A DNA stretch of 31,282 bases from a virus, in the IMG/VR virus record IMGVR_UViG_3300034101_001443, positions 1-31,282 of that record; one strand, written 5' to 3'. Shown one piece after another: positions 1-31,282 of the stretch; the stretch's first letter is position 1, and each line of letters begins with the position of its first letter. Both the position numbers and the translations under genes were made by a program. The notes under the pieces are model-generated. The model ran no database searches and was not told the DNA's origin. It saw only the letters and a list, made by a program, of their open reading frames with translations.

Positions 1-602
1 ATAATCGACTGGAGAACCTGAAGCTCTATAAAAGTTGGTCTGCTCACATGAAAGACCACCATCAAGCGGCAAGAGCCAACCCAGACGTTCTCGCAAAAGT
101 TCGTCAAGCCGCTGAAAACCCAGACGTATCTTTTGCGGTATTGGGAATGAGTCCGACAACTGTTCGTCAGATTTGTGTTGAGCATGATATTCGTTGGATT
201 CGTCGTGGCCGTGGCGCTCGTGCTTTTGCTTTAACCGAACAGTCGGTGCGTGAAGCGCTACAGGGACGGACAACGTTGGAAGCTGCTGCAAAGTTGGGTT
301 GTCATCCAATGACTCTTTACAATAAGTTTTCCCATCTTCTAAACAAGCGAACCAAGCCTGGTGCTTTAGACCCTTATATGCGGGAAATATACGATCTGCG
401 TTACAAGCAGATAAAGCCCATAGCCGAGATTGCTTATCAATATGGCGTTTCAGAGACTTGTGTTGCTCGGAGTCTCCAGCGGTGGAAAAAACTCCGTGTG
501 CCGTCAAAACAGGGTGCCAAATGGGATTTTTCTGACGCCCCACCTCGGTGCCGTCCTGGTCCAAAACCTGGCTTTCGACACAAGGCGCAAGATAAGGCGT
601 AG
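1..602 (+). CDS. HNH-homing-endonuclease-like protein with several HTH segments, antisense to the TerL intein; 5' end off window
   Basis: The frame is open from base 3, upstream of the first ATG (48), and the upstream residues look coding. They read NRLENLKLYKSWSAHMKDHH, which matches the end of HNH homing-endonuclease domains (N-x-x-x-N-L followed by S-x-x-H-M-x-x-H). The true start and the catalytic His are therefore off the window, and the ATG at 48 is probably internal. Three helix-turn-helix-like stretches follow: around bases 120-200 (FAVLGMSPTTVRQICVEH), 265-345 (LEAAAKLGCHPMTLYNKF) and 410-490 (IAEIAYQYGVSETCVARSL). HNH homing enzymes commonly carry such C-terminal DNA-binding modules. 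The last 35 or so codons are Pro/Lys/Arg rich and overlap the intein block B region on the other strand. The HTH part is convincing; the HNH assignment rests on a short visible piece. Confidence 0.7.
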   Translation, partial: NRLENLKLYKSWSAHMKDHHQAARANPDVLAKVRQAAENPDVSFAVLGMSPTTVRQICVEHDIRWIRRGRGARAFALTEQSVREALQGRTTLEAAAKLGCHPMTLYNKFSHLLNKRTKPGALDPYMREIYDLRYKQIKPIAEIAYQYGVSETCVARSLQRWKKLRVPSKQGAKWDFSDAPPRCRPGPKPGFRHKAQDKA

Positions 603-1089
603 TGACGTGTTTAATGCGTCTAGGCCCAAGTAAGGTCGCGACCATATCGCCCACCTGGATTTGTTCTATTGGCTTAAAAGTGCCATCAGCCATGCGTATG
701 GGAGTGCCAACCGCTACGCAAAGGTTTTGGCCCTGATATTTTTCAGCATCAGCATCATTAGCTAACGGCCTAAACCGAAGTCTGCCACCGCGAGTAAAGG
801 TAAATTGCTTCTTTTGGTCCTGCCAATGAGCGCCTAAAGGAATATAAATCTGTTTGGCCCGCTCAATTAAGTCATCGGCCTGGGGTAACTCTTTACGAAA
901 GAAGATGGCATTGAAGTCGGGTCCGAGCTGCTCCTGCTTAACGGCAAACTTACCTAAAACCCCGTCAGTCTTGCCACCACCACGCGCCCCACCATACCCT
1001 ATCAACGTTATAGGACACGCTACCAATGCCTCCTGTGGCCCCTTCTGTGGCGCCCAAATAACCCTTTCATCAAGTTGATAACTACTCAC
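1..1089 (-). CDS. terL: Large terminase subunit (TerL), N-terminal part, interrupted by an intein; cut by window edge
   Basis: Packages DNA into the prohead using ATP. The reading frame starts at a GTG (1087-1089) that overlaps the end of the upstream Cys4 gene by 8 bases, and it stays open to base 1 with no stop codon (363 codons). Residues 33-41 read GGARGGGKT, a Walker A motif typical of terminase ATPases. The N-extein is 123 residues and ends DAEKYQGQNL, the stretch that in this family lies shortly before Walker B. The next residue is Cys and begins an intein (see separate entry). Walker B, the nuclease domain and the C-extein lie beyond the left edge. Its place after the small terminase supports the call. 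Family identity rests on the Walker A motif, the YQG motif and gene order. The GTG start is inferred from coupling with the upstream gene, because no strong Shine-Dalgarno sequence is seen. Confidence 0.85.
   Translation of the reverse strand, partial: MSSYQLDERVIWAPQKGPQEALVACPITLIGYGGARGGGKTDGVLGKFAVKQEQLGPDFNAIFFRKELPQADDLIERAKQIYIPLGAHWQDQKKQFTFTRGGRLRFRPLANDADAEKYQGQNLCVAVGTPIRMADGTFKPIEQIQVGDMVATLLGPRRIKHVTTPYLAPCVESQVLDQDGTEVGRQKNPIWHPVLTAHGVFSTAGDSEQHKSLKRHIDKQSRLWALSACNADRIFPAYKGLKHQAWFACLEDGKTYCKESLDDNPTLQQLPTLSVPVALHAPTVRLKQKHERHGHDESNEYHAQHKSDEQLSDSFPIPQKIRLGFQRLDELLRERLGWLLPLDGGLSCEQTNFYRASGSPVDY
475..720 (-). other. Intein N-terminal splicing domain inside TerL
   Basis: The first intein residue is Cys, encoded at 718-720, as in class 1 inteins. 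It opens with CVAVGTPIRMADG, then KPIEQIQVGDMV, matching the block A pattern (Cys1, T-x-I-x-M-x-DG, K-x-I-E-x-I-x-x-GD-x-V). About 70 residues in, near bases 485-515, comes PIWHPVLTAHG, which resembles block B with its conserved His. The Thr usually three residues before that His is Pro here. Past this point the minus-strand frame stays open but looks like the complement of the HNH gene on the plus strand, so the end of the splicing domain is approximate. Blocks F and G (the C-terminal splicing domain) would lie left of the window. The splice would rejoin TerL after the sequence YQGQNL. Confidence 0.82.
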
Positions 1090-1309
1090 CAGGCCACTCG
1101 CCACCAGTAACCATTACTAAGTTACCACTGTAAATCCGCTCTACGTTACAGGCAGGATTCTGGCAGATAAAGTAAGGCCCAACACAGCCAGCAAACAAAC
1201 TACCGTAAGGCTCATCAGCCTCACCCACCTGCACCGTAGACAAATGAGCGCAACACGGACAACGACGACTATGCTCAGGCTCAGGCTTCTCCCTATGCTC
1301 TATCCCCAT
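1082..1309 (-). CDS. Small Cys4 zinc-ribbon protein, Ogr/Delta-like spacing
   Basis: 75 residues. A CPCC cluster at residues 17-20 (CX2C) and CQNPAC near residue 50 (CX4C) give a probable Cys4 zinc site. The CX2C...CX4C spacing with an aromatic residue before the second pair resembles Ogr/Delta-type phage late activators, but that is a pattern match only. The start ATG overlaps the end of the preceding gene by 10 bases, and its own end overlaps the TerL start, so the four terminase-cassette genes appear translationally coupled. It could regulate late transcription or assist packaging. The function is not established by the sequence. Confidence 0.7.
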   Translation of the reverse strand: MGIEHREKPEPEHSRRCPCCAHLSTVQVGEADEPYGSLFAGCVGPYFICQNPACNVERIYSGNLVMVTGGEWPGE

Positions 1310-1461
1310 ACGCTTAAATACTCCTCCTCGCCTACCAATACCAAACTAACCCGTAGGCTCTCCCCACACCGCTTGGCCCCACAATTCATCCACCTGCGAT
1401 GGGTAACTACAACACCAACATACCCACAGTCCCAACACCGATAATACCTAATCCTCTCCAC
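1300..1461 (-). CDS. Small Cys4 protein between TerS and TerL
   Basis: Contains CWDC followed about 15 residues later by CGAKRC, again a CX2C...CX4C zinc-ribbon layout like the next gene. I place the start at GTG 1459-1461, which overlaps the small terminase by 14 bases and gives 53 residues. An alternative ATG at 1521 has a GAGG sequence six bases upstream, but it would add a Ser/Arg-rich stretch that looks like the shadow of the small terminase and would overlap that gene by 74 bases. The second half (SLRVSLVLVGEEEYLSVWG) is rich in beta-prone residues. The function is unknown. Sitting next to a similarly patterned protein suggests a tandem duplication or a two-part system. Confidence 0.6.
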   Translation of the reverse strand: MERIRYYRCWDCGYVGVVVTHRRWMNCGAKRCGESLRVSLVLVGEEEYLSVWG

Positions 1462-1915
1462 CTTCGGTAAGATACTTTTGAATGAACTCCTCCTTGGTGA
1501 GCGGCGCTGCACTGACGACATTCCTTACCTCACCGCTAATCTCAATCTGATGCGCCTCACTCCACCCTAACTTGGTCTTTAACAGGTGAAGTAACACAGG
1601 CGTATTACCATTCATAGCCTCAGCTATAGCCACCGTAGCTAGCCCCTTCTGCATGTTACTAACACCCTCTAAGAAGTCATCAGCATAATACTTATCCAGC
1701 AGGTAAGGCGTAATCCTAGCAGCAAAAGCAGTCCTAGACTTAGATAGCCCTAGCGCAGCCATATCCCTAATCTGTAACGCTAACTGCTCATCCTTCTGAT
1801 GCTCCCTAGTCTGCGGCACCTCCCGCATTATAGGCGGCAAAACCTCAACTTCAGGATTTTTTATAATCGGAGCGGCCTCAATTTTAGCTTCTTGTTTTAA
1901 GTCGTCCTCGCTCAT
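1448..1915 (-). CDS. terS: Small terminase subunit (TerS)
   Basis: 155 residues. The N-terminal 50 residues are charged and probably disordered. Residues of about 50-75 (MAALGLSKSRTAFAARI) fit the DNA-binding helix-turn-helix of small terminases. They are followed by YADDFLEGVSNMQKGLATVA and by LLHLLKTKLGW, which resemble the oligomerisation helices and the 'LK-x-x-xGW' signature common in phage TerS. The start ATG (1913-1915) has AGGGGC upstream at a workable distance. TerS recognises the packaging site and hands DNA to TerL. Here two small Cys4 genes lie between them. The genome's own pac or cos site may be in or near this gene, but I could not identify one. Confidence 0.82.
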   Translation of the reverse strand: MSEDDLKQEAKIEAAPIIKNPEVEVLPPIMREVPQTREHQKDEQLALQIRDMAALGLSKSRTAFAARITPYLLDKYYADDFLEGVSNMQKGLATVAIAEAMNGNTPVLLHLLKTKLGWSEAHQIEISGEVRNVVSAAPLTKEEFIQKYLTEGGED

Positions 1916-2164
1916 ACTTTTTATGCCCCTAATAGCAAAACAGTGGTTGAAGGTAATATTTGGGAATTTTTTGTGGGAGATGGGAATTTACGATACAGCG
2001 TTTGAGGCTGAGATAGCGATTTTTATGTGGGGAGTGGGATATAGCTGTAACCGGTACCCGCTTCATTTTCAAATTTGTTTTGGAAACGAAAATCATACTT
2101 TTCATTCGCAGCTGCAACCCCTTGATTTCATTTGAGAATCTTACCTACCTAGAATTACAAAACT

Positions 2165-2193
2165 AGTTAGCTAACCACACACCCAGGCTAACT
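2165..2193 (-). terminator. Possible terminator after the HTH regulator gene
   Basis: The 7-base arms AGTTAGC (2165-2171) and GCTAACT (2187-2193) pair around a 15-base loop. Read on the minus strand the hairpin is followed by AGTTTTGTAATT, a weak U-rich tail. It overlaps the regulator's stop codon and would separate it from the terminase operon. The rest of 1916-2164 is AT-rich with no gene I can support and no convincing promoter. Confidence 0.35.
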
Positions 2194-2461
2194 ACGCAAT
2201 ATCATTGAGCAATTGCATGAACTCGTCGCTTGTCATCCCGCTTAACTGGTACAGCACTACTATCTCACAGGGATGATACGTGCGCTTGGTACGTTCACGA
2301 TACCGTAACGCCTCATACTTAAGCTTGAGTACCTTAGCCAGCTGCATCCTATTCAACCCCAGTCGTTTGCGTATCGCCTGGTACAAGTTTGCTCTCGCTT
2401 GGGGTATAGCGTGATAGTGACCTACTTTAATTCTACCGTTGAGCTTCGGTAATTGGTTCAT
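2192..2461 (-). CDS. HTH transcriptional regulator (Cro/CI-like size)
   Basis: About 89 residues from ATG 2459-2461; an in-frame GTG at 2473 would add four residues, and neither start has a clear Shine-Dalgarno. LYQAIRKRLGLNRMQLAKVL, then KYEALRYRERTKR, fits a Cro/C1-type helix-turn-helix in which the second helix (MQLAKVLKLKYEALRYRE) would read DNA. The tail PCEIVVLYQLSGMTSDEFM looks like the closing helices of that fold. It is transcribed away from the early operon across a 195-base control region, the usual place for a regulator of divergent phage promoters. The repeated ACTGTACAC sequences in that region are candidate operators. No integrase is seen, so it need not be a lysogeny repressor. 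Confidence 0.75.
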   Translation of the reverse strand: MNQLPKLNGRIKVGHYHAIPQARANLYQAIRKRLGLNRMQLAKVLKLKYEALRYRERTKRTYHPCEIVVLYQLSGMTSDEFMQLLNDIA

Positions 2462-2490
2462 ATTAGCCAACACACTGATTAGGGTATGTC

Positions 2491-2499
2491 ACTGTACAC
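2491..2499 (+). promoter_or_regulatory. Candidate operator copy, ACTGTACAC
   Basis: The 9-mer ACTGTACAC occurs here and again at 2586-2594, where it overlaps the -35 box of promoter P1. A diverged copy (GCTGTACTC) lies at 4654-4662 over promoter P2. All are close to, or upstream of, the HTH regulator and early genes. Operator function is inferred. Confidence 0.35.
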
Positions 2500-2587
2500 T
2501 CGTCACGCAAGTAGTATCGCTAACTACCTGATATCTCGTAGCATAAAATACCCCTAATCTTTTTTTACATTATCCCGATACTTCTAC

Positions 2588-2616
2588 TGTACACAGTACA
2601 TCGTATAGTTTATGAT
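2588..2616 (+). promoter_or_regulatory. Early promoter P1 (sigma70-like)
   Basis: TGTACA (2588-2593) and TATGAT (2611-2616) are separated by exactly 17 bases and lie 41 bases upstream of the first early gene. The -10 box matches TATAAT at five of six bases and the -35 box matches TTGACA at four of six. The sequence from the -35 into the spacer (CTGTACACAGTACATC) recurs nearly unchanged at P2 with identical box spacing. An inverted repeat, ACTGT-AC-ACAGT, overlaps the -35, where a repressor could bind. Confidence 0.6.
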
Positions 2617-2656
2617 TGTACTGTGGTTGGGAATAATCCCAGTAACGGAGGAATAT

Positions 2657-2872
2657 ATGAGCAATAAAACATTATACATAATCAACCAAGGCAGCGTTAA
2701 GTTTGCCAACGTACACACTGACTGGGACGGAGAGATGTCAGTATTAGCGTATGCAATCGACGAGACAGAAGCTCTACATCTTGCAGATCTGTATGATCAT
2801 GGCTTGCTACAACCTGATAACATTACGATCGACAATTGCGTAGTTGTAGCATTAAAAGGGAGGGATATATGA
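2657..2872 (+). CDS. Small early protein, unknown function
   Basis: 71 residues. I start it at ATG 2657, preceded by CGGAGGAATAT, a strong Shine-Dalgarno at good spacing. The longer frame from 2612 would begin inside the promoter -10 box. The protein starts MSNKTLYIINQGSVKFANVH and has mixed alpha/beta character with no recognisable motif. It is the first gene after promoter P1 and its stop overlaps the start of the next gene (ATGA-type). First genes in such operons often act on the host right after infection, but nothing in the sequence shows a target. Confidence 0.8.
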   Translation: MSNKTLYIINQGSVKFANVHTDWDGEMSVLAYAIDETEALHLADLYDHGLLQPDNITIDNCVVVALKGRDI

Positions 2873-2958
2873 GCAATAAAACACTCGATAAGGCATTGTC
2901 GATAGTATCGCCGCTGGTAGCGGCAATTGTAGGCATAATCTGTTTAGTAACAAGGTAG
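2869..2958 (+). CDS. 29-residue membrane peptide
   Basis: Starts at ATG 2869, overlapping the previous stop by four bases, with AGGGAGG upstream as a strong ribosome-binding site. Residues 12-27 (IVSPLVAAIVGIICLV) form one hydrophobic transmembrane segment; the N-terminus is short and polar and the C-terminus ends TR. Its first six residues (MSNKTL) and the DNA around the start are the same as in the gene just upstream, so the initiation segment looks duplicated. The function is unknown. The membrane segment, the strong ribosome site and the coupling argue that it is expressed. Confidence 0.65.
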   Translation: MSNKTLDKALSIVSPLVAAIVGIICLVTR

Positions 2959-2963
2959 AATGT

Positions 2964-3368
2964 ATGAAATATAAAGGCATAGTTGATAACGTAAATGATT
3001 GTGATTGCTGCGGTAAAACAGGGCTGGTCAAAACAGTAGCATTAGAAACAAGTGAAGGCGAGATCGTTTACTACGGAGTCACTTGCGCCTCTGTTGCTCT
3101 TGGCTATGGAAAAGAATTTACTAGTCGCAATGCTCATAAACTAGCTGAGCGGGTAGAATTGCGTGAAAAGTATGCCAAGCTACTGGCTAGTGCTATGGCG
3201 TCAGCTCAAGAAAAAGCTAATGCTTCACAATCGGATCAGGTGGTTTTATTCAAAAAAGATAAGTATCACAAAATGGGTTGGTATTCAGTAATGGACGCCG
3301 AACAATGGTATGAGTTTAATTCGATCCAATTTGGAGATAAAAGGGCTATAGTGTCACCAAATAATTAA
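2964..3368 (+). CDS. Conserved-looking phage protein with Cys cluster, unknown function
   Basis: 134 residues. An N-terminal CDCCGKTG motif (residues 13-20), followed later by VYYGVTCASVALGYGKEFTS, suggests a small metal-binding domain in which the CX2C and a later Cys could hold zinc. After that comes a charged helical stretch (about 58-95) and a C-terminal WYSVMDAEQWYEFNSIQF region. The start ATG follows AGGTAGA. It is a member of the early operon. I recognise the general shape (CxCCGK then YYG-x-x-C) from uncharacterised phage proteins but cannot give a function. Confidence 0.75.
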   Translation: MKYKGIVDNVNDCDCCGKTGLVKTVALETSEGEIVYYGVTCASVALGYGKEFTSRNAHKLAERVELREKYAKLLASAMASAQEKANASQSDQVVLFKKDKYHKMGWYSVMDAEQWYEFNSIQFGDKRAIVSPNN

Positions 3369-3369
3369 C

Positions 3370-3600
3370 ATGCGTACAAAACTAAACCTTAAAATAAAAT
3401 ACCCCTACCGGCCTCCGTTAAATGACAATGGAACATCGGCAGGGATACCAACAAAAGAGCAAGCTACACTTCAAGATTATGCCTATTGGGATAAGATATT
3501 AGCCTGGAGAGATAATCCTAGCGCATTTAAGAATGAAAGGCATGTCTTGGATGAATTGCTTTATGCTATCCCAGCTTGGTATGTAAAGGAAAAGAAATGA
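3370..3600 (+). CDS. Small early protein, unknown function
   Basis: 76 residues, starting one base after the previous stop and ending with a TGA that overlaps the next start. The N-terminal half is Pro/Lys rich (KIKYPYRPPLNDNGTSAG). The second half has several Trp and Tyr residues (YAYWDKILAWRD, PAWYVKEKK) and looks helical. No family is recognised. The tight spacing on both sides supports it as a real, coupled gene. Confidence 0.65.
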   Translation: MRTKLNLKIKYPYRPPLNDNGTSAGIPTKEQATLQDYAYWDKILAWRDNPSAFKNERHVLDELLYAIPAWYVKEKK

Positions 3601-3950
3601 CAAAAATTAGAGACCTAGCTACTGAATGGTGTAAGGCAAATAACCTAGATATTGATTCTTATGATGCTTGGGTGAATACGGAAGGTTATCAGCAGGGCTA
3701 TCACCAGGGTAGGGCTAACGGGTTAAGAGATGGTTATCTGCTAGCAATTCAACAAAACTCTAATTTGCTACTAGTTGGAGAGTGGATTGACGCTAAGGTG
3801 AACATGCCACCTGAAAACACCTGGTGCCTAGTTGACTCTGACGAAGGTGTAATGAGCGCCTTCTACCATGGCGATGATACTTGGTCGGAAGGCGGTATAG
3901 CTTGGATAGAATACTGGATGCCCTTACCAAAAGCTCCAAAACGGTCGTAG
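3597..3950 (+). CDS. DUF551-domain protein
   Basis: 117 residues. I use ATG 3597, which overlaps the previous TGA (ATGA) after AAAGGAAAAGAA; an upstream ATG at 3576 would overlap the preceding gene by 25 bases. The C-terminal half, from GEWIDAKVNMPPEN to WIEYWMPLPKAP, has the typical DUF551 layout: W-I-x-x-x-x-x-x-P near the start and a closing Y/H-W-M-P-L-P. The N-terminal 50 residues contain GYQQGYHQGRANGLRDGY, a short Gly/Tyr repeat. DUF551 proteins are common in phage genomes and have no established function. A second one is encoded at 8469-8873. Confidence 0.8.
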   Translation: MTKIRDLATEWCKANNLDIDSYDAWVNTEGYQQGYHQGRANGLRDGYLLAIQQNSNLLLVGEWIDAKVNMPPENTWCLVDSDEGVMSAFYHGDDTWSEGGIAWIEYWMPLPKAPKRS

Positions 3951-3968
3951 TGGCATTATCCTTCGTAG

Positions 3969-4020
3969 CCTAGGGATACCCTACCCCAGCCTATTATCTC
4001 TCAACCTTGGGCATCCTAGG
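3969..4020. terminator. Possible bidirectional terminator between convergent genes
   Basis: An imperfect inverted repeat, CCTAGGGATACCC (3969-3981) and GGGCATCCTAGG (4009-4020), sits between the end of the DUF551 gene and the end of the opposite-strand initiator gene. The arms pair with one bulge and one mismatch. There is no U-run on either side, so termination is uncertain. Confidence 0.3.
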
Positions 4021-4032
4021 GGCTTTAAGAGG

Positions 4033-4533
4033 CTACTCAGGTATGTCGCTGTAGTCTACCTGCTTATTAAGCAAAGATTTCTTAAAATTTAAATAAGCTT
4101 CTTTTTCAGCAGCTAGGTTCTTAGCTAATAGTTCTTTATCTTGTGTTTCTTTATAAGAGTTTATTTGTAATGTGTTTCTTTGTATGTGTTCATTTTGAAC
4201 AGCCTGAGAGTTCATTTTGAACACCCTAGCCTGTTCATTTTGAACAGCTTGGCTGTTCATTTTGAACAGCTTGCTAGTGTGCAAAAACCGCTTGTTTCCG
4301 TTTCTTGTTATGCTTAGATGACCTGACTTGGTTAACCGCTGAAATAATCGGTGTAGTGTAGTCTCAGAGATACCTAGCTGCTTAGCAATGTACGGTCGAC
4401 TAGCGAAACATTCTTTGTTCTGTGTTTCGTACTCCTTAACGTACGCTATAAGAATAGCGGCTTCAGGGCCAAGTTCTCGGAGTAGTTGCTTGTTTAGCTT
4501 GTAAAAAGATGCGGTTTTAGGTAATTTACCCAT
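4033..4533 (-). CDS. Lambda-O-like replication initiator (winged HTH) carrying iterons in its gene
   Basis: 166 residues, on the strand opposite to its neighbours. The N-terminal 90 residues form a winged-helix pattern (ALLIAY-type helix EAAILIAYVKEYET, then RPYIAKQLGISETTLHRLFQRL, then a wing SGHLSITRNGNKR), as in HTH_36-type initiators of phages and plasmids. A linker follows in which the peptide FKMNSQAVQNE occurs twice, encoded by four palindromic DNA repeats (4187-4268). The C-terminus is Lys/Glu rich and helical. The start ATG has AGGAACT upstream. Lambda O has the same plan: N-terminal DNA-binding domain and origin repeats inside its own gene, with the C-terminal part recruiting the helicase loader. 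No loader gene is seen here. It could instead be a plain regulator. Confidence 0.65.
   Translation of the reverse strand: MGKLPKTASFYKLNKQLLRELGPEAAILIAYVKEYETQNKECFASRPYIAKQLGISETTLHRLFQRLTKSGHLSITRNGNKRFLHTSKLFKMNSQAVQNEQARVFKMNSQAVQNEHIQRNTLQINSYKETQDKELLAKNLAAEKEAYLNFKKSLLNKQVDYSDIPE
4064..4186. other. AT-rich stretch beside the iterons (candidate DNA-unwinding element)
   Basis: This stretch lies on the 3' side of the iterons within the initiator gene and has runs such as CTTAAAATTTAAATAAGCTT and TTCTTTATAAGAGTTTATTT. In lambda the AT-rich melting region likewise follows the O-binding repeats inside gene O. Function as an origin is inferred from this layout. Confidence 0.5.
4187..4268. 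repeat. Four phased palindromic iterons (candidate replication origin)
   Basis: TGTTCATTTTGAACA occurs at 4187-4201, 4232-4246 and 4254-4268, with a one-mismatch copy at 4209-4223. Each is a perfect inverted repeat, TGTTCA-TTT-TGAACA (the second copy lacks the outer pair). The starts are 22, 23 and 22 bases apart, about two helical turns, so all copies face the same side of the DNA. They lie within the coding part of the winged-helix gene. This is the geometry of initiator-binding iterons. An operator array for the same protein is the alternative. Confidence 0.75.
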
Positions 4534-4549
4534 ATAGTTCCTATAAAAG

Positions 4550-4584
4550 CCCCGTTTTACTTTCGCTGGTAGACGGGGTTTTTT
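4550..4584 (+). terminator. Rho-independent terminator, plus strand
   Basis: CCCCGT (4550-4555) pairs with ACGGGG (4573-4578) around a 17-base loop, followed directly by six T residues (4579-4584). It would stop plus-strand transcription from P1 after it has crossed the opposite-strand initiator gene, and promoter P2 lies 72 bases further on. On the minus strand the same hairpin lies in the leader of the initiator gene. Confidence 0.65.
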
Positions 4585-4597
4585 GTTATCTCAGCTA

Positions 4598-4626
4598 GGT
4601 ATACGCTCCTCGAAACAAACCCTCAA
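4598..4626 (-). promoter_or_regulatory. Possible minus-strand promoter for the initiator gene
   Basis: Read on the minus strand, TTGAGG (4621-4626) and TATACC (4598-4603) are 17 bases apart, 65 bases upstream of the initiator start. Each box matches the sigma70 consensus at four of six positions, so this is a weak call. Confidence 0.35.
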
Positions 4627-4655
4627 GTTATTTTCAAATAATCCGAAATAATTGC

Positions 4656-4684
4656 TGTACTCAGTGCATCATAGTATGTACTAT
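4656..4684 (+). promoter_or_regulatory. Early promoter P2, related in sequence to P1
   Basis: TGTACT (4656-4661), then 17 bases, then TACTAT (4679-4684). The -35 and spacer (CTGTACTCAGTGCATCATA) match P1 at most positions, and CTGTGG follows the -10 in both. It lies 53 bases upstream of the next early gene and beyond a terminator, so it should restart plus-strand transcription. Confidence 0.55.
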
Positions 4685-4736
4685 TGAGCTGTGGACAGTA
4701 GCCTTTGGGCGAATAACTAACTAAGGAGATAAATAT

Positions 4737-5090
4737 ATGAAATATATTACTGTTGAATTGGACGTGTTGAGGAATGCAAGCGGTTCAGATTGTACTTTAG
4801 GCGGGGTTTCATCAAAACATAGTAAAGTTGTAATGCTTATTCCCGACACTTTGTCCGACATAGTTGAGCGAGTGGGAGGCAAATTAAAAACCTTAGAGAT
4901 TTTGCGCCCTGCCGATAATTGGGTTGTTTTGAGTAAAAAAACAGTATTTTCTGAGCCTTATTATTTTCTCAAGCCTTATAATGAGACTCGTTGGTGCATG
5001 ATGGGAGGCAATTTTGCCTATAGTTGCGGAAACGGTTTCTGCGAAATTGTAGGTTATCCGTTGCCAATTCATGACAGAGTGGAGGCGTAA
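4737..5090 (+). CDS. Early protein, unknown function
   Basis: 117 residues. ATG 4737 is preceded by TAAGGAGATAAATAT, a strong Shine-Dalgarno. Beta-rich, starting MKYITVELDVLRNASGSDC; later parts include PADNWVVLSKKTVFSEPYYF and GNFAYSCGNGFCEIVGY. Three or four Cys residues are scattered, with no clear metal motif. It is the first gene after promoter P2 and is followed two bases later by the next gene. No family is recognised. Confidence 0.75.
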   Translation: MKYITVELDVLRNASGSDCTLGGVSSKHSKVVMLIPDTLSDIVERVGGKLKTLEILRPADNWVVLSKKTVFSEPYYFLKPYNETRWCMMGGNFAYSCGNGFCEIVGYPLPIHDRVEA

Positions 5091-5092
5091 CC

Positions 5093-5389
5093 ATGGACAT
5101 AGAGGAAAAAGTACAAACATTTATAGACCTAAACACTCGTGGGAATGATTACCCGACGGCCATTTGGCTATGTTTTGACGATTACAAAGCGCTACGACTT
5201 GGTTTGCTTGCCTACTATAAGGAGGTAGGGAAACCCCCAGTAACTTGGGATCAAGAATGGATTAAAAAAGGTTATCACGGCATCGGATTTAGTGGGGCAA
5301 ACTGTTATTTGAAAGAAGATGCAGAGCCGCTACCCGATACCGTTGAAAATATTCAGCGATGGCAAAATATACCGCCAAAGGAGGCATAA
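5093..5389 (+). CDS. Early protein, unknown function
   Basis: 98 residues; its start lies two bases after the previous stop and it has GGAGG upstream. The sequence is acidic and aromatic, with YPTAIWLCFDDYKALRLGLL, probably a strand followed by a helix, then KPPVTWDQEWIKKGYHGIGF. No motif is recognised. It is part of the P2 operon, with the next gene beginning three bases after its stop. Confidence 0.75.
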   Translation: MDIEEKVQTFIDLNTRGNDYPTAIWLCFDDYKALRLGLLAYYKEVGKPPVTWDQEWIKKGYHGIGFSGANCYLKEDAEPLPDTVENIQRWQNIPPKEA

Positions 5390-5391
5390 TT

Positions 5392-5715
5392 ATGAACACG
5401 AAAAAATTACTATTAGCTATATTAGCACTCCCAGCCCCAGCAATCGGGCAGCTTCCAAGCCCGTACGCGCCCCAAGGAGCGCCAATCGTGGTGCAGCCTG
5501 GCTATGGGGTGGTTATGCCGCCTGCAAGCCCCTACAGGCTGCCAGAAAACCCCTACGGGACCGGCTACAGTGTCGTGACACGGCAGCGCATGGATCGGGA
5601 TATGACAGACTCGGAAACAGTGACATCAATACGGCCTAACGATGCTTGGGGGAACCCAATAAAGCCCATTTGGGAAATATTGGAGGATGCCGGAGATGGA
5701 GATTGGGAAGATTAA
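5392..5715 (+). CDS. Exported proline-rich early protein
   Basis: 107 residues from ATG 5392, preceded by AAAGGAGGCATAATT, an excellent ribosome site; the longer frame from 5359 lies inside the previous gene. The N-terminus MNTKKLLLAILALPAPAIGQ is a classical signal peptide: Lys pair, hydrophobic core, then a likely cleavage after AIG. There is no lipobox Cys. The mature part is Pro/Tyr/Gly rich (PSPYAPQGAP, PPASPYRLPENPYGTGY) and ends with acidic residues. In an early operon an exported protein could block superinfection or alter the envelope, but that is a guess. Confidence 0.7.
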   Translation: MNTKKLLLAILALPAPAIGQLPSPYAPQGAPIVVQPGYGVVMPPASPYRLPENPYGTGYSVVTRQRMDRDMTDSETVTSIRPNDAWGNPIKPIWEILEDAGDGDWED

Positions 5716-5790
5716 CCGATTGCACTGTAACCAGCGTGATGATACTACTGGCAACAGGCTGGAAACAGTCGTAACAACAAGGAGACAACA

Positions 5791-6018
5791 ATGCGAGTTA
5801 TTAAAGTAAACGGGTTACGATACACCCTGGAAACACGGGGCCACGAGTTTGAAGTAATGGCAAGCTATGACCGCGACGGTAAACTGCAATTTGACCCCGT
5901 CGATGGTTGGAACGAGTTAGAGGCTAACACTAATTGCTGCGGGGAGGCGCTGTTGGAGGATATCGACGATGCAATCTACAACGCAACTCCCGAACTGTGG
6001 CAGGTGGAAGCCGTATGA
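5791..6018 (+). CDS. Small early protein, unknown function
   Basis: 75 residues, with ACAAGGAGACAACA before the ATG. It begins MRVIKVNGLRYTLETRGHEF, a likely beta-hairpin, and has an acidic C-terminal half with one CC pair. It overlaps the next mini-gene by four bases (ATGA). No family is recognised. The 75 bases before it hold no gene that I can support. Confidence 0.7.
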   Translation: MRVIKVNGLRYTLETRGHEFEVMASYDRDGKLQFDPVDGWNELEANTNCCGEALLEDIDDAIYNATPELWQVEAV

Positions 6019-6095
6019 GTAACCACCAACTGTTTAGGTGTGAGTGCTGCGACTGGGAGGTCTGGACAGCCTGTGAAACAATTAAAAAGGGATAA
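6015..6095 (+). CDS. 26-residue Cys-rich mini-protein
   Basis: Starts at ATG 6015, overlapping the previous stop by four bases, and ends one base before the Bet start. The sequence MSNHQLFRCECCDWEVWTAC has four Cys (CxCC and a later C) and two Trp, suggesting a zinc knuckle. It is too short for most gene finders, but its position exactly fills the space between two real genes. The function is unknown. Confidence 0.5.
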   Translation: MSNHQLFRCECCDWEVWTACETIKKG

Positions 6096-6096
6096 C

Positions 6097-6939
6097 ATGA
6101 GCAAGGAACTAACAACTACATCGACAACTAGCCTGGAGATGCTTCACGCGCTCCGTAACACAGTAGCACCAGGGCTTACAGAGCCGGAGTTTCGGCTGTT
6201 TGCGGAGATGTGCCGCGCAACTGGCCTAAACCCTGCAACTAAGGAGATTTGGGCTATCAAAGCCGGTGGACGTTTGCAGCTTATGACGGGGATCAACGGG
6301 TTCCTGAAGATAGCTAACTCGCACCCGCAATTTGACGGCATGGAGGTCACTTTTGAATGGGATGGAAAGCAGCTTATTAGCAGTACGGTCAAAGTGTACC
6401 GCAAAGATAGGCGGTTCCCGTCCGTGGCCACGGCCTACTGGAATGAGTATGCAAAACAGACTCCAATTTGGAAGCAGATGCCTACGGTGATGCTTGCAAA
6501 GTGTGCCAAGTCGTTGGCGATTCGTGAGGCATTTATTCAAGAGCTTGGGGGACTCTACACAGCCGAAGAAATGCCTTCAGAGTATGGTGCAAGCCGAGTA
6601 GACACCAGTACAGGCGAGGTAATAACAGCTAAGGAATACAAGGCATCGCAGAAGGCCGCACAAGCCGCTGCAATCGACGATTTCAAGGCTGACCAACTGC
6701 CAGACTGGGATGCTCAAACTGTGCAAGCTGAGGCCGTTGTAGAGCCTACACGAGCCCAGCCGACGTACTACGATGTAAGAAGTCTGGACGAGAAGGCGCT
6801 CACAGCAGCAGAAAAATACCTGACTGACTGCGAAGCGAAGCAGATGGTGCCAGGGGTATGGAGGGCACCAATTCGGCTAAAGAAACTGACACAGTGCATA
6901 ACCGAGGATTGGAACGATGCAAATCATATACAAGCGTAA
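6097..6939 (+). CDS. bet: Bet/RecT-family ssDNA annealing protein
   Basis: 280 residues from ATG 6097, preceded by AAAAAGGGATAAC; a longer frame from 6040 overlaps the Cys-rich mini-gene. Promotes annealing of complementary single strands during phage recombination and replication. Family features include GLNPATKEIWAIK, LMTGINGFLKIANSHPQFDG, SVATAYWNEYAK, and PTVMLAKCAKSLAIREAFIQ followed by LGGLYTAEEM, all in the order of phage Bet proteins. The residues after about 180 (Ala-rich, acidic) form a variable tail that may bind partners. Length is near the lambda Beta size (about 260). No clear partner exonuclease is adjacent; the resolvase-like nuclease lies about 2.5 kb downstream. Confidence 0.92.
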   Translation: MSKELTTTSTTSLEMLHALRNTVAPGLTEPEFRLFAEMCRATGLNPATKEIWAIKAGGRLQLMTGINGFLKIANSHPQFDGMEVTFEWDGKQLISSTVKVYRKDRRFPSVATAYWNEYAKQTPIWKQMPTVMLAKCAKSLAIREAFIQELGGLYTAEEMPSEYGASRVDTSTGEVITAKEYKASQKAAQAAAIDDFKADQLPDWDAQTVQAEAVVEPTRAQPTYYDVRSLDEKALTAAEKYLTDCEAKQMVPGVWRAPIRLKKLTQCITEDWNDANHIQA

Positions 6940-6977
6940 ACGGAAGGCGCTCATTGAGCGCGCAAAAGGAGTAGTTA

Positions 6978-7157
6978 ATGAAGACCAAAAAAACACGGGA
7001 CGATACCCCCAGAGCCGGTTACTGCCGGTGGACAGTAATCGCAGACAAAGCTCTGGTGGAATACGTCAGGGAGTACGCCAGAAAACATCAGATTTATGTA
7101 GCGGATGTGGTGACTGATGCGCTCAGAGAATGGAAAAAACGAATTGGAAGCAATTAA
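6978..7157 (+). CDS. Small ribbon-helix-helix-like protein
   Basis: 59 residues from ATG 6978, with AAAAGGAGTAGTTA upstream, a strong Shine-Dalgarno. The N-terminus is basic (MKTKKTRDDTPRAG). WTVIADKALVEYVREYARKH, then YVADVVTDALREWKKRIG, resembles a short strand followed by two helices, the layout of ribbon-helix-helix DNA-binding proteins. It overlaps the next small gene by 41 bases in a different frame. The family call is by shape only. It could regulate the recombination operon. Confidence 0.6.
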   Translation: MKTKKTRDDTPRAGYCRWTVIADKALVEYVREYARKHQIYVADVVTDALREWKKRIGSN

Positions 7158-7275
7158 GGCAGCAATCAAACGCATAATCGACAGCTTCAAAAGCGACGAA
7201 AAACTCTCCGAGTTTGAGCGCGGTCAAGTTGACGGGTTGCGTTGGGTAGCTCAGATAATTGATGAAACTGATTGA
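7117..7275 (+). CDS. 52-residue helical protein, unknown function
   Basis: Starts at ATG 7117 inside the end of the preceding gene. The protein MRSENGKNELEAIKAAIKRI continues as a charged amphipathic helix and ends DGLRWVAQIIDETD. The upstream GGTGA could serve as a weak ribosome site, so expression by coupling is likely. The amphipathic pattern and good codon-like composition support it, but no family is recognised. Confidence 0.5.
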   Translation: MRSENGKNELEAIKAAIKRIIDSFKSDEKLSEFERGQVDGLRWVAQIIDETD

Positions 7276-7280
7276 AAAAT

Positions 7281-7312
7281 CCCCCACCAGAGCGGCAACA
7301 CTTTGGCGGGGG
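7281..7312. other. GC-rich hairpin between early genes
   Basis: CCCCC-A-CCAGAG (7281-7292) pairs with CTTTGG-C-GGGGG (7301-7312): 11 pairs including one G-T and one mismatch, with an 8-base loop. No U-run follows, so it is more likely an RNA-stability or attenuation element than a terminator. Confidence 0.4.
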
Positions 7313-7327
7313 CAACTAGGAGGGCCA

Positions 7328-7384
7328 ATGGATGGCCTTACCTGGAACAGTAGCAAACAGGAGGACAAATGGGAACCAGAATAG
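7328..7384 (+). CDS. Possible 18-residue leader peptide
   Basis: MDGLTWNSSKQEDKWEPE is read from ATG 7328 with AGGAGGG (7319-7325) just upstream. It overlaps the start of the next gene (7369), whose own ribosome site (AGGAGGA) lies inside this frame. Its translation could open or couple the downstream start. The strong Shine-Dalgarno is the only evidence. Confidence 0.3.
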   Translation: MDGLTWNSSKQEDKWEPE

Positions 7385-7653
7385 GAGCGTTCAAAACGAA
7401 AGCAACACAGTTGGTTATTTGGGAAGGCAACAACGGCATCACTTTTACCTTTGGGAAGCACTACAAGGACAAGCGAACCGGCGAATGGCGCAAAACTGAA
7501 ACCTTGTTTGCTGATGAATTAGCTCAAATCGGTGATATGTTCATCCGCGCTGCAAAGTGGAGCGAAGACAAAACCAATATGGAGCGGCAAGCCGATGGAA
7601 TGACCAGAATCGGAGATGTAGTAAGTACAGTTATCAACAAAATACAGGAGTAA
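7369..7653 (+). CDS. Paralogue of the SSB-like protein, without acidic tip
   Basis: 94 residues, with AGGAGGACAA upstream. Aligned by eye with the next gene it shares a core: K-x-x-x-Q-x-x-x-WE near residues 11-19, T-F/I-x-K-x-YKDK-x-TGEW at about 27-42, then a helix at about 50-70. YKDK plus TGEW is identical in both. The C-terminus VVSTVINKIQE lacks the acidic tail of the neighbour. A tandem duplication is likely. The strand-rich first half with a following helix is reminiscent of small ssDNA-binding folds of the PC4/YdbC kind, which I cannot confirm by eye. Confidence 0.7.
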   Translation: MGTRIGAFKTKATQLVIWEGNNGITFTFGKHYKDKRTGEWRKTETLFADELAQIGDMFIRAAKWSEDKTNMERQADGMTRIGDVVSTVINKIQE

Positions 7654-7654
7654 T

Positions 7655-7960
7655 ATGCCACCAGTCACATCATACAAGGAAAAAGGTCTTCAAGTAGCAG
7701 TGTGGGAGAACCGCACTGGAGGCTACAGCTACACCATCAGCAAGCGCTACAAGGACAAGCAAACAGGCGAATGGAAGGACTCCAAATATCTCTACAAGGA
7801 GGATATGGAGGCTTTGACGCTGCTAATACAATCAGCACTGAGCTACGCACACGACCGTGCAGAGCATCAGCATGAAGGCATCCCAAGTGGGCAAGGTAAG
7901 CAAGGTCCACAAGTAAAGTACGAGCTAACAGAAGAAGAGTTGGATGACCTGCCGTGGTAA
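7655..7960 (+). CDS. Putative phage ssDNA-binding protein with SSB-like acidic C-terminal tip
   Basis: 101 residues, one base after its paralogue. The core (GLQVAVWENRTGGYSYTISK, then YKDKQTGEWKDSKYL) is beta-rich, and a helix follows at about residues 50-70. After a flexible Gln/Gly-rich linker (EGIPSGQGKQGPQ) the protein ends ELTEEELDDLPW. This matches the logic of bacterial SSB tails: disordered linker, acidic residues, a final DD-x-P-aromatic. In SSB that tip recruits partner proteins. Its place after Bet fits an SSB role. The fold is not OB-like at sequence level, so it may be an unrelated binder that converged on the same tail. Confidence 0.6.
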   Translation: MPPVTSYKEKGLQVAVWENRTGGYSYTISKRYKDKQTGEWKDSKYLYKEDMEALTLLIQSALSYAHDRAEHQHEGIPSGQGKQGPQVKYELTEEELDDLPW

Positions 7961-7981
7961 AACGGTTGCGCATTCCGTTTT
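7959..7981 (+). terminator. Terminator after the SSB-like gene
   Basis: AAAACGG (7959-7965) and CCGTTTT (7975-7981) form a perfect 7-base stem with a 9-base loop and a T-rich end, overlapping the stop codon. Within it, TTGCGC (7966-7971) and TATAGT (7988-7993), 16 bases apart, could be a promoter for the HNH gene, but the leader would be only a few bases and the gene has no clear ribosome site. Confidence 0.5.
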
Positions 7982-7999
7982 AATTGATATAGTGAATGC

Positions 8000-8476
8000 A
8001 TGAAAAACTGCAAAACGTGCAAAAAACTATTATCGGTTGAAAACTTTTATAGCCATAAAGCTATGAAAGATGGGCGTCTAAACATTTGCAAAGATTGCAC
8101 TTGCAAGCGAGTTAAGAAGCATAGAGTTGAAAATATAGAAGCAATTCAATCTTATGACCGTAAGCGGGGCAAAACAAAACAAAGGCGAGACGCTGTAAAG
8201 AAATATCAAGAAGAAAATAGGGCGATGTTTAATGAAATTAAACGTGCATGGCGATTAGTTAACAAGCACAAAGTTAAAGCTCAATACAAAGCACGAATGG
8301 CATGGCTAAAAGGACTAATTAACAAAAAGCCATGCGAAGTATGTGGCGAAACTGAAGTTGAAGGACATCATCCAAATTACGATGAACCATTAAATGTAAT
8401 TTGGTTATGCACAAAACATCACGCTGAACTTCATGCTGAAATAAGACAAAAGCAAAGAGAGCAAAAAAATGAGTAA
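8000..8476 (+). CDS. HNH endonuclease (free-standing, probably homing)
   Basis: 158 residues. Zinc-binding Cys pairs lie at both ends of the domain plan: CKTCKK (residues 4-9) with CKDCTC (30-35), a small zinc finger, and PCEVCG near 112-117. The HNH core is EGHHPNYDEPLNVIWLCTKH, with His-His, the central Asn (LNV) and the final CTKHH as metal and catalytic ligands. The middle is a Lys/Arg-rich coil for DNA contact. Lys and AT content are higher than in its neighbours, suggesting transfer. It lies between an SSB-like gene and a DUF551 gene, which it overlaps by eight bases. It nicks or cuts DNA; the target is unknown. Confidence 0.88.
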   Translation: MKNCKTCKKLLSVENFYSHKAMKDGRLNICKDCTCKRVKKHRVENIEAIQSYDRKRGKTKQRRDAVKKYQEENRAMFNEIKRAWRLVNKHKVKAQYKARMAWLKGLINKKPCEVCGETEVEGHHPNYDEPLNVIWLCTKHHAELHAEIRQKQREQKNE

Positions 8477-8873
8477 AACACCTGAACAGATGGCAGAGGA
8501 GTATTGCGCTAGTCCACACGAGAAAGACGCCTTTCTTGCTGGCTACCAAGCCGCAATGAACTCTCCGGAAAAGCAGGATAGTTGCGAGCATATTCTCGAT
8601 ATGGAGAAGATGGTTGATGTGAACTCTTCGAATAATTCGAACGGTTGGATCAGCGTTAAGGATAGGCTGCCGGAAATTCCAGAGAATGACTACAGCAATC
8701 GTGTTCTATTGCTTAGAGCAGATAGATTTATAGTAATTGCCAGAATAGAAAAATGTGTTCGATTTGTGCGTCCTCTTCAGGAAGCCTTGATTGTTGAAAC
8801 TGACAACGGGGACCCAATTGAAGAGTTTACCCATTGGATGCCTTTACCAGCACCGCCGAAGGAGGAGAAGTGA
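8469..8873 (+). CDS. DUF551-domain protein, second copy
   Basis: 134 residues. The N-terminal 40 residues (MSKTPEQMAEEYCASP, then KDAFLAGYQAAM) are helical. From about residue 59, GWISVKDRLPEIPEN to EEFTHWMPLPAPPKEE is a DUF551 domain with its opening W-I-S-x-x-x-x-L-P and closing H-W-M-P-L-P. It overlaps the HNH gene by eight bases and the next gene by four (GTGA). Paralogous in its domain to the gene at 3597-3950. The role is unknown. Confidence 0.8.
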   Translation: MSKTPEQMAEEYCASPHEKDAFLAGYQAAMNSPEKQDSCEHILDMEKMVDVNSSNNSNGWISVKDRLPEIPENDYSNRVLLLRADRFIVIARIEKCVRFVRPLQEALIVETDNGDPIEEFTHWMPLPAPPKEEK

Positions 8874-9472
8874 ACGCAGATATACCACCGCTCAAAGTCT
8901 GGATTGACGCAAAACACTTAGGCTTGGGTGAAGACTATGAGCATGGGTATGTATTTGGACTACAAAGCTACAAAGGCCGCTGCTTGCAATTCCACGTCCT
9001 ACTGGAGTCCGGCGCTCATTTTCGTCATGTGCCTTTGCATTGGTTGTTGCACTACATTCCTTCTAACGCTGACCGATTACCGCTAGAACTCCTACAGTTG
9101 TGGGATTGCGAATCACATAAGCCAGTAGTTACAGCTTTCAACTTCCTCCAAGATTACGAGGTGGACGTAGTGCTAAAAGACAAAGGGACAATGCCAGGAA
9201 CGTACTGGTGTACCGTCGATTGGTTGCCTGACACTCCCCAACACGCAAACCTGCTGGGTCAACCTGACCAGAATAAATGCGCTCACCTAATCCTACTCGG
9301 CAACGGACAAATTGCAGCACAACCGACTAACCGTGTTTTATTCAAGGATGCGTATTTTATTGGCAATCAACCAACTGCTGCAACAAAAGGCTATAAAGTA
9401 ATTGATCAGATATTCCAGGCCGAAACCTGCCAGCGCTGGTCAGTGGCAGATAAAGATGAGGTGTTTTACTAA
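8870..9472 (+). CDS. Conserved-looking phage protein, unknown function
   Basis: 200 residues from GTG 8870, which overlaps the previous TGA (GTGA) and has GGAGGAG five bases upstream; an earlier ATG at 8834 lies well inside the previous gene. The N-terminal half has PLKVWIDAKHLGLGEDYEHG and LHWLLHYIP; the middle has GTYWCTVDWLPDTP; the C-terminus has KCAHLILLGNGQIAAQPTNR and FIGNQP. Trp/His rich and beta-like. Its stop overlaps the next start. I do not recognise a family. The company of a nuclease suggests DNA metabolism, but weakly. Confidence 0.75.
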   Translation: MNADIPPLKVWIDAKHLGLGEDYEHGYVFGLQSYKGRCLQFHVLLESGAHFRHVPLHWLLHYIPSNADRLPLELLQLWDCESHKPVVTAFNFLQDYEVDVVLKDKGTMPGTYWCTVDWLPDTPQHANLLGQPDQNKCAHLILLGNGQIAAQPTNRVLFKDAYFIGNQPTAATKGYKVIDQIFQAETCQRWSVADKDEVFY

Positions 9473-9780
9473 TGGTAAATAGCAGAGCCAAAGGCGCAAG
9501 AGCCGAGCGTGAGCTTGCCCACCGCCTCCAAGAATATGGCTATCAAGCCCACCGTACTCAACAGTTCTGCGGTAAGGCTGGTGACTCTGACGTAGAGTGC
9601 AAAGAGCTTTCAAACTACCATATTGAGTGTAAGATGGTGGAAGCCTTAAACATCGACAAGGCTATTGACCAATCCACTCGTGACTGTGGGGACCGAACCC
9701 CCATTGTCGTGCATCGAAAGAAGCAGCGTCCGTGGCTGGTCACTATGTACCTTGAGGATTGGCTTAAACTGCACAAATGA
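9472..9780 (+). CDS. Holliday-junction-resolvase-like PDDEXK nuclease
   Basis: 102 residues. Motifs in order: KGARAERELAHRLQEYGYQA (conserved Glu in the first helix), the Asp in GDSDVEC, then HIECKMVE, giving the E...D...E-x-K catalytic set of Hjc-like nucleases, followed by a Gln in a helix (AIDQS) and WLVTMYLEDWLKL. The length fits the small phage version. It would bind branched DNA and cut with Mg2+ ions, resolving recombination junctions made by Bet or during replication and packaging. Overlaps its neighbours by one and four bases, so it is in the same operon. Confidence 0.82.
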   Translation: MVNSRAKGARAERELAHRLQEYGYQAHRTQQFCGKAGDSDVECKELSNYHIECKMVEALNIDKAIDQSTRDCGDRTPIVVHRKKQRPWLVTMYLEDWLKLHK

Positions 9781-10094
9781 AAATTGACCTGAGCGATATC
9801 GGACACGTTGAAAAGATAGCGATGCCCGAAGTCGTCTTATGGTTGGCAGTCATCGAACGAGCCATGCTCGATGTAGTGTACCCCTCAACTGACCTCAACA
9901 TCATCTACCGGCGTGACCTGCGGGACTTCTTCTACAATGACGTCCCTCAGCCGTTTAACCTGGTCTATATCTGCAATACCTTATTTGACGCACCTGATTC
10001 TCACCTCGCCGTAAGACGAAGGCTTGAGGCCATGCTAAATAACCCTGACCCTACGGCATTTGCCCGTGGTAGGCGCTACAAGGGCTACTATTAG
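9777..10094 (+). CDS. Early protein, unknown function (last gene of early module)
   Basis: 105 residues, coupled to the nuclease gene by an ATGA overlap. It has MPEVVLWLAVIERAMLDVVY, a hydrophobic helix, and basic stretches (YRRDLRDFFYND, VRRRLEAML, ARGRRYKGYY). The basic tail suggests nucleic-acid contact. Its position, length and the PEVVLWLAVIERA helix are reminiscent of small phage proteins found with recombination genes, but no function is assigned. Its last four bases overlap the end of the opposite-strand holin gene. Confidence 0.75.
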   Translation: MKIDLSDIGHVEKIAMPEVVLWLAVIERAMLDVVYPSTDLNIIYRRDLRDFFYNDVPQPFNLVYICNTLFDAPDSHLAVRRRLEAMLNNPDPTAFARGRRYKGYY

Positions 10095-10276
10095 CGTTTC
10101 TTTTTCTTGTCCAGTACAGACCAAGCCTGACTTGCTCCGTACAGTACAGCGCCAGCTACGACCGGCTCCGCTGCCTTAACCAAACCAGCAGCCTCGTCCT
10201 CAGTAACGCCAATAGTCAAAAGACTACCAGCAGCAAGGGTTAGCAAGTGCCTAACAATGGAAAGTATAATCGGCAT
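10091..10276 (-). CDS. Putative holin (two membrane segments)
   Basis: 61 residues with TAGGAACTTGTT before the ATG. Two hydrophobic stretches: residues 4-24 (ILSIVRHLLTLAAGSLLTIG) and about 36-52 (AAEPVVAGAVLYGASQAW), with a short acidic loop between (TEDEAAG) and a basic tail DKKKKR. Size, two segments and basic end fit class II holins and the Pam3-gp28-like group. It is the last gene of the late operon, overlapping the preceding secreted protein by 37 bases. Holins form lesions in the inner membrane that time lysis. Confidence 0.65.
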   Translation of the reverse strand: MPIILSIVRHLLTLAAGSLLTIGVTEDEAAGLVKAAEPVVAGAVLYGASQAWSVLDKKKKR

Positions 10277-11055
10277 AACAAGTTCCTAACAGTTGTAAAT
10301 AACTTGTGGATAACTTTACAGCTACGTTTTCTTGGGTCTACAAACTTACCCTTGATGCAATTCATCCAGGGTTCCCAATAGTAGGCTATGTCACAGTGTT
10401 TGTACTGTTCAACCCACTTTTTCATGTTGACGTACTTTCCGTCGATACCGTCCAGGTCAACTATACACGGTTTATCAATAACAGGATTCGATCCGTGTTT
10501 TTCACAGACGGTTCCCCTGAGACATCTTCTGCCGTAAGGATTATCCACAAGGATACAATTAGGCAGATGAACAGATACATAAGCCAAGAGAACTCTTCGA
10601 GCAGCTTCATTCAGGTCACACTCCAAACACGGGGATACATAACAAGTCAGTTCTCCCTTTGAGTTATCCAACCTTTGTTTTAATTTAGTTACTGCCTTTT
10701 TAAACCTTTTAACAACCCTCCCCTTCCATCGCCTTACATCACGGTTGGCTTTTGGTATGGAGTAGCCCCAAAACGCCTCATAACGGCCACAGCGCTCATT
10801 TCTCATGCAAGGCCCATTCATGATGTGGACCCTAACTATCTTTGCTCTGGCGTCATTTAAGAGCTTGTCAGCGCACTTGCAATCATTGGCAAAAGTATCC
10901 TCCAGCCAACCGGTAATAATCACACCATGCTGAGTCCAGGTTTTCATCATGCCACGGCAATCCCAAGTCGCATGGCATAACCCTAAGTAACTCGCTCCTT
11001 GTCCATAAGCCGGTGGGGTAAGCAAGGCTATCACCACCACCAATATTAGCTTCAT
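10240..11055 (-). CDS. Secreted Cys-rich protein in the lysis cassette, unknown function
   Basis: 271 residues with a signal peptide (MKLILVVVIALLTPPAYGQG). About 18 Cys in the mature part, many in pairs, imply disulfides and a periplasmic or outer location. Recurrent strand-like segments with acidic residues (ARAKIVRVHIMNGPC, LTCYVSPCLECD, PCIVDLDGIDG, AYYWEPWMNC) look like a TIM-barrel hydrolase, with Glu in CLECD and YWEPW as possible catalytic residues. That is a pattern guess. It overlaps the spanin-like gene before it by four bases and the holin after it. Its place makes a role in breaking the envelope plausible, perhaps as an unusual endolysin. Confidence 0.7.
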   Translation of the reverse strand: MKLILVVVIALLTPPAYGQGASYLGLCHATWDCRGMMKTWTQHGVIITGWLEDTFANDCKCADKLLNDARAKIVRVHIMNGPCMRNERCGRYEAFWGYSIPKANRDVRRWKGRVVKRFKKAVTKLKQRLDNSKGELTCYVSPCLECDLNEAARRVLLAYVSVHLPNCILVDNPYGRRCLRGTVCEKHGSNPVIDKPCIVDLDGIDGKYVNMKKWVEQYKHCDIAYYWEPWMNCIKGKFVDPRKRSCKVIHKLFTTVRNLLCRLYFPLLGTC

Positions 11056-11291
11056 TTCTCCAGCGCTCTATCCAGTTTCTTTTCAATGCGCTCAAGCCGG
11101 TCCTTAACACCCATCATCTCAGCCTGAAGCACCTGTACCTGCGCTGTAAGCGTATACTTGTTCTGCTCAAGGTCATGCAGCGAACTCTTGAGGTTTCTGT
11201 AATCAAGCCCAACAATACTAACTACTACGCCAATGACCGCCTTAATAAATAAGTCAATCCAATACCGTATTTCAGTAACATCATGCGTCAT
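11052..11291 (-). CDS. Membrane-anchored coiled-coil protein, spanin-like
   Basis: 79 residues. One transmembrane helix at about 13-31 (IDLFIKAVIGVVVSIVGLDY) is followed by a long coiled coil (NLKSSLHDLEQNKYTLTAQV through DRLERIEKKLDRALEK). An N-terminal anchor followed by a periplasmic coiled coil is the layout of inner-membrane spanins such as Rz, though a haemolysin-XhlA-like role is also possible. Overlaps the genes on both sides by four bases. No Rz1-like lipoprotein was found in another frame. Confidence 0.6.
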   Translation of the reverse strand: MTHDVTEIRYWIDLFIKAVIGVVVSIVGLDYRNLKSSLHDLEQNKYTLTAQVQVLQAEMMGVKDRLERIEKKLDRALEK

Positions 11292-11680
11292 ACCACCTCC
11301 AGCGTAGCCTCATTCACTCCAATCATTTGCTGCATAAATAAGCTAACGGCTGTACGACTGGATAATATCGCAGCCTTCTTGCCCACAGTGCCATACGTCA
11401 TACCCAGCAGGATGCAACCATGCGTGTCAGCATCGGTATTGCCAGCATGAATTAGTATGTCAGAACGATTAGGAACATCCTTAACCAAAAAGCACTCGCC
11501 AAACTTAGGGCTCTTGTGACGCACAATGGTGTACTTCCCTTCTGGGATACACGACACCATCCGCTCATTGTTGCGCCAAGCATCCTCCAGCGTGGTAAAC
11601 ATTGGCCGATTATCAATCGCAAGCACACCAAAAGTGGCATCATCGCAATCAAAACATCGGACCAACTTTAACTGCTTCAT
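11288..11680 (-). CDS. DUF5675 protein, candidate cell-wall enzyme
   Basis: 130 residues. It has CIPEGKYTIVRHKSPKFG, then SDILIHAGNTDADTHGCILL, the family's hallmark. The arrangement of His, Gly-Asn, and Thr-His-Gly-Cys resembles the H...HGC active site of YkuD L,D-transpeptidases, where the Cys forms a thioester with the peptide stem. DUF5675 has no proven function that I know of, so a role in peptidoglycan cutting or attachment is inferred from the motif and from lying between tail fibre and lysis genes. It overlaps the fibre gene by four bases and the spanin-like gene by four. Confidence 0.75.
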   Translation of the reverse strand: MKQLKLVRCFDCDDATFGVLAIDNRPMFTTLEDAWRNNERMVSCIPEGKYTIVRHKSPKFGECFLVKDVPNRSDILIHAGNTDADTHGCILLGMTYGTVGKKAAILSSRTAVSLFMQQMIGVNEATLEVV

Positions 11681-13515
11681 GCTTCAAGTGCTTCAACACG
11701 AGCCTGGAGTTCTGCAAACTCAATCATTAAATCTTTAAAGGCTTGGACCGTAACCGCTAACACTGAACGGTCGTAGTAACCAAATGCTTTACCGTCTTCG
11801 GGTGTTGGTGCAGCTTCTTCACCAATAGCAGCGTTTACATTCTGAGCAAAGAATCCTAACTCGCGTTGATCGCCAATATTGGCTGCCACTTCTGGCTTCC
11901 AATACCAATATCCAGGTTCTAACGCTTCAAGTTTGCTTTTTGCATCTTCGATTGATCCATCTTTAATTTTCAATCGCTCATCAGATGTTGACGAAATAAC
12001 GCCGTTAGCAGCAAATGTTGCGGTTCCAGCACCGTATGCGTTCATTTGCACTGTGCCAGCAGCAGCAATAATAAGTCTGTTTGCCCCACCTGCTACAAAT
12101 GTGTGACTACCGCCAGTTCCTGAATTGATATATTGTAGGGCACTATTACCGGCACTGTGAGTGGTGCTATTCATACTGATTTTTGCTATACCTTCCGCTT
12201 CGTCATTTCCAAACAGTATGCCAGCGGTTGCACTCGTTCCGTTGCTTCGATTGTAAGGATGAAACACGACATCGGTGTTGACTGTTTTGTCGATGGTGAA
12301 ATCTCTTGTGGGAGTTGCTGTTCCAAGACCAAGTCGCCCATTGTTGAGAAGGGTCATTTGCTCAGTAAGAGTTGTACTGCCATCAGGACAAGTGGAAAAT
12401 GCTAATCGAGTAGGCAAACTTGACGCAGTTTGTGTACCATTGGCTAAAGCCATTACACGCGCTGTGCTGACTAACGCGGTCCCGTTCGATGATGCAAAAT
12501 TCACCTGACCAATTTGGTCGCCGTTGCTAAGCAACGCCTGATTTCCGATGACGCCGCTTTTACTTTTATTCAAAGATATAATCGCCGGATTACTGCCGCT
12601 GTTAATAAAGTTTGTATATTCACAAGCATTGCCATCCAGGGTTTGTACTAACCACGTCTCACTGAATGTTTTCCTTCCACCGAGGGTTTGATTCCCGCTT
12701 GTAATTAGCCCACGAGCGGTCGTTGAAGCATTGGGAATGTTAAAAGTATGAGTTGACCCAGCGGAACTAATAGCAAAATCAGTGCCCGTTGTTCCAGTTG
12801 CAAACGTTTGCGTAGCCTGACCAGTAATACCATTAAGACTTGTGACTGCCGTACCAGCTTGCGTTGCAACAGTTCCCAGCCCTAAAGTCGTGCGCTGAGC
12901 AGCGGCATCCACATCATCTATCAACGCTCTTCCTGCTGAAGTACAGGTAATTTCCTCTACATCTCCCGAACCCGCAGATTGACGCCCCAAAATTCTATCG
13001 GTCGCAGAAACATTTTGCATCTTGGCATAGGTAACAGCATCATTTGCAATCGTTGCTGCAAAACTTCCTGTGCCACTGCCTGTTACATTTCCAGTTAGGG
13101 TAATGGTTTGATCGCCCGTGTTCGTACCAGAAGATGTTCCAGAAAACGTACCGCTTTGAGTAGCCAAAGTGCCAAGGCCTAAAGTCGTGCGTTGAGCAGC
13201 AGCGTCCGCATCATCTATCAACGCTCGACCAGCAGCAGTAACAGGCCCAACCAACGTATCAATATAGGTTTTGGTAGCTGCGTCGTTAGCTGACGTTGGT
13301 GCCCCCAAATTAGTAATTTTGTTTGTGCCTAAATTCAAATTACCAGTTGCAGCATTTGAACCGTCCTTGTTCAAGCATTGGCTAATGCCAGTCGCAAAGT
13401 CATTGTCCTGAGTATCATGCCGACCGGCTTCAATACCGATATTTACAGCAGCATCTCCAGCCCAACCACCGGTTGCGTTATTACCTTTCGTATATGTTCC
13501 CGCTGCCCAAGGCAT
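11677..13515 (-). CDS. Tail fibre/appendage protein with S74 intramolecular chaperone
   Basis: 612 residues, with AAGGAGAATACT before the start. The N-terminus (MPWAAGTYTKGNNATGGWAG) then RHDTQDNDFATGISQCLNKD is typical of short-tailed-phage appendage proteins that join the virion. In the middle are two copies of GRALIDD-x-DAAAQRTTLGLG and Gly/Ser/Thr-rich repeats of fibre type. Residues from about 510 form the S74 chaperone: TSDERLKIKDG holds the Ser-Asp dyad for self-cleavage, followed by GYWYWKP, ELGFFAQNV, YDRSVLAVTVQAFKDL and a terminal coiled coil. The chaperone assembles the trimer and is then removed. Binds the host receptor. Confidence 0.88.
   Translation of the reverse strand: MPWAAGTYTKGNNATGGWAGDAAVNIGIEAGRHDTQDNDFATGISQCLNKDGSNAATGNLNLGTNKITNLGAPTSANDAATKTYIDTLVGPVTAAGRALIDDADAAAQRTTLGLGTLATQSGTFSGTSSGTNTGDQTITLTGNVTGSGTGSFAATIANDAVTYAKMQNVSATDRILGRQSAGSGDVEEITCTSAGRALIDDVDAAAQRTTLGLGTVATQAGTAVTSLNGITGQATQTFATGTTGTDFAISSAGSTHTFNIPNASTTARGLITSGNQTLGGRKTFSETWLVQTLDGNACEYTNFINSGSNPAIISLNKSKSGVIGNQALLSNGDQIGQVNFASSNGTALVSTARVMALANGTQTASSLPTRLAFSTCPDGSTTLTEQMTLLNNGRLGLGTATPTRDFTIDKTVNTDVVFHPYNRSNGTSATAGILFGNDEAEGIAKISMNSTTHSAGNSALQYINSGTGGSHTFVAGGANRLIIAAAGTVQMNAYGAGTATFAANGVISSTSDERLKIKDGSIEDAKSKLEALEPGYWYWKPEVAANIGDQRELGFFAQNVNAAIGEEAAPTPEDGKAFGYYDRSVLAVTVQAFKDLMIEFAELQARVEALEA
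12867..12929. repeat. Tail-fibre coding repeat, copy A
   Basis: About 63 bases that recur at 13164-13226 at high similarity; both encode the segment with DAAAQRTTLGLG. The reading frame is kept. This fits duplication of a fibre module and gives recombination sites for swapping fibre parts. Confidence 0.6.
13164..13226. repeat. Tail-fibre coding repeat, copy B
   Basis: Partner of the copy at 12867-12929. It lies nearer the N-terminus of the protein and differs mostly at third codon positions, so the copies are old enough to have diverged at silent sites. Confidence 0.6.
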
Positions 13516-13525
13516 AGTATTCTCC

Positions 13526-16447
13526 TTATGCTTCTAAATACTTTAATACTGTGTTCACGTACGCTTTTGTTTCGCCAGGTACTTTGACTGCCTTTTTAAT
13601 GTTTTCCCATGTTACCGGCAAACCTTCAGACTCTAACTTTGCTTTAGCCTTAGCTATATTCCGTGGCCCCCAGTTATATGCCGCTAGTGCTGCTTCAATC
13701 GAGCCAAACTTTTCAATCTGCTGTTGCAAATAACGACTACCAGCTTCTACGTTTTTAACTGGGTCAAATCTTTGTTTCGGTGTGAGGCCAAGATCACGAG
13801 CAGTCCCAGCCATAAGCTGCATTAAACCACCAGCACCTTTTTCGCTCACCGCCTTTGGATTACCGGCTGACTCAGCACGAATTACAGCTTTTACCAAATC
13901 TGGCGATGCGTAGTTTTCGCCGGTGGGTATGTTGATTTTCTGTCTGCCAATCTCCACAGTTGGCTTAGGACTTTCCGTGTTTGTTTCTGCACGAAGCATT
14001 TCAAGTTCACGTTGAGCTTCCTCAATCGCTGCATCTATGTTGACCGCTGTATTCCCCTCTTCAGTAGGTTGTACGGAGAATTGCTCAGTTGTTTCCGGCG
14101 CTGCTGCAATCCCACCGCGCTGAAGAGTTTGGCTCAATTCCAAAAAGCGATTTATGTTGGTTTCAGTTGGTGCAGCAGCAGCAAGCTTCATTAGTCTTGG
14201 GTTTGCAAGCATCCTTGCGACAATCGTATCAAGCTGCAATTCTCGCGATTGTCCTGCTTTGCTTATAGCCGCTCCAGTTCCGGCACCAATTAAACCTCCA
14301 ATGCCCCCGCCGGTCAAAGCTCCAATGATACCGCCTGATGTTGGGCCTTGTTGCTTCATAGTCGCAATAACACCACGACTTGCTGCAATGGCACCAAGTG
14401 TTGTTAAACTTTGGGATGTTATTGCCTGACCTTTACTAGCTGCTTTTGCAAGTTCAGCAGGACTCTTAGCTAATTCCAGGTCAGTTAGTACTTTTTGTAG
14501 GTCATCGTAATCAGCAGCAAACAATCGTTGAGCTATCTTTTTGTTAGCTTCAAGGTTTGCAACAGCATTGCCCGTTTTTGTCAGGTTGGTATTTATAAAC
14601 TTGGCACGAGCGTATTGTTCAAGTTCAGTACCTTGAAACTGTTTCATAAACGCATCGGCCTGACGAACATCAGCAAATACTTTGTTTGGTATTTTGCTTT
14701 CAGTAATACGTTCAAACTGCTCTAACCCCGTGCCGCGTCCTTTCTGTTGGGCAAACTTGTTTAAAGCCTCATAATCGGTATCAAACAGTGCTTTTAATGT
14801 ATCTTTATTTCTTCCTAAAAAGTCGGTTGGGTTTGTCGCTTTATCAAGTCTAGCTAGCATTTCCATTCGCATCTCTGTTACTTCAACAGAAGTGCGGCCA
14901 AACTTGTTAATAATATCTTGTGCATTTTCTGGACTTGCTAATGCACGATCAATAACTTTGCTGGTTTGGAGGCGCGGTTGAAATCGTCGTGTCGCAGTAA
15001 TTTCACCTACTACACCAGTATTAAATGTTTGTTTCAACTCGCGTGTAAGGTCTACTGCTTTGCTTAATTTTTGCAATGCTTCAAGGTCTGGTGCTGTTGC
15101 AGCAGTTCCAGGCAGTCCCCCTTTTATGCCCACGGCTGGATCATAGAAATAACTTATTCCAAAGTTATCTATGTTGTCGCGTAATGTTGCCATTAACGCG
15201 GCTTGCGTTTTGTTGACCCCACTCGCTTCAGCCATAGCTCGACCTGCGGCTGATCGTAAATCTTGCAACTCACCAACTGTTGCAACGCCATTTTTGGCCT
15301 GAACTATTTCGCGTACTTTGTCCATTACTCGCTGTGCTTTGCCTGATACATCGGCTTTAGCAAGTTCTCCGAACTGAGCATATTCACGCAAAGTTTCGTT
15401 TAAGGCTCCGGTTAGGTCGAGTTTTGTTGATTTTGGAACAGCGCTCCAAGCGCCCGATACAAGGTCATCAGCTTGTTCTAAACGGGTATTTATTGCCTCT
15501 CGAAGCGTCGCCCCACGCTCCAATTTACTAACAGCCTTCCCTTCTTCAGTCAGGCCAAGAGACTGTAAAATGTTTCCTTCGCTTGCGGCTTTCTTTTTGA
15601 CTGCCTCTTCCGCAGCATCTCTTAAGGCTAAAGCAAAATCACCAGTTTCGGTATCTACACCAAAACGATTTAACGCTGCTTTTAACTCTATCCCACGTTG
15701 TTCCTTGGCTGCTTGCAATATGTCAGTAGCCCCTAGTTTTTTACCAATTTCCTGCTGGTATTGTGCAAGGCCAGGTGTTTGTACGATTTCCGCTGCTGTA
15801 AGAGGAACATTTCCTGTTCCAACTGCAAGTTCTGGCATATCTTGCAATGCTTTTAAACGCTCGATTCCTTCAGGACCTGCTTGACGCAATATCTCTGCTT
15901 GCGCTGCTGCCTGTAAAGCATCTTCACTTCCAACTGCAACACCAACAGCGGGTGATACTAATCGCGTACCAGCGCCAACAGCTTTACCTACTCCAGCAAC
16001 CGTGGCAGGAGCCGCTAATGCGCCTACTAAACCAGCATAAGGAGATTCTGGCGCAATAGCCTCTGCTCCTTTCATGCCCAAATACGAAACCAAACCAGTT
16101 CCAGCTTGACTCAATAATTTAGCTTTCGAAGCAGGGGAAGGAGTTAAAAAACTAACTAATTCTTGAGCGCCTGTTTCTGGCCGCACTCCGAAAGATGGTG
16201 CTAATTGCTCGCTGACTGCTTCCAATGTTTTTGTAGTTCCCCAGGGTTCGACAGGAGCGCCCAGATATTCCAATCCTTTTACAAATGGATACGCTACAAT
16301 ATCTGCTGCACCAGCACCGGCTTTTGCTACCCCAACAGGAATATCATACAAAAGTTGCCCGACACCGTATGAAGGCTGTTCTGGTTGTGCTTTTAATGCC
16401 GCCAGTTCTGCTCGTGCTGCTTCTATTGCCGCGTCAAGTTCATCCAT
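13526..16447 (-). CDS. Internal virion (ejection) protein with C-terminal lytic transglycosylase
   Basis: 973 residues. The N-terminal 170 residues are Ala/Gly rich with hydrophobic stretches (AYPFVKGLEYLGAPVEPWGT, AGLVGALAAPATVAGVG). The centre is long and helical, with another Gly-rich segment near 725-760 (GGIIGALTGGGIGGLIGAGT) that could insert in a membrane. Residues from about 848 form an SLT domain: LVKAVIRAESAGNPKAVS with the catalytic Glu near 859, GAGGLMQLMAGTARDLG, and AALAAYNWGP. Phages eject such proteins into the envelope and locally cut peptidoglycan for DNA entry. A DAAIEEAQRELEMLRA-like motif occurs at both the N-terminus and residue 805. It overlaps the next upstream gene by one base. 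Confidence 0.88.
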   Translation of the reverse strand: MDELDAAIEAARAELAALKAQPEQPSYGVGQLLYDIPVGVAKAGAGAADIVAYPFVKGLEYLGAPVEPWGTTKTLEAVSEQLAPSFGVRPETGAQELVSFLTPSPASKAKLLSQAGTGLVSYLGMKGAEAIAPESPYAGLVGALAAPATVAGVGKAVGAGTRLVSPAVGVAVGSEDALQAAAQAEILRQAGPEGIERLKALQDMPELAVGTGNVPLTAAEIVQTPGLAQYQQEIGKKLGATDILQAAKEQRGIELKAALNRFGVDTETGDFALALRDAAEEAVKKKAASEGNILQSLGLTEEGKAVSKLERGATLREAINTRLEQADDLVSGAWSAVPKSTKLDLTGALNETLREYAQFGELAKADVSGKAQRVMDKVREIVQAKNGVATVGELQDLRSAAGRAMAEASGVNKTQAALMATLRDNIDNFGISYFYDPAVGIKGGLPGTAATAPDLEALQKLSKAVDLTRELKQTFNTGVVGEITATRRFQPRLQTSKVIDRALASPENAQDIINKFGRTSVEVTEMRMEMLARLDKATNPTDFLGRNKDTLKALFDTDYEALNKFAQQKGRGTGLEQFERITESKIPNKVFADVRQADAFMKQFQGTELEQYARAKFINTNLTKTGNAVANLEANKKIAQRLFAADYDDLQKVLTDLELAKSPAELAKAASKGQAITSQSLTTLGAIAASRGVIATMKQQGPTSGGIIGALTGGGIGGLIGAGTGAAISKAGQSRELQLDTIVARMLANPRLMKLAAAAPTETNINRFLELSQTLQRGGIAAAPETTEQFSVQPTEEGNTAVNIDAAIEEAQRELEMLRAETNTESPKPTVEIGRQKINIPTGENYASPDLVKAVIRAESAGNPKAVSEKGAGGLMQLMAGTARDLGLTPKQRFDPVKNVEAGSRYLQQQIEKFGSIEAALAAYNWGPRNIAKAKAKLESEGLPVTWENIKKAVKVPGETKAYVNTVLKYLEA

Positions 16448-17472
16448 TAGCGACCCCTTCTGGCTTTTTCCGCTGCTATTTCGGCTTGAAGCTGTTGTAA
16501 TATTTTTAATTTGTCATTGTCCGGAGTTGTTGCGATTGGCGTGGTTGGCGTAGCCGCGACAGGGGCACCAAACATCTCTTGAATAGTATTGGGAGATTTA
16601 GTTGCGACTTCGATGGTGCGTTTAGCACGTTTATTGCTTTGATCGATTAAAGTATCCCAAGCCGCTAAAATATCAGCTTTGGAAGCGGTAAAAGTTTTAC
16701 CAGTAATTATATCAGCAGCTTTTTTCTCCTGTCCCGTAAGTGTAGCTCCAAAATTTGCTTTTCTGTACAACTGTATTATTGCTTCATTTTCGGGCACAAA
16801 TCCTGGTTCGCCTACTAAACCGAACATGCTAGTTCCAGTCGTGAGCAAAGTTTTTAGTTCTGCTGGCGACATTTCAGCTATTTTGTTGCGGTGGGCTGCC
16901 GCCGCTTCAGAAAATGTAGAAGCATCAACAATTCTTTCTTGCACACCAGTTGGTAATTGTTGATTTTGTGGTTGTCTACTAGCTGCCGCTTGTTGCAAAG
17001 CTCTATCAAGCAATGATTGTTGCTCACGCTCAAACACTTCAGTTCCCTCTGGGGATAATTGAGCTTTATAGCCTGTCATCAATTCCAACATTTTATCTTC
17101 GGCCTTAGCTTTTCTAGCCGTTTCCTGTGCCGTCAATGCAGTAGCCAAGTTGGACAAACGACTTTGGTAGCCGGTGTCTCCAACGCCCTTAATAAAATCT
17201 GTGCGAGCCTGTGGCGTTTCTAAAGTCTGAAGCTGATTAGCTAGGCTGTTTACTGCCAATGTATCCTGTGCGGCTTGCTGCCTAGCCTGATAGCCAAGCA
17301 AAGATTGCAGCAGGATTGAACCAAGACCTACACCGACAGCGCGACCAGTCGAAGTGTAGGGCGTGATCAACTGAGGAGTTAATGTGTTAAGACTCGACTG
17401 AGCAATGCCCCAAGGCGTTTCTTGCTGATTGTAATTCAATCCAGTTAAGGCGTTAACTAATAAATCGGCCAT
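16447..17472 (-). CDS. Probable internal virion protein
   Basis: 341 residues, starting MADLLVNALTGLNYNQQETP. It has an Ala/Gln-rich helical middle (AQDTLAVNSLANQLQTLETP and KMLELMTGYKAQLSPEGTEV) and ends KILQQLQAEIAAEKARRGR. No catalytic motif is seen. A hydrophobic patch (AVGVGLGSILLQSLLG) is present near residue 50. Position between the transglycosylase gene and the Pro-rich gene, and composition like that of phage inner proteins, suggest it is ejected with them. It starts two bases after the Pro-rich gene ends and shares one base with the transglycosylase gene. Confidence 0.6.
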   Translation of the reverse strand: MADLLVNALTGLNYNQQETPWGIAQSSLNTLTPQLITPYTSTGRAVGVGLGSILLQSLLGYQARQQAAQDTLAVNSLANQLQTLETPQARTDFIKGVGDTGYQSRLSNLATALTAQETARKAKAEDKMLELMTGYKAQLSPEGTEVFEREQQSLLDRALQQAAASRQPQNQQLPTGVQERIVDASTFSEAAAAHRNKIAEMSPAELKTLLTTGTSMFGLVGEPGFVPENEAIIQLYRKANFGATLTGQEKKAADIITGKTFTASKADILAAWDTLIDQSNKRAKRTIEVATKSPNTIQEMFGAPVAATPTTPIATTPDNDKLKILQQLQAEIAAEKARRGR

Positions 17473-17473
17473 A

Positions 17474-19387
17474 TTATCGCCCTCTTGTTAGTACGTTACC
17501 GGCACCTGCTGTAGCACCTTGTGCTGCTGCCGCTCCAAGATTTGGCTTCGTCCCACCTTGCCCGTAACTTGAATTAATTTGTGCATCATAAAACGCATCA
17601 CTCGCTGCGTCTGGGTTTGCAGCACTTCCCCCGCTAGAACGGGAGCCAATCCTTGCAATTTGAATTCTATTTTTAAGTTCAGCTTTTAATCGCGTCATAG
17701 CAGCTTTAGCTTCGTTATCTGTCATTTCACGTTGATTTCGCACCACGAAATCCTGCTTTGCTGCTTCAAATTGACGTTCAAGAACGCCTTGCTGTGCTTG
17801 GAAACTAAAGCCAGCAGCTTGCATAACTGATTGGAACTGACGGTCAATATCAGCTTGCATAGCTTGAAAACTTTTGTTTGCAGCAGCTTCGCCACTTTCA
17901 TAACGTCTGACAATTTCGGCTTGCTCACCAGTAAAGGCTCGTCCTTTCTCCGCTTCCGTAACTTGCAATGCACGATCAATCGCTGATTGTTCAGCTTGAT
18001 ACTGCTGCGTCCCAACTCTTTCCCCTCGTTGAAATTCTCGTTGAGCAGTACTTTCCTGACCAGTGTAGTACCCTTGCACCCCAGCCATGAGGGGAGCTTG
18101 AATAGCCTGAAATTGCTCATACGGCATATTGCCAAACTGAGCAGCTTGGTTTGCAAATTGAGCTTGAGCTTGTAATGCAATACCTTCGGCGGCGCTAAGC
18201 GCCTCTTGTCGCATAAGGTCTTGTCGCTGAGTATTTGCCTTCATTATCGCTTGAGCAGCAGGGCTGTTAGGATCTAACCCACGCTCTGCAATTTGTAATT
18301 GAGTGCTTTCATTTTGACGTTGAAATTCTTCGGCGTTTCGACGTTCAAATTCGCTCATAACGCGATTGCGTTGTCTCTCCATTTCCGCAGTAAACACAGG
18401 ATTATACTGTGCTTGCATTTGATACGGGTCGGACGTGTTAAACCTATTAACTAGGTTTTCATAAGCCGAACCTGCCGCGCTCGTAAATCTGTTAATGTTC
18501 TCTCCCAACGGTGGAGGTAGTGTCGTCGATGGTTGGGTAGGCATAGGAGCAGGAGCAGGAGTTTCCGTTGTAGGCGTAACGGGAGGCGTCGGTGGCACAG
18601 GCGCAGGTGCAGGTTGAGCTACAGGTGGAGGTGGTGTAGCTGCTTCTTGAGAGGGTTCAGTATTAAGCGCACCTCCTGATGCTGGCTTCATTGGCGATAT
18701 TTGTGGAGCGGCTGCCACCGGTTGAGGAGATGGCGTTACGGCTGGTTGTGGCTGTGAGGTCGGCGGGGTAGGTGCAATAGGCTGGAAACCAGGCGGCTCA
18801 ATTTGCGTTGAAACCGTGTTAGGTGGAGGCATAGTGCCAGCAGGTTGCGAAGTTGGAGTGCCGGTTTCAGCGGATGGCATTGCTGATAAAGCCCCTGTTG
18901 GCGGGGTGCTAGGACCAGGCCAAGCTGGTTTATATTCAATCGGCTGTGAAGGCGTGCCACCTACAGGCCAAGTAGCAGTGGGTGGTTGTACTGTCGGTTC
19001 TTTCCAAAATGCTCCCATACCCTGTGATGGGTCTGGTTGAGATGAACCTGGCTGACCTGCTGCTGGAGGAGTTGTTGTAGAACCACCTTCGGCTTTCCTA
19101 GCTGCGGCAATGCGTTTCGTCAGTTCTTTAATTTCAGGGTCATTTGGACGAACTCTTTTTAAATACTCAATTCGAGTTTCAGCCCTGTTAAAATTGAATG
19201 GTTCTGGTGAATTTGACGGTGCTGGTGTTTGTACCGGCGGGGTTTTGCTGGGTGTTGTTGGCTTAACCGTTTGCTTCGGTTTAGGTGCCATATTTTGAGT
19301 TGGTGGTTTTGGACTTTTGACAACGTTGCCGTATTGGTCTTTATAAACGCCAGGACTTTGCCGCGCCCAAACACTAGGATTTGCCAT
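17474..19387 (-). CDS. Proline-rich internal virion protein candidate
   Basis: 637 residues. The N-terminus ARQSPGVYKDQYGNVVKS carries the SPGVY motif shared with two neighbouring genes. Residues of about 25-300 are Pro/Thr/Gln rich and likely disordered. From about 300 a long helical Gln/Ala region follows, with repeats such as EKGRAFTGEQAEIVRR, FQAMQADIDRQFQSVMQA and FQAQQGVLERQFEAAKQDF. This disordered-then-coiled plan fits a packaged, unfolded ejection protein. No enzymatic motif is seen. Spaced two bases from the hub gene and two from the next gene, so it is co-translated. Confidence 0.65.
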   Translation of the reverse strand: MANPSVWARQSPGVYKDQYGNVVKSPKPPTQNMAPKPKQTVKPTTPSKTPPVQTPAPSNSPEPFNFNRAETRIEYLKRVRPNDPEIKELTKRIAAARKAEGGSTTTPPAAGQPGSSQPDPSQGMGAFWKEPTVQPPTATWPVGGTPSQPIEYKPAWPGPSTPPTGALSAMPSAETGTPTSQPAGTMPPPNTVSTQIEPPGFQPIAPTPPTSQPQPAVTPSPQPVAAAPQISPMKPASGGALNTEPSQEAATPPPPVAQPAPAPVPPTPPVTPTTETPAPAPMPTQPSTTLPPPLGENINRFTSAAGSAYENLVNRFNTSDPYQMQAQYNPVFTAEMERQRNRVMSEFERRNAEEFQRQNESTQLQIAERGLDPNSPAAQAIMKANTQRQDLMRQEALSAAEGIALQAQAQFANQAAQFGNMPYEQFQAIQAPLMAGVQGYYTGQESTAQREFQRGERVGTQQYQAEQSAIDRALQVTEAEKGRAFTGEQAEIVRRYESGEAAANKSFQAMQADIDRQFQSVMQAAGFSFQAQQGVLERQFEAAKQDFVVRNQREMTDNEAKAAMTRLKAELKNRIQIARIGSRSSGGSAANPDAASDAFYDAQINSSYGQGGTKPNLGAAAAQGATAGAGNVLTRGR

Positions 19388-19389
19388 AA

Positions 19390-20934
19390 TTACACCTGTC
19401 CACCAATTTCATACCTAACCTCGAATCCTAGTATTTGCAAATTTTGTGTTTTTACGAAACCGCCAAATCGAATAGAAGCGGCATGGCCTTGGCCTTTTAA
19501 AGAATAGCGGTCAAAGCTGTATGAACCGGAAGCAACTGATGCCCCAGACCAAGGGGAACCCCAAGGGCTACCCCAAGTCGTCAAAACAGTTGAGCTGCTT
19601 ATGGGTTTTACAAGTGTTTGAACCGGTCGAAAATCCGTATCAAGAACAATACCCACCTTAATTGTGGGCGCTGCTTGAATGATAGCTCGAATATCTTTAA
19701 AGGTTTTATAGTTGTTTCGGGTTTGATAAAAACTGTACGGAAGAGTGCAATCAAAACTTATGTATTGATCGATTGACCCTATTCTAGCATCTGCCGGACC
19801 AGTTTCTCCTTTCCATATTCGTCCTTGATTGGAACCGTAAAACGGTAGTTTGTTGAATAAACAAGAACTCAAACAATGGGAGTCGTCGTACAACTGGAAA
19901 AGAGTCCAGGCTTTTTGATCAATTGCATAAACCAATAAATGACATCCGACGGTGCTAACGGGAATAGCAAAATAAACGGCCCTACCTTGCGGCCAAAAAA
20001 ACCCACTCCACGCATAGTTGAAAGGGAATAACTTAGCTGCTTCACTTATTAACGGATTGATTCTGCGACTGAGAATGTTTAGTGCAGCTTCTGGGTCGGA
20101 TTGAAATAGTCCAGAAATGGGGACAATTCCCTGTTCAGTAACAATCCAAACGTCATTGTTTACACGTACAAAGGCTCTACGACCGAGTGGCCGACCAATA
20201 TAATAGCGAGCTACCAACCCCCATGTGGTAGGGTCGCCAGCGTAGGTTCCAGTGTAAAATACTATTTCACCTTCGGAGCTACATGCCCAAAAATAATCTT
20301 GTGATGTCATGCTAGTAGTATTGCTGTAACTGCCCAATGCAACTACAAATCCACCACGAGTCATTACATAACTTAAATCAAAACTTGTTAATGCTGGACT
20401 TCCACCAGTCCCCGTAACCTGAACACCGCCATACCAAATTTTACAACTATTTTTTTCAATAAAGTACAATCGCTCTTTATGAGCGTGAACACCAATCATT
20501 GACGTCAGTGCTAGTCCAGTAAAGGTAAGGTTGCTGGTAGTTGCTGCAATGCCATCCCAACTGCGGGCCGAATCAACTCCGTTACACAGGTAAATTCGAT
20601 TATTATACGTTGTGCTTTGCCACTCTCCGTTGGTAACGGTCGAGCCAGTAATCGTTGTAGGTGTTCCACTTGTAGTTACTGAAAACAACGCACTCGAATT
20701 GCCAGCAATCAATCTCGATGAGCCATCGGCTAAATTAAGTGATTGCAAAAAAGTTATAGGCGTTCCTGAGCCTACTGTAGCAAACGATTCATACCCTGCC
20801 CGTAAAGCAGGACTGTTTGCTCCTGGGAAAATGTTTATCAATTTTAATGCCGTTGCAGGGTCCATATTATCAATAGGGCTCACGAGGTCGAGCCCTAAGT
20901 ATGGACCAGGCATGGTAGTACCTTGAAACGCCAT
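19390..20934 (-). CDS. Tail hub/nozzle protein (P22 gp10-like)
   Basis: 514 residues, rich in short beta repeats (NEWQSTTYNNRIYLCNG-type segments: GEWQSTTYNNRIYLCNGVDS, ERLYFIEKNSCKIWYGG, GEIVFYTGTYAGDP, NNDVWIVTEQGIVPISGL), which suggests a beta-propeller with aromatic strands. The start MAFQGTTMPGPYLGLDLVSP and the following NMDPATALKLINIFPG look like the N-terminus of phage tail hub proteins. In P22-like short tails this protein caps the adaptor and closes the DNA channel. Gene order with the gp4-like adaptor upstream supports the call, but I could not align it. Confidence 0.6.
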   Translation of the reverse strand: MAFQGTTMPGPYLGLDLVSPIDNMDPATALKLINIFPGANSPALRAGYESFATVGSGTPITFLQSLNLADGSSRLIAGNSSALFSVTTSGTPTTITGSTVTNGEWQSTTYNNRIYLCNGVDSARSWDGIAATTSNLTFTGLALTSMIGVHAHKERLYFIEKNSCKIWYGGVQVTGTGGSPALTSFDLSYVMTRGGFVVALGSYSNTTSMTSQDYFWACSSEGEIVFYTGTYAGDPTTWGLVARYYIGRPLGRRAFVRVNNDVWIVTEQGIVPISGLFQSDPEAALNILSRRINPLISEAAKLFPFNYAWSGFFWPQGRAVYFAIPVSTVGCHLLVYAIDQKAWTLFQLYDDSHCLSSCLFNKLPFYGSNQGRIWKGETGPADARIGSIDQYISFDCTLPYSFYQTRNNYKTFKDIRAIIQAAPTIKVGIVLDTDFRPVQTLVKPISSSTVLTTWGSPWGSPWSGASVASGSYSFDRYSLKGQGHAASIRFGGFVKTQNLQILGFEVRYEIGGQV

Positions 20935-21452
20935 TAGTATCTACGTTTGTTAGCTTGACCTTGAGCTAGAGTGTTTTTAAGAAAGTCTAATTGTTGCTGA
21001 ATGGCTTGCTCACGAGTGCCATACACTCCTGGCGACAATCTGTATTTACCACCTTGGTTTGCCGATGGTTGAGGTTCCCAATTTCCACGCAAATTTGCAA
21101 TTCCTGGTTGTATCTGTGCAACACTTTGACCCACCTGTGCAGGTGTCATTGGCGTATACAATGGGCCCAAGTTCGGTTGTTGTTCAGTTATTAGCATGGG
21201 GGATTGATTCCAATTCCCCATCGGTCTTAGTTGGTCCACTACATCACCTACTTGTTGAGGCATCGGGGTCAATTGACCAATTGCATTACCTACTTGTTGA
21301 GGCGTTGGTTGTGAAGGTTTTGGCAGTACTCGTCCTTTTGAAGTTACGAGATTGCCTTTCTCACCACGGTAAACTCCAGGCGATACCCTTTGAACTGGTT
21401 TTTCTTTTGGAGCCTTTGTAAGCGCACCCTTTAGTAATTTGCCTTTTTCCAT
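20934..21452 (-). CDS. Small internal protein with two SPGVY motifs
   Basis: 172 residues. It carries VQRVSPGVYRGEKGNLVTSK near residues 20-40 and YRLSPGVYGTREQAIQQQL near 137-155, the same motif found in the two neighbouring genes. In between are Pro/Gln-rich repeats (TPMPQQVGDVVDQLRPMG, QVGNAIGQL, QVGQSVAQI). The N-terminus is basic (MEKGKLLKGALTKAPKEK). It overlaps the hub gene by one base. It is likely a virion component or assembly helper; no function is recognised. Confidence 0.6.
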   Translation of the reverse strand: MEKGKLLKGALTKAPKEKPVQRVSPGVYRGEKGNLVTSKGRVLPKPSQPTPQQVGNAIGQLTPMPQQVGDVVDQLRPMGNWNQSPMLITEQQPNLGPLYTPMTPAQVGQSVAQIQPGIANLRGNWEPQPSANQGGKYRLSPGVYGTREQAIQQQLDFLKNTLAQGQANKRRY

Positions 21453-21464
21453 ATGCTCACCATT

Positions 21465-23024
21465 TTACTTACGTTTTTTACTGGGTTGGTCGGACTTACT
21501 ATTCGTTTTTTTGTAATTGATTTCTAATGCCTGACGAACTGTTTTTGCTGCCGATACCTTGCCTTTGTCATTCATGTACATGCCAGGAGATACGCGAGCT
21601 ACCTTACCCTTTTCAGGACGTTGTACAGTCGCTTGCATTGCCCCTCCCTGCCCTACAAGTTGCGATGCGCCGTTAAGGTAATAATCGTACTGAGATTGAG
21701 AAATTCGATTGTCTTTGATTGCCTCATCAAGTTTCGTTTTTACAAGGTCATATGTAAGTCCTTGCTGTGCTGCAAAGTGTCGCATATTCGCTATGGCAAC
21801 GTTCGAATCGTTCTTTGCATTACTTACAGCGGCTCGTGAATACCAAGCCGCAAGATCCGATGCCTTTTGACCTACCAAGCCATAAGAGGAAGCCAACGCA
21901 TCGGCGAGAGGAACTGCGCTATTCCAGGCTTTAGGTTGAGCCGACGAAATTTTATCAATTTCTTTCCAACGTAGCGCCTTACCATCCGTACCAAAGTCAT
22001 AGGTAGTTCCGTCAGCCAACGTGCCTTGATAGTTCTGATCAAGGATGCCACCTTCCTGCATGACCTTGCGGATGTTATCACGCATAAACTGAGCTTTACC
22101 TTTTGAGCTTCCAGTCCACGAACCAACTAAGCCAGCAGCACCTCCAACAACAGCACCAATAGCAGCACCGATTCCAGTACCAAGACCTGGCACAATGCTT
22201 CCAATACTACCGCCTATTAGCGCACCTGATGAAGCTCCTTGCAGCGCTCCCTGTTGGTTACGCTGAGAACCTGCTGCGGTATCTCCAATCATTTTTGCGG
22301 TTTGATAACCACCATAGGCACCGGCTGCAATACCTAAATAAGGAGCAGCTGCTCCCATTGTTTGAGAACCAGCAAAGCCAGCGTTAGCAGCATTTGCTGC
22401 GGCGGCGCCAGAAGCAATAGCACCTGCCCCATAAATGCCAGCACCCAACTTATCGCCTGATTGATATGCCTTATACGCCTGATATGCTTGCAACGCAGAA
22501 ATAGCACCGGCACCGACGGCGTTCCAATTAACGGAACTCATAAAACCTGGGTCATTCAACGCCTCGGTTGGCACTTGAGTAGTTCCACCGGTCGGTGTCT
22601 TTATGATGGAAACATCTCCATTAGTCGCCACAACTTCGGGCTTGAATGGAGTAGACATTCCGTTACCAACCATCTCTGCGGTACTACCAAATCCTCCAGT
22701 TACGGGAGTTGCTGTAGTTGGTGGCACTTGTGCTGTAGTCGTAGTTGTTGGTGTAGTTGTAGGGGTGCTTTTCATCCATTCAGGAGTTTTGAAACCTTGC
22801 ATTGCCCAATTAGTAGCTACAGCGCCACCAACCAATCCACCAGCCTGAGCCAAAGCAGCATTTTCGTTTGCCGCTTGCTGTCGTTGATTACGCTCCTCAG
22901 GCGTTGTCGGTGGGCCAAATCGCTGCTCTACAAGTTGAGTAGCTTGGGCACCAGACATTCGCTGGGACCGTAACCATCGGTAATAAGCAATAGGGTCTTT
23001 TTGTGTAATCGTTGGTTCTTGCAT
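21465..23024 (-). CDS. Internal virion protein candidate with glycine zipper
   Basis: 519 residues from ATG 23022-23024, which overlaps the adaptor stop as TAATG; a GTG at 23033 would add three residues. Thr/Pro-rich linker at about 85-110, Ala/Gly-rich region 165-250, then a glycine zipper (residues about 263-303: GASSGALIGGSIGSIVPG and GIGAAIGAVVGGAAGLVG), which could form a membrane pore. The C-terminus has VARVSPGMYMNDKGKV (residues 475-490) and a Lys-rich end. Small virion pore proteins of short-tailed phages look like this. Role inferred from composition and place. Confidence 0.6.
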   Translation of the reverse strand: MQEPTITQKDPIAYYRWLRSQRMSGAQATQLVEQRFGPPTTPEERNQRQQAANENAALAQAGGLVGGAVATNWAMQGFKTPEWMKSTPTTTPTTTTTAQVPPTTATPVTGGFGSTAEMVGNGMSTPFKPEVVATNGDVSIIKTPTGGTTQVPTEALNDPGFMSSVNWNAVGAGAISALQAYQAYKAYQSGDKLGAGIYGAGAIASGAAAANAANAGFAGSQTMGAAAPYLGIAAGAYGGYQTAKMIGDTAAGSQRNQQGALQGASSGALIGGSIGSIVPGLGTGIGAAIGAVVGGAAGLVGSWTGSSKGKAQFMRDNIRKVMQEGGILDQNYQGTLADGTTYDFGTDGKALRWKEIDKISSAQPKAWNSAVPLADALASSYGLVGQKASDLAAWYSRAAVSNAKNDSNVAIANMRHFAAQQGLTYDLVKTKLDEAIKDNRISQSQYDYYLNGASQLVGQGGAMQATVQRPEKGKVARVSPGMYMNDKGKVSAAKTVRQALEINYKKTNSKSDQPSKKRK

Positions 23025-23887
23025 TATATCCACGTCCCAAACATAGCTACACCATTACGAGCATATTGAAGCGGTCTGGTTGCTCCACCTGCCCAAATAA
23101 CTTTACCTGACAAAGTTCTACCAAACTCTTCATGCACCTGTTGCTGAAAAACTGGCTTAATGCTTTCTAAGCCATGGATTTCACCAAAGCGCTCTAACAT
23201 CCCTTGCTCAAGTAATTTCTCCTGAAATATGGAGGTGTCTGTATCGGCTCTAAACTCGTTGTAAGGCCCGTTATAATAAGTCCACGTTACGCCACCATCA
23301 GACACCGAACCGCTCGTGTGCGTCGGTGCTGTGGCTCCTGTAGTGCCTCCTACGGTAGTAACGTAGTAGTTGCCGTTGTAAAAACAGTATGTGTTAGCAG
23401 CGAAAACCACTCCGCTCGACCATGTTACAGGCACTACTGACCGGTCTGCGATATACTGAAAGATAAGGGTATCGCCGTTATTGTTAGCTCCAGGCGTAGG
23501 GTTGATTAGCAGTTCAGTGTTACTTAATCCTCGAATTTGAAACCGCTGGTAAATTGTAGGTTCAAGTCCAAAGCCACGAATCTCTGCATATTCTTGTTCG
23601 CTCATAGGGCCAAGAACGCGCCACCGAGTGCTTTGATTCCAAAATGTTTCGTATTGATAGCGGGAAAAAGCTGCTGGTAGAGCATAGGTTGCTTGGCCCC
23701 CTACCAGCGTTATTGACCCTGAAGCGTAACATTTAGGCCAAGGATACGCCTCAAAAATGTCACGGTTAATACGTTGTGCAATGGCAAGAAGCTGCTTGGT
23801 AGTTGTTTCGGTTGAAGTAAATATATTTGACTCAACCGTATAGCCCGCTTCGTTTGCTACATTTTGTATAACCGTGGCTATGCTCAT
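23024..23887 (-). CDS. Head-tail adaptor (P22 gp4-like) protein
   Basis: 287 residues. The N-terminal 50 residues (SIATVIQNVANEAGYTVESN, then KQLLAIAQRINRDIFEAYPW) match the helical start of gp4-like adaptor proteins. This is followed by a beta region (GSITLVGGQATYALPAAFSR, ELLINPTPGANNNGDTLIFQ) and by a helical tail (QEKLLEQGMLERFGEIHGLE). In P22 this protein forms a ring under the portal and starts the tail. Overlaps the upstream gene by four bases (ATGA) and the next by one. Its position just before the tail genes fits. Confidence 0.68.
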   Translation of the reverse strand: MSIATVIQNVANEAGYTVESNIFTSTETTTKQLLAIAQRINRDIFEAYPWPKCYASGSITLVGGQATYALPAAFSRYQYETFWNQSTRWRVLGPMSEQEYAEIRGFGLEPTIYQRFQIRGLSNTELLINPTPGANNNGDTLIFQYIADRSVVPVTWSSGVVFAANTYCFYNGNYYVTTVGGTTGATAPTHTSGSVSDGGVTWTYYNGPYNEFRADTDTSIFQEKLLEQGMLERFGEIHGLESIKPVFQQQVHEEFGRTLSGKVIWAGGATRPLQYARNGVAMFGTWI

Positions 23888-24555
23888 ACTTTCCTTGGTC
23901 GTCCTCGGCGTCGAGGCTCATCCATTACATCATCGGTTACATCGTCAAGCTCTACCGGCTGAATTAACTCTCTGCGATACGACCGCAAATCAGTCCCCTC
24001 ATTTGCCTCGATTCGCTGAAGGAGCAGTTCCATCTTCTCCTCAAGTGCCTTAGTACGAGTCTCCGACTTTTCCAAAAGCTGTTTGAGTTTTACTACTTCG
24101 TTCTGATCTGACTTAGCTGCTGCAAGCCAATCTTGAGCCAATTTAACAAACTTAGACAATGAGCCAAGTTTTCGTTTTGCTTCGTCAGAACCATTAGCTA
24201 ACTGCTCGACTGTCTTAAACCCAAGGTACTGCAATTCACGCATAGCAGAGCCAGTCATAAGCGACCATTCAGCTAACGGAGTACCATCGGCTACTGGCTC
24301 ACTACCAGCTTGAAACCGACTATAAAGTTCGGGGTATTCCTGAATATCCTGTGGTTCAATGCGTCTTACTGTCTCATCTCCACCAGGCCACTGGATACTG
24401 ATCGATGGGATTTCATCGAATATTGGCCGTCCCTCACGCAGCGACTTTTCCTCGTTCTCGTTGTAAGCGAAAAAGAACTTGATATTAGCCCCCTGGTACC
24501 GCTTCTTGGGTTGGCTATTACCGGACATGATGCTGCTCCAGTCTATATTTGCCAT
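23884..24555 (-). CDS. Head-region protein with coiled coil and AT-hook-like tail
   Basis: 223 residues, with TAGGAGAATAATT before the ATG. The N-terminal part is globular (RYQGANIKFFFAYNENEEKS, ISIQWPGGDETVRRIEPQDI). Residues of about 140-190 form a coiled coil (SDQNEVVKLKQLLEKSETRT, ALEEKMELLLQRIEANEG). The C-terminus ends DEPRRRGRPRKV, an AT-hook core (RGRP flanked by Arg/Lys) that binds the minor groove of AT-rich DNA. It lies between capsid-associated genes and the adaptor. It may tie packaged DNA to the connector. No family is recognised. Confidence 0.65.
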   Translation of the reverse strand: MANIDWSSIMSGNSQPKKRYQGANIKFFFAYNENEEKSLREGRPIFDEIPSISIQWPGGDETVRRIEPQDIQEYPELYSRFQAGSEPVADGTPLAEWSLMTGSAMRELQYLGFKTVEQLANGSDEAKRKLGSLSKFVKLAQDWLAAAKSDQNEVVKLKQLLEKSETRTKALEEKMELLLQRIEANEGTDLRSYRRELIQPVELDDVTDDVMDEPRRRGRPRKV

Positions 24556-24570
24556 AATTATTCTCCTAAA

Positions 24571-24586
24571 TAGGCATAGTTGCCTA
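24571..24586. other. Short hairpin upstream of the AT-hook gene
   Basis: TAGGCA (24571-24576) and TGCCTA (24581-24586) form a perfect 6-base stem with a 4-base loop, about 16 bases upstream of the ATG and close to its ribosome site. It may tune translation or terminate upstream transcription; no U-run follows. Confidence 0.35.
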
Positions 24587-24599
24587 CCTAGTTATAGCA

Positions 24600-24917
24600 C
24601 TACCCCTCAATAACGACTAACGTATTGATCGTTCCACCAGACGTCTGGTAAGCCGTAATCGCTCCACTTGGTACAAACTGTCCTTGAAATACTATAGTTT
24701 TAGCATTATCGCTATTTGGCACGTTAATGCATTTGTTGGTGCTGGTTGGGGCTATACCTGTTAAAGTTTCACCGTTTAGCCCAATGCCTATGTGAGCAGC
24801 ACTATTGTTTTGGATTAAAAGATACTTTCTAAATGGGTTAGCAGCTAATACTTGTGTGCTAGTAGCTGTGGCGATAGTTGGAGTTGCAACTGTAGCTTTT
24901 CCTGCGTAACACGTCAT
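24600..24917 (-). CDS. Small beta-rich virion protein, possible decoration or fibre
   Basis: 105 residues, rich in Thr, Ala and Gly (TVATPTIATATSTQVLAANP). The core NPFRKYLLIQNNSAAHIGIG then NAKTIVFQGQFVPSGAITAY reads like an immunoglobulin-like or jelly-roll sandwich. Such proteins in phages decorate capsids or stabilise the head. It lies downstream of the capsid gene cluster and is flanked by hairpins. No exact family is named. Confidence 0.55.
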   Translation of the reverse strand: MTCYAGKATVATPTIATATSTQVLAANPFRKYLLIQNNSAAHIGIGLNGETLTGIAPTSTNKCINVPNSDNAKTIVFQGQFVPSGAITAYQTSGGTINTLVVIEG

Positions 24918-24934
24918 AAATCACCTATAAAATT

Positions 24935-24952
24935 GGGGGGATTACTCCCCCC
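24935..24952 (-). other. Strong GC hairpin between small capsid-associated genes
   Basis: A 6-base all-GC stem, GGGGGG (24935-24940) and CCCCCC (24947-24952), with a 6-base loop. Read on the minus strand it is followed by AATTTTATAG. Good shape for a terminator or attenuator that would lower expression of the downstream gene. Confidence 0.55.
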
Positions 24953-24959
24953 TTAGTTA

Positions 24960-25280
24960 CTAAACGGCTTTAGTAAACTTTAGGTAAAAGTAAGAAACAC
25001 CGTTGGATACAACTACATAGCAGTTAGTATCAACATCAGCATCCTTAACAACACCTACAAAACCTGTACCAACTGAAGCTGGCGTACCAAACGAAGTGGT
25101 AAGCTCTGCTGCTGTTGGGGTTGTGTCGTTTACGTTGTTGATTGCCATTTTGGTACGCAGTCCGGCAGCGGTTGCAACAAGCGCTGCGGTTGACGTAACT
25201 ACAGCAAAAGTGCCGTCTGACACCTCTGCTGCTTGCTCAGGTGGCATACCCAAGCCAATAAGATTAGTTACTGATGGCAT
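24960..25280 (-). CDS. Small capsid-associated protein, unknown function
   Basis: 106 residues, starting MPSVTNLIGLGMPPEQAAEV. Ala/Thr/Val rich in the first half, with beta strands at VGTGFVGVVKDADVDTNCYV and VSNGVSYFYLKFTKAV. It could be a head-decoration or fibre subunit by composition and place. GC-rich hairpins flank it on both sides. The start has a purine-rich stretch (TGAGGTCTT). No family is recognised. Confidence 0.55.
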   Translation of the reverse strand: MPSVTNLIGLGMPPEQAAEVSDGTFAVVTSTAALVATAAGLRTKMAINNVNDTTPTAAELTTSFGTPASVGTGFVGVVKDADVDTNCYVVVSNGVSYFYLKFTKAV

Positions 25281-25294
25281 AAGACCTCACAAAT

Positions 25295-25316
25295 ATGGGG
25301 GGCCTTCACCCCCCAT
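25295..25316 (-). other. Strong GC hairpin between small capsid-associated genes, second copy
   Basis: ATGGGGGG (25295-25302) pairs with CCCCCCAT (25309-25316) with a 6-base loop. On the minus strand ATTTGTGAGG follows. Like the hairpin at 24935, it sits exactly between two genes of the head cluster. Confidence 0.55.
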
Positions 25317-25320
25317 TTGA

Positions 25321-25806
25321 TTAGTTGACTCGCAAATGGCCTGTTGAAAACAGATTTACTGTTCCAGCACCAGTAAGCGTCTCTAGTCCAACTACGTTCT
25401 TAATGAGCGTAGTCGAAGCATCGTCAGCAACACCAGCGGTAGCAGTAGTATTCAGGTTAGCTTTTGCAGCATATGAAGCAGCAGCCTTACCCTTAATACC
25501 CTTTGTCGCTCCACCAGCAGCTACACCACCAATCCATACCCAGAGGTACTCATTGTCAGCAGCAGCTACTTGAGCTACGCCAACGGTGAGATTCTGAGAA
25601 CCTGCATTAGTAGTGGTGAGCATAGCAGCCTGACCATCGGCTTCGATTTTTACGAAACCATACTGGTCAATAGCTCCATCAGCCTGAACAAAAAGAAACT
25701 CGCCTTCGACGAGTGACCCTACTGTTCCAACTGTAGCTGGAAGCATAGCTGAAGTGCTATCCCAAACCTTCTTGTAATTAACTCCAAACGATCCTACCTG
25801 TGACAT
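25321..25806 (-). CDS. Capsid-associated protein, decoration-like
   Basis: 161 residues, starting with SQVGSFGVNYKKVWDSTSAM. The pattern of short hydrophobic strands (GEFLFVQADGAIDQYGFVKI, NEYLWVWIGGVAAGG), Ala/Gly loops and a closing VGLETLTGAGTVNLF resembles head decoration proteins that sit next to the capsid gene. The ATG has an AGGAGGACTAG sequence upstream (read on the minus strand). It is the gene following the major capsid protein, a typical place for a decoration protein. No exact family is named. Confidence 0.55.
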   Translation of the reverse strand: MSQVGSFGVNYKKVWDSTSAMLPATVGTVGSLVEGEFLFVQADGAIDQYGFVKIEADGQAAMLTTTNAGSQNLTVGVAQVAAADNEYLWVWIGGVAAGGATKGIKGKAAASYAAKANLNTTATAGVADDASTTLIKNVVGLETLTGAGTVNLFSTGHLRVN

Positions 25807-25822
25807 ACTCTAGTCCTCCTTA

Positions 25823-26779
25823 TTAAGCGTAAATTACACCCTGGAGAGCTGGAGCAGAGCAGCAAAGGTTTCCTTCAACGAGAATTACGGTGAAGAAAGC
25901 ATCCTGATCTACTGGGCGATCCATAGTTGGTGCAAGCGGCTTGAAGTCAGCGCCTCGAACCATGTCAAATGTCCAATACTTAGTATTGAGCAATCGGCAT
26001 GAGTTAGTCTCAAGAACGCTTGAACCGTAACCACCGTCAAATACAAACTCACAACCGTCATAGTAGAGTTTGCGGAATCCAGCCTTTGCTTCCTTAACGG
26101 GAAGCTGAATACGCTGAATTGCAGTCAATGACGAGTGGAGGTACTTCCATGCAGTACGGTCCATGATTCCAAGGTCAGGCTGCTCATCGCCACGAGTTAA
26201 GCGGCTGATAACATCCGTGATTGTCTCCTGAACGTTCGAAGCCGAAAGCGTTACGTTGGTAGCGTAGTTACGCGCCCAAATGTTAGCTGAACGGTCGATA
26301 GTTCCGTATGTTCCCGACGAAGGTGAAGTCGAAACTGCCTTCTTCAAGCCGTCGAACTCCATTCCACCGAAGCCAGTTCCATCGCCTCGAAGTGAAGACG
26401 AAACAGTATTCTTCAGACGGGAAATAGATGCCTCAATCTTTGCCTCAGCAAGATCAAGAAGCTGTGCCTCATCTCGGTTAGCACGACGCTCACGACCTGA
26501 CATAGAAACAGGCTCATAAACCTGCTTGATGCCAAATCGGAAAGCTGTAAGGTCGTCGATTGAACTAAGATCGAACGACTGGTATCCCTGGTAGAATCCA
26601 CCTACAGCAGCGTCATTGTACATGACGGGCTTACGCAGTTCATAACCACCAGAAATCTTTTTAACGCGCCCTGCATCGTCAAGTGCGGAAGTAAGCGGTG
26701 CGTGATGAAGCACGACATCGGCAATATCATCCGACTGATCAAAGAGGGTTGCTACGAGAGCCTCTTCTAAATTAGCCAT
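25823..26779 (-). CDS. Major capsid protein (HK97-fold type)
   Basis: 318 residues. The N-terminus is helical (MANLEEALVATLFDQSDDIA), followed by an early beta region (GYELRKPVMYNDAAVGGFYQ). Mid-part features include ERRANRDEAQLLDLAEAKIE as the long spine helix, SSSLRGDGTGFGGMEFDGL, and DLGIMDRTAWKYLHSSLTAI, then CEFVFDGGYGSSVLETNSC. They follow the order of phage coat proteins of the HK97 fold. Its gene is directly after the scaffold gene, as usual. A hairpin in its leader may control translation (separate entry). No N-terminal propeptide is obvious. Confidence 0.82.
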   Translation of the reverse strand: MANLEEALVATLFDQSDDIADVVLHHAPLTSALDDAGRVKKISGGYELRKPVMYNDAAVGGFYQGYQSFDLSSIDDLTAFRFGIKQVYEPVSMSGRERRANRDEAQLLDLAEAKIEASISRLKNTVSSSLRGDGTGFGGMEFDGLKKAVSTSPSSGTYGTIDRSANIWARNYATNVTLSASNVQETITDVISRLTRGDEQPDLGIMDRTAWKYLHSSLTAIQRIQLPVKEAKAGFRKLYYDGCEFVFDGGYGSSVLETNSCRLLNTKYWTFDMVRGADFKPLAPTMDRPVDQDAFFTVILVEGNLCCSAPALQGVIYA

Positions 26780-26783
26780 TTTA

Positions 26784-26808
26784 TTATCCCTTATACGTTA
26801 TGGGATAA
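26784..26808 (-). promoter_or_regulatory. Hairpin in the capsid gene leader that could cover its ribosome site
   Basis: TTATCCC (26784-26790) and GGGATAA (26802-26808) form a perfect 7-base stem between the scaffold stop and the capsid start. Read on the minus strand, the arm nearest the start is AAGGGATAA, which holds the Shine-Dalgarno (AAGGG) of the capsid gene. Folding would hide it, so ribosomes or processing may be needed to expose it. Confidence 0.5.
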
Positions 26809-26816
26809 CTCGATGG

Positions 26817-27845
26817 CTATTCTCCGTGGAAACGCCGCCGCAGGTTATCCCTTATAGTTTGTGCGTGTACCCTGGGAGTTCCGCTGCCAGCAGAGCCAGA
26901 TATTGATTTTGCAGCTTGCCTTGCTTTTTGAGCTACTGCTTGCTGCTGTTGAACCACCGGCCCTGTGGTCATCTTTTGCATGATGCCGGAGAAGGTCGGA
27001 TTGCCATTAACCACATAGTTGTAAGCAGTTTCAAGGACCTCCTCAGCAGACGAGTAGCGACCCGTATTGTTTAGAGCTTGAACTACTGGAGCCATTTCAG
27101 CCTCTAACTGCGAAGCTGTTTCGGCATCCTTAAACAGTGGTTTGCTGTTCATGAAATATTCTACGACACGCTCATTATATAGCTCAAGTGCCTTTCTATC
27201 TTGCTCATCAGCGATAGACTGATATTTCTCAATGGCAATACGTTCAGCTTCTTCTTTTGTCAGGTATTGAGGTGGTTGCTGATAGTGCTGTTGTGCCCGT
27301 TCAGTCAGGTCATTGACGTTAATGTTATAACTTTGCAACCACTCCAAAGCCGTTTGATAGGGATTGTTTTTCATTGCCTTATCCCAAGCGATTGAGCGCC
27401 TAGCGATATCGCCAATGCTTATGCCCTGTCGAGCATACTCCTCTTCATATTGTTTTATTGTGTCGTAAACCGTTTGATTTTGCTTATAAAGCTGATTGAC
27501 CTCCTGCATTTTTCGGTCGTACTGCATCCGAGTTTCGTATGCTCGGCGATTGAGGTAGCCTTGCAAAACATGAGCATTTTGAGCAGTCGGGTTAAGGAAC
27601 GCGTCTTTTTCAGCGCTATTCATATCAGACGGAGGTACCAGCATTGGGCGCTCTTGCTGCACGACTTGCTCAACGGGCGCTGCTTGTTCTGGCTGCTGAG
27701 TGGGTTCCTCAGCGGATGTTTCATCGGCCTGTGTGTTGTTTGTGCTTTGCAACTCCTGTTTTAGTTTTTCTCTTATGGATAGTTGCGCTGGCTCTCGTTC
27801 AACAACTACTTCGGTGGATTCTACTTCTTGGCTATTATCTTCCAT
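26817..27845 (-). CDS. Scaffolding protein
   Basis: 342 residues, with AGAGAGGTATCGAA before the ATG. The N-terminal 90 residues are acidic and Gln/Pro rich (EEPTQQPEQAAPVEQVVQQE), likely disordered. A long helical middle follows (RRAYETRMQYDRKMQEVNQL, AEMAPVVQALNNTGRYSSAE) and the C-terminus is basic (HAQTIRDNLRRRFHGE), the end that binds coat protein in known scaffolds. Its position just before the capsid gene, acidic-to-basic layout and high helix content fit scaffolds. It would be removed before DNA packaging. No protease gene is seen, so release may be intact. Confidence 0.8.
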   Translation of the reverse strand: MEDNSQEVESTEVVVEREPAQLSIREKLKQELQSTNNTQADETSAEEPTQQPEQAAPVEQVVQQERPMLVPPSDMNSAEKDAFLNPTAQNAHVLQGYLNRRAYETRMQYDRKMQEVNQLYKQNQTVYDTIKQYEEEYARQGISIGDIARRSIAWDKAMKNNPYQTALEWLQSYNINVNDLTERAQQHYQQPPQYLTKEEAERIAIEKYQSIADEQDRKALELYNERVVEYFMNSKPLFKDAETASQLEAEMAPVVQALNNTGRYSSAEEVLETAYNYVVNGNPTFSGIMQKMTTGPVVQQQQAVAQKARQAAKSISGSAGSGTPRVHAQTIRDNLRRRFHGE

Positions 27846-28161
27846 TTCGATACCTCTCTATGGTTTGGTCCCTTAACTTGGCAATTAACGTGTTCTCGGA
27901 CTCTCTAGCCTTCATTTCAGGTGAGTAGCCCCTGTCATACGCATCGCCGATTTCAACGGCTCCAGCGGCTTTGTAGGCCGCTCTGAGCTTTGATTTGCTT
28001 GTATACACCTCGTTTGGGTTTAACGGATTTCTTACTGGTTCCATTTCGTCCTGGATAAACAAGTCACGCGCATTAGACTGAGCGCGTTTTGCGACTTGTT
28101 CTATTGGCACAACCCTCTGCTTAACAGGACACCACTGAAACAATTTATACTTTTGTGTCAC
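27835..28161 (-). CDS. Conserved-looking head-gene-cluster protein
   Basis: 108 residues, overlapping the previous gene by four bases and the scaffold start by 11. Motifs NARDLFIQDEMEPVRNPLNP, EVYTSKSKLRAAYKAAGAVE and IGDAYDRGYSPEMKAR recall small conserved proteins found beside scaffold and portal genes in many phages; their function is unknown to me. The C-terminus is charged and helical. No catalytic site is seen. Confidence 0.7.
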   Translation of the reverse strand: MTQKYKLFQWCPVKQRVVPIEQVAKRAQSNARDLFIQDEMEPVRNPLNPNEVYTSKSKLRAAYKAAGAVEIGDAYDRGYSPEMKARESENTLIAKLRDQTIERYRNGR

Positions 28162-28658
28162 TCGTCGTCCTCCATACTGGCTAACATCAATAGCACCTTA
28201 ATGGTTTTTGCGTTGCGTTTTTTTCGTTTGTTTTCGGCAATCTCGGCCTGTCTGATAGCTGCCACATAGGCTTGTTGTTCGGCTTGTAACTTACGTTGCT
28301 GCTCTACTTTTATTGCTTCTAGTTGCGCAATTTTTGCATAGTACTCGGCTACGACAGCATCAACTTGAGCTTTAATTTCGGCGGTATATTCAAACGTCGG
28401 ACTGACATTTAACGCTTCGTTTGCTACTGCTTCTACTGCTGCTTCAACGGTAGCGCCTTCATTGAGTTGTTTGTTCAGCAACTCTTTGAAGTTAAACTCT
28501 TTACGTTTCTTACGTTTGAAAGGCTTAAGTTTGCCTTTCAGCAATTCTGCTGCTAACTCAATTTCCCACGCAGACTCAAACTTACGACGACGAAAACCAT
28601 CAGGGTCAACTATTTGCGCCTGTAGTAAACTTTGTCGTGGGTTGAGAAATATAAGCAT
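28158..28658 (-). CDS. Coiled-coil basic protein of the head gene cluster
   Basis: 166 residues. The first 60 residues are basic and aromatic (DPDGFRRRKFESAWEIELAA, LKPFKRKKRKEFNFKELL). The rest is a long helix with heptad-like spacing (KAQVDAVVAEYYAKIAQLEA, VEQQRKLQAEQQAYVAAIRQ) and a charged end. It overlaps the next gene by four bases and the previous by one. It may bind the portal or capsid; no family is recognised. Confidence 0.65.
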   Translation of the reverse strand: MLIFLNPRQSLLQAQIVDPDGFRRRKFESAWEIELAAELLKGKLKPFKRKKRKEFNFKELLNKQLNEGATVEAAVEAVANEALNVSPTFEYTAEIKAQVDAVVAEYYAKIAQLEAIKVEQQRKLQAEQQAYVAAIRQAEIAENKRKKRNAKTIKVLLMLASMEDDE

Positions 28659-28945
28659 TAGTCACTTACTATATCAGCAACGACAGTATGAGTGTTTTCG
28701 TATACAGACTGCACCTGTTCAACCTGTTCTTTGCCAACAATGCCGAAGTATGGCGACAATGCGCTAGTGATAATAGTTTTAAATAAGGTTGATACTTGAG
28801 GACAGCATACATGAGCTAACACAAACTGCTCTGGCGTTAGGTCTGGATATTGCGACGCCGAATATCCATGAGTTTCTGCAATTACTAGCAAGAATGGTTC
28901 AAATCCTTCTGGCAACGGCATTTCAAATGTAACTCTGATTTTCAT
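28658..28945 (-). CDS. Small head-cluster protein, unknown function
   Basis: 95 residues, beginning MKIRVTFEMPLPEGFEPFLL, then ETHGYSASQYPDLTPEQFVL and two Cys in AHVCCPQVS. It overlaps the thioredoxin-like gene by four bases and the next gene by one, so it is coupled on both sides. The alpha/beta pattern has no match I can name. Confidence 0.65.
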   Translation of the reverse strand: MKIRVTFEMPLPEGFEPFLLVIAETHGYSASQYPDLTPEQFVLAHVCCPQVSTLFKTIITSALSPYFGIVGKEQVEQVQSVYENTHTVVADIVSD

Positions 28946-29445
28946 TTCATCAACTCCGCGATGCCTTTGTTAATTTCTACTAACTTATTGCTCATAAGTT
29001 CCATATTATAGGTTAGTTCCCCGCGCTGCGCGAAAAGGTTGATTAGTTTCTGCTTTCGATCAGCAGCTTCTTTTTCAGCCTGTTGAATCTTTGACGGAAT
29101 TACCGCTCCAGTCTCAAGCCAGTGCTGTAAAGAGTCTGCATATAGCATCCCAAAATGCCGATGCTTTAGCTCGCCGTTCTCAAATACAAACAGTGCTGGA
29201 ACCGAATCTTTCACAACGTCTGACTTGTCTTGCCGCATCCAGGTTCGTTTGAACTCACTTGGCTGTGGGTTTTTATCCATTGGATGGGATACTTTGAGCA
29301 TACCGCATTGGTAGGCTGACATATCCACGCGCTCCATCTGCTCATCCAAACGTGTGCAGTAGGGGCAATTATCCGCAAATATTTTTACAAATACCTTATT
29401 GCCTTGAATAAACTCTTTTACGCTCTCTTCGCTCAGCACCAACAT
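28942..29445 (-). CDS. Thioredoxin-fold protein with CPYC active site
   Basis: 167 residues. KVFVKIFADNCPYCTRLDEQ carries a CPYC redox pair at residues 27-30, as in glutaredoxins, and SVPALFVFENGELKHRHFG supplies the cis-Pro loop and last strands of a thioredoxin fold. After about residue 120 a helical tail follows (KIQQAEKEAADRKQKLINLF). There is no signal peptide, so it acts in the cytoplasm. It starts two bases after the Cys-rich protein ends. Role possibilities: disulfide exchange on that protein, or a structural subunit as thioredoxin is in T7 polymerase; no polymerase is seen here. Confidence 0.8.
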   Translation of the reverse strand: MLVLSEESVKEFIQGNKVFVKIFADNCPYCTRLDEQMERVDMSAYQCGMLKVSHPMDKNPQPSEFKRTWMRQDKSDVVKDSVPALFVFENGELKHRHFGMLYADSLQHWLETGAVIPSKIQQAEKEAADRKQKLINLFAQRGELTYNMELMSNKLVEINKGIAELMK

Positions 29446-29447
29446 AA

Positions 29448-31282
29448 TTATTTTCCGAATACATACCAGTTAGACGAAACTAAATAGTTACCAGAACATC
29501 CTGAGTAATATGTAGCCGATTCGCAGGATGACTGATCTCCGTAGCCGGTACAAGAGGCGTTGCCTCCGCAAGTCGAGCCATCCCAAACGCAGTTAGAGTA
29601 GTTTTGAGTGCAACCGCTTGTGCTGCCGCAAGTTGCTTCATTAAAACTGCTACACGCTTCTAATCGTCTAAACGGACTAACATGAACCCAATCTTTGTAG
29701 TTAGAAAGCGTATACGACGTTGTGTGATCTACTGTGTCGCCGGAGGACGGAACTAACACTACATCTGCGTTTGTGCTTGATGTGTTATAGATCCAGTAAT
29801 CTCTGTCAGGACAAGTAGTAATCGACGGAAGCGTCAAGGTGATTGCGGTCTGCCATGTGCATCCGGATTCAGCGTTACAGTTAGTCTGATCGTCGATTCC
29901 TCCGCACGATGCCGATCCGCTACAGGCTGCGCCGTAAACTCCAGTGCAGTTGCCAGTAGCATAGGTACCGTCGCAAGTGTAAGAATCGTAAGTACCTGAG
30001 CAACTGACGTACCACGAACCGCCGGTACACGCTCCCGTGCCGCTATCATACGAACAATATCCACCGCCGTTTGCTGCGTTACACGCTGTACCGTCACCAC
30101 CGCCATCCGAATAATTAGCGCAGTCGTCAAAGTTTTGCGTACAGCCGCTTGTACTACCACAAGCTGTTTCATTTAACGTCGAGCAATCTTGTGGATTGTT
30201 ATTCCAACTACATCCTGTTTGCCCCTCGCACGATGATTGATTATTGTTATAGACTGAGCAACTTGATTGCTCCCAAGTGCATCCGGTTTGACCTGTGCAT
30301 GATGACTCGTCGCCGTTATAAACAGAACAATCGTATCCGGCAAACCAACTACATCCACCGTGTGCGTCACGAGCAAGGCACGTCGCCTCGGTCGTGTAGG
30401 ATGAACAAGCGTTAGTAGGAGCGCCGGTACACGTTGCCGTTGACGGATCAACAATCCACTCGGTCGCTGTGTTGTCTAGCGTTTGGTTGGCGGTGATGTA
30501 TTTGACCTTGAGCGCCGTACCACCTTGGCTCATGAGCGTACTGCTCGGACTGGATGCGCCACCTGCGTTCACACCATTGAGGAAAGCTCCGTATCCGTAG
30601 TGAGTAAATGTGCTAGGATTATTGTAGCTGACTAAAGTGTTTGTAGCTTTGTGGTACACGGAAGCTCCGTTACCAGTGCCACCAATCCACGTTGACACCT
30701 CACCTGATGAAGTTGCGCCGATATGCGCTTGATTAGTTCCGCTAAATTGAAAATCGATCCAAGTGTACCCTCCGTTATTTTGTAGGCTTATGTGGCGGGT
30801 ATCCCCAGGAAGGCCATTATTTTTGATGCGGGACGTAATTGTGAGAACGCCGTCAGTATTGGAGTTGGAGGCAGCAATCTGTAAATCGCCTGTGCGAATA
30901 GTGCCGCCGACGTAAGTATTCAGGGAAACATCGTCGATGGTGAATCGAGCTGTATTCGACGGTGTAAACGTCAGGTTGGTAAAGTTACTGTTTGATGAAT
31001 TGGTTATAATACCACGATAAATATAAGTGCCATTTTGACTGAGATTTGCACCCCAGGTAAAGCCTTGATACGCAGCCGACACTGTTCCAGCGGTAAGGTT
31101 GGAAATCGTAAACTTTAGTTCCCAGCGATCTCCAAGAACTGGCGTGGTAATATTTTGGCTTAGTGCGCCGGTGCCATTTGCGTTATGACTTACTGCGTTA
31201 CTGCCATACGCCCAACCAGTGGGGAGAGTCCATCCTGATGCGTTGCCGCTAAAGGTACCATTCGTTATTTGTGTATTGACGC
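29448..31282 (-). CDS. Cys-rich fibre-like protein with jelly-roll-like N-terminus; N-terminus cut by window edge
   Basis: The frame is open to the right edge (about 610 residues visible); a GTG at 31080-31082 looks internal, because the residues before it are coding-like. They read NGTFSGNASGWTLPTGWAYG, then LGDRWELKFTISNLTAG, the pattern of a carbohydrate-binding jelly roll. A beta region follows, then from about residue 282 a stretch with 33 Cys in repeats such as NNQSSCEGQTGCSWNNN, CGSTSGCTQNFDDC and CGSTSGCTQNYSNC, similar to plexin-type Cys-rich repeats. Probably an adhesive virion fibre. The protein ends NYLVSSNWYVFGK. Confidence 0.75.
   Translation of the reverse strand, partial: VNTQITNGTFSGNASGWTLPTGWAYGSNAVSHNANGTGALSQNITTPVLGDRWELKFTISNLTAGTVSAAYQGFTWGANLSQNGTYIYRGIITNSSNSNFTNLTFTPSNTARFTIDDVSLNTYVGGTIRTGDLQIAASNSNTDGVLTITSRIKNNGLPGDTRHISLQNNGGYTWIDFQFSGTNQAHIGATSSGEVSTWIGGTGNGASVYHKATNTLVSYNNPSTFTHYGYGAFLNGVNAGGASSPSSTLMSQGGTALKVKYITANQTLDNTATEWIVDPSTATCTGAPTNACSSYTTEATCLARDAHGGCSWFAGYDCSVYNGDESSCTGQTGCTWEQSSCSVYNNNQSSCEGQTGCSWNNNPQDCSTLNETACGSTSGCTQNFDDCANYSDGGGDGTACNAANGGGYCSYDSGTGACTGGSWYVSCSGTYDSYTCDGTYATGNCTGVYGAACSGSASCGGIDDQTNCNAESGCTWQTAITLTLPSITTCPDRDYWIYNTSSTNADVVLVPSSGDTVDHTTSYTLSNYKDWVHVSPFRRLEACSSFNEATCGSTSGCTQNYSNCVWDGSTCGGNASCTGYGDQSSCESATYYSGCSGNYLVSSNWYVFGK

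Follow-up and report, generated by a model that had tools for sequence, protein, structure and literature searches.

The window analyzed here is the whole of the IMG/VR record IMGVR_UViG_3300034101_001443, a linear contig of 31,282 bp from an uncultivated virus that is truncated at both ends. Its left end falls inside a plus-strand HNH endonuclease gene, which lies antisense within the intein of a gene for the terminase large subunit (TerL); a full-length relative of the latter (P0005) is a terminase large subunit by PHROG match. On the minus strand, the TerL frame is open from a GTG start codon at position 1104 down to base 1 and comprises the N-extein (721-1104), with the Walker A motif GGARGGGKT and the last residues EKYQGQNL, followed by the N-terminal 240 codons of the intein (1-720, with Cys1 at 718-720). 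The last ~105 intein codons, including blocks F and G, lie beyond the contig edge and were taken from relatives. On the plus strand, positions 3-602 hold the C-terminal 199 codons of the HNH gene, with the stop codon TAG at 600-602 in the window sequence; this ORF is open at its 5' end, begins with NRLENL...HMKDHH, and corresponds to residues 79-277 of a 277-aa relative, its first residue being the Asn of the HNH motif. Given the position of Cys1, the ORF lies entirely opposite intein codons, and the first-pass annotation was thus right to place an HNH-type ending antisense inside the intein. Circular closure of the window, considered as a way to regain the start of the HNH gene, was ruled out, as the right end encodes an unrelated tail-type protein. 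The contig end at 29448-31280 (minus strand) encodes a Cys-rich repeat protein (C..YN..SSC.GQTGC.W) with no Pfam or PHROG match. Like the window at position 1, the contigs L052, L053, L054, and L055 stop within the TerL intein, which is expected if assembly breaks where intein-plus and intein-minus strains mix.

The missing 5' part of the HNH gene was reconstructed from relatives found by an IMG/VR scan with the plus-strand ORF as query, which returned 23 relatives at 74-97% identity. The contig L003, with 98% DNA identity to window positions 1-602, shows the full HNH motif, and in all relatives that reach far enough the gene encodes 277-279 aa, starts with M[SKT][LI]PSFQKQ, and carries the full motif. 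The first-pass annotation had named the lack of the His and Asn of an HNH site left of base 1 as a ground for dropping its proposal; both are present in the relatives, and residues H70, H71, N79, N83, H93, and H97 are invariant in the HNH alignment. Full relatives match HNH_3 (PF13392; 38 bits against a cut-off of 24.8, E 1e-9) and, C-terminal to it, HTH_23/HTH_28 above the Pfam cut-off, which constitute a separate DNA-binding region (138-497, plus strand, in the window). The three HTH segments noticed at first reading gain Pfam support at residues of about 103-145 (weak), 155-190, and 199-243; in the DNA-binding region as mapped onto the window, the first Pfam segment covers residues 124-142. 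The protein also matches PHROG families of HNH endonucleases, with E values down to 1e-17. In its AlphaFold model the HTH part is all-helical and of low confidence, too poor for a structure search. In complete relatives, the 277-aa HNH_3 and HTH gene lies wholly within the 345-aa intein on the opposite strand, and in most copies it begins 83 nt from the intein C-terminal end and stops 118 nt from the N-terminal end, in agreement with the earlier view of a homing gene that is physically in the intein yet separate. Judged by its domains, the protein is a candidate homing enzyme that may cut or nick the element-free TerL allele.

In all complete copies TerL is continuous, with one unbroken frame that runs from the N-extein through the intein into the C-extein, and the intein has a constant length of 345 aa without a single indel across 22 copies. 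It starts with CVAVGT[PR]I.MADG, where the Cys is invariant (block A), and contains block B in the form NPIWHPVLT or HPVWHPVLT, with the His present and Pro in place of the usual Thr at -3. Blocks F and G read NHYISDCGLINKN|S, with the terminal Asn present and S, T, or C at position +1 in the groups examined, and the penultimate intein residue in the close family is Lys instead of His. The Hint fold was assigned through the relative P0006, which matches the gp41-1 intein (6riz) with a VIA Z of 14.6 over 120 residues. The AlphaFold model of the intein has low overall confidence; residues 1-68 and about 310-330 alone are modeled confidently, and the middle is disordered. The model contains a strand at 149-157 that matches the LSVPVALH segment. 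The in-frame region between blocks B and F, where a canonical homing intein carries its endonuclease, has no endonuclease match and is predicted to be disordered. The blocks and the modeled fold are those of a class 1 intein, which would be expected to splice.

To assess the coding of both strands, we shuffled synonymous codons within each HNH gene and counted the stop codons expected in the antisense intein frame; in the register of this overlap, the wobble position of every HNH codon pairs with the second position of an intein codon. The window copy has no antisense stops against 7.8 expected, and none of 2000 synonymous permutations reaches zero. Likewise, 33 copies contain no intein-frame stop over the HNH gene against 336 expected (~11 per copy), and 27 TerL lineages (clusters at 80%), with GC contents of 0.40-0.63, contain none against 199 expected; both sums pool related copies and are not independent trials, and most single lineages taken alone give 0/1000 shuffles. 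The remaining two antisense frames of the same 33 copies contain 387 and 545 stops. The pattern of variation is equally informative. Intein third positions vary outside the HNH gene (0.407 and 0.257), in the linker it is the intein second positions, which are the HNH wobble positions, that vary (0.253), and the rhythm switches exactly at the overlap. Synonymous variation of the HNH gene is 0.302 opposite the free linker (intein residues 167-290), and it falls to 0.000 over block B (502-528, minus strand, opposite the HNH C-terminal region), to 0.032 over intein residues 150-162 (VPVxLH), which include the strand LSVPVALH (250-273, minus strand, opposite HNH residues ~162-169), and to 0.066 over the C-terminal strands. 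The stop depletion, the wobble rhythm, the frozen sites, and the Hint match together imply that both reading frames are under selection.

These data bear on two simpler readings of the locus. According to the first, the intein is an ordinary intein or mini-intein and the plus-strand ORF is either a shadow that codes for nothing or what is left of a decayed gene. GC-rich genes do carry long antisense shadow ORFs, and several such ORFs were listed in our scan for the wider class; however, the HNH_3 and HTH domains exceed the Pfam cut-offs, the plus strand has the wobble periodicity of an HNH coding sequence, and the ORF and its catalytic residues are intact over 27 lineages spanning GC contents of 0.40-0.63. 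Decay had been put forward at the outset as an outcome that would overturn the proposal, and the ORF has conserved homologues in dozens of contigs with no sign of it. The codon signature, the stop depletion, and the conserved homologues thus rule this reading out, and we leave it a negligible probability. According to the second, the insert is an intron that leaves the transcript by RNA splicing and carries an endonuclease gene on its antisense strand, and the sense frame is open by coincidence. Such genes do occur in group I introns (PMC9548176), but an incidental frame does not account for 0 stops against 336 expected, for the Hint motifs and fold, or for wobble sites frozen over Hint strands. 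Rfam searches gave no group I intron or other family at E<=1 in L002 2300-3800, and none at the gathering score in the window. The stop depletion and the missing Rfam match rule out the intron, to which we likewise assign almost no weight.

A subtler possibility is that the element is a former homing element, in which the HNH gene is now kept only since its mutations also hit the overlapping intein. The overlap does couple both genes, and some HNH residues face constrained Hint strands: the HTH region and both ends of the gene lie opposite them. The HNH catalytic domain, however, lies opposite the free linker (intein residues ~215-290), where the intein frame is unconstrained while the HNH residues of this whole domain are the conserved ones, and there are no nonsense alleles among 59 distinct HNH coding sequences. 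We therefore regard persistence by coupling as very unlikely.

With regard to expression, the antisense gene had been proposed to be read from early, plus-strand transcription, opposite to the late terminase. The plus-strand early block of the window starts at ~2612, downstream of the HNH stop codon and past several minus-strand genes; no early operon thus runs into the HNH gene, which would need its own promoter. A site resembling TTGATA-16-TATAAT is located 48 nt upstream of the HNH ATG in many close relatives, within codons for the last residues of the intein and outside the window. The ATA codon that supports a conserved -10 element is found in 29/30 members of the close group versus 13/27 across lineages; the argument is thus strong for close relatives but does not hold more widely, and the promoter is a suggestion only. 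The site is also partly dictated by the conserved intein residues NHYI, and several lineages score no better than shuffles. We saw no clear or conserved Shine-Dalgarno sequence at the HNH start. Antisense expression of the gene is thus inferred, and its proposed source has shifted from the early block to a putative promoter inside the intein.

The distribution of the intein points to its being mobile. The site is uninterrupted (EKYQGQNL|SDCAIEEAGN) in 71 close relatives of TerL, and no other inteins were seen at this site; at the DNA level, the empty junction reads ..CAGAACCTG|TCAGAT.. in the intein-less example L118. In a tree of 86 C-exteins, 26 have the intein and 60 are empty, and intein presence changes at least 15 times on the TerL tree, with 10 changes forced by well-supported branches. 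In the pairs L013/L157 (95%) and L002/L118, the 1-kb C-flanks are 95-96% identical at the DNA level, and only one member of each pair has the intein. Common empty sites and near-identical phages that differ by the intein indicate that the intein is mobile, and such sporadic distribution is the pattern expected of active homing, which may well be its cause. The window also encodes, at 6040-6939 (plus strand), a Bet/RecT-like single-strand annealing protein (PHROG E 3e-39) that could supply the recombination step of homing.

The same distribution weighs on a further explanation, in which the antisense HNH protein is real and serves the phage, either as a packaging nuclease acting with the terminase or as a regulator, and is not the homing enzyme of the intein. 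A passage of PMC12613952 that cites Kala et al. (2014) reports HNH proteins encoded near terminase genes as packaging components, and the protein is rich in HTH segments; but 60 of the 86 close TerL relatives in the tree are without both the intein and the HNH gene, near-identical phages manage without it, and it is always found inside the intein. A service to the phage is thus unlikely, though of the explanations weighed here it keeps the most credit beside the homing one.

We conclude, with a probability of roughly 85%, that a mobile phage intein occupies TerL immediately before Walker B and that its homing endonuclease is encoded by a separate antisense gene in the intein coding sequence. 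In the proposed cycle, the HNH gene would be transcribed from the antisense strand, probably via a promoter within the intein, and the HNH-HTH protein would nick or cut the intein-less TerL genes of co-infecting phages at ..YQGQNL|S..; repair would then copy the intein and the nested HNH gene as one. On the sense strand, the TerL frame would be translated throughout, the stretch complementary to the HNH gene yielding a largely disordered linker, after which the two Hint halves would fold and the intein would excise itself from TerL.

Our literature search turned up no intein with an antisense endonuclease gene. A preprint on actinobacteriophage inteins of non-canonical architecture, whose title suggests related unusual layouts, may bear on priority. 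Dassa et al. in 2009 reportedly described split inteins in fractured genes, where a free-standing endonuclease gene lies between the intein halves. The separate endonuclease gene between two intein halves is common to both arrangements; however, the host gene there is in two pieces, whereas TerL and its intein form one continuous frame. According to PMC6801210, endonucleases sit in inteins as nested domains, at a single conserved point of insertion. Walker B is among the sites occupied by TerL inteins in mycobacteriophages, and LAGLIDADG domains are present in the two for which cutting was demonstrated (PMC5050341). The present element resembles canonical large inteins such as TerL1-b and TerL1-c of that study in its mobility, in its location in the terminase ATPase domain, in blocks A, B, F, and G, and, in DNA terms, in a nuclease between B and F; but their LAGLIDADG enzymes are fused in frame, whereas the nuclease here is an HNH enzyme with its own antisense gene, which extends past the canonical insertion point in both directions. 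The I-DsqI gene of Didymium, an antisense homing endonuclease gene in a nuclear group I intron of rDNA that is expressed and active (PMC9548176), is likewise encoded on the strand complementary to the gene that hosts the mobile element. That element is an RNA-spliced rDNA intron with no second protein through the same bases, while the TerL element codes for two and has no Rfam intron match. The ShiLan domain of mycobacteriophage methylase genes (Arsenault, Gosselin and Gogarten, 2025, PMC11855218) also hides an HNH out of frame: the insertion leaves the host frame open and encodes the endonuclease in an alternative one, and its distribution is sporadic and homing-like. The ShiLan HNH, however, is on the same strand and without a splicing domain, whereas the TerL element has its HNH on the opposite strand and a Hint intein with dual-coded strands. 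The arrangement departs from the textbook layout of homing inteins, with an in-frame endonuclease at one conserved site, and suggests that the enzyme for an intein's mobility can be encoded on the opposite strand with the splicing domain still under selection.

Scans with alignments of diverged inteins and HNH proteins extended the search to further antisense cases, down to about 26-30% HNH identity, as the first-pass annotation had suggested looking for TerL inteins of this kind in metagenomes. All but one antisense group are in TerL; there the inteins sit at the equivalent position, directly ahead of the (D/E)E of Walker B, and the register is identical. In the 27 TerL lineages, all of which come from uncultivated viruses, two enzymes are thus encoded antisense to each other over about 830 bp, a clear case of dual coding that is backed by comparative tests. 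Isolated phages gave only HNH-domain matches with at most about 68% query coverage, none of them seen nested in a TerL intein. Javan74 and GX15bay (annotation missing or uncertain) were considered as isolate members and rejected, since both loci are outside terminase genes. In scans of 84,980 bacterial and archaeal genomes, the close family had no match, and the broad family had a single HNH match that was weak and partial.

The second antisense case, found in L243 (3650-4792)/L315 and L316, is in an intein of another gene and has a different register, in which the shuffle test carries no information; the HNH of this case and the out-of-frame HNH of ShiLan are relatives with 38-41% identity. 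In five more intein groups with Hint blocks (L063 4684-7044; L232/L233; L237/L238/L242; L239/L240; L257), most or all of them in TerL, the HNH is on the same strand in a different frame, always +2. Altogether, it seems fairly probable that these elements form a class of phage homing inteins that is both old and widespread. The endonuclease gene of such an intein would run antisense through the splicing domain in one fixed register with its own promoter inside the intein, such that mobility and splicing are dual-coded and separately (perhaps early versus late) expressed; antisense or same-strand out-of-frame nesting may then be the rule for HNH enzymes in phage inteins. Since annotation pipelines discard one of two overlapping ORFs, "mini-inteins" in databases may conceal endonucleases. 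The class also opens tests on overlapping genes, on their origin, and on how a selfish gene nested in a late gene can keep a timing of its own. Some TerL genes host several elements: in L015 (minus-strand ORF 3643-7266), the antisense-HNH intein is accompanied by a second intein in Walker A with an in-frame LAGLIDADG-like segment (..LLQGLFDTDG..), and L262 (2484-6377, minus strand) apparently has three inteins in one TerL, namely in Walker A, at the antisense-HNH site, and near the C-terminal nuclease part.
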